Below, piece after piece: positions 1 to 64,000 of a stretch of 64,000 nt of DNA. Within the stretch, counting starts at the first letter, position 1, and each line of letters opens with the position of its first letter. Made by a program: the position numbers and the translations under genes. Source of the DNA: Radicibacter daui (GTDB taxonomy: Bacteria > Pseudomonadota > Alphaproteobacteria > Radicibacterales > Radicibacteraceae); contig CP131056.1 of assembly GCA_030657355.1 (NCBI GenBank), positions 3,182,501-3,246,500 of the forward strand, written 5' to 3'. The notes beneath the pieces were generated by a model. It was not told the origin of the DNA, searched no databases, and saw only the letters and a list, made by a program, of their open reading frames with translations.

Positions 1-1625
1 TCAATAGCCAGGAACAGCCGCTCGCGACCGGCGGCGATGCTCTGGCAAAAGAGAACTGAATCGAGGCCGGCCTCGAGGGCCGGCTGCACCGCGGCCAGCG
101 CCTTGCGGATTTGCTGGCCGGCAGCCAGCATCTGCTCGAGATTGTCCGACGTAACCTCAAGCCCGAGATCTGAGGCCTCGACCATGGCATGGATGTTGGA
201 GCCGCAGGACACCTGAACCGCCAGTGCCTTGCCCTTGACCGTCACCATCAGATCGCGGTGCGTCACGCTAACCGCCGGCAGGCAGACCTGGATGAGATCT
301 CCCTTGCCGCCCAGATCGACCTCGACGATGCCGCCCGGCATCTCTACGGAGAAACGCTGGCGTTCCTTGAGACGGCCCAGCGCTTCCAGCGCCTTGGCAT
401 ATCCCAGCACGGCATGGCCGCAAAAACGCGGATAGCCGTAGGAGGTAATGAAGAAGGCACCGAAGTCCGCCTTGTCCGACGGCACCGGCACCAGGCCGAA
501 GGACCCCACGTGACCACGCGGCTCCTGCAGGAGCATGGGGCGCAGATGGTCGTAGCGACGCTCGAACGCCTGGGCCTTTTCGGCAACGGTTTCGCCCTCA
601 ATTCCGCTCAGCGGCTCGATGAGGATGCGGGTGGGGTGCCCGGCCGTATGCGTCTCCAGCACACGGTAGGTCTCGGAGTTGCCCGGCAGTTCGACATTAA
701 GCCCCCCCTCCCCCAGTCCAGTACCATGGGAGACGCCCAGATCGAGCCGGCGGCCGCGTTTTTCAAAATGCATGGATCCCAGACGTTCAACGTCGGTGTT
801 CATCCACAGCACGACCACATTTCCGCCGGAGAGGTTGCGCCAGCGATGACCGATGCGGCTGTTGAAGTAGGCACTGTCGCCCGGGCGCAGGACGGCAGCT
901 TCGCGGCCGGAGAGTGTTATCTCCAGCTCGCCTTCCAGCACATAGATCAGCTCTTCGCCGTCATGGGCATAAAAGCCGTCGCTTTCCCGGCCGGCTTCGA
1001 TGGTCCACACCTCGGCATCCATCAGCCGCTCGGCAACGGTCAGCTGCTCGATGGTCACGCCGGGGCCGAACGTGCTGACGATGCGCCCTTCGCCCTTGCG
1101 CACGATGGGCATGTCCTGCCGGCTGGTACCACCCAGTATCTCGGACAGGGTCCGGTGGAAGACTTCGGCGATGGCGCTCATGCGCGCCGGCGACAGAAAG
1201 GCCGCACCACGCTCGAACATACTGAGGTGCGACACACCGATCTCGGTACGCTCCGACAGCTCGCGCAGCGACATGCCGGCTTCCTGGCGAAGATTGCGGA
1301 CAGTCTCGCCGATTTTCTCGAACTCGACCTTGCGGCGCTCCGGTTCGGGAACCGCCGCCGGGACATCGTCTGCAACCGGCACCTCATCGAGCGCCCGGCG
1401 AATACCGGAAAGGTTCATGCCCGACACCCGGCGCAGTTGCTCGATCTGCCGGATGCGATCCAGATCGCTGGCGGCAAAGGAGCGGTGGCCGCTGGGCGAC
1501 TTGTAGGGCTCGATCAGGCCGAAACTTTCCCACGAACGCAGGGTCGATACCGAAACCCCGGTCACCTTGGCGGCATGACCGATGGAATAAGGCTTCCTGC
1601 TGTTCGTTTGATCGCTCAAGGTCAC
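1..1625 (-). CDS. MerR/XRE/cupin regulator fused to a proline racemase-family domain (partial, runs off left edge)
   Basis: An unbroken minus-strand frame of about 540 codons leaves the window at base 1. Residues about 12-75 form a MerR-type helix-turn-helix (SIGHAAKVTGVSVSTLRSW). Residues 103-165 form an XRE helix-turn-helix (NLRQEAGMSLRELSERT). Residues 205-275 form a cupin (GEELIYVLEGELEITL). From about residue 315 the protein matches proline racemase/4-hydroxyproline epimerase: THTAGHPTRI, then EPRGH, then FCGHAVLGY. In that family the Cys of CGH is one of two catalytic thiols; the second would lie beyond the edge. No ATG precedes the HTH; GTG at 1625 or TTG at 1619 is the start. A sigma70-like promoter and two direct repeats lie just upstream. 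Inference: a regulator sensing, or an enzyme acting on, a proline-like amino acid. Single-domain racemases are about 310-340 aa, so most of that domain is present here. Confidence 0.85.
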   Translation of the reverse strand, partial: MTLSDQTNSRKPYSIGHAAKVTGVSVSTLRSWESFGLIEPYKSPSGHRSFAASDLDRIRQIEQLRRVSGMNLSGIRRALDEVPVADDVPAAVPEPERRKVEFEKIGETVRNLRQEAGMSLRELSERTEIGVSHLSMFERGAAFLSPARMSAIAEVFHRTLSEILGGTSRQDMPIVRKGEGRIVSTFGPGVTIEQLTVAERLMDAEVWTIEAGRESDGFYAHDGEELIYVLEGELEITLSGREAAVLRPGDSAYFNSRIGHRWRNLSGGNVVVLWMNTDVERLGSMHFEKRGRRLDLGVSHGTGLGEGGLNVELPGNSETYRVLETHTAGHPTRILIEPLSGIEGETVAEKAQAFERRYDHLRPMLLQEPRGHVGSFGLVPVPSDKADFGAFFITSYGYPRFCGHAVLGYAKALEALGRLKERQRFSVEMPGGIVEVDLGGKGDLIQVCLPAVSVTHRDLMVTVKGKALAVQVSCGSNIHAMVEASDLGLEVTSDNLEQMLAAGQQIRKALAAVQPALEAGLDSVLFCQSIAAGRERLFLAI

Positions 1626-1636
1626 CGTCCGAATGA

Positions 1637-1682
1637 ATGTAGGTTTTTTGAACTCTATTGATCGTATGTAGATATTTTGAAC
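1637..1682 (-). repeat. Pair of 17-bp direct repeats overlapping the promoter (likely operator)
   Basis: On the minus strand GTTCAAAATATCTACAT (1682-1666) recurs as GTTCAAAAAACCTACAT (1653-1637). The two match at 15 of 17 bases and start 29 bp apart. The first copy fills the spacer between the promoter hexamers; the second covers the start-site region. This placement suits autoregulation by the adjacent MerR/XRE regulator. Confidence 0.6.
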
Positions 1683-1689
1683 GAGTCAA
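1661..1689 (-). promoter_or_regulatory. Sigma70-like promoter of the regulator-racemase gene
   Basis: On the minus strand TTGACT (1689-1684) is followed after 17 nt by TACGAT (1666-1661), 36 nt upstream of the GTG start at 1625. Spacing and both hexamers fit a housekeeping promoter. It is inferred from sequence only. Confidence 0.55.
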
Positions 1690-1967
1690 TCGTCACAAAG
1701 CCGTCAGATAAGTCTCTGAACTCACTGCCGGAGCCGGTGCGGGTAGCAAAAATACCGGCAATGTCACACGCCGAAATTCGCCAAACGACACGACCGGGAA
1801 ATGAGACCCGAGCAAGCTCTGGAATTGAGGGTTTTTGCGGATTTCATGCGAACCGCGACACGCGGGAAGGAAGACCCTCACGCTGGACCTGCACACTCTT
1901 TTTTCCGGAGTCGGCACAGCTTTCTGCCGCGGGTACCGCAAAGCCGCGTCTGGGAAATTCCCGGAAG
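1690..1967. other. Intergenic stretch without a supported gene
   Basis: Between the regulator promoter and the stop of the sulfotransferase-like gene, reading frames exist on both strands but are short and composition-driven. None has a ribosome site or recognisable motif. No other signal was seen. Confidence 0.5.
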
Positions 1968-2705
1968 CTAGACGGGAACTGGGATAGCCGTACCGGCTGC
2001 TTCCTTTGCGTCCCGGTAGACGGCCTCGATATCCTCCGCCGTCACCGGTCGCAAACGCCCCCTCGGAGATTTCGGCACTTCATCAAAGACGCCGGTAAAG
2101 CCGCGTTCGTCGAACGCCACGCCAACGTTTCGCAACACTGAAAGAAGGCGCCGGGGTTCTTCGACAAGTTCTTCGAGGTCAACGATCTGAACCTGCTCCG
2201 GCTCCCGATCAGCAAGCAACTGCCAGAAATGGTTATAGGCCCGGTAATCGGCGAGCAAGGCAGGCGCCTCGGCCAGCCCGGCCTTCTTGTTCGCAAACCA
2301 GCCGCAGCGCAGACCCCAGTTGAGTATGGAAGCGAGCCAGGCGGCTTCCTGCTTGCGGATGACCAGATGCCGGGTACCGGCTGGATATCCCGCCGCTGCA
2401 TTTAGTCCCGCAACACAATCCACTCCCAGTTCATTGTTGTACTGATGACGAATGAAACCGGGGATGGTTTCCTTTTCGCGCTGCCAGCGAAAATGCTTGT
2501 GGCGCGGCACCGTACCTGCCGGCTCGGCCGCGTTGATGACGGGGACACGCAAGGAGAGGAGACATTGCAGGAGATAGTTGGTGCCGCTTCGCTGAATGCC
2601 ATGATGCGCAACCAGCACATGTCCCGCGGCGACGCACCGCAAAAGCCGGAACCGGTGAACCGGCCGGCGCGATATCAGGAGAAGCCTGCGAAACAACCTT
2701 CTCAT
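1968..2705 (-). CDS. Sulfotransferase-like P-loop protein
   Basis: This 245-aa protein has an N-terminal HHGIQRSGTNYLLQCLL segment, the shape of the PAPS 5'-phosphosulfate-binding loop of sulfotransferases (RSGT). HKHFRW and a Rossmann-like alternation follow. The N-terminus is short, basic and hydrophobic without a clear cleavage site. The family transfers sulfate from PAPS to carbohydrates or small molecules, but many members with this loop have unknown substrates. A terminator separates it from the upstream permease gene, so it probably has its own promoter at about 2710-2760. No PAPS synthesis or polysaccharide genes lie next to it. ATG at 2705 has only a distant GGGGAG upstream. Confidence 0.65.
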   Translation of the reverse strand: MRRLFRRLLLISRRPVHRFRLLRCVAAGHVLVAHHGIQRSGTNYLLQCLLSLRVPVINAAEPAGTVPRHKHFRWQREKETIPGFIRHQYNNELGVDCVAGLNAAAGYPAGTRHLVIRKQEAAWLASILNWGLRCGWFANKKAGLAEAPALLADYRAYNHFWQLLADREPEQVQIVDLEELVEEPRRLLSVLRNVGVAFDERGFTGVFDEVPKSPRGRLRPVTAEDIEAVYRDAKEAAGTAIPVPV

Positions 2706-2764
2706 GCCGGAAAAACGCTCTCCCCGATAAGCGCCGATGCGTTCCGACGCTTGCCTTTAACGGC

Positions 2765-2793
2765 AAAACCCCGCGCCGACTGTCGGCGCGAGG
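2765..2793 (-). terminator. Intrinsic terminator after the permease gene
   Basis: On the minus strand CGCGCCGAC and GTCGGCGCG form a 9-bp perfect stem followed by GGGGTTTTG. It lies about 90 nt downstream of the permease stop. Confidence 0.7.
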
Positions 2794-2879
2794 CCTTACC
2801 GGGGACAACCATACCATGGCATGCCCCTCTTCCCTATTCCTTCAACGGCTGTGAAAACGGGTGCGGGGAGCAGAAACCA

Positions 2880-4010
2880 TCAGCCTCTCCCCCCGGAATG
2901 CCGCGGCGTCCCCTGGCGTCCGCCAAAATTTAACCATGCGAGCATCCCTGCCACGACCAGAAAGCCGATATTCAGAAATAGCGTGTGGTCGACGGCAAAG
3001 CGCACCATCTCGCCCACCTGCGGCCTTTCGGTCGGGATCTGGCCGAAGGCGGCGAAGAGGTAGTGCACGGTAATGCCGGCAGCGACCATGGCGATATAGA
3101 GCAGGCCCGAGACCAGCAGCGCATAACGCCAGCCATAATATTTGGCATGCACCCACACCACGGTGGCGGCAACAAGATCGGCACCCAGAAAGGCCATCAC
3201 GCCGCCGAAGGAAGCTCCCTTCGACCACAGCATGGCCGCCAGCGGCACATTGCCCATGGAGCCGATGAAGGTGAAGAAGGCAACCACCGGCGCAACAGCC
3301 GCATTCTCAAGCACTGCAAGGAAGCCAGGCTCCTCGCCGCCGCCCTGCCCTGCTCCGATGAAGAGTGCATTCCATACTTCCTGCGGGACGAACACGGTGA
3401 TGAAACCGGCAACGGCAAAGCCGAAGAGGATTTCCTTCCACACCATGCCCCATTCCATGAAGAAGGCGGCAGCGATGTGCTGCCAGCCGGCCCGTGAGGC
3501 CAGCGTATCGCGCCAGTTACCGCTGCCCGTCCCATGATGATGGCCCTCGCCCTGCTCTGAAGCCTCGGCCTTCTTGCGCGCTCCTTCGGCGAGCCCCTTG
3601 GGCAGCGCCACTGCGGCCAATGCCCAGGCGTAAAGGATCATGAAAGCGCCGAGCGCAAAGTTGCCGAGGGTGAAGCGCCACCCCACCAGAAGCCACAGCA
3701 CGATGCCGAGTTCGATGACAAGGTTGGTAGAAGCAATCAGGAAAGCGAGTGCGTTTACCGGATGAGCGCCCTTGACGAAAATGCTGCGCGAGGCCGCCAG
3801 CGCGGCAAAGGAGCAAGAAGACGAAACAAAGCCGAAGAAGCCGGCAAGCCCCACCTCTTTTGCCCCGGGTTTGCCGAGCACCCGCGCCATCTGTGCGCGG
3901 GTGACCAGCACCTGGATAGAAGCCGAAATCACGTAACCGAAAATGAGCCCCCAGAGCGCCTGCCACAACATGCCCGCTCCGGTCAGAAAGGCTTCTGCCA
4001 CCTGCTGCAT
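2880..4010 (-). CDS. UPF0718/DUF318-family permease (ArsP_1-type membrane protein)
   Basis: This 376-aa polytopic membrane protein has about eight hydrophobic segments in two halves. The halves are joined by a hydrophilic linker (residues about 145-165) rich in Lys, Glu and His (GEGHHHGTGSGN). Conserved pieces include SSSCSFAALAASRSIF and NALAFLIASTNLVIELG in the first half, and FTFIGSMGNVPLAAMLWSKG in the second. These are typical of PF03773 permeases, some of which export trivalent organoarsenicals; this branch has no established substrate. The cysteine in SSSCS is a candidate ligand. No arsenic genes are adjacent. The gene is bounded by terminators on both sides and appears monocistronic. 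Confidence 0.8.
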   Translation of the reverse strand: MQQVAEAFLTGAGMLWQALWGLIFGYVISASIQVLVTRAQMARVLGKPGAKEVGLAGFFGFVSSSCSFAALAASRSIFVKGAHPVNALAFLIASTNLVIELGIVLWLLVGWRFTLGNFALGAFMILYAWALAAVALPKGLAEGARKKAEASEQGEGHHHGTGSGNWRDTLASRAGWQHIAAAFFMEWGMVWKEILFGFAVAGFITVFVPQEVWNALFIGAGQGGGEEPGFLAVLENAAVAPVVAFFTFIGSMGNVPLAAMLWSKGASFGGVMAFLGADLVAATVVWVHAKYYGWRYALLVSGLLYIAMVAAGITVHYLFAAFGQIPTERPQVGEMVRFAVDHTLFLNIGFLVVAGMLAWLNFGGRQGTPRHSGGRG

Positions 4011-4037
4011 GATGTGCCTGCCTTTGCCGTTGCTGGA

Positions 4038-4073
4038 AAAGAAAAAGGCCGCCTCAAAGCCGGCAGCCCCTCT
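4038..4073 (-). terminator. Intrinsic terminator after the alpha/beta hydrolase gene
   Basis: On the minus strand GGCTGCC pairs with GGCGGCC (one G-U pair), followed by TTTTTCTTTT, about 45 nt after the hydrolase stop. Confidence 0.6.
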
Positions 4074-4115
4074 TCAGTCAACGATGGTCGGTCCCGAGGG
4101 TTCCGACTGCCGGCG

Positions 4116-5039
4116 TCAGCCGCCCAGAAAGGCCAACACGCTCGCAGTCAGACGCTGCGGCTGGTCGAGCATGATGAAATGCAGGCTGTCGTCGATGCGC
4201 TCGAAACGGACCTGAGGCAGGCCGGCATAGACATGGGAGATGACCTGATCCATCGCCGCTCCCGGAAAACCGTAACTGGCATCCCAGGCATAGACCACGG
4301 TTACCGGCACAGTGATCTGCCCCAGTTCGGGCCGCAGATCGGTGGTCATCAGCTCATAAGTCGCATTGGCGACCGTGTTGCGGTCAGAGCGTAGCGCCGC
4401 GGCGATAACCGCCGGGCGCGCGGCCGTCTGCTTGATCATGCCGGCCAGGGTTGTGGCCTGCGTTTCGGTACGCTGTTCCTCTGACGCCGCCAGCATGGCG
4501 GTGCGGAAAGCCTCGGCCCGGGGCTTCATGTTCTCGACTGTTGCCGACGGGTCGATGCGCAGGCCGAAGAAGGGCAGGGAATCGACAACCATAACCCTGC
4601 TGGCGCTGCCGGGATGACGTGCAGCCAGCATCAGGGCCATCGCCCCGCCCAGCGAGTGGCCGATAACAGCCGGCGCCTTCAGCCCCTCATGCGCGATCCA
4701 GTCGGCAAGGGCGTCGGCGGCGGGCGCGGCCACCGGCCCGCTGGCATTGGCGCCTGCCGGCTCACCGGCAAAACCAGCCACTTGCACCAGATGCACCCGG
4801 TGAGTCTGCTGCAGGCTGGCCGCCAGCTCTCTCCACACTTCGCGCGAGGAGGCGAGCCCCGGGATCAGAATGACCTCGCAGCCGCTACCGATGGTCTCGA
4901 CGGAAAAACGCCCGGCCATGCCAGCCCCTTCACTTATAGTGCCCGCCGGTGCGGAAAGTTTCTGCGCGGTGGCGGACAGCATGGGAACCACCCCCAAAAA
5001 GCCGGCAAGCAGAATGGCCCTGGCAATCATCCCCGGCAT
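4116..5039 (-). CDS. Exported alpha/beta hydrolase
   Basis: The product is about 307 aa from the ATG at 5039, which has AGGGAAG in front and begins a signal peptide (MIARAILLAGFLGVVPMLS, cleavage near TAQK). The alpha/beta-hydrolase core includes the oxyanion region LIPGLASSREVW, nucleophile elbow GHSLGG, an acid near AWDASYGF, and a C-terminal His in DSLHFIMLDQP. The chain keeps a complete Ser-His-Asp set, so it should be an active periplasmic esterase, lipase or peptidase-type enzyme of unknown substrate. The upstream lipoprotein gene runs the same way but a strong terminator separates them. Confidence 0.8.
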   Translation of the reverse strand: MPGMIARAILLAGFLGVVPMLSATAQKLSAPAGTISEGAGMAGRFSVETIGSGCEVILIPGLASSREVWRELAASLQQTHRVHLVQVAGFAGEPAGANASGPVAAPAADALADWIAHEGLKAPAVIGHSLGGAMALMLAARHPGSASRVMVVDSLPFFGLRIDPSATVENMKPRAEAFRTAMLAASEEQRTETQATTLAGMIKQTAARPAVIAAALRSDRNTVANATYELMTTDLRPELGQITVPVTVVYAWDASYGFPGAAMDQVISHVYAGLPQVRFERIDDSLHFIMLDQPQRLTASVLAFLGG

Positions 5040-5071
5040 CGGGCTTCCCTGGCTTCGGCACGTCTGACACA

Positions 5072-5131
5072 AAACGGCCCCCCGCAGCGCCCCGGACCGG
5101 ATTACCGGCAGGTCGCTACGGGGGGCCGCAA
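5072..5131 (-). terminator. Strong intrinsic terminator after the lipoprotein gene
   Basis: On the minus strand GCGGCCCCCCGTAGCG pairs with CGCTGCGGGGGGCCG around a GC-rich loop and is followed by TTTTGT. Confidence 0.75.
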
Positions 5132-5151
5132 GGATCTCGAAAAGGTAAGGC

Positions 5152-5739
5152 TCAGAACAGGAACGGCCGCAGCCTTGCGCGGATCGTCGCCTCGGTCTCG
5201 GCGTCGAAATCCAGCATCATTTCCTGCACCAGCTTGTACCAGCTGTCGCGCAGGCCGGAGACGGAGATGTCCTCCGGCACGGTGATGGTACGCGACGCCT
5301 TGGTCACGACGAAACCGTCGGAATTGCGGCCCGGCGAATAGACCTCGAGGCGCACCTCGATCTGGCCGTCATACTTCTCCGACTGGTCCTTGGTGAAGAA
5401 ACCCTGGATGCCCTGGGTGGTCTTCAGATGGCTCTCCACCACACTGGCGTTCTTGATGATGAAGCGCGCCTCGCCGGCGGTGCCCTGTGCCGACAGGCGG
5501 TCGGTCGCCCACTGCTCCAGCGCCTGCTCGGGCGAAACCGGCATCTCGCTTTCAACGTGCGGCAGGCCTGCTGGCGGGTGGAAATCATTGACGATGGTTA
5601 CCTGCGCCACATCCAGCTCAATCGCCGGTTTGTGCGCAAAGCTGATCGGATCGTAGCGCTTGGACGGCACGGGCTGGGCGCACGCGGCCAGCAGGCTGGC
5701 GGCAGCAAAGGTAACGGCAAGGGCGCGAAGGACGGACAA
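5152..5739 (-). CDS. Outer-membrane-type lipoprotein of unknown function
   Basis: Start chosen at TTG (5739), because AGGAG sits seven bases upstream and the chain then begins directly with a lipoprotein signal (LSVLRALAVTFAAASLLAAC, lipobox LLAAC). The mature part has about 175 residues with mixed alpha/beta character and no family I can name with confidence. DGQIEVRLEVYSPG and VQEMMLDFDAETEATIRARL recall small proteobacterial lipoproteins that assemble in the envelope. It is followed by a terminator and has its own upstream region, so it is probably transcribed alone. Confidence 0.75.
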   Translation of the reverse strand: MSVLRALAVTFAAASLLAACAQPVPSKRYDPISFAHKPAIELDVAQVTIVNDFHPPAGLPHVESEMPVSPEQALEQWATDRLSAQGTAGEARFIIKNASVVESHLKTTQGIQGFFTKDQSEKYDGQIEVRLEVYSPGRNSDGFVVTKASRTITVPEDISVSGLRDSWYKLVQEMMLDFDAETEATIRARLRPFLF

Positions 5740-5884
5740 CAGAAACTCCTCAGGGAGAGCGCGTTTTTTGGCCAGATCGATTGTCTTTGGGGGCACCGGC
5801 GATCCTCTCCGGATGCCAGGTGCCGAGTGTGCCTGCGCCCCCTTCTCTTGTAAACGGCCCGCCCGGGATTTTGTTCAGGCCTCA

Positions 5885-5921
5885 CAGCAAAAGGCCCCGC
5901 CGACCGGTGGGTCGCGGGGCC
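5885..5921 (-). terminator. Intrinsic terminator after hslO
   Basis: On the minus strand GGCCCCGC and GCGGGGCC form an 8-bp stem with an extended inner helix, followed by TTTTGCTG. Confidence 0.7.
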
Positions 5922-5948
5922 TTGCAGGGTGTCATGGGGCAGGCAGGA

Positions 5949-6890
5949 TCATCCCGCTGTGGCGGTGTGCTGGCGGCTTTCCATCAGCTCGGCAATCTGG
6001 GCGTCGTCAAAACGATAGTTCTCGTTGCAGAACTCACAGGTCACCGTCACCGACCCATCCACCTTGAGGTGGTCGATATCCTCCTCCGGCAGGGCAATCA
6101 GTACACTCTCCACCTTCTCGCGGCTGCACCGGCAGCCGCGCTGCATCGGCTGCCAGCCCGTCGCCTCCACATCCTGCTCATGGAACAGGTTGTAGAGCAG
6201 GCGCAGCGGCTCGATGCCGGTGCCGGAAAGCTCGCCCGGGGTCACGGTGGCGAGCAGCACCATCGAGTGGCGCCAGCTATCCTCCAGATCGCTCGGGCGA
6301 TGCTTGCCATACTCGCTCTCGTCCGGCAGCCGCTGCAGCAGGATGGCGCCCGACTGCCAGCCGGTCTCGGTCTTCTCTACCGCAAGCTTCAGGCCCACTT
6401 CCATCTGCTCGGACTGACGGAAATAGTGCTTGATGCCGTCTTCGAGGGAGTTTCCCTCCAGCTCGACGATGCCCTGGTAGCGCTGGTCCTCGCCGCCCTG
6501 ATCGACGGTAAAGGCCAGATAGCCTTTGCCGAGCAGCGCCTTGAAAGACGGGTTCTTGCCCAGGGTGCCAAGCCGCTCGGCATCATACTGGGCATAACCG
6601 CGCACGGTGCCGTCGGTCAGAATGTCCGCCACCACAAGGCCGACCGGGCCCTTGCCCTTGGCCTGCAGGGTGAAGATGCCCTCGAACTTCAGCATCGCGC
6701 TCAGCGCCGCGCACAGGGTCACAGCCTCCGCCACCACCCGCGCCACCGGCAGCGGATAGTCATGGCGGGAGACGATCTCGTCCACCAGCGCACCCAGCCG
6801 CACGAAACGGCCGCGCGTGGTCGCCTTGTCGAGGGTGAAGGAGGCAATGACGTCCTGCACCGGGAGGTTGGTGAAATCTGTGCTGGTCAT
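5949..6890 (-). CDS. hslO: Hsp33 redox-regulated chaperone
   Basis: This 313-aa protein starts at ATG 6890 (MTSTDFTNLPVQD), with GTGGGG eight bases upstream. Hsp33 holds unfolding proteins in the cytosol under combined oxidative and heat stress. The N-terminal domain (about 1-200) has family features such as GYAQYDAERLG and YLAFTVDQGGEDQRYQGIVEL. The C-terminal zinc-binding redox switch is intact: C-x-C in RGCRCSREKV and C-x2-C in TCEFCNENYRF. A hairpin lies immediately upstream. The gene follows argF on the same strand, about 160 bp away. Confidence 0.95.
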   Translation of the reverse strand: MTSTDFTNLPVQDVIASFTLDKATTRGRFVRLGALVDEIVSRHDYPLPVARVVAEAVTLCAALSAMLKFEGIFTLQAKGKGPVGLVVADILTDGTVRGYAQYDAERLGTLGKNPSFKALLGKGYLAFTVDQGGEDQRYQGIVELEGNSLEDGIKHYFRQSEQMEVGLKLAVEKTETGWQSGAILLQRLPDESEYGKHRPSDLEDSWRHSMVLLATVTPGELSGTGIEPLRLLYNLFHEQDVEATGWQPMQRGCRCSREKVESVLIALPEEDIDHLKVDGSVTVTCEFCNENYRFDDAQIAELMESRQHTATAG

Positions 6891-6908
6891 ATCGGATACC
6901 CCACAAGA

Positions 6909-6944
6909 AAAATTCGACCAGATGCACCCATCCGGTCGAATTTT
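6909..6944 (-). terminator. Terminator-like hairpin between argF and hslO
   Basis: On the minus strand AAAATTCGACC pairs perfectly with GGTCGAATTTT across a 14-nt loop and continues into TTTTTC. It may end the argD-argF transcript. It is only 18 nt before the hslO ATG, so it could also act as an hslO leader structure. Confidence 0.6.
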
Positions 6945-7052
6945 CTCGTTCACTGCGACTGGTCAAGTCTTGCGGTTAAGTCCGTGCGGCCGGGCCTTGA
7001 CGTCCGGCCGCCGGATCGTTGTTACCCCATATAGGGATTACCGCCGCAAATT

Positions 7053-7976
7053 TCACGCCCCCATGCACAGGGCCAGAATTGCCTTTTGTGCATGGAGCCG
7101 GTTTTCCGCTTCGTCGAACACTACGGAGCGCGGCCCGTCGATGACGGCAGCGCTCACCTCCTCCCCGCGATGGGCGGGCAGGCAATGCATGAAGATGGCG
7201 TTGGGCTTGGCACGGGCCATCAACCGCTCATCCACCTGATAGGGGCGCAGCAGGTTGTGGCGCGACGGCTGATCCTTCTGTCCCATGGAGACGAAGCAGT
7301 CGGTCACCACCACATCGGCGCCTTCAACGGCGGCATGCGGGGCTTCGCCCTGCCAGATATGGCCACCTTCCGTGCGGGCCCATTCCAGGTCGCGGTCGGT
7401 CAGCTGCAGCGGCGTCGGCGCCGCCACGCGCAGCTCGAAGCCGAAGCGCGCCGCCGCATGCATCCAGGAGCGGCACACATTGTTGGCATCGCCCACCCAG
7501 GCCACCACCTTCTTCTCGATGGCACCGCGATGTTCCTCCACCGTCATGATGTCGGCCATGATCTGGCAGGGATGCGACTGGTCGGTGAGGCCATTGATGA
7601 CGGGCACCGAGCCATGTTTGGCGAACTCGAACAGCACTTCCTCGTCGAAAGTGCGGATCATGACGGCGTCGACGTAACGCGAAAGCACACGCGCCGTGTC
7701 GGCCACCGTCTCGCCGCGGCCGAGCTGCATCATGTCGGCCGTCACGTTGATGGCATGGCCGCCCAGCTGCACCATGCCTACCTCGAAGGAAAAGCGGGTG
7801 CGGGTGGAGGGCTTCTCGAAGATCATCGCCAGCACCTTGCCGGCAAGCGGGGCGCCCGCCTGACCGGATTTGGTGGCGGCCTTCATCTCATGCGCCCGGT
7901 CGAGCAGCGCACGCAGCTCGTCGCGGGTGAAGCGGTCGATGTCGAGGAAATGACGGGTCTTGGCGAGCATGGTCAT
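7053..7976 (-). CDS. argF: Ornithine carbamoyltransferase
   Basis: This 307-aa cytosolic enzyme makes citrulline from ornithine and carbamoyl phosphate in arginine synthesis. The carbamoyl-phosphate loop is [24 protein letters not shown], the ornithine-side DCFVSMGQ and the [11 protein letters not shown] motif all match ArgF. Length is normal for the family. The start overlaps the argD stop by four bases, so argD and argF are translationally coupled. It comes second in the argD-argF operon. Confidence 0.97.
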
Positions 7977-9163
7977 GCGGCCAGCTCCTGGCTGATTGCG
8001 GCGGAAACGGTCTCGAGCGCGGTGAGCGCCAGATCGATCTCGACCGGGGTGATGACAAGCGGCGGCAACAGACGCAGCACATTCTCGCCCGCCGGCAGCA
8101 CCAGCAGATGCTCCTTCTTGAGGCGGGTTATGAAGTCCGTGTTGGTGATCGCCGGATTAAGGCGCAGGCCCAGCATGAGGCCGGTGCCGCGCACCTCCTC
8201 GAAGACGCCGGGATAACGCGCGGCAAGGGCTTCCAGCTGCGGGCGCAGCAGCGCGGCCGTCTCTGTCACACCGTCGAGGAAACCCTCTTCCAGCATGACG
8301 TCGAGCACCGCATTACCCACCGCCATGGCGAGCGGGTTGCCGCCAAAGGTGGAGCCATGCGTGCCGGCAACCATGCCAACGGCTGCCTTTTCGGTCGCCA
8401 TGAAGGCGCCGAGCGGGAAACCGCCGCCAATGCCCTTGGCCGTGCACATGACGTCCGGCGTAATGCCGGCCCACTCATGGGCAAAGAGCTTGCCGGTACG
8501 GCCGAAGCCGGTCTGGATTTCATCGAAATAGAGCAGGAGACCGAACTCGTCGCACACGGCCCGGAGCGCCTTCAGGTACTCGATATCCGCCGGCTTGATC
8601 CCACCCTCGCCGATAATCGGCTCGATGCAGATGGCCGCCGTCTCGTCGGTGATGGCAGCGCGCATCTCGTTCATGTTGCCAAAGGCGACCTGGTCGAAAC
8701 CATCCACCAGCGGGCCGAAGCCATCCGTCAGCTTGGCCGACTTGACGGCGGAGATCGCCGCCAGGGTGCGGCCATGGAAGGCCCCGCCCACGGTGATCAC
8801 GCGCCAGCGCTTCGGGTTGCCGGTGGCCGAATGGTACTTGCGGCACACCTTGATGCCGCCTTCCCAGGCCTCGACACCCGAGTTGGAGAAGAAGACGGTA
8901 TCGGCGAAGGTACGCTCCACCAGCCGGCCCGCCAGCTTTTCCTGGCCCGGAATGGCATAGTGATTGGACACGTGCCACAGCGTTGCAGCCTGCTTCTGCA
9001 GCTCGGCAACCAGATGCGGATGGCAATGGCCCAGATTGCACACGGCAACACCGGCGCCGAAATCGACATATCGTCGCCCGTCCGTATCCCACAGGTAGGC
9101 ACCTTCGCCCCGCGCCATGGCGGGAGTGCGCTGACCATAGGTGGGCATGACCACGGGCATCAT
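7973..9163 (-). CDS. argD: Acetylornithine aminotransferase
   Basis: About 396 aa from ATG 9163 ([14 protein letters not shown]), with AAGGAACG upstream; an in-frame ATG at 9262 is farther out and unsupported. It is a class III PLP aminotransferase that converts N-acetylglutamate semialdehyde to N-acetylornithine. [34 protein letters not shown] and the PLP lysine in [15 protein letters not shown] are visible. The promoter and a stable leader hairpin lie at 9246-9318. It overlaps argF by four bases. Confidence 0.95.
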
Positions 9164-9245
9164 CGATAGACGTTCCTTGAAATAGCTGCTGCCGGCCGCA
9201 CCGCAGGCGGCCCGGCCGCCGGTCGTTGGCAGGATTGCCGGGAAA

Positions 9246-9283
9246 CAAAAACACCAGGGCACATCATGATGCGCCCTGATGGA
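9246..9283 (-). terminator. Stable hairpin with T-tract in the argD leader (possible attenuator)
   Basis: On the minus strand a stem of about 13 bp (CATCAGGGCGCAT with its partner, two G-U pairs, loop CATG) is followed by TTTTTGTTT. It lies about 80 nt upstream of the argD start and directly downstream of a promoter-like sequence. Nothing transcribed leftward precedes it, so it is unlikely to serve an upstream gene. Confidence 0.6.
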
Positions 9284-9289
9284 GCGGGG

Positions 9290-9318
9290 ACTATGAAAAG
9301 CACACCGGCGCCTGTCAA
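9290..9318 (-). promoter_or_regulatory. Sigma70-like promoter of argD-argF
   Basis: Minus-strand TTGACA (9318-9313) is followed after 17 nt by CATAGT (9295-9290). This puts the likely transcript start at the foot of the leader hairpin. Confidence 0.55.
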
Positions 9319-9684
9319 CGGAATCCGCAGGCGAAGATCGCTTTTTGCGAAATAAAGTAACAAAAATATCAAAATTGACTTTTGAAGCAGAGGAAAAGTC
9401 TCTTCAGATAGGTTGAAATGTACCCGCCTCTCAAACCTTTGACCGCGACGGCCGCCCTGCCGGCAACCGGAATTCCGGCGGGATATATGGCACCACGGCT
9501 TGTTCAGAACATTGGTCAAGGTCTTGAAAATACTCACATGAGGCGAGCACGGTCGCAGGGCGCCTTCTCAGGCAACCCCCGGCAACGCCAAAGCGGACCG
9601 ATTTGCCGCAGCAGGGAATTAAAGGGTTGAAAGGCCGGGCAGTCCCTGAGACAAGGGAATTACCAGTCAAGGACAAGAGGCACC
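9319..9684. other. Divergent intergenic region between argD and the IalB-like gene
   Basis: About 365 bp upstream of both genes. The part near 9345-9400 is AT-rich and could hold regulatory sites for argD. No gene or RNA was recognised. Confidence 0.5.
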
Positions 9685-10212
9685 ATGTCGAGTCTGTTTC
9701 GCCAACTGACCCGAGCGGCAACCGGCCTGTCCGCCGCATTCGTTATCGTTGCCGCCGCGAGCGCCCAGGCGCAGGCCCCCACCTTCCTGAGCGAACACAA
9801 GGATTGGTCGGCCTATAGTCACAAGGCCGGCGCCAGCCCGGTCTGTTTCGTTGCCAGCAAGCCCAAGCAGGCCAAGGGCAATTACACCAAACGCGGCGAT
9901 GTTTTCGCCATGGTGACGAACCGCCCGGCCGATAATGTGCGCAACGAGGTGAGTTTCGTCATCGGCTACCCCTTCAAGGATGGCAGCCAGCTGGACGTGA
10001 CCATCGGCAACGCCACCTTCAAGCTGACGACCGAAGGCGAACACGCCTGGACGACCGACCCGGCGACCGACCAGAAGATGGTCACGGCCATGAAGGGCGG
10101 CGCCACCATGACGGTGGTGGGTTATTCGGGCAAAGGCACCAAGACGACGGACACCTACAGCCTGTCGGGCTTTACCGCCGCGCTGGATGCCATCGGACGC
10201 GCCTGCAAGTAA
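9685..10212 (+). CDS. IalB-family (invasion-associated locus B) exported protein
   Basis: This 175-aa protein has a signal peptide (residues 1-30, ending ASAQAQA). The mature domain matches the IalB family: an early DWSAYSH segment, a single Cys in PVCFVASKPKQA, a KRGDVFAMVTNRPADNVRNE strand, and FVIGYPFKDGS. A C-terminal GRAC supplies a second Cys, so a disulfide is likely. The family is widespread in alphaproteobacteria and periplasmic; its biochemical role is unknown outside Bartonella. The ribosome site AAGAGG lies upstream of ATG 9685. A large intergenic palindrome follows the stop. Confidence 0.85.
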   Translation: MSSLFRQLTRAATGLSAAFVIVAAASAQAQAPTFLSEHKDWSAYSHKAGASPVCFVASKPKQAKGNYTKRGDVFAMVTNRPADNVRNEVSFVIGYPFKDGSQLDVTIGNATFKLTTEGEHAWTTDPATDQKMVTAMKGGATMTVVGYSGKGTKTTDTYSLSGFTAALDAIGRACK

Positions 10213-10215
10213 GCG

Positions 10216-10373
10216 AACAAAAGCCTTCCCCATAATGGGGAAGGCGGCGCAAAGCGCCGGATGGGGGTGTGGGCCTCTCACTCTGCGCCGTCAGCGATGG
10301 ATGGCGCCGCCCACACCCTCATCCGCCCCTACGGGGCACCTTCTCCACTGCCGCGGAGAAGGATTTTTTCTTC

Positions 10374-10376
<3 letters not shown>
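10216..10376. repeat. Y-shaped intergenic palindromic repeat
   Basis: The left arm (CCTTCCCC...GGGGAAGG then GGATGGGGGTGTGGGC) is mirrored by a right arm whose reverse complement reads CCTTCTCC...GGAGAAGG then GGATGAGGGTGTGGGC. Each arm is itself a small hairpin, so the whole folds as a branched cruciform. Elements of this form are scattered through intergenic regions of many alphaproteobacterial genomes. It lies between two convergent genes and abuts the dgdA stop. Confidence 0.75.
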
Positions 10377-11684
<1,308 letters not shown>

Positions 11685-11757
11685 TCAGGAAGTGCGGGTT
11701 ACCCAACAGCTACCGCCCGCCACACTTCCGGGCAAATTGATACTTTTTCTCTCCGAT

Positions 11758-11772
11758 ATCGATTAAATTGAT
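11758..11772. promoter_or_regulatory. T-N11-A LysR-type operator in the dgdA-LysR intergenic region
   Basis: ATCGATTAAATTGAT is a 15-bp interrupted palindrome with 6 of 7 arm bases matching and fits T-N11-A. It overlaps the LysR gene's start, consistent with autorepression and control of the divergent dgdA. Confidence 0.55.
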
Positions 11773-12640
11773 GTCCATGGCCGATCTCGATCTCATGCTG
11801 CTGCGCAATTTCACCGTCGTCGCCCGTACGGGCTCGATCAGCATTGCCAGCCATCAGGTCGGCCGCACCCAGTCGGCCCTCAGCATGCAGATGCAGCGGC
11901 TGGAGGATGTGATCGGCCAGCCGCTCCTCCACCGCACCGGCTCCGGCGTGCGCCTTACCATCGCCGGGGAGCAGCTGCTGGCCCACGCTGATGCGCTGCT
12001 GGCCAAACATGACGAGATACTGGGGGAGATGCGCGGCACCGGCCTGCGCGGCTCGGTGAGCCTTGGCTGCCCGGACGATTATGCCATTGCCTTCCTGCCG
12101 GAACTGCTCAACGGCTTTTGCGCCCTGCATCCCGATGTCGAGTTGCAGATGGTCTGCGGGCCGAGCACCGACCTGCGCCCGCTGCTGCATCGCCGGCGCA
12201 TCGAGCTGGCGCTGGTTTCGGTTGCCGATGCGGCAAGCCCCGAGGTGATCCGGCCGGAAAGTTTCGTCTGGGTCGCCAACGAGCCGCGCCCCGCCATGCT
12301 CGACCTGCCGCTGCTGCCCCTCGCCCTCTCCGCCCCGCAGACGCTCGACTACAAGGCCGCCTGCACGGCGATGGAGGCCATTGGCCGGCGCTACCGCATC
12401 GCCTTTGCCAGCAACAGCCTTGCCGGGCTCATCACCATCGCCCGCTCGGGCCATGCGGTGAGCGTGCTGACCCGCACCGCCGTGCCACCGGACCTGCATG
12501 TTCTCGAAGAGGAGCTGCCGGCACTCCCCACCATCGGCATCGCGCTCGAATATGCCGCCCCCAGCCCATCTCTGGTCACCCGGGCGCTGGGAGACTATAT
12601 CCGCCGCAAGCTGCCGGGCCTTGAAGGACGGGCAATCTGA
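11771..12640 (+). CDS. LysR-family regulator, DgdR-like
   Basis: About 289 aa. The N-terminal winged HTH (residues 5-65) reads LLRNFTVVARTGSISIASHQVG then RTQSALSMQMQRLED. The effector-binding domain follows with LGCPDDYAIAFLPELLNGF near residues 98-116. It is divergent from dgdA with 95 bp between them and a T-N11-A box at its own start, so it probably controls dgdA in response to a dialkylglycine substrate. ATG 11771 or 11777 are both possible starts. The DgdR assignment rests on position more than on sequence. Confidence 0.85.
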   Translation: MSMADLDLMLLRNFTVVARTGSISIASHQVGRTQSALSMQMQRLEDVIGQPLLHRTGSGVRLTIAGEQLLAHADALLAKHDEILGEMRGTGLRGSVSLGCPDDYAIAFLPELLNGFCALHPDVELQMVCGPSTDLRPLLHRRRIELALVSVADAASPEVIRPESFVWVANEPRPAMLDLPLLPLALSAPQTLDYKAACTAMEAIGRRYRIAFASNSLAGLITIARSGHAVSVLTRTAVPPDLHVLEEELPALPTIGIALEYAAPSPSLVTRALGDYIRRKLPGLEGRAI

Positions 12641-12809
12641 GACATATCTCTTGGCCCGTAGTCCCAGCGCATGCGCGCCATGCGGGATTGGCCGTCGCGT
12701 CCGGGCGTTATCTGTGTTAGGGAAATCACACTGGCAGCACGATGCTTCAGGCTCGAGGGGTGGATGATCCCCGCCGGGCTTGACCGGCTGCCCCGGCTTG
12801 CTGTTTAAG

Positions 12810-12852
12810 GCGAGCCCTGATCCCGCGCCCCAAAAGGCTCGCGGGCTTTTTA
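12810..12852 (+). terminator. Terminator-like hairpin in the rlmN upstream region
   Basis: GCGAGCC (12810-12816) can pair with GGCTCGC (12836-12842), or CCCGCG with CGCGGG; the two are mutually exclusive. Both lead into CTTTTTATT. It may end the LysR transcript, or be a leader structure about 45 nt before the rlmN start. Confidence 0.55.
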
Positions 12853-12898
12853 TTAAAGATACCCGGCCTTGCCGGAAGAACCCGTTTCAGGAGCCGCC

Positions 12899-14095
<1,197 letters not shown>

Positions 14096-14122
14096 ACGCA
14101 CCGCCAGCCCATCGAGTCCTGA

Positions 14123-14161
14123 CAAAACAAAAGGCCGCCTGTCCGGGCGGCCTTTTGTTTT
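14123..14161. terminator. Bidirectional intrinsic terminator after rlmN
   Basis: AAAACAAAAGGCCGCC and GGGCGGCCTTTTGTTTT form a long stem around TGTC with A and T tracts on both sides. It serves rlmN on the plus strand and the small convergent gene on the minus strand. Confidence 0.85.
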
Positions 14162-14196
14162 ACGCTATCAAGGAGAAGCGGCGGGATTGCCCTGCC

Positions 14197-14439
14197 TCAG
14201 GCAGCCTTTGGTGCTGTCGCCCCTTCCTGCCGCCGGTGCGCACTGTAGAAGCGCAGCGTATCCATGAGGAAACGCAGGTCGCGCCCGTCGATGGTAAGGC
14301 CGATTACCTCGACCAGATGCTCGATCGCAGAAACGCGCCGCTGCGGATGGCGGTAGGATTTGAGGGTGCCGATCAGGGAAAAGCCCTGTTCGCTGCTGCC
14401 ATCGAAGGCCAATACCGGTTTGTTCGTCATCATCTTCAT
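14197..14439 (-). CDS. Small hypothetical protein (80 aa)
   Basis: An 80-aa frame ends close to a bidirectional terminator and has a weak GGAG upstream. The sequence includes KPVLAFDGSSEQGFSLIGTL and a mixed beta/alpha pattern (SAIEHLVEVIGLTIDGRDLR). There is no signal peptide, membrane span or family I recognise. Starts at 14433 or 14430 are equally possible. Codon composition matches neighbours, so I treat it as a real but uncharacterised gene. Confidence 0.55.
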   Translation of the reverse strand: MKMMTNKPVLAFDGSSEQGFSLIGTLKSYRHPQRRVSAIEHLVEVIGLTIDGRDLRFLMDTLRFYSAHRRQEGATAPKAA

Positions 14440-14759
14440 CTATCCAGATACTCCGGCCTTTGTTTCCGGAGCCTCCAGGCGCCCTGCGATCAAGGAACCA
14501 TTCCTGCCGGCAGCGGGCGTCTCACCCAGTTATTCCCCCGTCCGGCCCTGTTGAGGAACGACGGGCGATGCCTCTCCGATATCTGCCTTTTTGCGTGACA
14601 GATCCGTGAGGCTGCACACGTTCGGGCCGACCCTGTCCTTCCGGTCAGGAGGAGCGGGACGAGGTCATAAACCCGTCACATGAAAAAATTGTTAAGAAAT
14701 CAAAGGGCCGGCACAAAAGGCCGGCCCCAGGGGTTGTTACGGGAATTGTGAAGGGCTTC
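14440..14759. other. Intergenic stretch with a terminator only
   Basis: 320 bp between the small gene and the DUF1476 gene. Apart from the hairpin at 14701-14731 and an AT-rich patch near 14680, nothing was recognised. Confidence 0.5.
14701..14731 (-). terminator. Hairpin terminator after the DUF1476 gene
   Basis: Minus-strand GGGCCGGCC and GCCGGCCC flank TTTTGT and lead into TTTGATTTC. Confidence 0.55.
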
Positions 14760-15080
14760 TCAGGCGGTCATCACATGCGTGAAGGCCTGCTCTTCAAGCT
14801 CGCGCAGCTTGCGCTCGATACGATGGCGCGAAGTGTCGACCGCGGCCGAAAAGAAATCCGCCTGGGTCAGCATCACGATCTCGCTGTCATCCGCCGTGGC
14901 GATCCAGGTATCGCAGGCGGCCCGCGCATAAGTGCGTGCCGCATCGCCGGCAAGCCCCATCCGCTCTGCCGCCCACATCCCGAACAGGGCGTTTCGTCGG
15001 TTGATAATCCGGAATCGCAAGGCCTCGTCATGGGCAAACTGGCCTTCAAAGGCAGCGGCACGTTGCGCGAAATCAGGCAT
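14760..15080 (-). CDS. DUF1476 protein (F1-ATPase inhibitor zeta-subunit family)
   Basis: 106 aa from ATG 15080, with CGGAGAAAG upstream; longer starts are unsupported. Residues 1-45 (DFAQRAAAFEGQFAHDEALR then RRNALFGMWAAERMGL) and the C-terminal VDTSRHRIERKLRELEEQAF fit DUF1476. The family includes the zeta subunit that blocks ATP hydrolysis by alphaproteobacterial F1-ATPase through its N-terminus. Many genomes carry paralogues, so inhibitor function is likely but not certain. It is divergent from purC, a gene order I recall from several alphaproteobacteria. Confidence 0.85.
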   Translation of the reverse strand: MPDFAQRAAAFEGQFAHDEALRFRIINRRNALFGMWAAERMGLAGDAARTYARAACDTWIATADDSEIVMLTQADFFSAAVDTSRHRIERKLRELEEQAFTHVMTA

Positions 15081-15227
15081 CGGCTTTCTCCGGTTCACAG
15101 GTGCAAGGCGGCAACTGTAACGCCAAAAGCCCCCCAATTTCGATAATACGGACGGATTTTGCGGGCAGTTCTGCGGTATAGGTCGTTGTCCCTTTCGGAG
15201 CACACTGCTATTAAGGTGCGGCGCGAT

Positions 15228-15260
15228 ACCCGCGCCGCGGCTCCCATTCGCGGCGCGGGT
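15228..15260 (+). promoter_or_regulatory. Perfect 12-bp stem-loop in the purC leader
   Basis: ACCCGCGCCGCG (15228-15239) and CGCGGCGCGGGT (15249-15260) form a perfect stem around a 9-nt loop, followed by CATTTCCTTTTA. It lies 60 nt before purC. It could be a terminator-like leader element or a barrier between the divergent genes. Confidence 0.55.
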
Positions 15261-15319
15261 CATTTCCTTTTATGGGATGACTGCCCCTGAGCCCGGGGCC
15301 ACTGATACGGCAGACACGC

Positions 15320-16084
15320 ATGACCAGACGTCGGCGACTGTATGACGGCAAGGCCAAGACCCTGTTTGAAGGGCCGGAGCCGGGAACGCTGGTACAGTAC
15401 TTCAAGGATGACGCCACCGCCTTCAATAACCAGAAGCACGGGGTTATTACCGGCAAGGGCGTGCTGAACAACCGCATCTCGGAATATCTGATGGAGAGGC
15501 TTGGCGAGGTGGGCGTTCCGACCCACTTTATCCGCCGCCTCAACATGCGCGAGCAGCTGGTGCGCGAAGTGGAGATCATCCCCATCGAGGTGGTGGTCCG
15601 CAACGTGGCGGCCGGCGGTTTCGCCAAGCGCTTCGGCACCAAGGAAGGCACGCAGCTGCCGCGCTCGATCGTCGAGTACTATTACAAGTCCGACGAGCTG
15701 GGCGATCCGATGATCACCGAAGAGCACATCACCGCTTTCGGCTGGGCGTCCCCGCAGGACCTCGACGACATGGTGGCGCTTGCCCTACGCATCAATGATT
15801 TCATGTCCGGCCTCTTCCTCGGCATCGGCCTCAAGCTGGTGGACTTCAAGGTCGAGTTCGGGCGCCTGTGGAATCAGGACGAGATGCGCATCATCCTCGC
15901 CGATGAGCTGAGCCCCGACAACATGCGGCTCTGGGACATCGAGACCAACGAGAAGATGGACAAGGACCGCTTCCGCCAGGATCTCGGCAATGTCGCCGAA
16001 GCCTACCAGGAAGTCGCCCGCCGCCTCGGCATCCTGCCCGAGGGTGGCCCCGTTGATTTCAAGGGACCGAAGGTGCTGCAGTGA
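15320..16084 (+). CDS. purC: Phosphoribosylaminoimidazole-succinocarboxamide synthase
   Basis: 254 aa, usual length. The enzyme joins CAIR and aspartate with ATP to form SAICAR in purine synthesis. Family features include the N-terminal [59 protein letters not shown] and [12 protein letters not shown]. It overlaps purS by four bases. The ribosome site before ATG 15320 is weak. Confidence 0.97.
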
Positions 16085-16326
16085 AGGCTCGTATCCACGT
16101 CACGCTCAAGAACGGTGTGCTTGACCCGCAGGGCAAGGCCATCGAAACCGCCCTCCACGGCCTCGGCTTCGGCGAAGCCGGCAATGTGCGTCAGGGCAAG
16201 GTGATCGAACTCGACCTCAAGGGCGTTGCCGACAAGGCCGCGGCCGAGGCCCGGGTCAAGGAAATGTGTGCCAAGCTGCTGGCCAACCCGGTGATCGAGG
16301 ATTACTCGGTGGAGCTGGCCGGCTAA
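16081..16326 (+). CDS. purS: Phosphoribosylformylglycinamidine synthase subunit PurS
   Basis: 81 aa starting with GTG overlapping the purC stop. PurS dimers bridge PurQ and PurL in the FGAM synthase complex. [38 protein letters not shown] and [11 protein letters not shown] are standard. The operon stops here: a terminator follows and neither purQ nor purL is next, although purQ normally comes directly after purS in this class. Confidence 0.95.
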
Positions 16327-16347
16327 GGCCGGACATTGCCTGACGAC

Positions 16348-16393
16348 AAAAACAAAAGCCCCGGAAGGTCCGCCTTCCGGGGCTTTTGTTTTA
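16348..16393. terminator. Bidirectional terminator after purS
   Basis: AAAACAAAAGCCCCGGAAGG and its complement form a long stem with A and T tracts on both sides, between convergent genes. Confidence 0.85.
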
Positions 16394-16410
16394 TCTCATG
16401 GCGACGCCCC

Positions 16411-17055
16411 TCAGAGCCCAAATTCCAACGGCGACGCCGCCTGCCACAGGGCATAAAAAAGCAGCATCAGCGCCAGGAGCGGCGTCAGCGAAAAACCCCC
16501 GCGCTCCCGCCTGAGGCGCGCCCACAGGAAAAGCCAGGGAAACCAGAGCAAGGCGCCCAGCGTCATGAAGCCGGTAATCTCTGCGGCACCCAGCCAGAAG
16601 CCGGCAAGCGCGCCGAGGATGACCTCTGCCGGCCCGACAAGGGAGTTATCCGCTCCCTTCCCGGCACTCTTCTGGGCCGCAGGTTTTCGGGCCGACAGCC
16701 GGCGACGCAGGCTCGACGGCGATGTCTCCGGCTCGTCATCACCGCGACCGGCACGGCGCAGGGCCATCCACCAGATCACAGCCATCAGCGCTCCCCAACT
16801 GCCGGCACCCAGCAACAGGTCACGCGGGGGCAGCGGTGCCAAAAAATGGCGCCACAGCAGGCCGCCTGCGGCGATCAGGACAAAGCCCGCCCACAATCCC
16901 TGGAGCCCCCCCAGAGGGGGCTGGGCATCGGGAGAGCGGACCACCTGCAGGACGATCCAGCCCAGCCCGAAAGCCAGCAGCACCAGTGCCGCAGCGCCAT
17001 GAATTGGCGCCCGCACCAGCAGCGAATGGCTATAAAGATCGCCGGCCAAATCCAT
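16411..17055 (-). CDS. Integral membrane protein of unknown function
   Basis: 214 aa from ATG 17055. It has about five hydrophobic segments (for example PIHGAAALVLLAFGLGWIVL, DLLLGAGSWGALMAVIWWMA and ITGFMTLGALLWFPWLFLWA). A basic, Ser-rich cytoplasmic-looking loop lies at about 120-155 (SLRRRLSARKPAAQKSAGKG). I recognise no family. It begins five bases after a small coiled-coil membrane gene and is surely cotranscribed with it. Confidence 0.7.
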   Translation of the reverse strand: MDLAGDLYSHSLLVRAPIHGAAALVLLAFGLGWIVLQVVRSPDAQPPLGGLQGLWAGFVLIAAGGLLWRHFLAPLPPRDLLLGAGSWGALMAVIWWMALRRAGRGDDEPETSPSSLRRRLSARKPAAQKSAGKGADNSLVGPAEVILGALAGFWLGAAEITGFMTLGALLWFPWLFLWARLRRERGGFSLTPLLALMLLFYALWQAASPLEFGL

Positions 17056-17059
17056 GCCT

Positions 17060-17389
17060 TCAGACCACCAGCGCCGACGGCGGCAAAGACAGCCGTTCAA
17101 CCGCCGCCGTGAGCCGGGCAATCAGGTGCTGGCTTGCGGCATGCTGCGCGTGGCAGTGGGCAAGCTTGCGTTCCATTTCGATGAGGCGGCCCCGCAGTGC
17201 CTCGCCGTCAGCCAGCAGTTCCTCGCGCAAGCGCTGCTGGGTCGCAAGCAACGCCTCAAGCCTGCCGGCGCCAAGCGCCCGTTCCTCGCGCCGGGCCCGG
17301 AACCAGAGCAGCAGGGCCACCGCAGCCGGCACAGCCCATTGCGGCAGCGGCCCGGCAGCAAACGCCTGCAGAAAAGCTTCAAGGCTCAT
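17060..17389 (-). CDS. Small single-span membrane protein with coiled coil
   Basis: 109 aa. Residues 18-32 form one transmembrane helix (WAVPAAVALLLWF), followed by a long heptad-like helix from about residue 35 to 100 (LEALLATQQRLREELLADG then LRGRLIEMERKLAHCHAQ). The shape resembles phage holin or spanin-associated proteins, or LapA-like scaffolds, without a firm match. It is coupled to the following membrane gene. Confidence 0.65.
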   Translation of the reverse strand: MSLEAFLQAFAAGPLPQWAVPAAVALLLWFRARREERALGAGRLEALLATQQRLREELLADGEALRGRLIEMERKLAHCHAQHAASQHLIARLTAAVERLSLPPSALVV

Positions 17390-17472
17390 GTCTCGTCACT
17401 CCTTGCGCTGGTCGCCCTCCTGCCCCTGACGATAACGCAGCAGTCCACGAGGTCAAGGAATAAAAACCTAAA

Positions 17473-18051
17473 TCATATGGTCGCCAGAGCGCCAAGCAGC
17501 TCCCCGGTCGTGATGACCGTGCAGAACTCGAAGCCCAGCGTTGCAACATGGGCCGCGTGAACCGCCGCTGCTGGAATGATGTCGCCCCGCTCGTCCGGCA
17601 GGTCAAAGCAGTCACAGGCATCGGCCACAAGCACCATGCGCCAGCCCATATTGGCGCCGGTGCGGATGGTGGTGGAGACGCACATGTCGGTAGAAATGCC
17701 GAAGGTAATCACCGACTGCGCGCCAAGCCGGCGCAGCCGCAAATCGAGATCGGTGCCGATGAAAGCGGAGTTGACGCTCTTGCTCACCACCGGCTCGCCG
17801 GCCAACGGCTCAAAACCCGGGCGAAACTGGTTTCCTTCCTGCCCCGGCCGCAATGTCGAGCCGGGTTCGACACTGTCGTGGCGCACATGCAGGAGCGGCC
17901 GGTTCGCCGTGCGCCAAGCGGCCAGGATGGCACTTCCCCGCTCATCGCTCTGATGGTTCCACCGCCCCGGCCAGCGACCGGGAAGATCAAACCCCCGCTG
18001 CATGTCGATGGGCAGCAGCACGGCCCCGGCAAGGTCTGGCAGTTCGGTCAT
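17473..18051 (-). CDS. Isochorismatase-fold cysteine hydrolase
   Basis: 192 aa, normal for the family. The catalytic triad is visible: Asp in LLPIDMQRGFD, Lys in VVSKSVNSAFIGT, and Cys in STDMCVSTTIRTGANMG. Members hydrolyse isochorismate, nicotinamide, carbamoylated amines or similar amides; the substrate here is unknown. The gene runs with murI 42 bp upstream and may be cotranscribed. Confidence 0.85.
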   Translation of the reverse strand: MTELPDLAGAVLLPIDMQRGFDLPGRWPGRWNHQSDERGSAILAAWRTANRPLLHVRHDSVEPGSTLRPGQEGNQFRPGFEPLAGEPVVSKSVNSAFIGTDLDLRLRRLGAQSVITFGISTDMCVSTTIRTGANMGWRMVLVADACDCFDLPDERGDIIPAAAVHAAHVATLGFEFCTVITTGELLGALATI

Positions 18052-18093
18052 GATAATCCCTTCAGGCGACAGGCGGGCAGCCCGTCCTTCTTG

Positions 18094-18978
18094 TCATAGG
18101 GCAAAGGGGCGAGACCAGAGCTCAAGCGGGTCAAGACCGGCGGCGGCCAGCACACGGGCAAACCGCTCTCCCGCCGGCGCGGTCACCAGCGCCACTCCTT
18201 CCGGCGGATGGCCGGCAGGCCGGGCGGCCCCGGGACCCAGCACTTCAGCCAGCCGCCGGGCCACGGCCGGTGCCGGATCGAGCCAGCGCGTTCCCTCCGG
18301 CGCCGCGGCCTTGAGAGCGGGCAGCAACAGCGGATAGTGCGTGCAGCCGAGTGCCACCGCATCCACGGGCGGTGCATCGGGGCCGAAGAAAGGGCCAAGA
18401 ATGCGGGCAATCTCTTCCGTATCCGGGGCCTCCCCCAGCATCGAGGCCTCGGCCATGGCAGCAAGGTCGGGCGCCCCCACCCGCACCACGGTGCAGTCAG
18501 CGGCAAAATCCTCGACCAACCGGTCGACATAGGCGCGGCCGACGGTGCCCGGTGTTGCCAGAAGACCAATGGCCCGGCTGGTGGAAAGCAGCGCGGCCGG
18601 CTTGATCGGCGGCACCACCCCGACGACGGGGACGCTCAGGCGTTCGCGCAGCGGCCCCAGCACCAGGGTGGAGGCGGTGTTGCAGGCCACCACCACCGCA
18701 TCGGCCGGCCACTCGAGAAGGGCGGAGGTGACGAGCGAGACCACACGCTCGATAATCACATGGTCGGCAAGACGGCCATAGGGAAAGGCGGCATGATCGG
18801 CAAGGAAGACGGGAGACAGGCCGGGAATCAGGGCCCGGCAGGCCGCCAGCACCGTGAGCCCGCCCAGGCCGGAATCGACCAGCAACACCCGCGGCGCCGG
18901 TGCTCCCGGCACCCGCATGGCCATGCCGGCATCGACGGGAGATGTCTCAAAACCGCCCGGCGGAAGTGCGGAGGTCAT
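18094..18978 (-). CDS. murI: Glutamate racemase
   Basis: 294 aa. It supplies D-glutamate for peptidoglycan. The two catalytic cysteines are in VVVACNTASTLV and VALGCTHYPLLLPAL. The opening VLLVDSGLGGLTVLAAC and ADHAAFPYGRL motifs match MurI. An internal ATG at residue 19 gives a more typical length, so the true start may be 18924. Confidence 0.93.
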   Translation of the reverse strand: MTSALPPGGFETSPVDAGMAMRVPGAPAPRVLLVDSGLGGLTVLAACRALIPGLSPVFLADHAAFPYGRLADHVIIERVVSLVTSALLEWPADAVVVACNTASTLVLGPLRERLSVPVVGVVPPIKPAALLSTSRAIGLLATPGTVGRAYVDRLVEDFAADCTVVRVGAPDLAAMAEASMLGEAPDTEEIARILGPFFGPDAPPVDAVALGCTHYPLLLPALKAAAPEGTRWLDPAPAVARRLAEVLGPGAARPAGHPPEGVALVTAPAGERFARVLAAAGLDPLELWSRPFAL

Positions 18979-19069
18979 CGGGCGACTATCATCTGGTGGA
19001 GATCATTCAGCAGAAAACATCGGGCCGCAAAAGCCCGGTATCAGGAAAGGGCGGCACACCGCCCGCCGG

Positions 19070-19339
19070 TCAGAACCGGTCGGCCTTCACCATTTCGGTA
19101 ATGGTTACGCCCACCTTCTCGCCGACGATGCACACCTCGCCGCGCGCCACCAGCCGGTCATTGGCGAAGACGTCCACCGGCTCGCTGATGCGCCGGTCGA
19201 GATAGATTTCGGCGCCGCGGCCGATGCGCAGCAGGTTGCCGACACGGATGTTATGCGTGCCCAGCACCACCGAGATTTCCACATCGACATCAAAAAGGGC
19301 GGCGATGTCGTCGTCACCCATGCCTTCAAATCCGCCCAT
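19070..19339 (-). CDS. FliN-like C-ring (SpoA domain) protein, orphan
   Basis: About 89 aa from ATG 19339. The SpoA/FliN_N-type domain is nearly the whole protein: LFDVDVEISVVLGTHNIRVG, LLRIGRGAEIYLDRRISEPV, DVFANDRLVARGEVCIVGEK, VGVTITEM. FliN forms the flagellar switch ring and binds phospho-CheY or FliH. No other flagellar gene is in the 20 kb on either side, so it is either a dispersed fliN or a paralogue in another SpoA-ring system. Confidence 0.8.
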   Translation of the reverse strand: MGGFEGMGDDDIAALFDVDVEISVVLGTHNIRVGNLLRIGRGAEIYLDRRISEPVDVFANDRLVARGEVCIVGEKVGVTITEMVKADRF

Positions 19340-19472
19340 CCGCTGCCCTGCCGGTTCGCGTTCCCATGACCCAATCCCCCAACAATGCAGCAATTCGCCG
19401 GCAAGTTCCAGATCTGGTCGTGGCGCGAACGATGGCTCATACTTAGGTTACAAACAGGGCGCAACGCAGCCA

Positions 19473-19503
19473 GCCCGCCCTCGCGGGAGAAAAACGGGCG
19501 GGC
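19473..19503 (+). promoter_or_regulatory. Hairpin upstream of the 63-aa gene
   Basis: GCCCGCCC and GGGCGGGC pair around a 15-nt loop, 28 nt before the start of the small plus-strand gene. There is no T tract. Confidence 0.4.
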
Positions 19504-19530
19504 CAGCCAGGAAGCAAAGGACAGATATCA

Positions 19531-19722
19531 ATGTCGCTGCAGGATCTCGAAGCCGGCCTCAACATGCTCGTCAACCAGATGGAAGACGGCCCGGAGGATC
19601 CGCATGCCCTGCTGATGGAGGTGGAGCAGCTGATCCACCGCTACGAAGCGCTGAACCAGATCCCGCCCGATGACCTGCTGGTGCTGCGAGACCAGCTGGC
19701 CGAACAGCTTGAGATAGAATAA
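19531..19722 (+). CDS. Small helical protein (63 aa), unknown
   Basis: 63 residues with AAAGGACAG upstream. Acidic and almost wholly helical: SLQDLEAGLNMLVNQMEDG, a proline break, LLMEVEQLIHRYEALNQ, then LLVLRDQLAEQLEIE. No family is recognised. It is divergent from the FliN-like gene, so a role as a small partner protein is conceivable but unproven. Confidence 0.65.
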   Translation: MSLQDLEAGLNMLVNQMEDGPEDPHALLMEVEQLIHRYEALNQIPPDDLLVLRDQLAEQLEIE

Positions 19723-19959
19723 TTACCCTCGCTCGACAGGCAACGGGAGCGTATGGCCGCCCTGCCAGCTCCCCTCCGGCATCGGAACTCCGGCCTTAAT
19801 CCAAAGGATAACATCCCTTTGCGTTACTTGACCGGAAGCCTTCGCGCACTCATCTCTTGATTGTGGGCCCGGCTGCGGGCGGTCTTTACCGCCCTGCGAG
19901 CCTGGCCGGCAAAGGCCCGCGGCCAGGAACGGCCGGGCAGGAAGAGGAGTGCGTGAGCC

Positions 19960-20751
19960 ATGCATCGTATTCCCACCGACACACGGCGCCAGCGTCGCGG
20001 CGAGGCCCTGCTGGCAGAGCTTGTTCCGCTCGCCCGCAACCGCGCCGAAGAGGCCGAGGAACTGCAGCAGGCCCGCTTCGACGGTGCCGCTGCCCATCTG
20101 CAACCCTTCTTCCGCATCGACAATATCGCCGGCATCGAGGTTTATGAGGGCGGCGAGGGATATCGTGTCGATCTGGTCTTCAAGGACCACCCCCATGAGA
20201 TGGACCGTCTGAGCTCCCCCAACGGACTCACCCTTGAGGACGAGGAAGACGCCATCGAATATGCGCTCGGACTGCTGGTAGTCATGCTGCGCAACGAGGC
20301 GTTTGAAGCCGAGGCCGGCCGCAATCCGGCCCTGCTCGACACGCACCTCTGGTTCGATCTTGCCGGCATCTGGCTGGGCATGCCGCACCATGCCTTCGTC
20401 GCGATGCGCGAGGCGGCGGCAAGGGACCGGCGCACGCCGATGCGGGTGGCCGGTGAAATTGCCGACCAGCTGCGCCGTATCGCCCCCGCCGGCATCACCC
20501 CGGAAACGCTGGAGCGTATCGAGGACGGCGAACGCAGCAAACTGATGGGCCTTATCCTGCTGGCGCTCCACAAGGGCATCTCGCAGGTCGTCACCGCCCA
20601 GAATGCCGGACGTGTGCAGGAACGGGGCAGTCCGCTGGCTGCCGTGCCGGTGTTCGACATGGAGCGCACCACCGCTGCGCTCTATGAACCGCAAAGCGGC
20701 CCGTCCTCCCCGCTCGGGGCACTCGGTCCCTCCGTGCCCTATCTGCACTGA
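19960..20751 (+). CDS. Hypothetical cytosolic protein (263 aa)
   Basis: 263 aa with GAGGAG upstream of ATG 19960. The first half has IAGIEVYEGGEGYRVDLVF and a run of acidic residues (LTLEDEEDAIEYALGLLVVM). The second half is helical (MRVAGEIADQLRRIAPAG and LIIL-type LMGLILLALHKGI). No signal peptide or family is seen. It is followed by a strong terminator and is probably a single-gene or two-gene unit with the 63-aa gene 237 bp upstream. Confidence 0.65.
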   Translation: MHRIPTDTRRQRRGEALLAELVPLARNRAEEAEELQQARFDGAAAHLQPFFRIDNIAGIEVYEGGEGYRVDLVFKDHPHEMDRLSSPNGLTLEDEEDAIEYALGLLVVMLRNEAFEAEAGRNPALLDTHLWFDLAGIWLGMPHHAFVAMREAAARDRRTPMRVAGEIADQLRRIAPAGITPETLERIEDGERSKLMGLILLALHKGISQVVTAQNAGRVQERGSPLAAVPVFDMERTTAALYEPQSGPSSPLGALGPSVPYLH

Positions 20752-20771
20752 CCGGCAAGCGGCTCCCGAAA

Positions 20772-20813
20772 ACAAAACCCCGCGAGGCCGGCACCTCGCG
20801 GGGTTTTTCTTTT
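20772..20813. terminator. Bidirectional intrinsic terminator
   Basis: AACAAAACCCCGCGAGG pairs with CCTCGCGGGGTTTTTCTT between two convergent genes. Confidence 0.85.
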
Positions 20814-20843
20814 CCGGTACTTTTTCAGTGCTGCGACAGCGGA

Positions 20844-21623
20844 TCAGCTGACGCGGCGCGGCGCCGGCAGCGGCACACCATCGGCCACATCGTTGCTGGC
20901 AGCACGCGGCGCCGGGCTCGGCACAGCGACCTTGGCAACAACAGCATTCTTTGCGGCCGGTACCGGCACGGCCGGCTTTGCCGCGGCAACAGCCGCCGGC
21001 TTGCCAGCAGCACCCTTGCGCGGCGCCGGCAGGACCATGGAGGTCTTGCTGGCCGGCTTGCCATTGCGGGACAGCGCCTTGGGCTTGAAGGGCTTGGTTT
21101 CGCCAACACGAATTTCCGGCGAGCCTTCCATCATGCTCAGCGGATCGAGGAACTCGTCATTCTCGCTCACCTCCCAGTAGAGGTGGGACCCGGTGGCAAG
21201 GCCAGAGCGGCCGACATAGGCGATCAGGTCGCCGCAGCTGACCTTGGCGCCAACCTTGAGGCCTTTGGCAAAACCCGCGAGATGGGCGTAGGTGGTCTCG
21301 ATGCCATCGGGGTGCTTGATGCGCACAAGGCGGCCGTAATTGCCGTGGGTGCCAACCTGCACCACCACGCCTTCGGCGGGAGCATAAACGGGCGAGCCCT
21401 GCGGCAGCGCGAAGTCGACGCCGTTGTGGAAGCGCCGGTCACCCAGAACCGGGTGGATACGCCAGCCGAAGGTGGAGGAGACATAACCGCCCGAAACCGG
21501 GCTGATGAAAGGTGTGCTGTCGGACGTCGAACAGGATGTAGGCGATGCATGCGCAATGGAGCCGACCGAGAAGGTGACGAGCGCGGCAATAGCCGCCACC
21601 GAAAGGATCGTTGCTTTCCGCAT
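20844..21623 (-). CDS. M23-family peptidoglycan endopeptidase (LytM type)
   Basis: About 259 aa from ATG 21623 with signal peptide MRKATILSVAAIAALVTFSV. Residues 40-150 form the peptidase domain: GGYVSSTFGWRIHPVLGDRR, HNGVDFALPQGSPVYAPAEG and the SHLYWEV zinc-site motif. His and Asp in HNGVD and His in SHLYWE are present, so it should be active. Residues 170-259 form an Ala/Pro/Lys-rich tail, possibly wall-associated. It acts in the periplasm on peptide cross-links. Confidence 0.88.
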   Translation of the reverse strand: MRKATILSVAAIAALVTFSVGSIAHASPTSCSTSDSTPFISPVSGGYVSSTFGWRIHPVLGDRRFHNGVDFALPQGSPVYAPAEGVVVQVGTHGNYGRLVRIKHPDGIETTYAHLAGFAKGLKVGAKVSCGDLIAYVGRSGLATGSHLYWEVSENDEFLDPLSMMEGSPEIRVGETKPFKPKALSRNGKPASKTSMVLPAPRKGAAGKPAAVAAAKPAVPVPAAKNAVVAKVAVPSPAPRAASNDVADGVPLPAPRRVS

Positions 21624-21751
21624 CCTTGTGCCCACTCCTGCTTTACCGGCTGCTGTCGTTACCCGCGTCTTGCAGCCTTGTTTTGCCCATGAACGATGGG
21701 CCTTTGCCCACCGCACAGCTCCTGCCCGCTTGCCGGGACTTTAAGGTGTCC

Positions 21752-21782
21752 GGCGCCTGTCCCCATCCCTGGGGCAGGCGCC
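21752..21782 (-). terminator. Hairpin downstream of znuA
   Basis: GGCGCCTG and CAGGCGCC, with an inner CCCC/GGGG stem, form a strong hairpin just after the znuA stop. It lacks a T tract, so termination strength is uncertain. Confidence 0.45.
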
Positions 21783-21789
21783 CTGACGG

Positions 21790-22716
21790 TTAATTCTTCA
21801 ACATGCCGGCAACCATTGCCGGGACATTGTGGCGGAACATGGTCAGATAATCGGGAGCCGGACCATCGGGGTCGGAAAGGCTGTCGGAATACAGCTCTCC
21901 TCCCAGCGCTGCCCCGCTTTCTTCGGCAATCTGCCGAACGAGGCGCGGATCGGTCATGTTCTCGATAAAAAGAGCCCTTGTCCCCTGTTCTTTTACCTGC
22001 CTGACGAGCGCGGCGACATCGGCTGCCGACGGCTCGCTTTCTGTGCTTATGCCCACGGGCGCCATGAACGTCACACCGTAAGCACGCCCAAAATACCCGA
22101 AAGCGTCATGCGAGGTAATGATTCTTCGCTTGTCTGCCGGAACCTTCGCGATTTCCCCGCGAACCCAGCCATCCAGCGCGTCGATCTTCGCCTCATATTG
22201 CACTGCGTTATGGTGGTAGCCGTCCGCGTGAGCCGGGTCAACAGCGGCCAGCGCGGTGGCAACATTTGCCGCATAGAGATGCCCGTTGGCGAGGTTCTGC
22301 CAGGCGTGCGGATCAGTAATAACCTCGCTTTTCCCGCCTTCATCCTCAACCATCGTGGCGCTGTGCACCCCCTCGCTCAACACGGCGATTCTGGCCCTGG
22401 TGCCGGAGGCAGCCACCAGCCGGTCGAGCCAGCCTTCAAGGCCCAGCCCGTTGGTCACGACAAGGTCGGCTTCCTTGAGAGCACGGGCATCGGCAGGCGT
22501 CGGCTCGAAGGTGTGCGCGTCCCCGCCCGGAGCGACGAGGGAGGTGACACTCACCTCCTCCCCGCCCACCTGCCTGACGATGTCGCCGATGATGCTGAAG
22601 GTCGCAACCACCTTCAGTGGCGCCGCTGCCGCCGGGCCGGCAAAGGCAAGGCCGAGCGCGAGGACAGGCACAGCCAGCAGCGGCCGGGTGGTGGAGGAAA
22701 GAAAACCGGAATTCAA
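21790..22716 (-). CDS. znuA: Zinc ABC transporter substrate-binding protein (ZnuA-like)
   Basis: 308 aa, starting with TTG at 22716, which overlaps the permease stop by four bases. A signal peptide is present (LLAVPVLALGLAFAGPAAAA). Metal-binding His residues are in GGDAHTFEPTPAD, ITDPHAWQNL and IITSHDAFGYFG; STESEPSAADV follows. It lacks the His-rich loop of enteric ZnuA. A manganese role is possible from sequence alone, but the Zur-type box upstream favours zinc. Confidence 0.88.
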   Translation of the reverse strand: MNSGFLSSTTRPLLAVPVLALGLAFAGPAAAAPLKVVATFSIIGDIVRQVGGEEVSVTSLVAPGGDAHTFEPTPADARALKEADLVVTNGLGLEGWLDRLVAASGTRARIAVLSEGVHSATMVEDEGGKSEVITDPHAWQNLANGHLYAANVATALAAVDPAHADGYHHNAVQYEAKIDALDGWVRGEIAKVPADKRRIITSHDAFGYFGRAYGVTFMAPVGISTESEPSAADVAALVRQVKEQGTRALFIENMTDPRLVRQIAEESGAALGGELYSDSLSDPDGPAPDYLTMFRHNVPAMVAGMLKN

Positions 22717-23621
22717 GACGAAAGGCTCCCGTCGGTGATGAGGCCGGCAGCGCGTCTGCGGGACGGAAAAAACCGCCACACAAGGCCCCCCTCCCGGCCA
22801 AGGAAAAAGGAGAGAAGATAAAAGCCGCCCGCCATCAGGATGATCGCCGGGCCGGACGGCAAACTGGCGTGGAAGGAAAGCACCAGACCGCCATAGCCGG
22901 CGGCGAGCGCGAGTGCGCAGGAAAGGCAGATCAGGCTCCACACCTGCCGCGCCCAGAACCGGCTGGCGGCTGCCGGCAACATCATGATGCCCACCGCCAT
23001 CAGCGTGCCGAGCGCCTGGAAACCCGCCACGAGGTTCAGCACGCACAACACCATGAGGGCGATGTGATAGAGCCCGCCCGGCACCCCGAGCGCCCGCAGA
23101 AAGCCTGGATCGAAGCATTCCATCACCAGCGGCCGGTAGAGGAGCGCCAGCACGGCAAGGCTGACCGTGGCGATAGCGGCCACCAGCACCAGCGAAGGCC
23201 CGTCCACCGCCAGAATGGTGCCGAACAGCACATGCATGAGATCGACGCTGCCACCGCGCAGCGAGACGATCAGCACCCCCGCCGCCAGCGAGATGAGATA
23301 GAAGGCGGCGAAGCTTGCATCCTCGCGCTGGCGGGTAAGGCGCGCAGTGAGCCCAGCCAGAAGCGCCACCGCCAGCCCGGCGGCAAAACCGCCAAGGCTC
23401 ATGGCCGGCAGCGACAGGCCGGCGAAGACAAAGCCCACTGCCGCCCCCGGCATGATGGCGTGCGAGAGCGCATCGCCCATCAGGCTCATGCGCCGCAGCA
23501 CGAGAAAGACACCCAGCGGCCCGCTGCCCACTGCCAGCGCCGCGCACGCCACCAGTGCCCGCCGCATGAAGCCGTAATCGGTAAAGGGCGCCACCAGCAG
23601 CGCTTCGGCCCCGGCGATCAT
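22713..23621 (-). CDS. znuB: Zinc ABC transporter permease (ZnuB-like)
   Basis: 302 aa from ATG 23621. An ABC-3 family permease with about eight or nine membrane helices: FMRRALVACAALAVGSGPLG, LVLRRMSLMGDALSHAIMPG (the conserved cytoplasmic loop contacting the ATPase) and FQALGTLMAVGIMMLPAAAS. It overlaps the ATPase gene upstream and the binding-protein gene downstream by four bases each, so the operon is tightly coupled. Confidence 0.9.
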   Translation of the reverse strand: MIAGAEALLVAPFTDYGFMRRALVACAALAVGSGPLGVFLVLRRMSLMGDALSHAIMPGAAVGFVFAGLSLPAMSLGGFAAGLAVALLAGLTARLTRQREDASFAAFYLISLAAGVLIVSLRGGSVDLMHVLFGTILAVDGPSLVLVAAIATVSLAVLALLYRPLVMECFDPGFLRALGVPGGLYHIALMVLCVLNLVAGFQALGTLMAVGIMMLPAAASRFWARQVWSLICLSCALALAAGYGGLVLSFHASLPSGPAIILMAGGFYLLSFFLGREGGLVWRFFPSRRRAAGLITDGSLSS

Positions 23622-24385
23622 GCCACCCTCCCGGCAAGCCCGCACAGCCCGGCCAAGGGGGCAGATACCGCAGGCTTCGGCCCCGGCGCGCCCGCCGTTC
23701 GACCCCAGGTCACGGCGTCCGGCGCAAGCCGGAGAGTATCGGCAAACCGTGTGCGCGCCAGTTCAAGGTCGTGTAGTACAGTGATGATGGTGCGCCCTTC
23801 GCCATGCCAGCCGGCAATCACATCCATCAGTGCGGCGCTGGTGGCGGCATCGAGCGCGGCAAAAGGTTCGTCCAGCAACAGCACCGGCGCATCCAGCAGC
23901 ATGAGCCGGGCAAAGAAGGCGCGCTGGCGCAGCCCCGGGCTCAGTGCCCCCAGCGGCCGGCTTGCCAGCGCACCAAGGCCGAAGCGCTCCAGCACCGCTT
24001 CCGCTTCCTGCAGCAGACCGTCGCTCGCACCGCCAAACCCGCCAATACGCCGCCAGGCGCCCATCAGCACGGTGTCGAGAACGGACATCGGAAAATCGAG
24101 GTCGATCTCGGCCTGCTGCGGCAGGTAGCCGATCAGCCGGCGCCACTGCCGCCCCGCGCCCTGCCCCCCGGCGCTCACAGGCTCGATGCTGCCGGCACGC
24201 GGTTTCAGGAGGCCGGCGACAGCCTTCAGAAGTGTGCTCTTGCCAGCCCCGTTCGGGCCGATGACGGCGGTAAGACTGCCCGGCGCGAAGGTGCCGCTCA
24301 GCTCACGCAGCGTCACCTCGCCCCCATAGCCGAGCGTCAGCCGGTCAAGGCGTATGCCAACGGCTGCTGAGATGCCCGCGCTCAT
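23618..24385 (-). CDS. znuC: Zinc ABC transporter ATP-binding protein (ZnuC-like)
   Basis: 255 aa from ATG 24385. Walker A is GPNGAGKST, the Q-loop is LIGYLPQQAEID, the signature is altered to LSPGLRQRAF, Walker B is APVLLLDEPFAALD, and the switch His is in VLHDLEL. The signature LSPGLRQR in place of LSGGxxQR is the main oddity. The start overlaps the stop of a 63-aa membrane protein gene. Confidence 0.88.
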   Translation of the reverse strand: MSAGISAAVGIRLDRLTLGYGGEVTLRELSGTFAPGSLTAVIGPNGAGKSTLLKAVAGLLKPRAGSIEPVSAGGQGAGRQWRRLIGYLPQQAEIDLDFPMSVLDTVLMGAWRRIGGFGGASDGLLQEAEAVLERFGLGALASRPLGALSPGLRQRAFFARLMLLDAPVLLLDEPFAALDAATSAALMDVIAGWHGEGRTIITVLHDLELARTRFADTLRLAPDAVTWGRTAGAPGPKPAVSAPLAGLCGLAGRVA

Positions 24386-24573
24386 ACCGGCCCCACCCCC
24401 GCGAGCAGCATGGCAAACCAGCCATTGGCCCAGCCGACGGCAAGCCACAGCAAGGCCGCCACCGCCAGGGCAGCGGCAAGCCGGCGGCCTGCGCTCCAGG
24501 CAAAAGGCCGGGGCCCGCCGGCAAGGCGGACGGTCGATCGCCATGGGGGCGGAGGCAAGGAGGATGAGGTCAT
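24382..24573 (-). CDS. Small membrane protein leading the zinc operon
   Basis: 63 aa: a proline-rich, basic N-terminus (SSSLPPPPWRST) and one long hydrophobic stretch (residues 33-58, AALAVAALLWLAVGWANGW). Its stop overlaps the znuC start by four bases and its ATG lies 31 nt downstream of the Zur box, so it would be the first gene of the zinc-starvation transcript. No family is recognised; the ribosome site is weak. Confidence 0.6.
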   Translation of the reverse strand: MTSSSLPPPPWRSTVRLAGGPRPFAWSAGRRLAAALAVAALLWLAVGWANGWFAMLLAGVGPV

Positions 24574-24604
24574 GAGCAGGATCCGGGACGCGAGAAGTAT
24601 TCTT

Positions 24605-24627
24605 GATATGTTATAATGTAACATATC
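24605..24627. promoter_or_regulatory. Zur-type operator
   Basis: GATATGTTA and TAACATATC flank TAATG: a 23-bp palindrome with perfect 9-bp arms. The form matches the alphaproteobacterial Zur consensus as I know it (ATGTTATA-N-TATAACAT-like). It sits directly upstream of the zinc-uptake operon, so zinc-dependent repression is the expected control. Confidence 0.8.
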
Positions 24628-24720
24628 ATTAGCGATATCTGCCCAGACTGGCAACCCGTCTTGTCCGGGGCCGGGAGCGTCATGCGGCCGCAGCGGCGGG
24701 GACAGGGTATCGCGGGACAT

Positions 24721-24757
24721 AAAAAATGCCCGGCCCCTCGGGAAAAGGGGCCGGGCT
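24721..24757 (-). terminator. Intrinsic terminator after the AsmA/YhdP-like gene
   Basis: Minus-strand GCCCGGCCCC and GGGGCCGGGC form a 10-bp perfect stem, followed by ATTTTTT. Confidence 0.85.
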
Positions 24758-24805
24758 CATAAACAATCGCGATGAAGGTCGGGAAAGGCTGCCGCCGCTA
24801 AGGGA

Positions 24806-27800
24806 TCAGCCCCCGCCGGACGTGGTGGGAGCCTTGACCGGGGCCGGCACGAAGAAGAGGTCGCGCAGGAAACCGGGAGTCAGCGTCGAGAACGGGTTGA
24901 CGTTAACCTCGGCATTATCGAAGCCGCCGCGCACCGAATAGGTCGTGGCTACGAGCCCGCCGCCGCTGGTGCCGGTGACGATGCTGCCGATGAGCGGAAT
25001 GCGACCGATGGTGTTCTGCAGGAAGGAATTGACCGCCAGCGCCGGCACCACCTGCCCGTTGAGCTCGATGGTCTTGGCTTTGGTATCCAGCACCCCTTGT
25101 GCGGTCACGCCGAGATTGCCGCCGGAGGTCCGGAGCCCGTCGATGGTGAGATAAGGCGAGTTCCAGCTGTACTGCGTCTCCAGCCGCGCAAAGCTGAGCC
25201 CGCTGCCCTCCAGCAAGTCACCGATGCCACCCAGCGTTGCCGCTTTGACAATGCGCGCCAGAAGCGGCGCCCGCACCAGCCGGTAGTCGGTCATCCACAA
25301 CCGGCCTTCGATCAGTGTCTTGTCCGGGCGGTCATTGTCTTCATGCATCAGCCCTTCGATGGTGAGCTTGCCGCCGGTGACATTGTCCGTGAGGCCGAAA
25401 TCCCTGAGCACGGCACCGGCATCGTCGGTCGCAACGCGCATCGGCCGGCCCACCGAATTGGCATCCTGCGGCGTGACGGAAAATTCGACCGGGGTGCCGC
25501 TGCTGGAGGCTGCCTTCACGTCCGCGCCCATCAGCAGCCCGTCGATCAGGCGGATACGGCCCTTGACCGCCGTCAACGCCATCTTGTCCTTGAAGGTTAG
25601 CGAAGCGAGGTCGAGTTCGGCGTTGATGACATCCGACTTGCCGGCGGCGCGCCGCGCGGCAGCGGCTTTGGCCTCCTCGATTGCCTTGGCCTCCGCGGCC
25701 TTGCGCTCTTGTTCCGTCTGGCCTTCCGGGGCGGGCTTGTCGGCCAGCAGCGGGCGCAGGTCGAGCGCCTTGCCGCTGAGCCGCACGTTATAGACACCGG
25801 GCTGACGGTCGACGATGGCGCTGAAATCATCAGGCCCCAGTTTCGCACGATCAAGCCGCAGCTGGCGCAGCGTGCTGCCATTTTGCAGCAACACCGACCC
25901 GGCGAGCTGGTCACCGCCGATGGCGATGTTGAAACTCGGCACCCCTTCGATGCCTTTGTCGTCGATCAGCAGCGAAGCGCTGACCTCGCCGGCTGTACCC
26001 GGCTGCTTGCTCCAGCCGAGCTGGGGCAGCGAAAGCGTGCTCTGGGTCAGATCGCCCACCAGATCGAGCCGCTGCGTCTTGTCGGCCGATTGCCGGTAAC
26101 CGAGTTTGACCGGTACCGGCCCCATGAGCCAGGGCGCCGTCGCCAGCCCCCAGCGCCGCATCAGCAATTCCTGATCGGCTGTCATCTCCACCGAGAGCGT
26201 GCGCGGCGTCTGCGTTCCGTGGCGGAAATCCTCCTTCCACTCGATCTTCGCCGGCCGGCCGTCCAGCTGGGCGGCCCCCTTTACCTGCAGGCCGGACCCG
26301 TCAACCGTCAGCGCCAGATCGCCTGCCGTAAGGGACAGTGGCGCTACCGTGTCGGAGACGGTGGCGTTCTTGATGTTGGCGGCCGCACCGACGGCAATCT
26401 CTTCCATCGGCAGGTCGTTAAGCAGCGGGAAACTGAGCTTCAGATTGACGCCGGCGTCCCCGCTGACCTGCTCGGGATCGAGGCCCAGCTTCTTGAGCAG
26501 GGCAAGGCGCGGATGATTGACGAGCCGCAGCATCTCCACCACCGGACCAGAGGTGATGATCTGCATGTCCATATGCTCGTTACGCCCCGGCGGCGCCCCG
26601 AGATCGCTGATGGTGAGATGCGAGGGCTGCACCGCGATGGTGCCGAGCGTCCCGCTCTCCACCGCGATTTCCATGGTGGTGGCGTTGAAGCTTGCCCGCC
26701 CGTTCACATGCTCGACCGGCGGCATCGGGCGCAGGTAGTGCACCGAGAGATTATTGACGTCGATGAAGCCATCGAGCCGCCGCACCCACACGTCGCCCTG
26801 GTCGCCCTGGCTGGCTACGACATGGATCTCGGCATGCGGCACGATGCCGTCCAGCAGATTGCCGGTAACCCATTCACGCGCATGCGGCGAGGCATCGACC
26901 GGCCAGTACTGGGTAAGGTCATTCATGGCCACGCCATCGGCCCCGGCATCCGCAACCAGCGTCCAGCCCTTGTCGCTGTAGGGCTCCAGCCGGCCATTCG
27001 CCGTTACCACCGCGTCGCCCGAATGCAGCTTCACGTCGCTGAAGGTGAAGGTGCGCATCGCCATGTCGGCCTCGACGGCACCGGACAGGCTGTCGATGCC
27101 CAGCGGTTGCTGGAAATATTTTCCGGCGCTGAGCAGCCCGTTCTGACCGTCGATATGCGCAACCGCCCGCTGGAGCACCAGCCCGCGGGTAAAGGTAAAG
27201 GCCCCACTGCCGCCGATGGGCATGTCGAGCATTGTCAGCTGCGGCACGTCGGGCAGTTTGGGCGCCAGCGCCGCCGGGCTGAAATTATCGAAATTGAGGT
27301 TGGCAAGCACCGAACCGCTGGCCGCGTCGTACCGGGCCCGCCCGGCGATCGTTACCGTGCGGCCGGCCAGCTGAAGGTCGGCATCCAGCGTTGCCACCAG
27401 CCCCTGCGCATCGCGCGAGAAGCCAAGCGTGGTGTGCGTGGCCTCCCACTCGGTGCCCCGGCGCTGGTCATCAATGATCAGATGGGCATCGATGATGCGC
27501 ACCGCCCTCAGATGTGCGCCGCTGAGGCGGCCGCCCCCCTCCCCGCCATCCAGCACGCCCAGCAACTGGGCAATCGCGTCCGGCGCCGGTGCCGCGCCGG
27601 CACCGGAGAGTTCAGCCGAATTGCCGGCCCCTTCGCCCGAGGGCGGCAGCGTGGCAGCACCGTCGCCAGCCGGCGGCAAGGCATTGGCCAACGTGCCGAT
27701 GTCGAGATCGAAAGTGCCGCGCGGCGTCAGCACCAGCTTGAGTTCGGGGCTGAACAGGCTAAGGCGCGTGGGCGCCACCACGCCTTTGAGCGCCTGCGCA

Positions 27801-28165
27801 AAATCGAAACTGAAGCCGACAGCCGGCAGCATCATCCGGTCGCTGGAGCCGGGCGGCACTACCGACACCTCGCGGGCGCGCAGCTGCACGGGTTCCGACC
27901 AGCCATTCCACGCCAGTTCGGCATGGCCGACGGTGAGCTGGTAACCAGGCAAGGCGGAGGCGAGCAGCTGCTGCACTTCGCCAAGGAAAATATCGAGCGG
28001 CACCGGCCCGGTGGTAAGGCGCGCGATACCCATGCCGGCAATCAGCGGCACCACCATCAGCGCTGCCGCGATCAGCCCGCCGCAGCTATGCAATATCCAG
28101 CTGAAAAGACGCCTCAAGACCGGCGCCCCCGGAGGTTCGCCTGACCGCTCGCCTGCCCCTGCCAT
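24806..28165 (-). CDS. AsmA/YhdP-like inner-membrane bridge protein (DUF3971)
   Basis: About 1119 aa from ATG 28165, with AAGGGG upstream. One N-terminal transmembrane helix (residues about 18-45, SWILHSCGGLIAAALMVVPL), then a very long periplasmic beta-rich chain typical of the AsmA superfamily. Its C-terminal AsmA-like part contains FARLETQYSWNSPYLTID and LNGQVVPALAVNSFL, ending IGRIPLIGSIVTGTSGGG then VNPFSTLTPGFLRDLF. The length and tail fit YhdP-type proteins, thought to carry phospholipid between membranes. A charged coiled-coil insertion at about 815-850 (EQERKAAEAKAIEEAKAAAA) is unusual. Divergent from glnE. Confidence 0.85.
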   Translation of the reverse strand: MAGAGERSGEPPGAPVLRRLFSWILHSCGGLIAAALMVVPLIAGMGIARLTTGPVPLDIFLGEVQQLLASALPGYQLTVGHAELAWNGWSEPVQLRAREVSVVPPGSSDRMMLPAVGFSFDFAQALKGVVAPTRLSLFSPELKLVLTPRGTFDLDIGTLANALPPAGDGAATLPPSGEGAGNSAELSGAGAAPAPDAIAQLLGVLDGGEGGGRLSGAHLRAVRIIDAHLIIDDQRRGTEWEATHTTLGFSRDAQGLVATLDADLQLAGRTVTIAGRARYDAASGSVLANLNFDNFSPAALAPKLPDVPQLTMLDMPIGGSGAFTFTRGLVLQRAVAHIDGQNGLLSAGKYFQQPLGIDSLSGAVEADMAMRTFTFSDVKLHSGDAVVTANGRLEPYSDKGWTLVADAGADGVAMNDLTQYWPVDASPHAREWVTGNLLDGIVPHAEIHVVASQGDQGDVWVRRLDGFIDVNNLSVHYLRPMPPVEHVNGRASFNATTMEIAVESGTLGTIAVQPSHLTISDLGAPPGRNEHMDMQIITSGPVVEMLRLVNHPRLALLKKLGLDPEQVSGDAGVNLKLSFPLLNDLPMEEIAVGAAANIKNATVSDTVAPLSLTAGDLALTVDGSGLQVKGAAQLDGRPAKIEWKEDFRHGTQTPRTLSVEMTADQELLMRRWGLATAPWLMGPVPVKLGYRQSADKTQRLDLVGDLTQSTLSLPQLGWSKQPGTAGEVSASLLIDDKGIEGVPSFNIAIGGDQLAGSVLLQNGSTLRQLRLDRAKLGPDDFSAIVDRQPGVYNVRLSGKALDLRPLLADKPAPEGQTEQERKAAEAKAIEEAKAAAARRAAGKSDVINAELDLASLTFKDKMALTAVKGRIRLIDGLLMGADVKAASSSGTPVEFSVTPQDANSVGRPMRVATDDAGAVLRDFGLTDNVTGGKLTIEGLMHEDNDRPDKTLIEGRLWMTDYRLVRAPLLARIVKAATLGGIGDLLEGSGLSFARLETQYSWNSPYLTIDGLRTSGGNLGVTAQGVLDTKAKTIELNGQVVPALAVNSFLQNTIGRIPLIGSIVTGTSGGGLVATTYSVRGGFDNAEVNVNPFSTLTPGFLRDLFFVPAPVKAPTTSGGG

Positions 28166-28276
28166 GCCCGCCCCTTGCCAGCCTTGACCATCTTGCCCCG
28201 CTCGGCCACCGTCCCGCCAATACCGGGCTCGCCAGAAAGCCCGCTCCCGCAAGGCCCGCCGTCAGGAAGCGCACCA

Positions 28277-31200
28277 ATGTTCGATCTCACCCCCAGGGCC
28301 CTGCCCGTTGCCAGCCCCGAGGCCAATCTGGCGCGCGAGCGCTGGCAGGGCGCACTGGCCGCACGCGGCCTGGCCGCGCCAGCGGACGATGCTGCCAGCA
28401 GACTGCTGGAGGTGATCTTCGGCGCAAGCCCGCATCTTTCCACCGCGCTGGAGCGCGAGCCGGACCTGCTGGCCGCGCTGGAGGCCGACGGGCCGGATGC
28501 GGTGTTCGAAGCGGAAATCCGGAAACTTGCCGACGAGGCCGGCGAGCTGACCGATCCAGACCGCGTGATGATGCCGCTGCGCATCGCCAAGAGGCGGCTC
28601 GGGCTGGTCATCGCCATTGCCGACATCACCGGGCTCTGGGCGCTCGATGCCGTGACCGAAGCCCTCACCCGCCTTGCCGAGGCAACGCTGGGCGCAGCCG
28701 CAGACGCACTTATGCGGCGCGCATACGCCCGCGGCGACCTGGAGGCGCCGGCGGCCGGGGCCGCTATCAAGGCCAGCGGCCTCATCATCCTTGGCATGGG
28801 TAAACTCGGGGCACGGGAACTCAATTACTCCAGCGATATAGACCTGATCATCCTCTATGACGAGTCACGGATCACCAGCGCGAAGCCCGACCGTGTGCCG
28901 CAGCTTTTCGTCAGAATTGCGCGCGATCTGGTCAGGATAATGGAAGAACGCACCGGTGCGGGCTATGTGTTCCGCACCGATTTGCGCTTGAGGCCTGATC
29001 CCGGCTCGACCCCGCTTGCCGTCTCCGTTGCTGCTGCCGAGTACTATTACGGCGCCATTGGCCAGAACTGGGAACGCGCCGCCATGATCAAGGCGCGGCC
29101 CGTCGCTGGTGATATCGAAGCCGGCGAGGCTTTCCTTGCCGCTATCCGCCCCTTCGTGTGGCGGCGCAATCTCGATTTCGCCGCCATCCGCGATGTGCAC
29201 GCCATGAAGCGGCAGATCAACCAGCACAGCCTCAAGGACAAGGGGATCGGCGCGGCACGCGCGGCCGGCTTCAACGTCAAGCTCGGGCGCGGCGGCATCC
29301 GCGAGATCGAGTTTTTCGTGCAGACCCAGCAGCTCATCTATGGCGGGCGCGAAGTGGCGCTGCGCATTCCCCGCACCGTCAAGGGCCTGTGGGCCCTGGT
29401 GGAGGCCGGACGCCTGCCGGCAGCAACCGCCGAGGAACTTTCCGCCGCCTATACCTTCCTGCGCACGGTCGAGCACCGGGTGCAGATGGTAGAGGATGCC
29501 CAGACCCACACCCTGCCGGAGAGTGCTGAAGGCCTTGGCGCCATCGCCGCCTTTCTGGGCTTTGCGACCAGCGATGCCTTCCAGGATGAACTGATCGCCC
29601 ATGTCGACCGGGTGCGCGGACACTATGCCGCCCTGTTCGAGGATGTGCCGAGCCTTTCCGGCGAGGAAGGCAGCCTTGTCTTTACCGGCACGGAGGATGA
29701 TCCCGAGACGCTGGCAACCCTGCGCTCGATGGGTTTTGCCGAACCGGCACGGGTGGCCGCCATCGTGCGCAACTGGCACATGGCGCATTACCGCGCCACC
29801 CGCTCCACCCGGGCGCGGGAGCTGCTGACCGATCTGGTGCCCGTCATCCTGCGCGCCCTTGCCGGCACGGCGGAACCGGATGCCGCCATGCTGCGCTTTG
29901 ACAGCTTCCTCTCCCGCCTGCCGTCCGGCGTGCAGCTTTTCAGCCTCTTCCAGATGAATCCGCACCTGATGGAGCTGCTGGCGACCATCATGGGGGATTC
30001 GCCCTGGATGGCGGGCTACATGGCAAACCATCCCGATGCGCTGGAAGCGGTGCTGACGCCGGGTTTCCTCGACCGGCTGCCGGGACGTGAGGAACTGCGG
30101 GCCGAGCTTTCTTCGCAGATTGCCCATGCGCGCGACTTTGAGGATGTGCTGACGCTGTGCCAGCGTTTTGCCAAGGACCACAGTTTCCAGGCCGGGCTGC
30201 ATGCGCTACTGCAGACGGAAATGTGGGAGGGCAATGGCCGCCTGCGCGCTCATATCGCCGAAACGGTGCTGGAAGGGCTGATGCCCGCGGTGGAAGGCGA
30301 GTTCGCCCGCCGCCATGGCCGGATGCCGCCGCTGCCGGGTGTCAGCCGGGTAGGCCCGCGCCAGGCGGAACTGGCCGTTATCGGCATGGGCAAGCTGGGC
30401 GGGCGCGAACTGTCACCGCGCTCCGACCTCGATCTGGTGCTGGTCTATCGCCCGCCGGGTCCCGAGGAACGCTCGGATGGCGAGCGGCCGCTAAGCGCCA
30501 ATGAATATTACATCAAGCTCGGCCAACGCCTCATCAGCGCCCTGACCGCCCAGAGCGGCGACGGCCAGCTGTTCGAGATCGACCTGCGCCTGCGCCCTTC
30601 CGGCAATGCCGGCCCGCCCGCCGTCGGTCTGGAGGCCTTTACCGCCTACGAGGCGAACGAGGCCTGGACCTGGGAACATATGGCCCTCACCCGCGCCCGC
30701 GTGGTGGCCGGCCCGCCGGCCCTCGCCGCCGCCATCGAGGAAGTAATCCACGCCACCCTCACCCGCCCGCGCGACCCGGACCGGCTGCTGCGCGATGTCG
30801 CAGAGATGCGCGAGCGGCTGGACCGAGAATTCCGCCGCCCCAATCTGTGGGAAACCAAGTTCGCCCGCGGAGGCATCGTCGATATCGAGTTCATCGCCCA
30901 GTATCTGCAACTGCGCCATGCGCATGAAAACCCGGCCATCCTCAAGACAGGGACCAGCGAGGCCCTGATGGCGCTGGCCAAGGCCGGTTATCTGCCACAG
31001 GAGGATGCGCGCACGCTGCGTACCGCCCTCGGGCTATGGCTTCGGGTGCAGGCCTATATGCGCATCACCCATGGCCGCACCACCGAGCCGGCCTCCGCAC
31101 CGGAAGCGCTGCGCCTCGGCCTTGCACGAACTGTGAAGGCAGCCATTGACGCCGACGGCCCGGTACCGACCTTTGAGGAAGCCGAGCGCCTGATCGGGGA

Positions 31201-31300
31201 GTGGCAGCAGCGTTGTTTTGCGCTCTACAGCTCTCTTGTCGCGCAGCCCGCCGCATCCCTGCCTGTGCAGGCTACGGATGCCTCCGGAATCACATCGTGA
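28277..31300 (+). CDS. glnE: Glutamine synthetase adenylyltransferase/adenylyl-removing enzyme
   Basis: 1007 aa from ATG 28277 (MFDLTPRALPV), with AGGAAG upstream. Two nucleotidyltransferase halves: the N-terminal removing domain has GMGKLGARELNYSSDIDLII and the C-terminal transferase domain has GMGKLGGRELSPRSDLDLVL. Each half also has a GGIREIEFFVQ or GGIVDIEFIAQ helix. The enzyme sets glutamine synthetase activity under PII control. Both catalytic Asp pairs are intact. The neighbouring bcp gene is a common alphaproteobacterial partner. Confidence 0.96.
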   Translation: MFDLTPRALPVASPEANLARERWQGALAARGLAAPADDAASRLLEVIFGASPHLSTALEREPDLLAALEADGPDAVFEAEIRKLADEAGELTDPDRVMMPLRIAKRRLGLVIAIADITGLWALDAVTEALTRLAEATLGAAADALMRRAYARGDLEAPAAGAAIKASGLIILGMGKLGARELNYSSDIDLIILYDESRITSAKPDRVPQLFVRIARDLVRIMEERTGAGYVFRTDLRLRPDPGSTPLAVSVAAAEYYYGAIGQNWERAAMIKARPVAGDIEAGEAFLAAIRPFVWRRNLDFAAIRDVHAMKRQINQHSLKDKGIGAARAAGFNVKLGRGGIREIEFFVQTQQLIYGGREVALRIPRTVKGLWALVEAGRLPAATAEELSAAYTFLRTVEHRVQMVEDAQTHTLPESAEGLGAIAAFLGFATSDAFQDELIAHVDRVRGHYAALFEDVPSLSGEEGSLVFTGTEDDPETLATLRSMGFAEPARVAAIVRNWHMAHYRATRSTRARELLTDLVPVILRALAGTAEPDAAMLRFDSFLSRLPSGVQLFSLFQMNPHLMELLATIMGDSPWMAGYMANHPDALEAVLTPGFLDRLPGREELRAELSSQIAHARDFEDVLTLCQRFAKDHSFQAGLHALLQTEMWEGNGRLRAHIAETVLEGLMPAVEGEFARRHGRMPPLPGVSRVGPRQAELAVIGMGKLGGRELSPRSDLDLVLVYRPPGPEERSDGERPLSANEYYIKLGQRLISALTAQSGDGQLFEIDLRLRPSGNAGPPAVGLEAFTAYEANEAWTWEHMALTRARVVAGPPALAAAIEEVIHATLTRPRDPDRLLRDVAEMRERLDREFRRPNLWETKFARGGIVDIEFIAQYLQLRHAHENPAILKTGTSEALMALAKAGYLPQEDARTLRTALGLWLRVQAYMRITHGRTTEPASAPEALRLGLARTVKAAIDADGPVPTFEEAERLIGEWQQRCFALYSSLVAQPAASLPVQATDASGITS

Positions 31301-31387
31301 GGCCTGGCCGGCGCCTGCCGGCTCGGAAACATAACGGTGCCCGACGCCCCTCGCGCCGGGCCAACCGAACAGGAGGATGAAATCAAG

Positions 31388-31849
31388 ATGGCTCTCGAAA
31401 TCGGCAAGACTGCCCCGGACTTTACGCTGCCGACCGATGGCGGCGGTGAAGTGACCCTCTCGAAGCTGCGCGGCAAGCCCGTCATCCTCTATTTCTATCC
31501 CAAGGACGACACCCCCGGCTGCACCACCGAGGCCTGCGGCTTTCGCGACCAGTTCCCGGCCTTTTCCGGCGCAACCGTCATCGGCATCAGCAAGGACAGC
31601 GTGGCCAGCCACGACAAGTTCAAGGCCAAGTACAACCTGCCCTTTATCCTCGCTTCCGACGCCGAAAACGATGTGTGCGGCAGCTATGGCGTCTGGGGGG
31701 AGAAATCCATGTATGGCCGCAAATATATGGGCATCGACCGCGCAACCTTCGTCATCGATGCCGAAGGCAAGGTGGCGGGCATCTGGCGCAAGGTGAAGGT
31801 CGCCGGCCATGTCGAGGAAGTGCTGGCTGCGGTCACCAAGCTCGGCTGA
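31388..31849 (+). CDS. bcp: Thioredoxin-dependent peroxiredoxin, Bcp/PrxQ type
   Basis: 153 aa from ATG 31388 (MALEIGKTAPDFTLP); an AGGAGG lies about 12 bases upstream, and an in-frame GTG occurs at 31337. Peroxidatic and resolving cysteines are in DTPGCTTEACGFRD, the five-residue spacing of the PrxQ group. YFYPKDDTPG and the GVWGEKSMYGRKYMGIDR segment are conserved. Cytosolic peroxide and hydroperoxide reduction. Confidence 0.92.
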   Translation: MALEIGKTAPDFTLPTDGGGEVTLSKLRGKPVILYFYPKDDTPGCTTEACGFRDQFPAFSGATVIGISKDSVASHDKFKAKYNLPFILASDAENDVCGSYGVWGEKSMYGRKYMGIDRATFVIDAEGKVAGIWRKVKVAGHVEEVLAAVTKLG

Positions 31850-31862
31850 GCTTCAGGCGACG

Positions 31863-32750
31863 TCAAGAAACCTGCTCCGCCAGCGCCGACGCGACGAAAT
31901 CCGCGAAGGCCCGCGCCTTGGCGCTGGCGAGCCGGCCGCTGGGATAAAGCGCCCAGAGATCGATGCCCGGCAGCGCCCACTCCTCCAGCACCCGCACGAC
32001 GGCGCCGCTGGCAAGTTCCGGCGCAAACATCCAGTCGGAAACCAGCGCCAGCCCCATATCCGCCAGTACCGCGGCACGCAGCCCTTCGGCCGCGCTAACG
32101 CTGAGGCGGCTTTTCGGCACCATGGAAACCTCGCTCGTCGCCCTGCGGAAAACCCAGCCCGGGCTTTCCTGCCCGTACAGCACCGCCTCTAATGTCGCCA
32201 GATCAGACGGATGCTGCGGCTTGCCCGCCCGCGCCAGATAGGCCGAACTTGCCACCACCGACCGGCGGCCCGAGGCCAGCTTGCGCGCCATCGCCCCGGA
32301 ATCCGCCAGCAAGCCCATACGCAAGGAAAGGTCAATGCCTTCGCGCAAGAGGTCGATCTGGCGGTCATCCAGCACCACATCCATCTCCAGCTGCGGATGC
32401 TGGCTCATGAATTCCGGCAGGCGCGGAATGATGTGCAGCCGGGCAAAGGTGGTGGCCGCCGATATCCGCAGCCTACCGGAAAGCCCGCTGCCCGCCCCCC
32501 GCGCCTCCGCCTCGGCGCCTTCCGCTTCCTCCAGTGCCCGGCGCGCGCGCTCATAATAACGCTGGCCGGCCTCGCTCGGCGTCAGGCGCCGGGTGGAGCG
32601 CAGCAAAAGCCTGACGCCCAGCCATTCTTCTAGCTGTGCCACCGTCTTGGAGACGGCCGGTTGCCCGACCCCCAACTGGCGGGCGGCGGCGGAAAAGCTG
32701 CCCGTCTCGACCACGCGCACGAAAGTGGCCATCGCCTGCAACCGGTCCAT
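31863..32750 (-). CDS. LysR-family transcriptional regulator
   Basis: 295 aa from ATG 32750 (MDRLQAMATFVRVVETGSFS). The winged HTH contains AARQLGVGQPAVSKTVAQLE. The substrate-binding domain begins about residue 88 (LSGRLRISAATTFARLHIIP), typical of the CrgA/AphB-like LysR group. It diverges from the peroxiredoxin-like gene downstream by about 180 bp, so it may control that gene; bcp converges on its other side. Confidence 0.88.
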   Translation of the reverse strand: MDRLQAMATFVRVVETGSFSAAARQLGVGQPAVSKTVAQLEEWLGVRLLLRSTRRLTPSEAGQRYYERARRALEEAEGAEAEARGAGSGLSGRLRISAATTFARLHIIPRLPEFMSQHPQLEMDVVLDDRQIDLLREGIDLSLRMGLLADSGAMARKLASGRRSVVASSAYLARAGKPQHPSDLATLEAVLYGQESPGWVFRRATSEVSMVPKSRLSVSAAEGLRAAVLADMGLALVSDWMFAPELASGAVVRVLEEWALPGIDLWALYPSGRLASAKARAFADFVASALAEQVS

Positions 32751-32932
32751 CCCATTCCCCACCGGAATTTCTCTGGCAGAAACCCTAATGCCATCAGCTC
32801 ATGGGCCGGAAGAAAAATTCCCGTGAGGAATAAATATTAGTCGGCAGGCCTTTCTACCGCCGCCCTGGCGGACGGCGCATCTGTGGGGTCAGGCGGCCCA
32901 TCCGGTCCGCCGGCCAGTGAGGGAGAGCCCCC

Positions 32933-33607
32933 ATGACCCTGCAAGCCCGCCTTGATGCCTTCAAGGCCGATTTCGAAGCCGGCAAGCCGCCCTACAGCGT
33001 CCCGCGATCAGTCATCGACACCATGCATCGCGCTACCGCCGAGCTCATCGCCTCCGGTCAGGCCGAACGGGCGCTGAAGGCCGGCGACAAGGCCCCTGCC
33101 TTTACCCTCAACGACCCGGAAGGCAATGCCGTCTCCTCCGAGGCGCTGCTCGCCCGAGGGCCGCTTGTGCTCAGCTTCTATCGCGGGGTCTGGTGCCCCT
33201 ACTGCAACATGGAACTCCAAGCGCTCGAAGCCGTGCTGCCGGAAATCCGCGCCGCCGGTGGCAGCCTGATCGCCATATCCCCGCAAACCGCGCCCAACAG
33301 CCGCAAGTCGGTGCGGCAGAACAACCTCTCCTTCCCCATCCTCAGCGATGTGAAGGGTGATGTTGCCGCCGCTTTCGGCCTGCGCTTTGCGCTGCCGGAC
33401 TATCTGGTGGAGCTCTACAAGAGCCTCAAGAACGATCTGCCGACCTTCAATGATGACCCGGCCTGGACCCTGCCGATGCCGGCCCGCTATGTCATCGGGC
33501 AGGATGGCACCATCCTCTATGCCGAGGTGAACCCCGACTACACGCGCCGCCCCGAGCCGGAAGAACTGTTGCCGGCATTGCGGCGTGCCGCGAGCCAGGC
33601 GGCATAA
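32933..33607 (+). CDS. Peroxiredoxin-like AhpC/TSA family protein
   Basis: 224 aa. Thioredoxin fold with GDKAPAFTLNDPEGN, the redox motif SFYRGVWCPYCNMELQALE (C-P-Y-C) and AISPQTAPNSRKSVRQNNLS. The family reduces peroxides or acts as an oxidoreductase; partner unknown. GAGGGAGAG precedes the ATG. It is divergent from a LysR gene that may regulate it. Confidence 0.88.
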   Translation: MTLQARLDAFKADFEAGKPPYSVPRSVIDTMHRATAELIASGQAERALKAGDKAPAFTLNDPEGNAVSSEALLARGPLVLSFYRGVWCPYCNMELQALEAVLPEIRAAGGSLIAISPQTAPNSRKSVRQNNLSFPILSDVKGDVAAAFGLRFALPDYLVELYKSLKNDLPTFNDDPAWTLPMPARYVIGQDGTILYAEVNPDYTRRPEPEELLPALRRAASQAA

Positions 33608-33612
33608 AACAC

Positions 33613-33644
33613 AAGGGCCCGGGTGCAATCGCCATCCGGGCCTT
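33613..33644 (+). terminator. Hairpin after the peroxiredoxin-like gene
   Basis: GGCCCGG and CCGGGCC pair around a 13-nt loop, five bases after the stop region. Only a short TT follows, so it is a weak terminator call. Confidence 0.45.
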
Positions 33645-33663
33645 AAGCCTGCTGCCTTGCCCA

Positions 33664-33679
33664 TATCTCAATTGAGATA
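33664..33679. promoter_or_regulatory. Perfect 16-bp palindrome at the toxin-antitoxin promoter
   Basis: TATCTCAATTGAGATA is a perfect palindrome 30 bp before the antitoxin ATG, and TTGAGATACATAC continues into a likely promoter. RelB-type antitoxins repress their own operon from such sites. Confidence 0.65.
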
Positions 33680-33708
33680 CATACTGAATCGGCAAAAGGG
33701 AGAAGGCC

Positions 33709-34002
33709 ATGGCCACGCAGACCACCATGATTCATGTCCGTGTCGATGACCATCTGAAGACGAAGGCAGCCGACGCATTGGCGACTGTCGGCCTTACCCT
33801 CTCCGATGCTGTGCGCATCCTGCTGACGCGGGTCGCGGCGGAGGGTGGCCTGCCGGCGGGCCTGACCGCCGGTCCGGATGCCTATGACAGCTGGTTCCGG
33901 GCCAAGGTCCAGGAGGCGCTGGCTGATCCGGGCCCCGCCATGTCGCATGAAGACGTAATGCGCGAAGTCCGCGCCCGGATTGCCGCGAAACGCCGTGCCT
34001 GA
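33709..34002 (+). CDS. RelB/DinJ-family antitoxin
   Basis: 97 aa with AGAAGG upstream. The N-terminal ribbon-helix-helix is MIHVRVDDHLKTKAADALAT then VGLTLSDAVRILLTRVA, the classic RelB/DinJ DNA-binding fold. The C-terminal helix (SHEDVMREVRARIAAKRR) would wrap the toxin. It overlaps the toxin gene by eight bases if the toxin starts at GTG. Confidence 0.9.
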   Translation: MATQTTMIHVRVDDHLKTKAADALATVGLTLSDAVRILLTRVAAEGGLPAGLTAGPDAYDSWFRAKVQEALADPGPAMSHEDVMREVRARIAAKRRA

Positions 34003-34270
34003 GCTGGAATGGAAAGCTCCGGCGGTCGCGGACCTTATGGCCATCGTCGATTATATTTCCGACGACAATCCGGATGCGGCGCTGGCCTTCATGGACGAGA
34101 TCCAGAACAAGGTTGGCCAGCTCATTTCCTACCCGAAGCGCTGCCGTCACGGCAGGGTAGACGGAACAAGGGAACTCGTCATTCGACCCAGCTACATCGT
34201 GATCTATGCAGAAACGCCGAGACTCGTGACGATCCTGCGCGTGCTGCATGCAGCGCAAACATGGCCATGA
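33995..34270 (+). CDS. ParE/RelE-superfamily toxin
   Basis: About 91 aa starting at GTG 33995 (an in-frame TTG at 33980 gives 96 aa). Family features: ELEWKAPAVADLMAIVDYIS, NPDAALAFMDEIQNKVGQLI, RHGRVDGTRELVIRPSYIVIY and ILRVLHAAQTWP. ParE members poison gyrase and RelE members cut mRNA at the ribosome; the sequence is closer to the ParE side by eye. The next feature is a broken pepP copy on the opposite strand. Confidence 0.88.
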   Translation: MPELEWKAPAVADLMAIVDYISDDNPDAALAFMDEIQNKVGQLISYPKRCRHGRVDGTRELVIRPSYIVIYAETPRLVTILRVLHAAQTWP

Positions 34271-34297
34271 TCCCCAAGGGCAATGCAGCCCAAAGGA

Positions 34298-34950
34298 TCA
34301 CAGCGCTGCCGTCGCCACTCTCAGCCACTCCAGCACAGACTCTTCGTCGCTCAACGGGGAGATCTCGTTCCACACCCGGGCGTGATAGGCATCGATCCAG
34401 GCGCGCTCTTCCGGCAGCAGGATTTCGGCGAGGATCAGCTCGCGGCTGATCGGGGCGAGCGTCAGGGTTTCGAAGGAGAAGAAACGTCGCTCGGCGCCCA
34501 CCAGCGCCTCGCACTCTTCCACCGTCAGCAGATTTTCGATGCGGATACCGTAACGGCCGGTGCGGTAATAACCTGGCTCGTTGGAAAGGATCATGCCGGG
34601 CTGCAACGCTACTGTGCTGGCGGCCTTGGAGATACGCGCTGGCCCCTCATGCACGCTCAGGTAACTGCCGACGCCATGCCCGGTGCCATGGTCATAATCG
34701 AGGCCCTGCTGCCACAGGAACTGGCGGGCAAAGGCATCGAGCTGGCCGCCCACCGTGCCGGCGGGAAAACGCACACGGAACAGCGCGATGTGGCCGCGCA
34801 GCACTGCGGTGAGCGGCCCGGCTGCCCACCAACTCCGCTGCATTCTTGCAGGCATTAGACAGGAAGACCGGGTCTATGCCGCGATCAAGCGTGGCACCGG
34901 CCGCCTTGAGGCGGTCGGCAAGCCAGAGCGCTGTGTTGGAGGGATCGACA
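34298..34950 (-). pseudogene. Truncated, frameshifted second copy of pepP
   Basis: Minus-strand sequence here matches the intact pepP at 38433-40235 in two blocks. One block covers the last 165 or so residues (VLRGHIAL to the stop; about 92% identical by eye). The other covers an upstream segment DPSNTALWLADRLKAAGATL then ACKNAAELVG. About 330 nt between the blocks are deleted, removing two metal-binding Asp residues, and the two blocks are out of frame. Everything upstream of the second block (about the first 285 codons) is missing. Homology ends abruptly near 34948, where the AT-rich island begins. Confidence 0.9.
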
Positions 34951-35240
34951 CTGCAACGGGAGCTGGGGCGTGAGCTGCTCATCAAAGGCATCAACGGCAG
35001 TCAGGACTTCTACTTCGAATGCGAACAACTTGGAGAACAGGTTACCAAACGCCCGCATCAGGGCAGAAACATGAAGACAAGAACACTCCTGAAGGCACTC
35101 CGGGACGGTAGCCGCAACCAGCCCGCGGAGGCGCGCAAAACCAACCCCGTCACCGCAGCCGGATCCAAAGGCGGTGACTGTCAGGAAATTACCAGCTCTG
35201 AATATAGCATGTGAATATTCTGCTCAGTACATTTTGGGTT
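34951..35240. other. Island left margin without a supported gene
   Basis: Between the pepP remnant and the methyltransferase stop, base composition falls from GC-rich to AT-rich. A plus-strand frame crosses it, but begins inside the antisense of the pepP remnant and resembles nothing known. No repeat matching the right margin was found by eye. Confidence 0.5.
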
Positions 35241-36032
35241 TTATTTCTTTAACCTAACAACACCAACTGGATTGAGGGGATTATGAAGTATATTCATTTT
35301 CCTAGCCTCAACCACGTCCAATCCTTGTGCCATTATTAACGACAACAAATTCCGACAATGATTAGCAACCAAAGAGTACAGCCTTTGCGCTTCATTTCCA
35401 TACTCAAAGACCGGCTCAACAAAAACAATATCCGACTTGGAAATTCTAGCCATTCCAGACACGGCACGCGCCAATCCATCATTAATCTGTTCAAGCGCAC
35501 AGATTGAGTAGACCACATCATAACTATTACTTTCAATGCCATTCATTTCAGTGGCATCAGCTACCGACAGCGTAGCGCTTCCCAGTCGCCGCCCCCAATA
35601 CTCCGTTCCTCTTTTTATGCGCTCTGCTGAGATATCCACACCAGAAAGCTCAACGGCATCACCAAATGCACTATTAAGCAGCATTAGGTTGGTACCATTA
35701 CCGCACCCGACCTCCAAGATACGGATTTTTCTATTTTCCAGGTTCGATTTTATATTTTCAGATATAACTCTATATACCGAATCCAGATAAGCATTACGAA
35801 CTTCTGAAAAAGGTAGCTCCTGAAGATAACCATTAACTAACGCCCGACAATTTCCATGCTCAAACTGCATCATCTCTCGATCATCATATTGATCGTACTC
35901 ATCCTTAGAACTGTAGAATTTTTTATTTTCTGAAACAAATTTAGCCGATAATATTTTATGCAACGACTTATTTAGTTTTGATTTTCTTTTCCGAAAATAA
36001 AAATATGTTTTAATTTCGTCAACTATCTTCAT
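35241..36032 (-). CDS. Class I SAM-dependent methyltransferase in the AT-rich island
   Basis: 263 aa. SAM-binding motif I is RILEVGCGNGTNLMLL (residues about 104-118), motif II is ELSGVDISAERIKRG, and the post-motif is SYDVVYSICALEQINDG. The N-terminus is very basic (YFYFRKRKSKLNKSLHK). It is the third gene of the island operon: its ATG overlaps the GSCFA stop by four bases. AT-rich codon use differs sharply from the window. Substrate unknown; by context it could modify a glycan or a small metabolite. Confidence 0.85.
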   Translation of the reverse strand: MKIVDEIKTYFYFRKRKSKLNKSLHKILSAKFVSENKKFYSSKDEYDQYDDREMMQFEHGNCRALVNGYLQELPFSEVRNAYLDSVYRVISENIKSNLENRKIRILEVGCGNGTNLMLLNSAFGDAVELSGVDISAERIKRGTEYWGRRLGSATLSVADATEMNGIESNSYDVVYSICALEQINDGLARAVSGMARISKSDIVFVEPVFEYGNEAQRLYSLVANHCRNLLSLIMAQGLDVVEARKMNILHNPLNPVGVVRLKK

Positions 36033-37111
36033 TTCTTAATTCCCTTCAAGATATTTGAAATAAAATCAAAATATCTTTTTCCAGAACCAGCCATACGGGA
36101 AAATTTTGAATTGTCCTCTACGTCTATTATGGATTTATTCTTTTTAACACTGAAGACAGAAGAAAAATAAGAATCACAAAAAGCTTCTGTTATCTTCTCA
36201 ACCGTTTCAGCCCTGACATGACGAACATCGTCAACCCTGAAGCCTTCTCCGGACCACATCACAAACTCGTAGCTAGGCCAGTAATCAACATTATCAAACT
36301 CCTCTCGAATGACGTCGACCGCGGCGCGAAGAATAGATTTCCCTCGCATCGTCGCGGTCACAACATCCACATCTAAAAAAGTACGACTTAACGGTATTGG
36401 CGAGACGGTAAATACGAGCCTCTTTTCCCGAAAGTGATTTTCAAAAATTCTACAAATCCCCCTTAAAGCTTCAAGAACTTCTAAAAAACCTTTATTAGCA
36501 AAAGTCACCCTATCCGCATAAGCTCCATTATACTCAGATATATATCCACCATATTTGTTTAAACAAAACGCCTCCACAAGACCTAGCGTTATTACAATAA
36601 TTTTCGATGTCTCTACTCCATATTTAATATTATCAAACATTATTTCCCTAACAGATAATACATCCTCCACGCTCCTTCCATATAAGGCCCTTCTATAAGG
36701 GTCCCAGAAGCGACGATCCCCATTTTTACAGGTTTCTATAATGGATTCAGGGACGGGGCGCCACAGCCCTACAGCCCCCTCCAAGTCCTGCAGCACCGAA
36801 AAAGGTGTATAGCATTGATAGTGAACACGCTCATCCCACCCCCCCCAACTGGGATTAATTTTTATCTCGGAAGGAAGTAAGCTGGATATTCTTTCATCGA
36901 CTTTGGGGTGGACTAAAATATCACGCCGCTCCAAAACGGACCGAATTTCATTGGCAAAACACGATCCAATAGCAAATACTTCGGTTTCAATATCAAAATT
37001 TGATTTTTTTTCATAAGGAAGATGCCTCGAGTTAACGATTTTCCCCCAACTATTATACTTTCTGCTTTTAGATATATTTTCCGCTCTAACAAAGCTCAGA
37101 CCCGAAAGCAT
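36029..37111 (-). CDS. GSCFA-domain protein in the AT-rich island
   Basis: 360 aa from ATG 37111, preceded by GGGGAG about nine bases away and two bases after the PhyH stop; an in-frame ATG at 37171 would overlap that gene by 58 bp. The family's name motif is intact at residues 49-53 (FAIGSCFANEIRSVL). IIVITLGLVEAF and FTVSPIPLSRTF are the other conserved blocks, and the fold is related to SGNH/GDSL hydrolases. GSCFA proteins are of unknown function and often lie in polysaccharide or secondary-metabolite clusters. AT-rich composition. Confidence 0.85.
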   Translation of the reverse strand: MLSGLSFVRAENISKSRKYNSWGKIVNSRHLPYEKKSNFDIETEVFAIGSCFANEIRSVLERRDILVHPKVDERISSLLPSEIKINPSWGGWDERVHYQCYTPFSVLQDLEGAVGLWRPVPESIIETCKNGDRRFWDPYRRALYGRSVEDVLSVREIMFDNIKYGVETSKIIVITLGLVEAFCLNKYGGYISEYNGAYADRVTFANKGFLEVLEALRGICRIFENHFREKRLVFTVSPIPLSRTFLDVDVVTATMRGKSILRAAVDVIREEFDNVDYWPSYEFVMWSGEGFRVDDVRHVRAETVEKITEAFCDSYFSSVFSVKKNKSIIDVEDNSKFSRMAGSGKRYFDFISNILKGIKK

Positions 37112-37113
37112 TT

Positions 37114-38277
37114 TTAGAGCTCCCCAATACGAGAAATTAGATTTCTTAGATAACCAAACATTCCACGACATTTTTTCTCAGCATTGCCGCCATAATTCAA
37201 GCTGGTCCGTTTCCAAGCCGCCCCTCCGCCATAACGAGCTTCAATCTCTGGAAATCTTGGTATGGGATTAAAATAAAGTGAACTCGCATATTCTATTTGC
37301 AGCATCAATCGATAGCCGGAACGTACCGGTTCTCCTTTATGAAAGCCTCGAGTATTTTCAAAAATTATGGATCCTGCCGGCCCAATTATCTTCCTCACTC
37401 TACTTTTTTCATAACTATCATATACTTCATGATCCTCCAAACGCCGGACGGCCCCCCCTCCAGGTATACGACTTTCATAATCTTCTACTGAGCCCGTGAC
37501 ATAAACATGCGGACCATTTTCTTCATTTACGTCGTTTAGGTAAAAAAATATTTTTAAAAATTTGATAAATTCCTGATCTTGATGAAATTTTTGGGCGTTT
37601 CGATTTTGCGACGAGCTTTGCCTCTTGGCAGTATCGCTGTCCTTGAAGGTCCACCATGCATTAGTTTGAACATGGATGGGCGTAGCGCCGAGAAAACGCT
37701 GAGCGACGCCCAACAAGTATGGGTCAAAAGCGATGTCTTGAAGTATCCTCTCAGATGCAAATGAAGGCATATCTTTGAGCCACCACACTCCCGTAAGAGT
37801 GGAGATGTTTCTTTCTATTGAACCTCCATATTTTGATTTTTTCTGCATTTTATTGTAAAATTTATACTGCTTTAAAATATTCCTTACTTTTGAAATATAC
37901 TCGGTTGGCAAATGAATATCGGATTCAAAAACCCCGTCCTCACGAAGAAAAGCCTCAGGGCGGAAGTTGCTTTTATCGAAATTTGGGAAAATTGAGGGAA
38001 CGCCTGACAGATCCAACCTTTCATTAAACAATTTAGCTATAATATCATTTAATAGGCAGCTTCTATCATAGTTTAGAAAATCTTTCCATTTTAAAGAATC
38101 TGAGAAGTGATTTGTTTCAAAATAACCCTGTTTCAGTTCGGAATTTAGAACACTCAATGCCACAGCACAAAACTCTGCCCCCTCATTCATTGACCCCACT
38201 TTGGAAATCAGAGCGTCATCGAAAGAAAAATTTGGATTTATACTCTTAGCCACCGTCAATAGGTCTTGGATCGTCAT
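37114..38277 (-). CDS. Phytanoyl-CoA dioxygenase-like Fe(II)/2-oxoglutarate oxygenase
   Basis: 387 aa with GAGGGTG before the ATG. The iron triad is visible: His232 and Asp234 in AQKFHQDQEF, and the distal His313 in TRGFHKGEPVRSGYRLMLQ; Arg319 or Arg323 would bind 2-oxoglutarate. The double-stranded beta-helix core spans about 195-330 (FFYLNDVNEENGPHVYVTGS). PhyH-type enzymes hydroxylate lipids, sugars or natural products. The first 160 residues are helical and have no recognised match. First gene of the three-gene island operon; AT-rich. Confidence 0.87.
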   Translation of the reverse strand: MTIQDLLTVAKSINPNFSFDDALISKVGSMNEGAEFCAVALSVLNSELKQGYFETNHFSDSLKWKDFLNYDRSCLLNDIIAKLFNERLDLSGVPSIFPNFDKSNFRPEAFLREDGVFESDIHLPTEYISKVRNILKQYKFYNKMQKKSKYGGSIERNISTLTGVWWLKDMPSFASERILQDIAFDPYLLGVAQRFLGATPIHVQTNAWWTFKDSDTAKRQSSSQNRNAQKFHQDQEFIKFLKIFFYLNDVNEENGPHVYVTGSVEDYESRIPGGGAVRRLEDHEVYDSYEKSRVRKIIGPAGSIIFENTRGFHKGEPVRSGYRLMLQIEYASSLYFNPIPRFPEIEARYGGGAAWKRTSLNYGGNAEKKCRGMFGYLRNLISRIGEL

Positions 38278-38432
38278 GCTTCACCCTCGAAGAAAAACAT
38301 ACATACACAGAAAGCCCTGTTTGCCGATGCATAAAAGAGCCAACCAACGGGCCGCTTCAACATTGTTCCTGCGGCCGATATCCATTGAGCGGCTTATCAG
38401 AGATTATCACCTATCTTTTGCGAACAAGATAC

Positions 38433-40235
38433 TCAACTAAGCTTAATTACCGCCGTCGCCGCCTTCAGCCACTCAAGCACCGGCCCCTCGTCGATCAGCG
38501 GGGAGATCTCGTTCCACACCCGGGCGTGATAGGCATTGATCCAGGCCCGCTCTTCCGGCAGCAGGATTTCGACAAGGATCAGCTCGCGGCTGATCGGGGC
38601 GAGCGTCAGGGTTTCGAAGGAGAAGAAGCGACGCTCGGCGCCCACCAGCGCCTGGCATTCTTCCACCGCCACCAGATTTTCGATGCGGATGCCATAGCGG
38701 CCGGTGCGGTAATAACCCGGCTCGTTGGAAAGGATCATGCCGGGCTGGAGCGCCACCGTGCTGGCGGCCTTGGAGATACGCGCCGGCCCCTCATGCACGC
38801 TCAGATAACTGCCGACGCCATGCCCGGTGCCATGGTCATAATCGAGGCCCTGCTGCCACAGGAACTGACGGGCAAAGGCGTCCAGCTGGCCGCCCACGGT
38901 GCCGGCGGGAAAACGCGCACGGGACAGCGCGATATGGCCGCGCAGCACGGCGGTGAAATGCGCCCGCATCTCTTCCGTCGGCACGCCGATGGCCACGGTG
39001 CGGGTAATGTCGGTAGTGCCGTCCTGGTACTGGGCGCCGCTATCGATGAGGAAAAGCTCGCCCAGCCCCAGCATGCGGTTGCTTTCCGCGCTTACCCGAT
39101 AATGCACGATGGCGCCGTTGGGCCCGCTGCCGGAGATGCTGTCAAAGGAATTGCCACGAAAGAGCGGGTCTTCGGCACGGAAGGCATAGAGCCGGTCCAC
39201 CACCGTCATCTCGTCAAGCCCGCCGCCGGCCGCCGTCTCTTCCAGCCAGTGGAGGAAGCGGGCCATTGCCGCACCATCGCGCCGGTGCGCCGCCCGGCAA
39301 CCGGCCAGCTCCGCTGCATTCTTGCAGGCCTTGGGCAGGGAGATCGGGTCCATGCCGCGCTCAAGGGTCGCGCCAGCAGCCTTCAGCCGTTCGGCAAGCC
39401 ACAGCGCGGTATTGGAAGGGTCAATGCGCACCTTGAGGGCCTGCGTGCCCAGATCGTCCAGCACGGCGCCCAGCGCGTCCGGCGCGCGCACGCTGACACG
39501 GTTGCCGAGCGTGGCCTTTACCGCCGGCGTCAGCTTGCCCTCGGCTACGAACCAGTCGACGCGCCCGTCGGCATGCAGCACGGCGAAAGAAAGCGGTAGC
39601 GGCGTGTTGGGCACATCGGCGCCGCGCACATTGAGAAGCCAGGCAATAGCGTCCGGCTGGGTCAGCAGCGCGGCGTGGATACCGTCAGCCCCGAGCGCCC
39701 CGCCGATGGCGGCGCATTTGTCCGCGGCTTCCTGCCCGGCATATTCGATGAGCTGCGGCACGATGGCGGCCATCGGCGGGGCAGGCTGGTCTTCCCAGAT
39801 AAGATCGATCAGGTTCTCCGCCACCGGCACGGCGCTCACGCCCGCCCGCGCCAGCTCCGCCGTCATCCAGTCCACCTGGCTCACGGTGAAGAGCCACGGG
39901 TCAAAGCCAACCTTCGCCCCGGCCGGCAAGGTGGTGGCAAGCCAGCGGGCCGCCGGCTCCTCCACCAGGTGGTGGATTTCCCAATCCGCCGCATCCACCT
40001 GCTGGCCGGCCTGCAGGGTGTAGCGCCCATCCACGAACAGGGCCGCCCGGTCCATCAGGATGGCCGCGACACCGGCCGAGCCGGTAAAGCCGGAAATCCA
40101 TTCCAGCCGCTCGGCTCGTGCCGGCACATACTCACCCTGATGTTCGTCAGCCTTGGGAACGAGAAAGGCCGCAAGCCCGCCGCTGGCCATCAGGGCACGC
40201 AGGCGGGAAAGGCGGATGCGGATCGTATCGGTCAT
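38433..40235 (-). CDS. pepP: Xaa-Pro aminopeptidase (aminopeptidase P), intact copy
   Basis: 600 aa from ATG 40235 (MTDTIRIRLSRLRALMASGG). Three-domain long-form M24B peptidase. The C-terminal pita-bread domain has the five metal ligands: Asp in FLIDSGAQYQDGTTDITRT (two), His in GTGHGVGSYLSVHEGP, and Glu in SNEPGYYRTG and YGIRIENLV. It removes N-terminal residues before proline. Its last residues (AVIKLS) are not shared with the broken copy (TAAL), and come from AT-rich DNA, so the 3' end appears to have been rebuilt at the island junction. Confidence 0.92.
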   Translation of the reverse strand: MTDTIRIRLSRLRALMASGGLAAFLVPKADEHQGEYVPARAERLEWISGFTGSAGVAAILMDRAALFVDGRYTLQAGQQVDAADWEIHHLVEEPAARWLATTLPAGAKVGFDPWLFTVSQVDWMTAELARAGVSAVPVAENLIDLIWEDQPAPPMAAIVPQLIEYAGQEAADKCAAIGGALGADGIHAALLTQPDAIAWLLNVRGADVPNTPLPLSFAVLHADGRVDWFVAEGKLTPAVKATLGNRVSVRAPDALGAVLDDLGTQALKVRIDPSNTALWLAERLKAAGATLERGMDPISLPKACKNAAELAGCRAAHRRDGAAMARFLHWLEETAAGGGLDEMTVVDRLYAFRAEDPLFRGNSFDSISGSGPNGAIVHYRVSAESNRMLGLGELFLIDSGAQYQDGTTDITRTVAIGVPTEEMRAHFTAVLRGHIALSRARFPAGTVGGQLDAFARQFLWQQGLDYDHGTGHGVGSYLSVHEGPARISKAASTVALQPGMILSNEPGYYRTGRYGIRIENLVAVEECQALVGAERRFFSFETLTLAPISRELILVEILLPEERAWINAYHARVWNEISPLIDEGPVLEWLKAATAVIKLS

Positions 40236-40374
40236 CTCGGGGGCGGGTCCTGAAGCTCGGGCGGCGGGATGGAGGCTTGCCATCCCTCTTGCGCCGACCT
40301 TAAGTCAGAGCATGGGGCAAGCGCCACCCCGCCATCATCAGGGGCGCCAGATCAAAGCCCGAGGAAAGAGCTGG

Positions 40375-41337
40375 ATGACGGCCCCGGTCGCATCGCTGAG
40401 TTTGAGGCCGCTGGGCCCTGCCGACGCCGGAGAAGTCCAGGCACTGACCAATCGCATCAGCGATGAAACCGGCATGCTGCTGCAAGCCCCCGGGGAGCGC
40501 CCGCCAATTGGCCCGATGACAGCATTGCTGGAACTGCTGGCGATCAGCCCTGAAAGCGGTATTGCCATCGGCGCCTGGCAGCAGGGCCGGCTTGCCGGCT
40601 ACGGCATGGCATTGGCCGATAGCGGCAGTGGGCTTTCCGGCTTCTGGCATATCGCGCTTGCCGTGGATGCTCCGGCACGGGCGAAAGGGCTCGGCAAGGC
40701 GCTCATCGCCGGCCTTGCCGGTTGCGGCCGGGCCGCCGGAGCCCATCACCTCTTGCTTTCCGTACGCACCATCAACGCGCCGGCGATGGGGCTCTACCGC
40801 AGTGCCGGATTTGCCCGCCTCGGCCTTCTGGCTGGCAATCTCGAATGCGAGAGCGGCGGCAATGACGAGTGGATGATGGCCCTTCCCCTCGCCGGGAGCG
40901 ATGCCGGCGCCGCGCGGCTCCCCGCCCTGCCCCCGCCGGCGGCGCCGGCACGCGCCCTGCCCGTTCGCCGGCTTGCCGTACTTGGCCCTTCCCTCGCCGC
41001 CAGCTGGCATGCGCTGGGGCCGGACGGAATTGCCGATACCGCCCTGTGGCCAACCTTCGAACTGGGGGAGGGGCAGTTTCTGGTCCAGCTTCAGCCCGGC
41101 GGCATGCAGCGCACCCGCCATGCCGCCCGGATTGCCCTTGCCACCCGGGCAGGCAGCCCGCCGGGCGCCCTGGCCGGCGCGGTGCAAAGCCTGCCCGGCC
41201 TGCGGGAGGGATTGCGCCGCCTGACCCTGCGGGTGCCGACGGACGGCATGATGGAGGCCGTTCTCGCCGGTGCCGGCTGGCAGCGCGAATATGTGCTGCC
41301 GGGCGGGTCCATCGCCGGCTGGGCCCTCATAGCCTGA
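40375..41337 (+). CDS. GNAT-family N-acetyltransferase with C-terminal extension
   Basis: 320 aa from ATG 40375, with GAGGAAAG upstream. GNAT core at residues 5-160: ALAVDAPARAKGLGKALIAG (acetyl-CoA loop), HHLLLSVRTINAPAMGLYRS and AGFARLGLLAGNLE. Residues 175-320 form a second Ala/Pro-rich domain that resembles a degenerate second GNAT repeat (GLREGLRRLTLRVPTDGMME). The substrate is unknown. Divergent from pepP. Confidence 0.8.
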   Translation: MTAPVASLSLRPLGPADAGEVQALTNRISDETGMLLQAPGERPPIGPMTALLELLAISPESGIAIGAWQQGRLAGYGMALADSGSGLSGFWHIALAVDAPARAKGLGKALIAGLAGCGRAAGAHHLLLSVRTINAPAMGLYRSAGFARLGLLAGNLECESGGNDEWMMALPLAGSDAGAARLPALPPPAAPARALPVRRLAVLGPSLAASWHALGPDGIADTALWPTFELGEGQFLVQLQPGGMQRTRHAARIALATRAGSPPGALAGAVQSLPGLREGLRRLTLRVPTDGMMEAVLAGAGWQREYVLPGGSIAGWALIA

Positions 41338-41498
41338 CGCCCGGAAGGCGGCCGAACAGGAAATCGCGGAAAACCGGCCCTTCTATCGGCTAGCCTATAC
41401 GATAGTACGCTTGCCGACAGTCAGCCGATGTTCCAGCCTTTAACTGGGGAAGGCCCGGTTCCCGGGTGTTCGCGAGGGGAAGGAACTGCTGAAGAGCG

Positions 41499-43364
41499 AT
41501 GAGCTTTCGCCTGCGCATATTGCTCGCCATCACGGCGGTGCTGTTGCTGGTGCTGGGGCTGCAAACCTGGCGTGCCATCTCGCTGGATGCCGAGGCCCGG
41601 ATGACGGCGCTCGATGAAAAGCTGCGCCTGCTCACCTCCGTTTATGCCCGCTCTCTCGCAGGCCCGCTCTGGACGGTCGATAATAACCAGGCCGTCACCC
41701 AGATGGAGGCGCTGGGCACCGACCCGGACTTCTTCCGTGCCGAGGTGCTGGACGAGCAAGGCCGCCCGATGCTGGCCATCGGCGCCCCGCCGGCCGACGG
41801 CCTCGTGCATGCCTCAGCCCCCGTGGTCTGGCAGGGCACCACGATCAACCATTTTGTGCTCTATCTTTCCACCACCCGCTCGACGACCGAAATCCATCGC
41901 CTCGCCTTGCGCCAGGTGACGGACAATCTGGTGGTCTTCATCGTTCTGCTCTCGACCCTTGCCCTTGCCCTTGCCCTGCTGGGCCGCCCGCTTGCCCTGC
42001 TCACCCAGACCATGAATGTGCTGGCGCGCGGCGACCGGCTGACCCGCATTCCCTATACCGAACGCAAGGACGAGATGGGCGACATGGCGCGTGCCATCGC
42101 CGTTTTCCGCCATTATGCCGAAGAGCTGGACACCAAGACCGAGCTGGAAGAGCGTACGCGCGAACTGGCCGTCGCCCGCCAGTCCGCCGAGGCCGCCAAC
42201 CGCGCCAAGTCCGAATTCCTCGCCAATATGAGTCATGAGCTGCGCACACCGCTCAACGCCATCATCGGCATCTCCGAGATGCTGCTGGAGGATGTCGAGG
42301 ATAATGGCGACGAGGTCTATCGCGAGCCGCTGGAGCGCGTGGACCGCGCCGGGCGCCATCTCCTGCATCTCATCAACGAAATCCTCGACCTCTCCAAGAT
42401 CGAGGCCGGCCGGGTGGAGCTGATCGTGGAGACCTTCTCCATCGCCTCCATGGTGGGCGACATCGTGGTGACGGTAACTCCGCTCGTTCGCAAGAACGGG
42501 TCGGACTTCAAGGTCACTTGCCCGCCCGAACTGGGCCTGATGATGAGCGATAGCACGCGCATCGGGCAGATCCTCATGAACCTGCTCTCCAACGCCGCCA
42601 AATTTACGCAAGGCGGAACCGTGTCGCTGACCGTCGAGCGCACGGGGCCCAATATCCGCTTCAAGGTCAGCGATACCGGCATCGGTATCAGCGCCGAGAA
42701 CCTTGCCAAGCTCTTCCGCGACTTTACCCAGGCCGACAGCAGCACCTCGCGCAAATATGGCGGCAGCGGGCTCGGCCTTGCCATCAGCCGGCGCTTTGCC
42801 CGCATGCTGGGCGGCGACATCTCGGTGGCGAGCCACGAAGGCAAGGGCTCGACCTTCGTGCTGACCCTGCCGGCCTCGGTGCCGGAAAACGGCGCTTTTG
42901 CCCGCCGCGCCCCGACCATCAGCGAGAATGCCCTGTCAACTACCGGCGGCCGGCTCGAGGCACTGCGTTCCTGGCGCCCGGGTGTGCTGATGGTAGGCGA
43001 TGCGGAGCAGGAATGCCCGGCCCTGCGTCAGGCGCTGGAAGGCGAAGGCGTGGCGATCCTCAATGCCCCCAACGGGCGTGAGGCGCTGGAGGTGGCGCGC
43101 CGCCATCCCGTCTCCGCCGTGCTCTACGATATTGCGGGGGAAGCCGGCGACCCCTTTGCCACCCTGCGCGAATTCCGCCGCGACCCGCTGCTGGCAACCA
43201 TCCCCGTTGCCGCCCTCGCCCTGCCGACGCAGGAAGCTTCCGCCCGCGCTGCCGGTGCCTGGCAGGTGCTGCCGGAACATCCGCGCATCGAGGCCGTGCA
43301 TGATTTTCTGGTCGAGGCCAGCGTGCTCGACCCCGAGCGGGCGCACACTCTCGCGCAGCCCTGA
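41499..43364 (+). CDS. Hybrid sensor histidine kinase with degenerate receiver
   Basis: 621 aa. TM1 (residues 5-25), periplasmic sensor about 26-140, TM2 (147-170), HAMP, then DHp ([15 protein letters not shown], the phosphorylated His) and HATPase_c ([32 protein letters not shown]). Residues about 485-605 are a receiver fold that keeps the Asp of [10 protein letters not shown], but its first acidic pair is reduced to one ([10 protein letters not shown]), the Thr position is Ala (VAALAL) and the Lys is missing. No response regulator lies nearby. Confidence 0.88.
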
Positions 43365-43382
43365 GGGGAGAGGGGCGACCGC

Positions 43383-43724
43383 TTACCCCAGTGCTGCCGG
43401 CAGGATATGCTTGCCCTCGGCATCCAGTCTCAGCTCATAGGCCGCGATAACCACCGGAAGCCTGAAGGTGCCGTAGAGATGGGGAAACATCTCGCCATCC
43501 GCGCCTTCAAACAGCACTTCATCTTCCAGTAGCCCGGCGTCAATTGCCACCAGCACCAGCCCTTCCTGCCCGGCGAAAAAGCGCGCGAGCGTACGCGGCA
43601 CCTGGGGGCCGGTGGAAAGGTGAATGAACCCGTCCTTGAGATCGATGCCGGCACCGGTAAAAACGCCCTTCTCCTCCGCGGCTTCCCAGAGATCGGCAGG
43701 CACTATCTTGTAGAGGGTGGACAT
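43383..43724 (-). CDS. DUF952 family protein
   Basis: 113 aa. Conserved DUF952 features: YKIVPADLWEAAEEKGVFTG, GIDLKDGFIHLSTGPQVP and MFPHLYGTFRLPVV. The family is small, cytosolic and of unknown role; an association with glutathione or PLP chemistry has been suggested but not shown. Convergent with the kinase gene, divergent from uvrD. Confidence 0.88.
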   Translation of the reverse strand: MSTLYKIVPADLWEAAEEKGVFTGAGIDLKDGFIHLSTGPQVPRTLARFFAGQEGLVLVAIDAGLLEDEVLFEGADGEMFPHLYGTFRLPVVIAAYELRLDAEGKHILPAALG

Positions 43725-43855
43725 CTGGCTCTCCTTTTCCGGCTGGCTGCCCAGCTAGCATGCGCCCTCCCGCCGCGGCAAGTTAGCCCCGCTAAAACCG
43801 ACAGCGATGCCACCTCGCAGGTGACGCGGGACGCCCGGCTTGTTATATAGCCGGC

Positions 43856-46246
43856 ATGAGCAATGATCATGATCTGTTCTCGTTCGGCGAGCCTGCCCCG
43901 TCCGCCCCTGCCGCGCCGCAGCGCCGGGGCCGTGCAGAATATCTTGCTTCGCTGAACGAGGTTCAGCGCGCCGCGGTCGAAGCGCTGGATGGCCCGGTTC
44001 TGGTGCTGGCAGGCGCCGGCACCGGCAAGACGCGTGTGCTCACCACCCGCCTTGCCCATATCGTCACCACCGGCCGTGCCTGGCCCTCGCGCATCCTTGC
44101 CGTTACCTTTACCAACAAGGCGGCGCGCGAGATGAAGGAGCGCGTGGGCAAGCTCATTGGCGAGATGAACGAGGGCTGGTGGATGGGCACGTTCCATTCG
44201 CTTGCCGCCCGCATCCTGCGCCGCCATGCCGAGCTGCTGGAGCTCAAGCCCAACTTCACCATCCTCGACAGCGATGACCAGTTGCGCCTGATCAAGCAGC
44301 TGCTGGCGGCTGAAAATATCGACGACAAGAAGAACCCTGCCCGCTCCGTGCTCTCCATGATCGAGCGCTGGAAGGACAAGGGGTTGACGCCGGACAAGCT
44401 GAAGCCGGCCGATGGCGGCGATGTTGCCGGCGGGCGCGCGGTGCAGCTTTATGCCGATTATCAGGAGCGGCTGAAGACGCTGAATGCATGCGATTTCGGC
44501 GACCTTCTGCTCCACAACATCACGCTTTTCACCAAACACCCGGATATCCTGACCGAGTGGCAGGAGCGCTTCCGCTACATTCTGGTCGACGAATATCAGG
44601 ATACCAACGTCGCCCAGTATCTGTGGCTGCGCCTGCTCGCCCAGAAGCACAAGAACCTCTGCTGCGTGGGCGATGATGACCAGTCGATCTATGGCTGGCG
44701 CGGCGCGGAAGTGGGCAACATCCTGCGCTTCGAGAGCGATTTCCCCGGCGCGCGCATCATCCGCCTTGAGCAGAATTACCGCTCCACCCCGCATATCCTT
44801 GCTGCTGCCGGCGGGCTCATCACCAAAAACCAGGGCCGCCTCGGCAAGACGCTGTGGACCGAGACCGATGCCGGCGAGAAGGTGCGCGTGCACGGGCTCT
44901 GGGACGGGCCGGAGGAAGCGCGCTGGGTCGGCGAGGAGATAGAGGCCTTCCAGCGCAAGAAAGTGCCGCTGAACCAGATCGCGGTGCTGGTGCGCGCCTC
45001 CTTCCAGATGCGCGCCTTTGAAGAGCGCTTCATCAATCTGGGCCTGCCCTACCGCGTCGTCGGTGGGCCGCGCTTTTATGAGCGTGCCGAAATCCGCGAT
45101 GCGCTCGCCTATTTCCGCCTTGTGGTGCAGCCGGATGATGATCTGGCGCTGGAACGCATCATCAACCTGCCCAAGCGCGGCATCGGCGATACCACCGTGC
45201 GCGAGTTGCGCGGCCATGCCCGTCACTGGGGCGTCTCGCTGCATGAAGCGATCCTGCGCCTTGTCGAGACCGATGAGCTGAAAGCGCGCGTGCGCACACC
45301 GCTGAAGGCGCTGATGCTCGATTTTGCCCGCTGGCGCGAGCAGGTGGCGACGATGCGCCATACCGAGCTTGCCGGGGTTATCCTGGACGAGAGCGGCTAT
45401 ACCCGCATGTGGAAGGAAGACAAGTCACCGGACGCGCCGGGGCGCCTTGATAACCTCAAGGAACTCGTGGCCGGCATGGAAGAGTTCGAGAGCCTTTCCG
45501 GCTTCCTCGAGCATATCCAGCTGGTGATGGAAAACGACACCGCGCCGGAGGGCGAGAAGGCCACGCTCATGACGCTGCATGGCGCCAAGGGGCTGGAATT
45601 CGATGTCGTTTTCCTGCCTGGCTGGGAAGAAGGCGTGTTCCCCAACCAGCGCGCGATGGACGAGACCGGCATTGCCGGCCTTGAGGAAGAGCGCCGGCTT
45701 GCCTATGTCGGCCTGACGCGTGCGCGCAAGCGCGCCCTCGTCTCCTATGTTGCCAACCGGCAGATCCATGGCCTGTGGCAGGACGTGCTGCCCTCCCGCT
45801 TCATCTCCGAGCTGCCGACTGACCATGTCGAACACAGCGCCGATGGCGGCATGGCGAGCCATGGCGGATATGGCGGCGGTGGCGGCAACTTTGGCTCCGG
45901 CGGGCGTCAGGGCGGGTATTTCTCCTCCGGCAGCGTGTTTGACGACCAGCCGCAGCGCCACCGCACCGTCGATAACAGCGCCTTCAGCCGTTTCGAGCGG
46001 GCCCGGCGGACCAGCGGCGGTTTTGCCGCCGGCCGCGAAGCCCCGATCATCGATGGCAAGGCCTACCGCGTGCGCGAGCCGGCCAGCAGCAGCAAGTACG
46101 GCGAAGGCGAGCGTGTCTTCCACCGCAAGTTCGGCTACGGCACAGTAATGGCAGTGGAAGGCGACAAGCTGGATATCGAGTTCGATACCGCCGGCCGCAA
46201 GAAGGTGATCGACAGCTTCATCGTGCCGGAAGCCGAAGCAGATTGA
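43856..46246 (+). CDS. uvrD: UvrD/PcrA-family DNA helicase
   Basis: 796 aa. SF1A 3'-5' helicase: motif Ia/Walker A LAGAGTGKTRVLTTR, TFTNKAAREMKERV, Walker B ILVDEYQDTN, DDDQSIYGWRGA, LEQNYRST, TLHGAKGLEFDVVFLPG and LAYVGLTRARKRA are all present. Residues 665-720 are a Gly-rich linker (YGGGGGNFGSGGRQGG), and the end is a Tudor-like RNA polymerase-binding fold (VFHRKFGYGTVMAVEGDKLD). Acts in nucleotide excision and mismatch repair and in clearing stalled polymerase. Confidence 0.95.
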   Translation: MSNDHDLFSFGEPAPSAPAAPQRRGRAEYLASLNEVQRAAVEALDGPVLVLAGAGTGKTRVLTTRLAHIVTTGRAWPSRILAVTFTNKAAREMKERVGKLIGEMNEGWWMGTFHSLAARILRRHAELLELKPNFTILDSDDQLRLIKQLLAAENIDDKKNPARSVLSMIERWKDKGLTPDKLKPADGGDVAGGRAVQLYADYQERLKTLNACDFGDLLLHNITLFTKHPDILTEWQERFRYILVDEYQDTNVAQYLWLRLLAQKHKNLCCVGDDDQSIYGWRGAEVGNILRFESDFPGARIIRLEQNYRSTPHILAAAGGLITKNQGRLGKTLWTETDAGEKVRVHGLWDGPEEARWVGEEIEAFQRKKVPLNQIAVLVRASFQMRAFEERFINLGLPYRVVGGPRFYERAEIRDALAYFRLVVQPDDDLALERIINLPKRGIGDTTVRELRGHARHWGVSLHEAILRLVETDELKARVRTPLKALMLDFARWREQVATMRHTELAGVILDESGYTRMWKEDKSPDAPGRLDNLKELVAGMEEFESLSGFLEHIQLVMENDTAPEGEKATLMTLHGAKGLEFDVVFLPGWEEGVFPNQRAMDETGIAGLEEERRLAYVGLTRARKRALVSYVANRQIHGLWQDVLPSRFISELPTDHVEHSADGGMASHGGYGGGGGNFGSGGRQGGYFSSGSVFDDQPQRHRTVDNSAFSRFERARRTSGGFAAGREAPIIDGKAYRVREPASSSKYGEGERVFHRKFGYGTVMAVEGDKLDIEFDTAGRKKVIDSFIVPEAEAD

Positions 46247-46556
46247 GGGCTGATGCCAGATGAGGGTGGGGAGTGAAGGCCAGGCGCCGGCCCAGCCTGT
46301 CATGACAATCCTGCGACATTGTGAAGCGCTTCTCAGTCTCGCGGACCCTCTACGCGAAGGGCTCGCCGGGACCTTTTGTCTCGGTTATTGATAGAAAAAA
46401 TTTCCCAACACGATACCGGCGGCGGCCCGAATGCCTCCGCCCGGCGCAAGGGTGCGAGGAACGCTGGCCGATACATTTCACCGCTCCAGCGGGTGAAGTG
46501 ACGGCTGGCTTGTCTCCGTTTCCGGCAAATGTCTTCGAGAAAGCGACAGGTCCTTC
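46247..46556. other. Intergenic region upstream of the Bcr/CflA-type transporter
   Basis: 310 bp. A short imperfect hairpin (TTCACCGCT with AGCGGGTGAA, near 46480-46500) and an AT-rich patch at about 46390-46405 are the only features noted; the transporter's promoter is presumably here. Confidence 0.45.
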
Positions 46557-47747
46557 ATGAAAGCGAGCTTTGCCCGCCACGTCCTCGTTCTCGGCGCCCT
46601 CAGTACGCTGGGTCCGCTGGCGATCGACATGTATCTGCCGAGCTTTCCGGAAATTGCCAACGCCATGCACACGGACGAGGCGGTTATCCAGCTCAGCCTC
46701 TCCAGCTTCTTCATCGGCCTTGCGGTGGGTCAGCTTTTCTATGGCCCCATCTCCGACCGGCTCGGCCGTCGCGGGCCGATGCTGACCGGCCTCTTTCTCT
46801 TCATCCTCGCCTCCTTCGGCTGCGCGATGATGCATGATCCCTACTGGCTCATCGGCCTGCGCTTCGTGCAGGGCGTGGCCGGCTGCGTCGGCATCGTCAT
46901 CACCCGCGCCGTCATTCGCGACACCTATCGCGGGCATCAGGCGGCGCGCGTGCTCTCCACCACCCTGCTGGTGCTCAGTGTCTCGCCCGTCGTGGCGCCG
47001 ATGTTCGGCACCATTCTGGTGTCCTTCTTCGACTGGCCGGCAGTGTTCTGGGCGCTGGCGCTGTTCTCGCTCTTCTGCATCCTGCTGGTCATCACCCAGC
47101 TGCCGGAAAGCTGCCCGCCGGAAATGCGCCAGCGCGGCGGGCTGGGCAGCGTGTTCATCACCTATCTGCGCCTGCTGGGCGACCTGCGCTTCATGGCTAC
47201 GGTCGGCGCCGGTGGTTTTGCGCAGGGCGGCCTCTTTGCCTATCTGGCCGGCTCCCCCTTCGTGTTCCTGACCTATCACGGCCTTGAGAGCTGGCAGTTC
47301 AGCGCGCTCTTTGCCAGCAACGCCATCGGCCTTATCGGTGCGGCGCAGTTCTCCCCCAACTTCATCCGCCGCTACGGGGCGGAGCCGGTGATCCGCGCCG
47401 GTGCGCTCGTCTTCAGCCTTGCTGCGATGAGCCTGCTGGTCACGGCGCTGATGGGCCATGAGACGCTGCCGCAGCTGATCGCCACGCTCTTCATCTGCCT
47501 GACCGCCATGGGTTTCGTCATGCCCGGTGCCTCCATGCTGGCGCTGGAGCCCCACGGCGCCAATGCCGGCGCGGCCGCCGCGCTGATGGGTGCACTGCAA
47601 TTCACCATCGGCTCGCTGACCGGCGCGCTGGTCAGCGCCTTCTTCAACGGCACACCGGTGCCGCTGATCGCCGTCATCGCCGGCTGCGGCCTCATCTCGC
47701 TGGGTCTTTCCCAGGGGCTGATGCGCAACCGCCTGCAGCTCGCCTGA
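46557..47747 (+). CDS. Bcr/CflA-family multidrug efflux transporter (MFS)
   Basis: 396 aa, twelve predicted membrane helices. Bcr/CflA features: LGALSTLGPLAIDMYLPSFP at the start, QLSLSSFFIGLAVGQLFYGP, SDRLGRRGPML, RFVQGVAGCVGIVITRAVIRD and LVLSVSPVVAPMFGTILV. Exports drugs or cysteine/sulfonamide-like compounds by proton antiport in characterised relatives. A large palindrome follows. Confidence 0.9.
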   Translation: MKASFARHVLVLGALSTLGPLAIDMYLPSFPEIANAMHTDEAVIQLSLSSFFIGLAVGQLFYGPISDRLGRRGPMLTGLFLFILASFGCAMMHDPYWLIGLRFVQGVAGCVGIVITRAVIRDTYRGHQAARVLSTTLLVLSVSPVVAPMFGTILVSFFDWPAVFWALALFSLFCILLVITQLPESCPPEMRQRGGLGSVFITYLRLLGDLRFMATVGAGGFAQGGLFAYLAGSPFVFLTYHGLESWQFSALFASNAIGLIGAAQFSPNFIRRYGAEPVIRAGALVFSLAAMSLLVTALMGHETLPQLIATLFICLTAMGFVMPGASMLALEPHGANAGAAAALMGALQFTIGSLTGALVSAFFNGTPVPLIAVIAGCGLISLGLSQGLMRNRLQLA

Positions 47748-47760
47748 GGCCAGACACTCC

Positions 47761-47790
47761 GCCTGCCAGGGGAAAATTTTCCCGGCAGGC
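47761..47790. repeat. 30-bp palindrome downstream of the transporter
   Basis: GCCTGCC and GGCAGGC enclose GGGAAAATTTTCCC with a 2-base bulge. It may be a bidirectional terminator for the transporter or an operator for the muramidase gene about 60 bp on. Confidence 0.55.
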
Positions 47791-47852
47791 AGCCGCGTGT
47801 CTTTTGCAACCATTTGACATAAAATACACCCCTCCACTCGCTTTGGGGAGGG

Positions 47853-48437
47853 ATGATGATGGCTGCTTCAACCTTTGGTCCGGCCCGCTTCGAGGGCCGG
47901 ATTTCCTATATGTATCTTGATACCGCCGGCAACGTGACTGTCGGCATCGGCCACATGCTGCCTTCCGCGGCAGCAGCCAGCCGGCTGACTTTTCATCATA
48001 CCGGCGAGGACCGGCCGGCATCGGCGGCAGAAAGCGCCGCCGGCTGGACAGCGGTCAAGGCCTGCCCTCACGGGCAGAGCATTCCGGCCACCCGTTTCAA
48101 CCCGGCCCGACCGGCGACCGGCTGGCCGGCCCTGCCTCCGCTCCGGCTGGAGGACGATGAAATCGACGCCCTGTTTGCGGCCGATATCGCCGAGCATGCC
48201 CATCAGCTGGAAAAGGGCCTGCCGGATTTCGCGGGTCTTCCGGAGCCGGCACGCGAAGTGCTGCTCGACATGCATTTCAATCTTGGTGATGGCGGCCTCT
48301 GCAAGGCCCGCTGGCCAAGCCTGTTTCGCGCGGTCGAGGCCCGTGACTGGCAGACCGCCGCCGACCAGTGCCGCCGCAAGGGTATCCAGCAAGCCCGTAA
48401 TGACTGGGCGCGCGAGACGCTGGCAAGCCTCGCCTGA
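47853..48437 (+). CDS. T4-like/pesticin-type muramidase (GH24-like), no signal peptide
   Basis: 194 aa; three consecutive ATGs (47853, 47856, 47859), of which the last is best placed behind GGGGAGG. The lysozyme active-site region is FEGRISYMYLDTAGNVTVGI then GH: Glu, Asp and Thr are all in order. C-terminal LLDMHFNLGDGGL and AADQCRRKGIQQARNDWA match the pesticin/T4-lysozyme-like family. No export signal is visible, although its substrate, peptidoglycan, is outside the cytosol. No phage genes surround it. Confidence 0.82.
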   Translation: MMMAASTFGPARFEGRISYMYLDTAGNVTVGIGHMLPSAAAASRLTFHHTGEDRPASAAESAAGWTAVKACPHGQSIPATRFNPARPATGWPALPPLRLEDDEIDALFAADIAEHAHQLEKGLPDFAGLPEPAREVLLDMHFNLGDGGLCKARWPSLFRAVEARDWQTAADQCRRKGIQQARNDWARETLASLA

Positions 48438-48461
48438 CCCGCCACAGGCAAGGCGGCTCAA

Positions 48462-48500
48462 TAAAAAAGCGCCGGAGGAAATCCTCCGGCGCTTTTCTTT
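48462..48500. terminator. Bidirectional terminator after the muramidase gene
   Basis: AAAAAAGCGCCGGAGGA pairs with TCCTCCGGCGCTTTTCTTT between two convergent genes. Confidence 0.85.
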
Positions 48501-48520
48501 AAGGCGATGCTTTCAGCCCG

Positions 48521-49834
48521 TCAGGCGACTTCGGGATGAGCCTCGAAGTGGCCGGTCGGCTTGCTGCGATGCAGGACACCGTGCAGCACGGTGGCCACGA
48601 CGCCGATGACGGTCGTGATCGCCACATAATGCGCCGGGCCCAGCGGATTGGCCTTCAGCATGAACTGCATGGCCAGCGGCGTGATGCCGCCGAAGATCGC
48701 GTAGGCGACATTGTAGGTGAAGGACACACCCGTGAAGCGCACGCTGCTGGGGAAGGAGCGCACCAGCTGCACCGGCACGAAGTTGATGATGCCGACGAAG
48801 AGGCCGGCGACCGTGTAGGCCGGGATCAGCATCGCCGGGTTGGAGGCGGTGCCGATATAGAGCCAGTAGGTGGAGGCGATGAGGCCGATGGAGCCCAGCG
48901 TGACCACCTTCAGCATGTTGAAGCGGTCCAGCAGCATGCCGGTACCGACCACGCCGATGGTGAGCGTGATGGTGGCGCAGACACTGCCGATGAGCGTGGT
49001 GACTGGCGGGATGTGATGCAGGCGCTGCATCAGCACCGGCGTGGAGAGAATGACCACGACGATGCCGGCGGTCAGCGTCCAGGTGGCGAGCATGCCCACC
49101 AGCACGGCCGGGGTATGGCCACGCAGCATCTGGCCGAGCGGCAGCCTGGAGACGAGGGACTGGCGCTTGCGCATTTCCTCGAACACCGGGGTCTCTTCCA
49201 GATAACGGCGCAGATACATGGCGATCACGCCGAACACGCCGCCGACGAGGAACGGAATACGCCAGCCGAAGGCCATGACCTCTTCAGGAGCGTAGATTGA
49301 GTTGATGGCGGTGGACATCAGCGAGCCCAGCAGGATGCCGCCGGTGAGACCACCGGTCAGCAGGCCGCAGGCAAGGCCGACGCGCTTGACCGACACATGC
49401 TCGGCCACGAACACCCAGGCGCCCGGCGCCTCGCCGCCGATGGCAGCGCCCTGGCACAGGCGCATGACCAGCAGCAGAACCGGCGCGGCATAACCGATGC
49501 TGGCAAAGGTCGGCATCGCGCCGATAAGCAGGGTCGGCAACGCCATCAGGAAGATGGAGAGGGTGAACATGCGCTTGCGGCCGGTCTTGTCGCCGAAATG
49601 CGCCATGATGATGCCGCCCAGCGGACGGGCAAGGTAACCGGCGGCGAAGATGCCGAAGGTGTTCAGCTGCTCAAGCCATTCCGGCATGTCTGCCGGGAAG
49701 AAGAGCTTGCCGACGACGCCGGCGAAAAACACGTAGATGATGAAATCGTAGAACTCCAGCGCACCGCCGAGAGAAGCGAGGGCGAGGGTTTTTGCGTCGC
49801 CGCGATTCAAGGGGCGGCTGGTGGCTTCCGACAT
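48521..49834 (-). CDS. MHS-family MFS transporter (organic acid/proton symport type)
   Basis: 437 aa, twelve membrane helices. MHS features: SLGGALEFYDFIIYVFFAG, GYLARPLGGIIMAHFGDKTG, RLCQGAAIGGEAPGAWVFVA and RIPFLVGGVFGVIAMYLRRY with LEETPVF. Related carriers take up citrate, alpha-ketoglutarate, shikimate or proline/betaine. The substrate here is not determined. Long AT-rich region upstream with a small palindrome. Confidence 0.87.
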   Translation of the reverse strand: MSEATSRPLNRGDAKTLALASLGGALEFYDFIIYVFFAGVVGKLFFPADMPEWLEQLNTFGIFAAGYLARPLGGIIMAHFGDKTGRKRMFTLSIFLMALPTLLIGAMPTFASIGYAAPVLLLVMRLCQGAAIGGEAPGAWVFVAEHVSVKRVGLACGLLTGGLTGGILLGSLMSTAINSIYAPEEVMAFGWRIPFLVGGVFGVIAMYLRRYLEETPVFEEMRKRQSLVSRLPLGQMLRGHTPAVLVGMLATWTLTAGIVVVILSTPVLMQRLHHIPPVTTLIGSVCATITLTIGVVGTGMLLDRFNMLKVVTLGSIGLIASTYWLYIGTASNPAMLIPAYTVAGLFVGIINFVPVQLVRSFPSSVRFTGVSFTYNVAYAIFGGITPLAMQFMLKANPLGPAHYVAITTVIGVVATVLHGVLHRSKPTGHFEAHPEVA

Positions 49835-50227
49835 TCTTGTTATGTCCTGTAACTGGTTCCTCGATGGCCCTGACTGTCAGGGCCCGCATTTTCTTTCTCC
49901 AGACCAGACACAATTGCAACACAATTTCGTTCCGGACGGTGCATTGATGCACTCTTTGCCGAAAAAATGTGTCACCCGCTGGTGCCGGGGAGGAAACCAG
50001 GAACATACCCGGCACCCTCGCGCCCCATACGATGGCACCACACGGGAATATGTGCGCAGGCTCCCGTCAAATATCTATAACTTGTACACACAAATACATA
50101 TCTCCTTTGAATTTATAAGCTATTTCGCATAGGCCACCTTACAGCCCTGTGGACTACCGGGTTATTCGACGCCTAACATCCATCCGCTCCCCCCGATCTC
50201 TGCCCTTTCAAGGCCAGGAGAGGACCG
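49835..50227. other. Divergent intergenic region, AT-rich
   Basis: 393 bp between the MHS transporter and the chemoreceptor. It holds the palindrome at 49939-49952 and an AT-rich run at about 50065-50130 likely to contain promoters. No gene is supported. Confidence 0.5.
49939..49952. promoter_or_regulatory. 14-bp palindrome upstream of the MHS transporter
   Basis: GTGCATTGATGCAC: perfect 6-bp arms around TG, about 105 bp before the transporter start. A candidate operator for an unidentified regulator. Confidence 0.35.
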
Positions 50228-51931
50228 ATGCTGTCAAAAATCCGCATTCTCTATAAAATATTCCTGCTGATCGGCGTCATGAGCACCGTGACCATCACGC
50301 TGGCTGTCATTGCCTATCGCAGTATCGAAACCATGCATGCCGCCACAACCCGGGTGGATGCCGCCGGCTACCAGTCACTGACCGGCGCCCGCCTCGCCCT
50401 CGACATGGTTCGGCTTAACCGCAGTGAATTCCGCGTCGCCCTTTCCCCCACCGCTAAGGAAGTGGAGGCCGTGAGCGAGGTCAACAAGCCGTTCCTTAGC
50501 CGGATCGAAAGCGGTTATGCCGCCTTTCAGACCAGTGCGGACGGCAAGCAGAAAGAACTGCTGGACCAGCTGGGCACGGCCTACAAGACCTATCTGGACG
50601 GGATGTATGGCGTGCTGGAAAAGGCACGCTCCCTTGATGGCCAGGTCACACTCGGGGAGCAGCAAAGCGCGCTGCACGACCAGGTGATGGTCAGCCGGGC
50701 CAATTCACGCAAGCTGGAAGATCTGGCGCTCGCGCTCAATGAATATACCAGCCAGAAATCCGGCACGATGGTCGCCGAAGCCGAACATGACGCCCGCCGC
50801 ATCCAGATGCTCATGCTGGTGATCGGCGTGGTTGGGGTAACCGGAGGCATCGCTATCGGTTTCCTCATCGGGCAGTTCGGCATCGCCCGGCCCATCGTGC
50901 GGGCAGTCGGCTCCCTGCGGTTGCTGGCTGCCGGCAATACCGAAGAAGCGATCTATGGTGTGGGCCGCGGCGACGAGATCGGCTCGGTTGCCGAGAGCAT
51001 GCAGGTCTTCAAGGAAAACCTCATCCGCACGCGAGAGATGGATGCCGCCGCCAAGGCTCTGGAAGAGCGGCATGCCGAGGAAAAACGCCAGCAGATGAAC
51101 CGGCTGGCGGACCAATTCGAGAATTCGGTGCTTGGCATCGTCAACAGTGTCTCCAGTGCCTCGCACCAGATGCAGGGCAATGCGGAGGCGATGGCCCGCA
51201 TCGCCGAGGAGGCCAGCCGCCAGGCAACCGGCGTTTCTTCTGCGGCGGTTGAAACCTCCTCCAACGTGCAGACGGTAGCGACGGCGGCCGAGGAACTTTC
51301 TTCCTCCATCTCCGAGATCTCGCGCCAGCTGGCGGAGGCGACCGGTATCTCTGCAGATGCTGTCGAGCAGGCCAACCATACCGGCAACGTCGTGGCCGAG
51401 CTGGCCGAAGCCGCGACCAGGATCGGCGAGGTCGTAAACCTCATCACCGATATCGCCTCCCAGACCAACCTGCTGGCGCTCAACGCCACCATCGAGGCGG
51501 CCCGCGCTGGAGAAGCCGGCAAGGGTTTTGCCGTCGTCGCCAACGAGGTCAAGAACCTCGCCACCCAGACCGGCCGCGCGACGGAGGAAATCGCCACGCA
51601 GGTCGGGAGTGTGCAGGCCTCGACCGAAGAGGCGGTCAAGGCCATCAAGCTGATCTCCACGACCATCGGCAAGATCAACCAGATCTCGACGTCCATCGCC
51701 TCCGCGGTGGAAGAACAGGGCGCGGCCACCGCCGAGATCGCCCGCAATGTCGAGCAGGCGGCCCGGGGCACGGAAGAAGTTACCGGCACTATCGGCGGTG
51801 TCAGTGCCGCGGCGGAAGAAGCCGGTCAGGTGGCAAGCCAGGTCGCCGGAGCGTCCAATGACCTCTCCGGGCAGGCGGGCGCCCTGCGCACAGCGGCTAT
51901 CGGTTTCGCCGAACAGGTACGCGCCGCCTGA
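50228..51931 (+). CDS. Methyl-accepting chemotaxis protein
   Basis: 567 aa. TM1 (residues 9-29), a 4-helix-bundle periplasmic sensor of about 160 residues, TM2 (195-217), HAMP ([19 protein letters not shown]), then the signalling domain with the hairpin tip [44 protein letters not shown] and [14 protein letters not shown] flank it. No C-terminal CheR-binding pentapeptide. The ligand is unknown. GGAGAGG precedes the ATG. Confidence 0.93.
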
Positions 51932-51958
51932 TCCTGAAGATGCTCGTTCAATTCAGTC

Positions 51959-51995
51959 AGGCCGCTCCTACCTTTGCGTGGGAGCGGCCTTTTCC
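51959..51995 (+). terminator. Intrinsic terminator after the chemoreceptor gene
   Basis: AGGCCGCTCC pairs with GGAGCGGCCT and is followed by TTTCCTTC. Confidence 0.8.
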
Positions 51996-52028
51996 TTCAT
52001 CAGGCCGTGCGGCATTCGGCACAAATCA

Positions 52029-52046
52029 ATTAGTATTCTATCTAAT
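52029..52046. promoter_or_regulatory. Inverted repeat upstream of the globin gene
   Basis: ATTAG and CTAAT flank TATTCTAT, about 65 bp before the globin ATG, inside an AT-rich promoter-like stretch. It could be an NO- or redox-responsive operator, but does not clearly match a named consensus. Confidence 0.4.
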
Positions 52047-52111
52047 AAAATGTCGTGGTAGCTTACCGGCATAACCAACAAATCACTCGACATTGAACAG
52101 GCACACCAGGC

Positions 52112-52516
52112 ATGACCCCGGCCCAGATCGCCCTCGTCCAGTCCACCTTTCCGAAGATTTCTTCCGATCCGGACAAGGCGGCGAAGATTTTTTATGAGGA
52201 GCTGTTTGCTCTGGAGCCCGAATTCCGCGAGCTGTTCAAGGGCGATATGGAAGTACAGGGCCGCAAGCTGATGGACATGCTGGCCAAGCTGATCGGCGGG
52301 ATGAACCGGCCGGAAAGCCTGTTGTTGCCGCTGTTCAACCTTGGCCGCAAACACAAGGGCACCGGCGTGAAGAAAGAGCATTTCCGCCCCTTCGGCACCG
52401 CCTATCTGAAGATGGTGGAAAAGATGGTGGGCCCGGCCGCTTTCACGCCCGAGCTGCACGATGCCTATCTCGATATCTACAAGCTCGCCGCCGGCGTGAT
52501 GCGCAAGGCGATGTAA
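52112..52516 (+). CDS. Single-domain bacterial globin
   Basis: 134 aa, the size of a Vitreoscilla-type globin without reductase domain. TPAQIALVQSTFPKISSDPD begins helix A; FYEELFALEPEFRELFKGDM carries the CD-corner Phe; NLGRKHKGTGVKKEHF contains the proximal-His helix F (H in GRKH); YLKMVEKMVGPAAFTPELHD and AYLDIYKLAAGVM close the fold. Likely roles are NO detoxification or oxygen binding. It is convergent with the LacI gene. Confidence 0.83.
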   Translation: MTPAQIALVQSTFPKISSDPDKAAKIFYEELFALEPEFRELFKGDMEVQGRKLMDMLAKLIGGMNRPESLLLPLFNLGRKHKGTGVKKEHFRPFGTAYLKMVEKMVGPAAFTPELHDAYLDIYKLAAGVMRKAM

Positions 52517-52537
52517 GACGCGGGCACCCTGACCTTC

Positions 52538-53644
52538 TCAGCCCTGCCCGGCCTTGATCGCGGCAGGGCGCGCGACGGTAGAGCCGCGCACGATCAGTTC
52601 CGTCCCCAATATGATGGGCTCGCCGCCGGGACGCAGGCCAAGGGCTATTTCGGCTGCCACCCGGCCTTTTTCCACATGCGGCTGCCGGATGGTGGTAAGC
52701 GGCGGCACGGCGATGGCAGCATAAGGGTTATCGTCAAACCCCACCACTGCCACCTGTGCCGGCACCGCGAGACCGGCGCCGCGCAGATGCTCAAGCGCGC
52801 CCAGTGCCAGCTCGTCGCTCATGCACAAAACCGCCGTCAGGTCCGGCATGCGGGCAAGCAATGCCGCCATGCCGTTACGGCCGCGCGAGCGCGTGTTGAC
52901 GCGCTCTTCGATGACGACGTCTTCAAAACCGATACCGGCCCAGGAAAGTTCGCCCAGATACCCGGCGAAACGGTCGCGGGTGACAGAGAAGGTAGCGGCA
53001 GCAACCCGCCCGGCATCCACCGACCCCTCGTAATCGTCGCTGCGCGCCTCCAGCGCCAGAATGCCGATCCGGCGATGACCAAGCGCCAGCAGATGGCGGG
53101 CCGCCAGCGCCGAGCCGGCACGATCGTCGATGGTGACGCTGCCGGTAATGCCCTTCACGTCATTGTCGATGGAGACGACGGGCAGGCCGCGCTCCACCGC
53201 CAGTTCCACCAGCGGGGAATTGGTCTCGATACATTGCAGCACGAAACCGTCCACTGCAGCCTGGCGGATGCGCTGCTCGCCCTTCTCCGGGTTAAGGATG
53301 GAGATGAGCGTCAGGTCGACCCCGGCCGCCTCGCACGCCTCGGCAACACCGCGCACCGTGGCGATCGCCACCGGATCGCTGACGGTGTAGGACAGCGCGT
53401 CGTGGAAAACGAGGCCGAGCGAGCCCATCTTGCCGGTGCGCAGCATGCGCCCGACGGGATTTGGCCCCAGATAGCCGATGGAGCGTGCCGCTTCATGGAT
53501 GCGCTCGCGCAGTTCCGGCCGCACCCGTTCAGGACGGGAAAAAGCGTTGGAGATGGTGGCACGGGAAACCCCGACCAGCCGGGCGACGTCAAGCAGGGTG
53601 GCGCCACGCGCCCGCGAACCTCGCAGTTCGCCATCCTCTCCCAT
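52538..53644 (-). CDS. LacI-family transcriptional regulator
   Basis: About 368 aa from ATG 53644, with GGGAGG upstream. HTH: TLLDVARLVGVSRATISNAF then SRPERVRPELRERI. The periplasmic-binding-like effector domain has LGLVFHDALSYTVSDPVAIA and LTAVLCMSDELALGALEHLR then VVGFDDNPYAAIAVPPLTTIRQP. Sugar or nucleoside effector unknown. Two TTGTCC hexamers 12 bp apart lie just upstream (53674-53691). No adjacent transport or sugar operon. Confidence 0.9.
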   Translation of the reverse strand: MGEDGELRGSRARGATLLDVARLVGVSRATISNAFSRPERVRPELRERIHEAARSIGYLGPNPVGRMLRTGKMGSLGLVFHDALSYTVSDPVAIATVRGVAEACEAAGVDLTLISILNPEKGEQRIRQAAVDGFVLQCIETNSPLVELAVERGLPVVSIDNDVKGITGSVTIDDRAGSALAARHLLALGHRRIGILALEARSDDYEGSVDAGRVAAATFSVTRDRFAGYLGELSWAGIGFEDVVIEERVNTRSRGRNGMAALLARMPDLTAVLCMSDELALGALEHLRGAGLAVPAQVAVVGFDDNPYAAIAVPPLTTIRQPHVEKGRVAAEIALGLRPGGEPIILGTELIVRGSTVARPAAIKAGQG

Positions 53645-53784
53645 CAGCCCTTGCCTCCCCCCGTCACCACCAGTTGTCCAATAACTTGTCCCGCAGTGCG
53701 CGCCGCTAATCAAGGGCCATGCTGTGGATCGATCAAAAGTCAGGGCAAAAGGAAGCCATGGAAGGAAGTGTGCAGAACTTCATG

Positions 53785-53800
53785 GATCTATTTTTAGATC
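53785..53800. promoter_or_regulatory. Perfect inverted repeat between the LacI gene and the small protein gene
   Basis: GATCTA-TTTT-TAGATC, 6-bp arms, in an AT-rich stretch 60 bp before the small plus-strand gene and about 140 bp upstream of the LacI start. Candidate operator or a small hairpin. Confidence 0.4.
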
Positions 53801-53859
53801 GTTCTAAAGTGTTGATAACTTCCTTGTTCATCCTCCTCCTTTTTCAGGAACCCTGCACC

Positions 53860-54108
53860 ATGCTTCCCCTCGGCACCCTTGGCGGCATGATGGACCTTCT
53901 CGGCCTTATGCCCGCTCCCAAACCGCGCCCGCCGGAGATGGATGCCCGCCAGTTGTTGCTGCGCGCCGTTACCCGGGCCCGCCGCCGCCGCAAGGGCGCG
54001 CCGCCGCTCCGGCTCTCGCCGGTTCAGACCGCCCGGCTGTTTTTTCTCGGCGCCCATGCCGCCAACGATAACAAACGCTCCAAGAGCGACGCTGGCACTT
54101 GCGCTTAA
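53860..54108 (+). CDS. Small basic protein (82 aa), unknown
   Basis: 82 aa from ATG 53860, with CAGGAA upstream; a longer frame from 53719 is less likely because it crosses the AT-rich regulatory region. It has a hydrophobic start (LPLGTLGGMMDLLGLMPAP), a very basic middle (LLLRAVTRARRRRKGAPP) and ends GAHAANDNKRSKSDAG, an ending style common to short alphaproteobacterial proteins. No family recognised. Confidence 0.5.
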   Translation: MLPLGTLGGMMDLLGLMPAPKPRPPEMDARQLLLRAVTRARRRRKGAPPLRLSPVQTARLFFLGAHAANDNKRSKSDAGTCA

Positions 54109-54207
54109 GGCAGGTTATGACGGCGGCATGAAAGTCCGGCACGCTACCCTGTAGGGCGCCGGTATCAACCCCGTCCTGACCGCCACAGCAAAGAAGCGCC
54201 GCCTGCC

Positions 54208-55113
54208 ATGTCCGCCCCCTCCTATTCCGCAACGCCCTATGCCGGCTGGCGCCTTGAATTTATCGTGCCGGGCGGCTTCCAGGCCTTGTTCAGCGAAGCG
54301 CTGGAAGAGGATATGGAAGCGGTCTCCGCCTTCGAGGCGGTGCCGGATGGCAGCCTTTTCAATGTACAGGGATTTTCCCGCTCCAAGCCGGATGACGGTG
54401 CTATCGGCATACGCCTCAGCCTGCTGGCGGCAGCCCTCGGCCTTGAAGAGCCGGCCATCGAGCTGACGCGGATCGAGGATACCGACTGGCTGCGTGCCAC
54501 CTACGAGGCGTTTCCACCCAAGACCATCGAGCGGTTCTGGATCCATGGCAGCCACGTGACCGAGGCGCTGCCTGCCGGCAAGACCGGCCTGCTGGTCGAT
54601 GCCGCGACCGCTTTCGGCAGCGGTGACCATCCCTCCACGGAAGGCTGCCTGCGCGCCCTCGACAAGCTGGCCCGCCGCGTAAAGCCGTCGCGCGTGCTCG
54701 ATATGGGCTGTGGCAGCGGCATTCTTGGCATGGCCGCCGCCAAGCTGTGGCGCCTGCCGACCGATGCCGTGGACATCGACCCCGAATCCGTGCGCGTGAC
54801 ACAGGAAAATGCCCGTCTCAATGGCGTGACCGCCTTCATGACGGCCGAGACCGGCCCCGGCTACAACACCCCGCTGGTGCGTGGGCGCCGGTACGACATC
54901 ATTTTCGCCAACATCCTCGCCCGCCCGCTCTGCCGCATGGCCCCGCAGCTCTCTGCCCATCTGGCGCCGGGCGGACATGGCATCCTTGCCGGTCTGCTGA
55001 CCATTCAGGTGCCGATGGTGCTGGCTGCCCACCGGGCTGCCGGGCTGCATCTGGCTTTTGCCGTACCGATGGGCGAGTGGACGACGCTGGTGGTGGCGAA
55101 GCGGGCGCGCTGA
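54208..55113 (+). CDS. prmA: Ribosomal protein L11 methyltransferase
   Basis: 301 aa. Trimethylates lysines of L11. The N-terminal L11-recognition domain (about 10-110) is followed by AFGSGDHPSTEGCLRALDKL, SAM motif I VLDMGCGSGILGMAAAKLW, DIDPESVRVTQENARLNG and the substrate motif IIFANILARPLCRMAP. The GTGxHxT-type active-site stretch is read here as GSGDHPST. Alphaproteobacterial length is normal. Confidence 0.92.
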   Translation: MSAPSYSATPYAGWRLEFIVPGGFQALFSEALEEDMEAVSAFEAVPDGSLFNVQGFSRSKPDDGAIGIRLSLLAAALGLEEPAIELTRIEDTDWLRATYEAFPPKTIERFWIHGSHVTEALPAGKTGLLVDAATAFGSGDHPSTEGCLRALDKLARRVKPSRVLDMGCGSGILGMAAAKLWRLPTDAVDIDPESVRVTQENARLNGVTAFMTAETGPGYNTPLVRGRRYDIIFANILARPLCRMAPQLSAHLAPGGHGILAGLLTIQVPMVLAAHRAAGLHLAFAVPMGEWTTLVVAKRAR

Positions 55114-55138
55114 GCGCCCGCCTGCCCTGCTGGCAATA

Positions 55139-55696
55139 TCAGGCCACCGGCGGCTCGCAGAAGCGGATACGGTTGCCAAACGGATCGACCACCTCCAGCG
55201 TGAGCCCCCAGGGCGCCTCCTCCAGCCCCGGCTTGTTATGCCGGTACTTGCGGGCGGAAAGCTCGGCATGGAAGGCGCGGATGCCGGTCATGGTCACGAA
55301 GACCGTGGAGCCGGGCGTGGCGTCGCCGTGATGGCCGCTGAGATGCAGCACCAGGCCGGCGCGCGACACCTGGGCATAAAGCGGGAAATTATCGCCGAAA
55401 CGATGTTCCCAGTCGCGGCTGAAACCGAGAAAGCCCTGATAGAATTCGGCTGCCCGCTCTTCGTCAAAGATGCGCATGATGGGCGCTGTACGGCCGAAGG
55501 AAACCGTCGGCGGCGCGGGAAGCGGCCCGCTTTCGCCCTCGCCAGCAATCTTTGCCGCCATCTCGTTCCAGCCGGTGCAGCCAAACTGGCGGGCAACCAG
55601 CTCCAGCACCTCGCTGTGAGTGAGGGCGATGCCGCGGCTCTCAAACTCGGCACGCAGGGCACGCGCCATGGTCTTTGCGTCAAGGAAACTGCGCAT
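55139..55696 (-). CDS. Glyoxalase/VOC superfamily protein with N-terminal helical domain
   Basis: 185 aa. Residues 1-55 form a small helical domain (MRSFLDAKTMARALRAEFES then SHSEVLELVARQFGCTGWNE-like TGWNEMAAKI) found before VOC domains in a group of bacterial glyoxalase-like proteins. Residues 70-180 are a VOC fold: PIMRIFDEERAAEFYQGFLG, LVLHLSGHHGDATPG and LTLEVVDPFGNRIRFCEP, the last like a bleomycin-resistance or glyoxalase metal-site strand. Substrate unknown. Last gene of a five-gene minus-strand operon. Confidence 0.82.
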   Translation of the reverse strand: MRSFLDAKTMARALRAEFESRGIALTHSEVLELVARQFGCTGWNEMAAKIAGEGESGPLPAPPTVSFGRTAPIMRIFDEERAAEFYQGFLGFSRDWEHRFGDNFPLYAQVSRAGLVLHLSGHHGDATPGSTVFVTMTGIRAFHAELSARKYRHNKPGLEEAPWGLTLEVVDPFGNRIRFCEPPVA

Positions 55697-55699
55697 AGG

Positions 55700-55903
55700 T
55701 CAGATGATCCTGATATCCGGCAGGCGGAGGCCGACAGGCGTCAGGGCTCGCATTGCTGACAGCTCCGCCCGGATTAACGGGATCAGATGCCGATAGCGCT
55801 CTGGCTCAAGGATGCGTTCACCATATCCCGGCAACCGGGATGCGAGCAGCAGGCCGCACCAGCCACGCGGGTTACGATAGAGCCGCCCGCGGTCTAAAGA
55901 CAA
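55700..55903 (-). CDS. Small hypothetical protein (67 aa)
   Basis: 67 aa starting with TTG at 55903, nine bases after the stop of the preceding gene and three bases before the next start. The tight spacing in an operon supports translation. The sequence is basic with an amphipathic helix (RYRHLIPLIRAELSAMRAL). No family recognised and the start is uncertain. Confidence 0.45.
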   Translation of the reverse strand: MSLDRGRLYRNPRGWCGLLLASRLPGYGERILEPERYRHLIPLIRAELSAMRALTPVGLRLPDIRII

Positions 55904-55912
55904 GAACGATTC

Positions 55913-56362
55913 TCAAAAAGGATTGGAGCGGCGGAAATCCGTCTTGGTTTCCACCACCACCATGGTCTGCGCGCCCAGGGGGCGCGATGGCAGGTCGATA
56001 GTTACCTGCCCCTGCATGCCCTGCCGCAGCTTGACATGGACCAGCTGGCGGGCTTTCACGAAACCGATGCTCCGGCTCATCAGCCGTTCGGCATCATCCA
56101 GCGAGATCAGCACATCGCCCTCCACCGCCTCACGCGGCGGCGCCACCAGCACCAGCGTGATGGCCGCCCGGTTGGCGTGCACCAGAAGCGTCATGATGTA
56201 GGCGTCGACAAGGTTGTCGCGCGGCGGGTTGGCAAGCTCGTCCCCTTCCAGCTCCCGGACCGGCTGCGCGATGGCCGGTGCGGCAGGCAGCGCAAAAAAG
56301 CCGCCGATCCCGGCCATAAGCGCAACCAGGCGCAGCGCCCGCCTTGCTGCTGTCATCCGCAT
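55913..56362 (-). CDS. Exported protein of unknown function
   Basis: 149 aa from ATG 56362 with a signal peptide (RRALRLVALMAGIGGFFALP, cleavage near APAIAQ). The mature part has two beta-rich blocks (ITLVLVAPPREAVEGDVLIS and VKLRQGMQGQVTIDLPSRPL then TMVVVETKTDF). No family recognised. It overlaps the end of the upstream TPR/GT41 gene by ten bases, which ties it to that operon. Confidence 0.7.
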   Translation of the reverse strand: MRMTAARRALRLVALMAGIGGFFALPAAPAIAQPVRELEGDELANPPRDNLVDAYIMTLLVHANRAAITLVLVAPPREAVEGDVLISLDDAERLMSRSIGFVKARQLVHVKLRQGMQGQVTIDLPSRPLGAQTMVVVETKTDFRRSNPF

Positions 56363-58620
56363 GCTGCGATCTCCCATTCCAGCCAGTCTTCGAACGCCCT
56401 TGTCGCCGGCCCACCGTCGGCAAGACGCACAGCAGCCGCGGCAATTACCGTACGGCGCTGCTGCCGCTGCATCTCCGGCGCTTCTACCAGCGCGGCAACC
56501 CGGCGCACATAATCATCCTCGTCCGCGGCGATGCCCTCTTCCAGCCCGGCAGCCTGCAGCACGGCCGCGGCATGGCGCTCGCGGGTGATGGAACCCGGCA
56601 GGGTTACGACGGGCAGGCCCGCCACCGTGGCCTCGCAGCTGGAATTGAAGCCCGACCAGCCGGGGCTGTCGAGGAACACGTCCGCCAGCTCAAGCAGACG
56701 CTGGAACCCTTCGCCGGACTGGCGGGCTACCCACAGGCAGTGCCGGCGCCAGTCGAGCCCGGCCTCGGCAAAGGCGGCTTCCAGCCGGGCCGAGAAAGCA
56801 TCGGTTACCGCCTTGCTCTCATTTTTCAAAAATACCAGGGCCGCCTGCGGCAGCCGCCGGGCCAGCGCGACGAAGAGCCTGTCGTGGCGGGGCTGATGCT
56901 TGAAAAGCGACTGGCAGCTGAGCAGCAGCGGCCGCTCCTCCGGCAAGCCATAATCGGAACGGGCAAGCGCCAGGGCCGCACGGGCGGGCGGCACCCAGCT
57001 GCCGCCGATGCCGGGCAGCCGCACCAGCCTCTCGCTGAAGACGGCATCGGAGGCTGCTGTTTCCATAGCGGCAGGCGTCAGATAGTGGCCGATGCTGTCA
57101 AAACCGGTGGTCACCGGATGGCCTAGCCCGTAGGCCTGCACCGGCGCCAGAGGAAGTGCCGCAAGCCGTAGCGCCTGCGGCTCCATGCCGATTTCCGGAT
57201 AAATCAGTGCATGCAGGCCGTCGCCCCGTATCTGGGCGACAGCAGCCGCAGCCCCGCCCGCCTCCCCTTCCGGCGGCAAATGCACAAAATGCTCGGCAAG
57301 CCCGCGCGCCTCATCGGTGATGGCATCGGTGCCAGCACCAAGATGATAGGCAAACACCTCGAATCGCGTGCGATCGAGACCGGCAAGCCAGCCGCGCAGC
57401 GGCAGTTTCCACACCGAATGATCGCGAAAGAAAGCGCTGGCAAAACCGATGCGCCAGCGTCCCTCCGCCCCGCGGGGCGGCATAGCCGGCGGGACTGCCG
57501 CCTCGGGAAAGCGCGCGCGCAGGATACGCTGGAGAAGCCCGGCATACCGCCTTTGCAGCGGCAGGTCCTCGCGGCCCTGATAATGGGCATAAAAGGGCTG
57601 CATGGACCCGGCAGCAAGGGTCCAGGCTTCGCGCTGCCACGGCGTCTCTAGCCGGATTGCCGCCCCCAGTTCCTCAAGCCCGGTTTCATAATCCGCTCGA
57701 GCCCGGCTTGCCGCCGTCTCGCTGGCGCTGATAACCGGCAGGCGGATGAAGCAACGCCCCCAGAGCGTGCGCGGCTCGGCCGGGCTTAGCGCCAGTGAGC
57801 GCTCCAGCGCCGCCACCCCGCCATCGGCGTCGTTGGTGTCGCGCCGGGCGATGGCAAGATTGTGCCAGTAGGCGGCCTGCCCGGGGATCGCCTCCACCGC
57901 CCGGCGAAAGGCCCCCAGCGCCGCTTCCGGCTGGCCGGAAAGCCGGGCGACAGAGCCGGTAATATCCTCGGCCATGCCGCGTGACGGCGCATCCAGCTCA
58001 TCGCCACGCGCCAGCACCGCCAACGCCTGGGCACCGCTTTGCTGCAGACGGCCGGTCCGCAGCAGCGCCGCCGCCAGATTAAGCCGGCCGGGCACGGTAT
58101 CCCCGCCCGGCAGCGCCAGAGCGGCCGTCAATATATCGGCAGCTTCCGCAGGCCGGCCGGCAGCCAGCAGAAAGGCCCCGCGCTCCTCTCGCGGCGGTGC
58201 CTGCTCCGGGGCCAGGGCAATCGCCCGCGTCGAGGCCTGATCGGCCCGTTTCCATGCCCGCATCCGCCGGTAGAGCTGTGCCAGTTCCAGCCAGACTTCG
58301 GGCACCATGGGAAAGGTCGTGCCATAACCGGCGCTTACCTGATCCAGCAGCTCACGCCGTCCGAGGCGCTCCAGCGCACGCAGATAATTGGCCCAGTGAT
58401 GCCGCCCTTGCGGCAACAGCGTCACGGCCTTGCGCAGATGGGCAAGGCCCTGCTCGGCCACACCGCGCTCGATACAGAACCCGCCGATGGCACCATGCGC
58501 CTCGGCCCAATCGGGCCAACGGGTGACCAGCGCAATCATCTCGCTTGCCGCCGCGTCGAGCGCGCCCTGCCGCCAGAGCCGCAGCGCCGCTTCCAGCCGG
58601 GCGGGATCGCCGCTGCTCAT
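56353..58620 (-). CDS. TPR protein with O-GlcNAc-transferase-like (GT41/SPINDLY) domain
   Basis: 755 aa. Residues 1-330 are TPR-like helices (EARALRLWRQGALDAAAS-type, RHHWANYLRALERLGRRELL, AAYWHNLAIARRDTNDADGG). Residues 385-745 follow GT41: IGFASAFFRDHSVWKLPLRG, GHPVTTGFDSIGHYLTPAAM, LFKHQPRHDRLFVALARRLP and VFLDSPGWSGFNSSCEATVA then LPVVTLPGSITRERHAA. GT41 enzymes put GlcNAc or other sugars on proteins. In bacteria they modify flagellin or adhesins, or act elsewhere; the acceptor here is unknown. Second gene of the operon, four-base overlap with the ArsR-methyltransferase gene. Confidence 0.85.
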   Translation of the reverse strand: MSSGDPARLEAALRLWRQGALDAAASEMIALVTRWPDWAEAHGAIGGFCIERGVAEQGLAHLRKAVTLLPQGRHHWANYLRALERLGRRELLDQVSAGYGTTFPMVPEVWLELAQLYRRMRAWKRADQASTRAIALAPEQAPPREERGAFLLAAGRPAEAADILTAALALPGGDTVPGRLNLAAALLRTGRLQQSGAQALAVLARGDELDAPSRGMAEDITGSVARLSGQPEAALGAFRRAVEAIPGQAAYWHNLAIARRDTNDADGGVAALERSLALSPAEPRTLWGRCFIRLPVISASETAASRARADYETGLEELGAAIRLETPWQREAWTLAAGSMQPFYAHYQGREDLPLQRRYAGLLQRILRARFPEAAVPPAMPPRGAEGRWRIGFASAFFRDHSVWKLPLRGWLAGLDRTRFEVFAYHLGAGTDAITDEARGLAEHFVHLPPEGEAGGAAAAVAQIRGDGLHALIYPEIGMEPQALRLAALPLAPVQAYGLGHPVTTGFDSIGHYLTPAAMETAASDAVFSERLVRLPGIGGSWVPPARAALALARSDYGLPEERPLLLSCQSLFKHQPRHDRLFVALARRLPQAALVFLKNESKAVTDAFSARLEAAFAEAGLDWRRHCLWVARQSGEGFQRLLELADVFLDSPGWSGFNSSCEATVAGLPVVTLPGSITRERHAAAVLQAAGLEEGIAADEDDYVRRVAALVEAPEMQRQQRRTVIAAAAVRLADGGPATRAFEDWLEWEIAACG

Positions 58621-59597
58621 CCGGCAAGCCCGGCAGCGGCCATCTGCGGCGAGGCCCCCTTGCGCTCGCTACCACCTGCCTCGGCCGCCCAGACCGTTAC
58701 CGTCAACGGATCGCCGCTTACCGCCCGGCTGCCGGCCGGCGCCAGATGGGCGGCCTCAAACCAGCCGCGCACTTCGCGCTCATCAAAGCCGAGCCGGCGA
58801 TGGGCATGGCTGGTGCGCAGCTCCTCCACATCATGGCGGGCAAAATCGACCAGCAGCAACAGACCGTCCGGCCGCAGCACCCGTGCCGCCTCCGCCACCA
58901 CGGCGGCGGGATGTTCGGCAAAATGCAGGACCTGGTGGATGATGACGCAGTCGAACGCCGCATTGCCCACCGGCAGCGCATACATGTCCGCCTGCCGCAC
59001 CGTACAGTTGGTAAAGCCCCCCTGCTCCAGCTTGGCGCGGGCAAGGGCAATCATCTCGCGCGACAGATCGACACCGGTTGCGCGGGCAACCCGGGGGGAG
59101 AAAATTTCCAGCATGCGGCCGGTGCCGGTGCCGATATCGAGCAGGTCGCCGATGCGCCGGTCCCCGGCAAGCGCCAGCACGGCGGCTTCAACCTCAGCAT
59201 CCGCAGCATGCAGGCTGCGAATCTCATCCCACCGTGCCGCGTTGGCATCGAAATAGGCCTGCGCCGCCGAAGCCCGGGCCGCGCGGATCGCCCCCAGCCG
59301 TTCCCGGTCCAGCCGGCGCTGGGAATCGTCTTCGGGCAACATTCCCACCAGTTGGGCGGCGATGGTTGCCATCGCTCCGACGCTCGCCAGACCATAGAAG
59401 GCAAAGGTGCCTTCGCGGTAGCGTTCCAGCAGCCCACCTTCGACCAGCAACTTCAGGTGACGCGAGACACGCGGCTGGCTCTGGCCCAGAATCTGGGTGA
59501 GGTCCGTTACCGAAAGCTCACCTTCCGCGCACAGGGCGAGCAGGCGCAGGCGGGTGGGCTCGGCAGCTGCCTTCAGTGCCGCCAGTACCTGATTCAT
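58617..59597 (-). CDS. ArsR-type regulator fused to SAM methyltransferase
   Basis: 326 aa from ATG 59597, with GGCGGAAACGGG upstream. Residues 1-90: winged HTH (AAEPTRLRLLALCAEGELSV then QSQPRVSRHLKLLVEGG). Residues 130-290: class I methyltransferase (LLDIGTGTGRMLEIFSPRVA, GVDLSREMIALARAKLEQ, DCVIIHQVLHFAEHP). This ArsR-SMT fusion is common in alphaproteobacteria, usually beside metF/metH, where it is thought to sense the SAM/SAH state. Here no met gene follows; it heads an operon with a GT41 protein. Confidence 0.87.
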   Translation of the reverse strand: MNQVLAALKAAAEPTRLRLLALCAEGELSVTDLTQILGQSQPRVSRHLKLLVEGGLLERYREGTFAFYGLASVGAMATIAAQLVGMLPEDDSQRRLDRERLGAIRAARASAAQAYFDANAARWDEIRSLHAADAEVEAAVLALAGDRRIGDLLDIGTGTGRMLEIFSPRVARATGVDLSREMIALARAKLEQGGFTNCTVRQADMYALPVGNAAFDCVIIHQVLHFAEHPAAVVAEAARVLRPDGLLLLVDFARHDVEELRTSHAHRRLGFDEREVRGWFEAAHLAPAGSRAVSGDPLTVTVWAAEAGGSERKGASPQMAAAGLAG

Positions 59598-59971
59598 GCC
59601 CGTTTCCGCCAAAGACCGATGCCCCGCTATACAAACCGTGAGATCGAGAAATAAATATCTACATTTCTTTATGAAGGCTGGGCTGTTATCTGTAAACGGC
59701 AGCGACTGCTGGAAAATTCTGGCATTCCCCGGTCGAATGCGGCGAGAATGCCACAGTGATCAGTACCGCATGTTGCCCGTCGCCCTGCCGGGCTGGCGCC
59801 GCCCTATCCGTCCGTGCTACCGAAAGCGGAAGATTTTCAAGGCATAATCCCGTGATCAGGCCCACAGAAAAGGGCGGACCGGGGGCCTAAAAGACAGCAG
59901 AGAAGAAGACAAGACCGGCCCCGTACGCCCGTGCGAACAAGGCCTCCGTTCAAAAATGTCAGGGATAGCTG
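59598..59971. other. Divergent intergenic region with an inverted repeat
   Basis: 374 bp between the ArsR-methyltransferase gene and mlaA. AGAAAT (59647-59652) and ATTTCT (59663-59668) flank an AT-rich spacer about 50-70 bp before the ArsR-type gene, a candidate operator. The mlaA promoter is presumably also here. Confidence 0.5.
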
Positions 59972-60766
59972 ATGGTGTTGCAGCGTACGTTTCCGGTTCT
60001 GTTGGCTGCCTCGCTTCTGGCGAGCGCCTGTGCCTCCACTCCCAAGCCCGAGACTTCTGCCACCGCACCAATGGCGGACAGCAGCGAAGCCAGTGTCTAT
60101 GACCCGCTCGAAGGCGTGAACCGTGCCGTCTTCGGCTTCAATGAAGTCGTGGACAAGGTGGTGATTGGGCCGGTCGCGCGCGGCTACGGCTACATTCCCT
60201 ATCCGATTCGGGACCGCATCCGCGATTTCGCCCGCAACCTTGCCTCGCCGCTGGTCTTCATCCATGACCTCGCCCAGGGCGATGGCGACCGCGCGCTGGT
60301 TACGTTCGAGCGCTTCCTCGTCAACACCAGCATGGGCGGCCTCGGTCTCGTCGACATCGCGTCGCAGACGGGCCTGACCTATCACAGCGAGGATGCCGGC
60401 CAGACGCTCGGTCGTTATGGCGTCGGCAGCGGCCCCTACCTGGTCCTGCCGATCCTAGGCCCCTCCAATGCCCGCGATACCATCGGCAAGGTTGTCGACT
60501 GGTTCATAGACCCGGTGCCTTACGCGCTGGAAGATACCGACCTGCAGGATGTGCCGTTCGGCTCCAAGGTCGCGCTCGGGATCGATACCCGCCAGCGTTA
60601 CGACAAGGCGATTCGCGATCTGAGGGCCAACAGCATCGATTTCTATGCCGCGACGCGCGATCTTTATGAACAGACTCGCCGCCGCGCCATCGCCAATGGC
60701 GACGACGCCGCATCGGGTGCCGGTGCCGTCGACATTCCGGATTATGACGCTGCCTCCCCGAATTGA
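59972..60766 (+). CDS. mlaA: MlaA (VacJ) outer-membrane lipoprotein
   Basis: 264 aa with lipobox (VLLAASLLASAC). Donut-shaped lipoprotein that removes mislocalised phospholipid from the outer leaflet. VYDPLEGVNRAVFGFNEVVD, RDFARNLASPLVFIHDLAQG, FERFLVNTSMGGLGLVDIA, LGRYGVGSGPYLVLPILGPS and DTIGKVVDWFIDP are canonical VacJ motifs. AGGGATAG precedes the ATG. It is followed by mlaC. Confidence 0.95.
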   Translation: MVLQRTFPVLLAASLLASACASTPKPETSATAPMADSSEASVYDPLEGVNRAVFGFNEVVDKVVIGPVARGYGYIPYPIRDRIRDFARNLASPLVFIHDLAQGDGDRALVTFERFLVNTSMGGLGLVDIASQTGLTYHSEDAGQTLGRYGVGSGPYLVLPILGPSNARDTIGKVVDWFIDPVPYALEDTDLQDVPFGSKVALGIDTRQRYDKAIRDLRANSIDFYAATRDLYEQTRRRAIANGDDAASGAGAVDIPDYDAASPN

Positions 60767-60879
60767 ACCAGATCGGGCGCAAAGCGTCTGATATGGAAAG
60801 AGCAGCATAAAGTCCGGACATCGGGGCGCAGGCATAACGCCCGCCCCGGTCCCGGCGCAGGATAAGAGGTCCAGGTAAC

Positions 60880-61503
60880 GTGACGATGATCAACCGCAGG
60901 CTTTTCGCCCTGTTCGCAGCCGGTCTCCTGGCGCTTGGCCTCAATGCCGGCTCTGCCCGTGCCGAGGCCGGCGCCGACCAGGTGGCTGCTGCCCGCGACT
61001 TCATCGGCAGCTTCGCCGACAAGGCCCAGAAGGAACTGCTGGCCGACGACCTGTCGAAGGACGAGGCGGCCAAGCGCTTCGGCGACCTTCTGAATGAAGG
61101 CTTCGATATCGACACCATCGGCCGCTTCGTGCTCGGCACCTACTGGCGTCAGGCCAGCGACGAGCAGCAGAAGACCTATCTCGATCTCTTCGGCCGTTAC
61201 CTGACCTCCGTCTATTCCTCGCGCCTTGCCGAATATCGCGATATCGGCTTCAGCCTTGGCGATGCCCGCCCCATCGGTAACAACGACGTTGCGGTTACCA
61301 CCAACGTCAAGACCCCGCAGGGTCAGCCGGCCAAGGTGGAATGGCGTGTCCGCCAGAAGGGCAGCGCGTGGAAGATCGTCGATGTGGTGGTCGAGGGTGT
61401 GAGCATGGGCGCGAGCCAGCGCAGCGAGTTCGCCTCCGTCATCCAGCGCTCCGGCAAAGGTGTAGACGGTCTGATCGACGCCCTGCGCCAGCGCGTCGGC
61501 TAA
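60880..61503 (+). CDS. mlaC: MlaC periplasmic phospholipid carrier
   Basis: 207 aa starting with GTG 60880, or ATG 60886; AGAGGTCCAGG lies upstream. Signal peptide to about residue 29 (LFALFAAGLLALGLNAGSAR). Ttg2D/MlaC domain: FIGSFADKAQKELLADDLSK, TIGRFVLGTYWRQASDEQQK, YLDLFGRYLTSVYSSRLAEY and KIVDVVVEGVSMGASQRSEF. Shuttles phospholipid between MlaA and the inner-membrane ABC complex. No mlaFED genes are in the window. Confidence 0.94.
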   Translation: MTMINRRLFALFAAGLLALGLNAGSARAEAGADQVAAARDFIGSFADKAQKELLADDLSKDEAAKRFGDLLNEGFDIDTIGRFVLGTYWRQASDEQQKTYLDLFGRYLTSVYSSRLAEYRDIGFSLGDARPIGNNDVAVTTNVKTPQGQPAKVEWRVRQKGSAWKIVDVVVEGVSMGASQRSEFASVIQRSGKGVDGLIDALRQRVG

Positions 61504-61522
61504 TCGCTTCCCTGCCATCCGC

Positions 61523-61564
61523 ACAAAACAAAACGGCCGGGCGATTGCCCGGCCGTTTTGTTTT
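61523..61564. terminator. Bidirectional terminator after mlaC
   Basis: ACAAAACAAAACGGCCGGGC and its complement pair around ATT, with A and T tracts at both ends. Confidence 0.88.
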
Positions 61565-61589
61565 AGAGGCCCTTTGGCCCCACAAGGCC

Positions 61590-62390
61590 TCAGGCAACCC
61601 CGTTCTGGCTGAGCCAACCCAGCATGCGCCGCCAGCCGTCTGCAGCGGCCGCTGCATCGAAACTCGGCCGGTAATCCGCGTGAAAGGCGTGATCGGCTTC
61701 CGGATAGATCACCATCTCGACCGCCTTGCCCGCAGCCTTCGCAGCCGCTTCGAACTGGTGCGCTTCCTCCACCGGAATACCCTTGTCCTTGCCGCCATAA
61801 AGGCCAAGCACAGGGCAGTTGAGCTTACCGGCCACATCCATCGCCATGTCGGGCTGGATGTCCGTGCGCGGGCTGGTGAATTTGCCGTACCAGGCAATAC
61901 CCGCCTTCACGTTCTTGCTGTGAGCGGCATAGAACAGGGTCGCCCGCCCGCCCCGGCAGAAGCCGGTGATGCCGGCCCGTGCTGCATCGCCCTTTGAGCT
62001 GGCAACTGCCCAGGCGAGCGTGGCGTCGATATCCGACATCACCTGCGCATCCGGCGTCTTCGAGATAAAATCGCGCAGCAGTACCTGCACATCGGTCACG
62101 GCGCCGATATCGCCAAGGCGCGCATAAAGCTCCGGCGCCACTGCACAGTAACCAAGCTTGGCAAGGCGCCGGCACACATCCTTGATGTATTCGTGCAGAC
62201 CGAAGATCTCCTCGATCACCAGCACGACGGGAAAGGGCCCCGCCCCTTCCGGCATGGCGCGATAGGCCGGCAACCTGTCGCCGCCGGCCGGAATGCTGAC
62301 ATCCCCGGCAATCAGCCCGGCCGTATCGGTCTTGATGGCCTGACCGGGAAGAACTGTCGTCGCACCGGTATGTCCGCTCGCCGTGGTCAT
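61590..62390 (-). CDS. Dienelactone hydrolase-family protein
   Basis: 266 aa from ATG 62390, with AAGGGG upstream. DLH fold: VVLVIEEIFGLHEYIKDVCR, the Cys nucleophile in ITGFCRGGRATLFYAA, the acid in GLYGGKDKGIPVEEA and the catalytic His in ADHAFHADYRPS. The enzyme class opens lactones, for example in chlorocatechol degradation, but many members hydrolyse other esters. No aromatic pathway genes are adjacent. Confidence 0.88.
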   Translation of the reverse strand: MTTASGHTGATTVLPGQAIKTDTAGLIAGDVSIPAGGDRLPAYRAMPEGAGPFPVVLVIEEIFGLHEYIKDVCRRLAKLGYCAVAPELYARLGDIGAVTDVQVLLRDFISKTPDAQVMSDIDATLAWAVASSKGDAARAGITGFCRGGRATLFYAAHSKNVKAGIAWYGKFTSPRTDIQPDMAMDVAGKLNCPVLGLYGGKDKGIPVEEAHQFEAAAKAAGKAVEMVIYPEADHAFHADYRPSFDAAAAADGWRRMLGWLSQNGVA

Positions 62391-62510
62391 GAAAGGCAGC
62401 CCCTTGTTCCAGCATCCTGAAAGAGGCTGCCGATTGTCCACGAAGCCGCGGCGAGCGCCAGCCCTTTTGCCTGCTGACACTGCATAAGGGCCGCTATGCC
62501 GCAGCGGGCC

Positions 62511-63254
62511 TCAACTCGCCTCCGCCGGGCAGGCCGCAGCACCAAGAACGCGCCCCAGCGGCGCCTCCTGCGCAATGACGGCGCAGCGCTCCCCTGCTGC
62601 CGGCGGATCGATCCGGATCGCCTTGCCGTCCTGCCAGCCGGCAAGCTCGCGGGCGCCCGTTACCACATTGTGGTTGGCAAGCGCCCGGCCGTTATTCTCT
62701 CCGCGCAGCACCTTGGTCGCGGCGGTAGGCAGGTAGTTGACCTGCAACAGCGTAACCGGCCCCGTCGGCATGCCGGCGACGGTCAGGGAATATCCCCCGC
62801 CGCCCGAAAGCGGCTCAAGCGCCAGCGACACCGGCTTGGGCCGGGCAGTCGCGCTGGCAATCGCCGCTTCCGCACTGCCCCGGTCGGAGCCCACCAGTTC
62901 GGCGGCGCCATCCACCACCATCTGGGGCGTATAGACGCCCTGCCCGCGGATAACACCGTCATAGGCACGCTGGCGGGCCGTCGCCTCCGCGCTGGAGAAC
63001 GGATCGACCCAGGCGCCGGCCGAGCCATAATTCAGCCGGTTCCAGTAATCGACATGCCATTCCAGCGCCAGCAGGTCCGGGCGCTTCACCAGCTCGCCCA
63101 GATAGGCTTCGGCCGGCGGGCAGGAGGAGCAGCTCTGCGAGGTAAAGAGCTCGACGACAACCGGTGGGGTTCCGTTCGCGGCCTCGGCATTGCCGGCGGC
63201 GAGCACCAGGCCGGCAGCAAAGGCAGCACGGCCGAAGGTTCGAAGAGTGATCAT
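62511..63254 (-). CDS. DUF1223 secreted thioredoxin-like protein
   Basis: 247 aa with a signal peptide (FGRAAFAAGLVLAAGNAEAA). DUF1223 motif VVVELFTSQSCSSCPPAEAY has the CxxC-like redox pair. ALEWHVDYWNRLNYGSAGAW and GQGVYTPQMVVDGAAELVGS are conserved. A final ERCAVIAQEAP has another Cys. The role is unknown; it is often found in alphaproteobacteria near oxidative-stress genes. Confidence 0.87.
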   Translation of the reverse strand: MITLRTFGRAAFAAGLVLAAGNAEAANGTPPVVVELFTSQSCSSCPPAEAYLGELVKRPDLLALEWHVDYWNRLNYGSAGAWVDPFSSAEATARQRAYDGVIRGQGVYTPQMVVDGAAELVGSDRGSAEAAIASATARPKPVSLALEPLSGGGGYSLTVAGMPTGPVTLLQVNYLPTAATKVLRGENNGRALANHNVVTGARELAGWQDGKAIRIDPPAAGERCAVIAQEAPLGRVLGAAACPAEAS

Positions 63255-63410
63255 GGGCCTCTTCCCTCAAAGGCACCAGCCGCTGGCATCTCTTGCCCAT
63301 GCTGCGGCGCTGGCGCCAGGGTTTCAAATTCGCCCGATGATGCTAACGCCGCCTTGCCCTCACGCGCCTCACACCTTCGCGTGAAGGGCGCGCGAGCAGA
63401 AGGCAGGACC

Positions 63411-63452
63411 AAAAGAAAAGACCCCGGCAGTTTCCCGCCGGGGTCTTTTCTT
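63411..63452. terminator. Bidirectional terminator before ettA's 3' end
   Basis: AAAAGAAAAGACCCCGGC pairs with GCCGGGGTCTTTTCTT, between the ettA stop and the DUF1223 gene's upstream region. Confidence 0.8.
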
Positions 63453-63474
63453 ACTTCTGCACTGCGGCCGGCGC

Positions 63475-64000
63475 TCAGCGCGTCAGCGGCTTGTACTTGA
63501 TGCGGTGCGGCTGGTCGGCATCGGCGCCAAGGCGGCGCTTCTTGTCGGCCTCGTAGTCTTCGTAATTGCCTTCGAACCACACCACCTGGCTGTCGCCCTC
63601 GAAGGCGAGGATATGGGTGGCAAGGCGGTCAAGGAACCAGCGATCATGGCTGATGACCACGGCGCAGCCGGGGAAATCTTCCAGCGCGTCTTCCAGCGCA
63701 CGCAGCGTGTCGACGTCGAGGTCGTTGGTCGGTTCGTCAAGCAGCAGGACGTTGGCGCCGGACTTCAGCATCTTGGCAAGATGCACGCGGTTGCGCTCAC
63801 CGCCAGACAGCTGGCCAACCTTCTTCTGCTGGTCAGCGCCCTTGAAGTTGAAGGCGCCGACATAGGCGCGGCTCGGCATGGTGCGCTTGCCAAGCTCGAT
63901 GATGTCGGAACCGCCGGAAATTTCTTCCCAGATGTTCTTGTTGGCAGCAAGGCTGTCGCGGCTCTGGTCGACATAACCCAGATGCACCGTCTCGCCGATG
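63475..64000 (-). CDS. ettA: ABC-F translational throttle ATPase EttA (partial, right edge)
   Basis: The last 174 or so residues of an ABC-F protein running off the right end. The second nucleotide-binding domain is visible from [20 protein letters not shown] onward: signature [16 protein letters not shown], Walker [21 protein letters not shown] and the switch [20 protein letters not shown]. The closing [20 protein letters not shown] fits EttA, which couples ribosome elongation to the ATP/ADP level. Confidence 0.92.

What the first reader, a model, noticed from the sequence alone, without database searches (positions are those of the whole stretch)
35241..38277. PhyH oxygenase - GSCFA - methyltransferase cassette
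Three tightly coupled genes (2-bp gap, then 4-bp overlap) combine an Fe(II)/2OG oxygenase with all ligands, a GSCFA protein of unknown function, and a SAM methyltransferase. No transporter, glycosyltransferase or peptide precursor is included. This combination suggests a compact modification pathway that hydroxylates and methylates an unknown glycan or metabolite, with GSCFA as a hydrolase or acyl transferase. The grouping is seen; the pathway is inference.
Basis: partly seen in the sequence, partly recalled or inferred. Interest (0 to 1): 0.75.

Follow-up and report, generated by a model that had tools for sequence, protein, structure and literature searches.

The report
Foreign three-gene molecule-tailoring cassette beside pepP
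A small set of three imported genes, an oxygenase, a serine-esterase-type acyl enzyme and a methyltransferase, sits beside a broken second copy of a household peptidase gene; it probably adds chemical decorations to a surface sugar or small molecule, but the trio was not found together in any other genome searched.

Summary
Three minus-strand genes lie at 35241-38277: PhyH-type Fe/2OG oxygenase, GSCFA protein, class I methyltransferase. They overlap or nearly touch, and each start has a Shine-Dalgarno-like stretch. They are about 40% G+C (GC3 0.36-0.37) in a 63% G+C window, so they are foreign.

The cassette lies between intact pepP and a broken second pepP copy (92.5% identical over 505 bp). 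Their mismatches fall mostly on third codon positions, so the copies diverged as working genes. This points to import by recombination at pepP.

The trio is not conserved. Samples of several hundred Alphaproteobacteria and the 80 best GSCFA loci recovered from about 85,000 species gave no second case. One locus (L055) has GSCFA, an adjacent methyltransferase and a nearby PhyH in a glycan locus, but its methyltransferase and PhyH are only remote relatives.

The GSCFA model has an SGNH fold closest to carbohydrate O-acetyl esterases and transferases, with canonical Ser-Asp-His residues. A 2025 paper shows another GSCFA protein acting in O-acetylation of a dioxygenase-made hydroxyl, supporting "hydroxylate, then acylate"; that enzyme belongs to the other half of the family. 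Substrate and pathway remain inferred.

The parts
37114..38277 (-). PhyH-type Fe(II)/2OG oxygenase, 387 aa; ligands H232, D234, H313, R323; Shine-Dalgarno-like GAGGGTGAAG before ATG
   Evidence: closest relative 45% identical over 198 aa in G274
36029..37171 (-). GSCFA (PF08885) SGNH-fold protein, 380 aa from first ATG (360 aa from the better-supported ATG at 37111); Ser70/Cys71, Asp315, His318
   Evidence: model pLDDT 75.5, pTM 0.77; SGNH matches
35241..36032 (-). class I SAM-dependent methyltransferase, 263 aa, no specific subfamily
   Evidence: nearest relative in the sample 33% (G079), in an unrelated neighbourhood
38433..40283 (-). intact pepP (Xaa-Pro aminopeptidase, M24), directly upstream of the cassette on the same strand
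   Evidence: GC3 0.80
34308..34946 (-). broken second pepP copy: 34308-34812 matches the pepP 3' end (92.5% of 505 bp), 34807-34946 matches an internal part (81% of 140 bp), the stretch between is lost; mismatches by codon position 7/7/24
34947..35214 (.). unassigned junction segment between remnant and cassette; 56 bp resemble (84%) a site next to an IS3-like transposase gene elsewhere on the chromosome
   Evidence: meaning uncertain
38278..38432 (-). 155-bp gap between pepP stop and PhyH start, low G+C; no promoter-like match, one weak terminator-like match

Best explanation
A horizontally acquired tailoring operon, brought in by recombination at pepP. Most likely order of work (inferred): PhyH hydroxylates a substrate carbon using Fe(II), O2 and 2-oxoglutarate; the GSCFA protein uses its SGNH Ser-Asp-His residues to put an acyl (probably acetyl) group on, or take it off, a hydroxyl; the methyltransferase methylates a hydroxyl or amine. 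No protein has a membrane segment and the cofactors are cytosolic, so the substrate should be a cytosolic sugar nucleotide, a lipid-linked glycan intermediate or a small molecule; a surface glycan is favoured. Shown: gene order, families, active-site residues, SGNH fold model, foreign composition, pepP duplication. Inferred: shared substrate, reaction order, glycan target.
For: Operon anatomy with a Shine-Dalgarno-like sequence at each start. G+C 0.39-0.40, GC3 0.36-0.37 in all three genes against GC3 0.80 in pepP. pepP duplication whose two copies differ mainly at third codon positions. SGNH fold: best aligned structures are peptidoglycan O-acetylesterase Ape1 (Z 11.9), acetyl xylan esterase, sialate O-acetylesterase, PatB and OatA. 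Precedent: GSCFA protein PipG is needed for the O-acetylation that follows dioxygenase PipE (PMC12828459). DxxH-type GSCFA relatives lie beside RgpF, GT61 and sulfotransferases (L058), polysaccharide export genes (L054) and, in L055, galE-like epimerase, a glycosyltransferase/sulfotransferase protein, an adjacent methyltransferase and a nearby PhyH. Polysaccharide pyruvyl transferase is the commonest immediate neighbour family of GSCFA (7 of 66).
Against: No other genome holds the trio. The operon has no glycosyltransferase or transporter, so the target pathway would have to be elsewhere in the genome. PipG appears to belong to the other half of the family, works with PipD and PipF (no counterparts here), and its cysteine was the residue shown to matter. 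Genomes with both GSCFA and PhyH (G121, G163, G210) carry them on different contigs.
Confidence: 0.45

Rival explanations
1. The cassette tailors a small molecule or peptide, as in detoxin/rimosamide/pseudotetraivprolide pathways, rather than a glycan.
For: In those clusters a GSCFA protein and an Fe/2OG dioxygenase are paired (PMC12828459, PMC9503745); L071 shows a GSCFA gene with a TauD gene and a large NRPS-like ORF beside it.
Against: No NRPS/PKS gene next to the window cassette. The window GSCFA falls in the DxxH half of the family, the NRPS-linked ones in the other half. The oxygenase is PhyH, not TauD.
Confidence: 0.2
2. The three genes are independent passengers that landed together on a foreign fragment and share no pathway.
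For: The trio was not found elsewhere; the nearest PhyH relative sits beside a serine recombinase with unrelated, changing cargo; the nearest methyltransferase relative has neither partner.
Against: Tight overlap, matched composition of all three genes, and the analogous GSCFA-methyltransferase pair with a PhyH nearby in L055.
Confidence: 0.27
3. A serotype-conversion-like cassette whose selected role is to alter a phage or host receptor on the cell surface.
For: Foreign, compact and inserted beside a chromosomal gene; the modification chemistry would fit surface antigens. Inference only.
Against: No glucosyltransferase/flippase genes, no phage genes nearby, no relative found in phage or viral collections, no membrane acyltransferase.
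Confidence: 0.08

Closest known systems
PipE + PipDFG of pseudotetraivprolide biosynthesis (Pseudomonas entomophila, PMC12828459)
   Same: Fe/2OG dioxygenase makes a hydroxyl, then a GSCFA-containing complex is needed to O-acetylate it
   Different: TauD- rather than PhyH-family oxygenase; PipG's Cys47/His51 spacing fits GSCFAxH, the window protein has GSCFAxE plus DxxH; PipD and PipF absent here; methyltransferase absent there; NRPS/PKS context
L055, uncultured bacterium ErkenSummer_bin-3013 glycan locus
   Same: GSCFA (27% identical) followed after 23 bp by a class I methyltransferase, PhyH gene about 3.8 kb away
   Different: PhyH is on the other strand with other genes between; PhyH and methyltransferase are only remotely similar; lies among glycosyltransferase, epimerase and sulfotransferase genes
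SGNH carbohydrate O-acetylesterases/transferases (Ape1, PatB, OatA, CE2/CE3 esterases)
   Same: predicted fold and position of catalytic Ser and Asp/His
   Different: about 3-15% identity; those named act mostly outside the cytosol, the window protein has no hydrophobic signal or membrane segment
PhyH beside large serine recombinases in G274
   Same: closest PhyH relative (45% over 198 aa), mobile surroundings
   Different: cargo differs, no GSCFA or methyltransferase next to it

Membership tests
GSCFA family (PF08885), SGNH clan | family profile over the curated cut-off | tested here: met
   114.5 bits against cut-off 25
GSCFA family (PF08885), SGNH clan | GSCFA block I motif and SGNH fold | tested here: met
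   G69-S70-C71-F72-A73; model residues 50-340 align to SGNH enzymes, Z up to 11.9, rmsd 3.6 over 193 residues; Foldseek E-values just above 0.001
GSCFA family (PF08885), SGNH clan | block V Asp/His (DxxH) | tested here: met
   D315 and H318; 48 of 103 aligned rows, the window's included, have DxxH without the block I His
PhyH family (PF05721) | profile over cut-off | tested here: met
   31.8 bits against 22
PhyH family (PF05721) | HxD...H iron ligands and 2OG-binding Arg | tested here: met
   H232, D234, H313, R323
PhyH family (PF05721) | double-stranded beta-helix fold | tested here: inconclusive
   single-sequence model failed, pLDDT 31.6
class I SAM methyltransferase | motif I and family profile | tested here: met
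   VGCGNG at 108, Methyltransf_25 4.5e-13; no NCBIfam subfamily reaches its cut-off
PipEDFG-type hydroxylation/O-acetylation module | TauD dioxygenase plus PipD, PipF and GSCFAxH-type PipG in an NRPS/PKS cluster | tested here: not met
   PhyH not TauD, position 75 is Glu, no NRPS/PKS or further partner genes in the cassette
surface-polysaccharide gene cluster | glycosyltransferase, polymerase or export genes at the locus | tested here: not met
   nearest flanking genes with matches are pepP, a toxin-antitoxin pair, a peroxiredoxin-like protein, a LysR regulator and a sensor kinase; the rest of the window was not scanned with Pfam
large-serine-recombinase element | recombinase gene and attachment sites | tested here: not met
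   no recombinase among the ORFs scanned in or beside the cassette

The most novel reading that the evidence does not exclude
A minimal, mobile three-enzyme decoration unit in which a PhyH oxygenase creates a hydroxyl on a cytosolic glycan precursor, a GSCFA enzyme of the canonical-triad type esterifies it, and the methyltransferase caps a neighbouring group. This would give the DxxH half of the GSCFA family its first function and show that oxygenase-then-GSCFA chemistry extends beyond NRPS products.
Probability: 0.2. Interest if true: 0.6.

Novelty: new variant of a known kind. Interest (0 to 1): 0.36.

Why it matters
GSCFA proteins occur in about 8% of the sampled Pseudomonadota genomes (33 of 398); a 2022 review lists no known activity (PMC9487903) and the only experimental lead found here is one 2025 study. 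A self-contained operon that couples a canonical-triad GSCFA protein to an oxygenase and a methyltransferase is a compact test case for what this half of the family does. The pepP remnant also gives a clear example of foreign genes arriving next to a core gene together with a second allele of that gene.

Tried and rejected
Anti-phage defence: no meaningful PADLOC match, only generic methyltransferase hits. Phage origin: no PHROG match for GSCFA or PhyH, no phage record for PhyH, no viral contig. Plasmid origin: only about 26-30% matches to GSCFA or PhyH alone, none to the methyltransferase. Conserved operon: not found. Single-sequence PhyH model failed. Junction segment 34947-35240: no plasmid match. 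Empty-site comparison with close relatives was impossible: all relatives held share only the class. PDB sequence searches gave no relative of GSCFA and only E about 0.02 for the PhyH profile, to an oxidase/hydroxylase.

Full report
OBSERVATION. Three minus-strand ORFs occupy 35241-38277: a 387-aa protein with a PhyH domain, a GSCFA-family protein and a class I methyltransferase, all over Pfam cut-offs. The second and third genes overlap by 4 bp. All three genes have G+C 0.39-0.40 and GC3 0.36-0.37, against 0.634 for the window and GC3 0.80 for pepP. The low-G+C block ends close to the three genes on both sides.

Upstream on the same strand is an intact pepP (38433-40283). On the far side of the cassette, 34308-34946 is a broken second pepP copy: its 3' 505 bp are 92.5% identical to the intact gene, and a 140-bp internal part is 81% identical. 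The homology begins near the pepP stop codon. Of 38 mismatches in the 505 bp, 24 fall on third codon positions and 7 on each of the others, which is what two separately functional genes show, not a decaying tandem copy. The simplest history (inference) is that foreign DNA carrying the cassette and a pepP allele recombined at the resident pepP, leaving the remnant; which copy is resident cannot be told without relatives, and none close is held. A RelB/ParE-type toxin-antitoxin pair (33709-34270) follows the remnant.

ACTIVE SITES. PhyH keeps H232, D234, H313 and R323. GSCFA keeps G69-S70-C71-F72-A73, D315 and H318. The methyltransferase keeps the VGCGNG motif but reaches no specific NCBIfam subfamily cut-off. 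None has a strongly hydrophobic 19-residue stretch (maximum Kyte-Doolittle mean 1.64), so cytosolic location is likely (inference).

STRUCTURE. The GSCFA model (35-sequence alignment, pLDDT 75.5, pTM 0.77) matches SGNH enzymes: Foldseek's list is led by a putative hydrolase and a GDSL esterase at E about 0.001, and VIA-align gives Campylobacter peptidoglycan O-acetylesterase Ape1 Z 11.9, acetyl xylan esterase 11.3, PatB 10.3 and OatA 9.5. A shared fold does not show the reaction. The PhyH model without alignment is useless.

IS THE TRIO CONSERVED? GSCFA relatives were found in 12 other of 289 sampled Alphaproteobacteria-class genomes at weak identity, mostly about 26-36% over the matched part; PhyH relatives in 24 others of 385 and a few more in the phylum sample; the methyltransferase in one other of 385. 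Where one genome has both GSCFA and PhyH (G121, G163, G210) they lie on different contigs. Among the 80 best GSCFA loci from the genome collection, profile searches of the flanks found PhyH in one only, L055. There GSCFA is followed after 23 bp by a methyltransferase, PhyH lies about 3.8 kb away on the other strand, and the locus holds an epimerase, a glycosyltransferase and a sulfotransferase domain. Its methyltransferase and PhyH share only short, weak similarity with the window's. A further 29 GSCFA loci had neither partner within the short flanks held. So the trio is so far unique to this genome.

CONTEXT OF RELATIVES. Immediate same-strand neighbours of GSCFA in the 80 loci are most often polysaccharide pyruvyl transferases (7 of 66), followed by methyltransferases (3) and glycosyltransferases. 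L058 has RgpF, GT61 and sulfotransferases; the Polaromonas plasmid locus has polysaccharide export genes. The nearest PhyH relative (45% over 198 aa) is next to a large serine recombinase in G274, in three copies whose cargo between PhyH and the recombinase differs.

LITERATURE. A 2022 review lists GSCFA as an SGNH family without known activity or structure (PMC9487903). [quoted passage not shown] Detoxin-like clusters also pair a dioxygenase and a GSCFA gene (PMC9503745).

TWO HALVES OF THE GSCFA FAMILY. In 103 sequences, 50 have His four residues after the motif Cys (GSCFAxH) and no block V His, 48 have DxxH and no such His, and one has both; a second sample of 25 new sequences gave 16, 3 and 2, with 4 having neither. 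The window protein is in the DxxH half (support 96/80, but on a long branch that joins another long branch). The NRPS-linked GSCFA proteins (L071, L072) are in the other half. PipG's Cys47/His51 spacing fits that half (inference from the paper's numbering). The PipE-PipG precedent therefore supports the logic, not membership.

MECHANISM. Most likely an imported tailoring operon: hydroxylation, acyl transfer or removal, methylation, on a cytosolic glycan precursor or metabolite (confidence 0.45). The order and the shared substrate are inferred. The main rival is three unrelated passengers.

VERDICT. Real, foreign and tidy, but its combination is not supported by conservation; interest moderate.

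Noticed in passing
L033-L134, L206-L234 (GSCFA sequences); window 36029-37171: The GSCFA family divides into proteins with His four residues after the motif Cys and proteins with a block V DxxH His; few have both (1 of 103, then 2 of 25 new ones). This looks like a relocated catalytic histidine and was not seen in the papers read.
   Followed up: partly
L173:7486-11590, L174:1-2401, L175:68-3838 (genome G274): Three diverged copies of a PhyH gene followed by different cargo (unknown 205-aa protein; nothing; phosphoribosyltransferase-like plus DprA-like) and a large serine recombinase, with DUF2924 upstream in the complete copy: a likely mobile element family with changing cargo.
   Followed up: partly
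33709-34270: RelB/PaaA2-like antitoxin and ParE-like toxin pair directly next to the pepP remnant.
   Followed up: no
34987-35042: 56 bp 84% identical to a site beside an IS3-like transposase gene at C1:821914-821969 of the same genome; possible insertion-sequence trace.
   Followed up: partly
L051:5785-6750: A PhyH relative (29%) lies next to nodD2 and nifHDK on a Rhizobium symbiotic plasmid, with similar hits on many rhizobial plasmids; annotated only as hypothetical.
   Followed up: no
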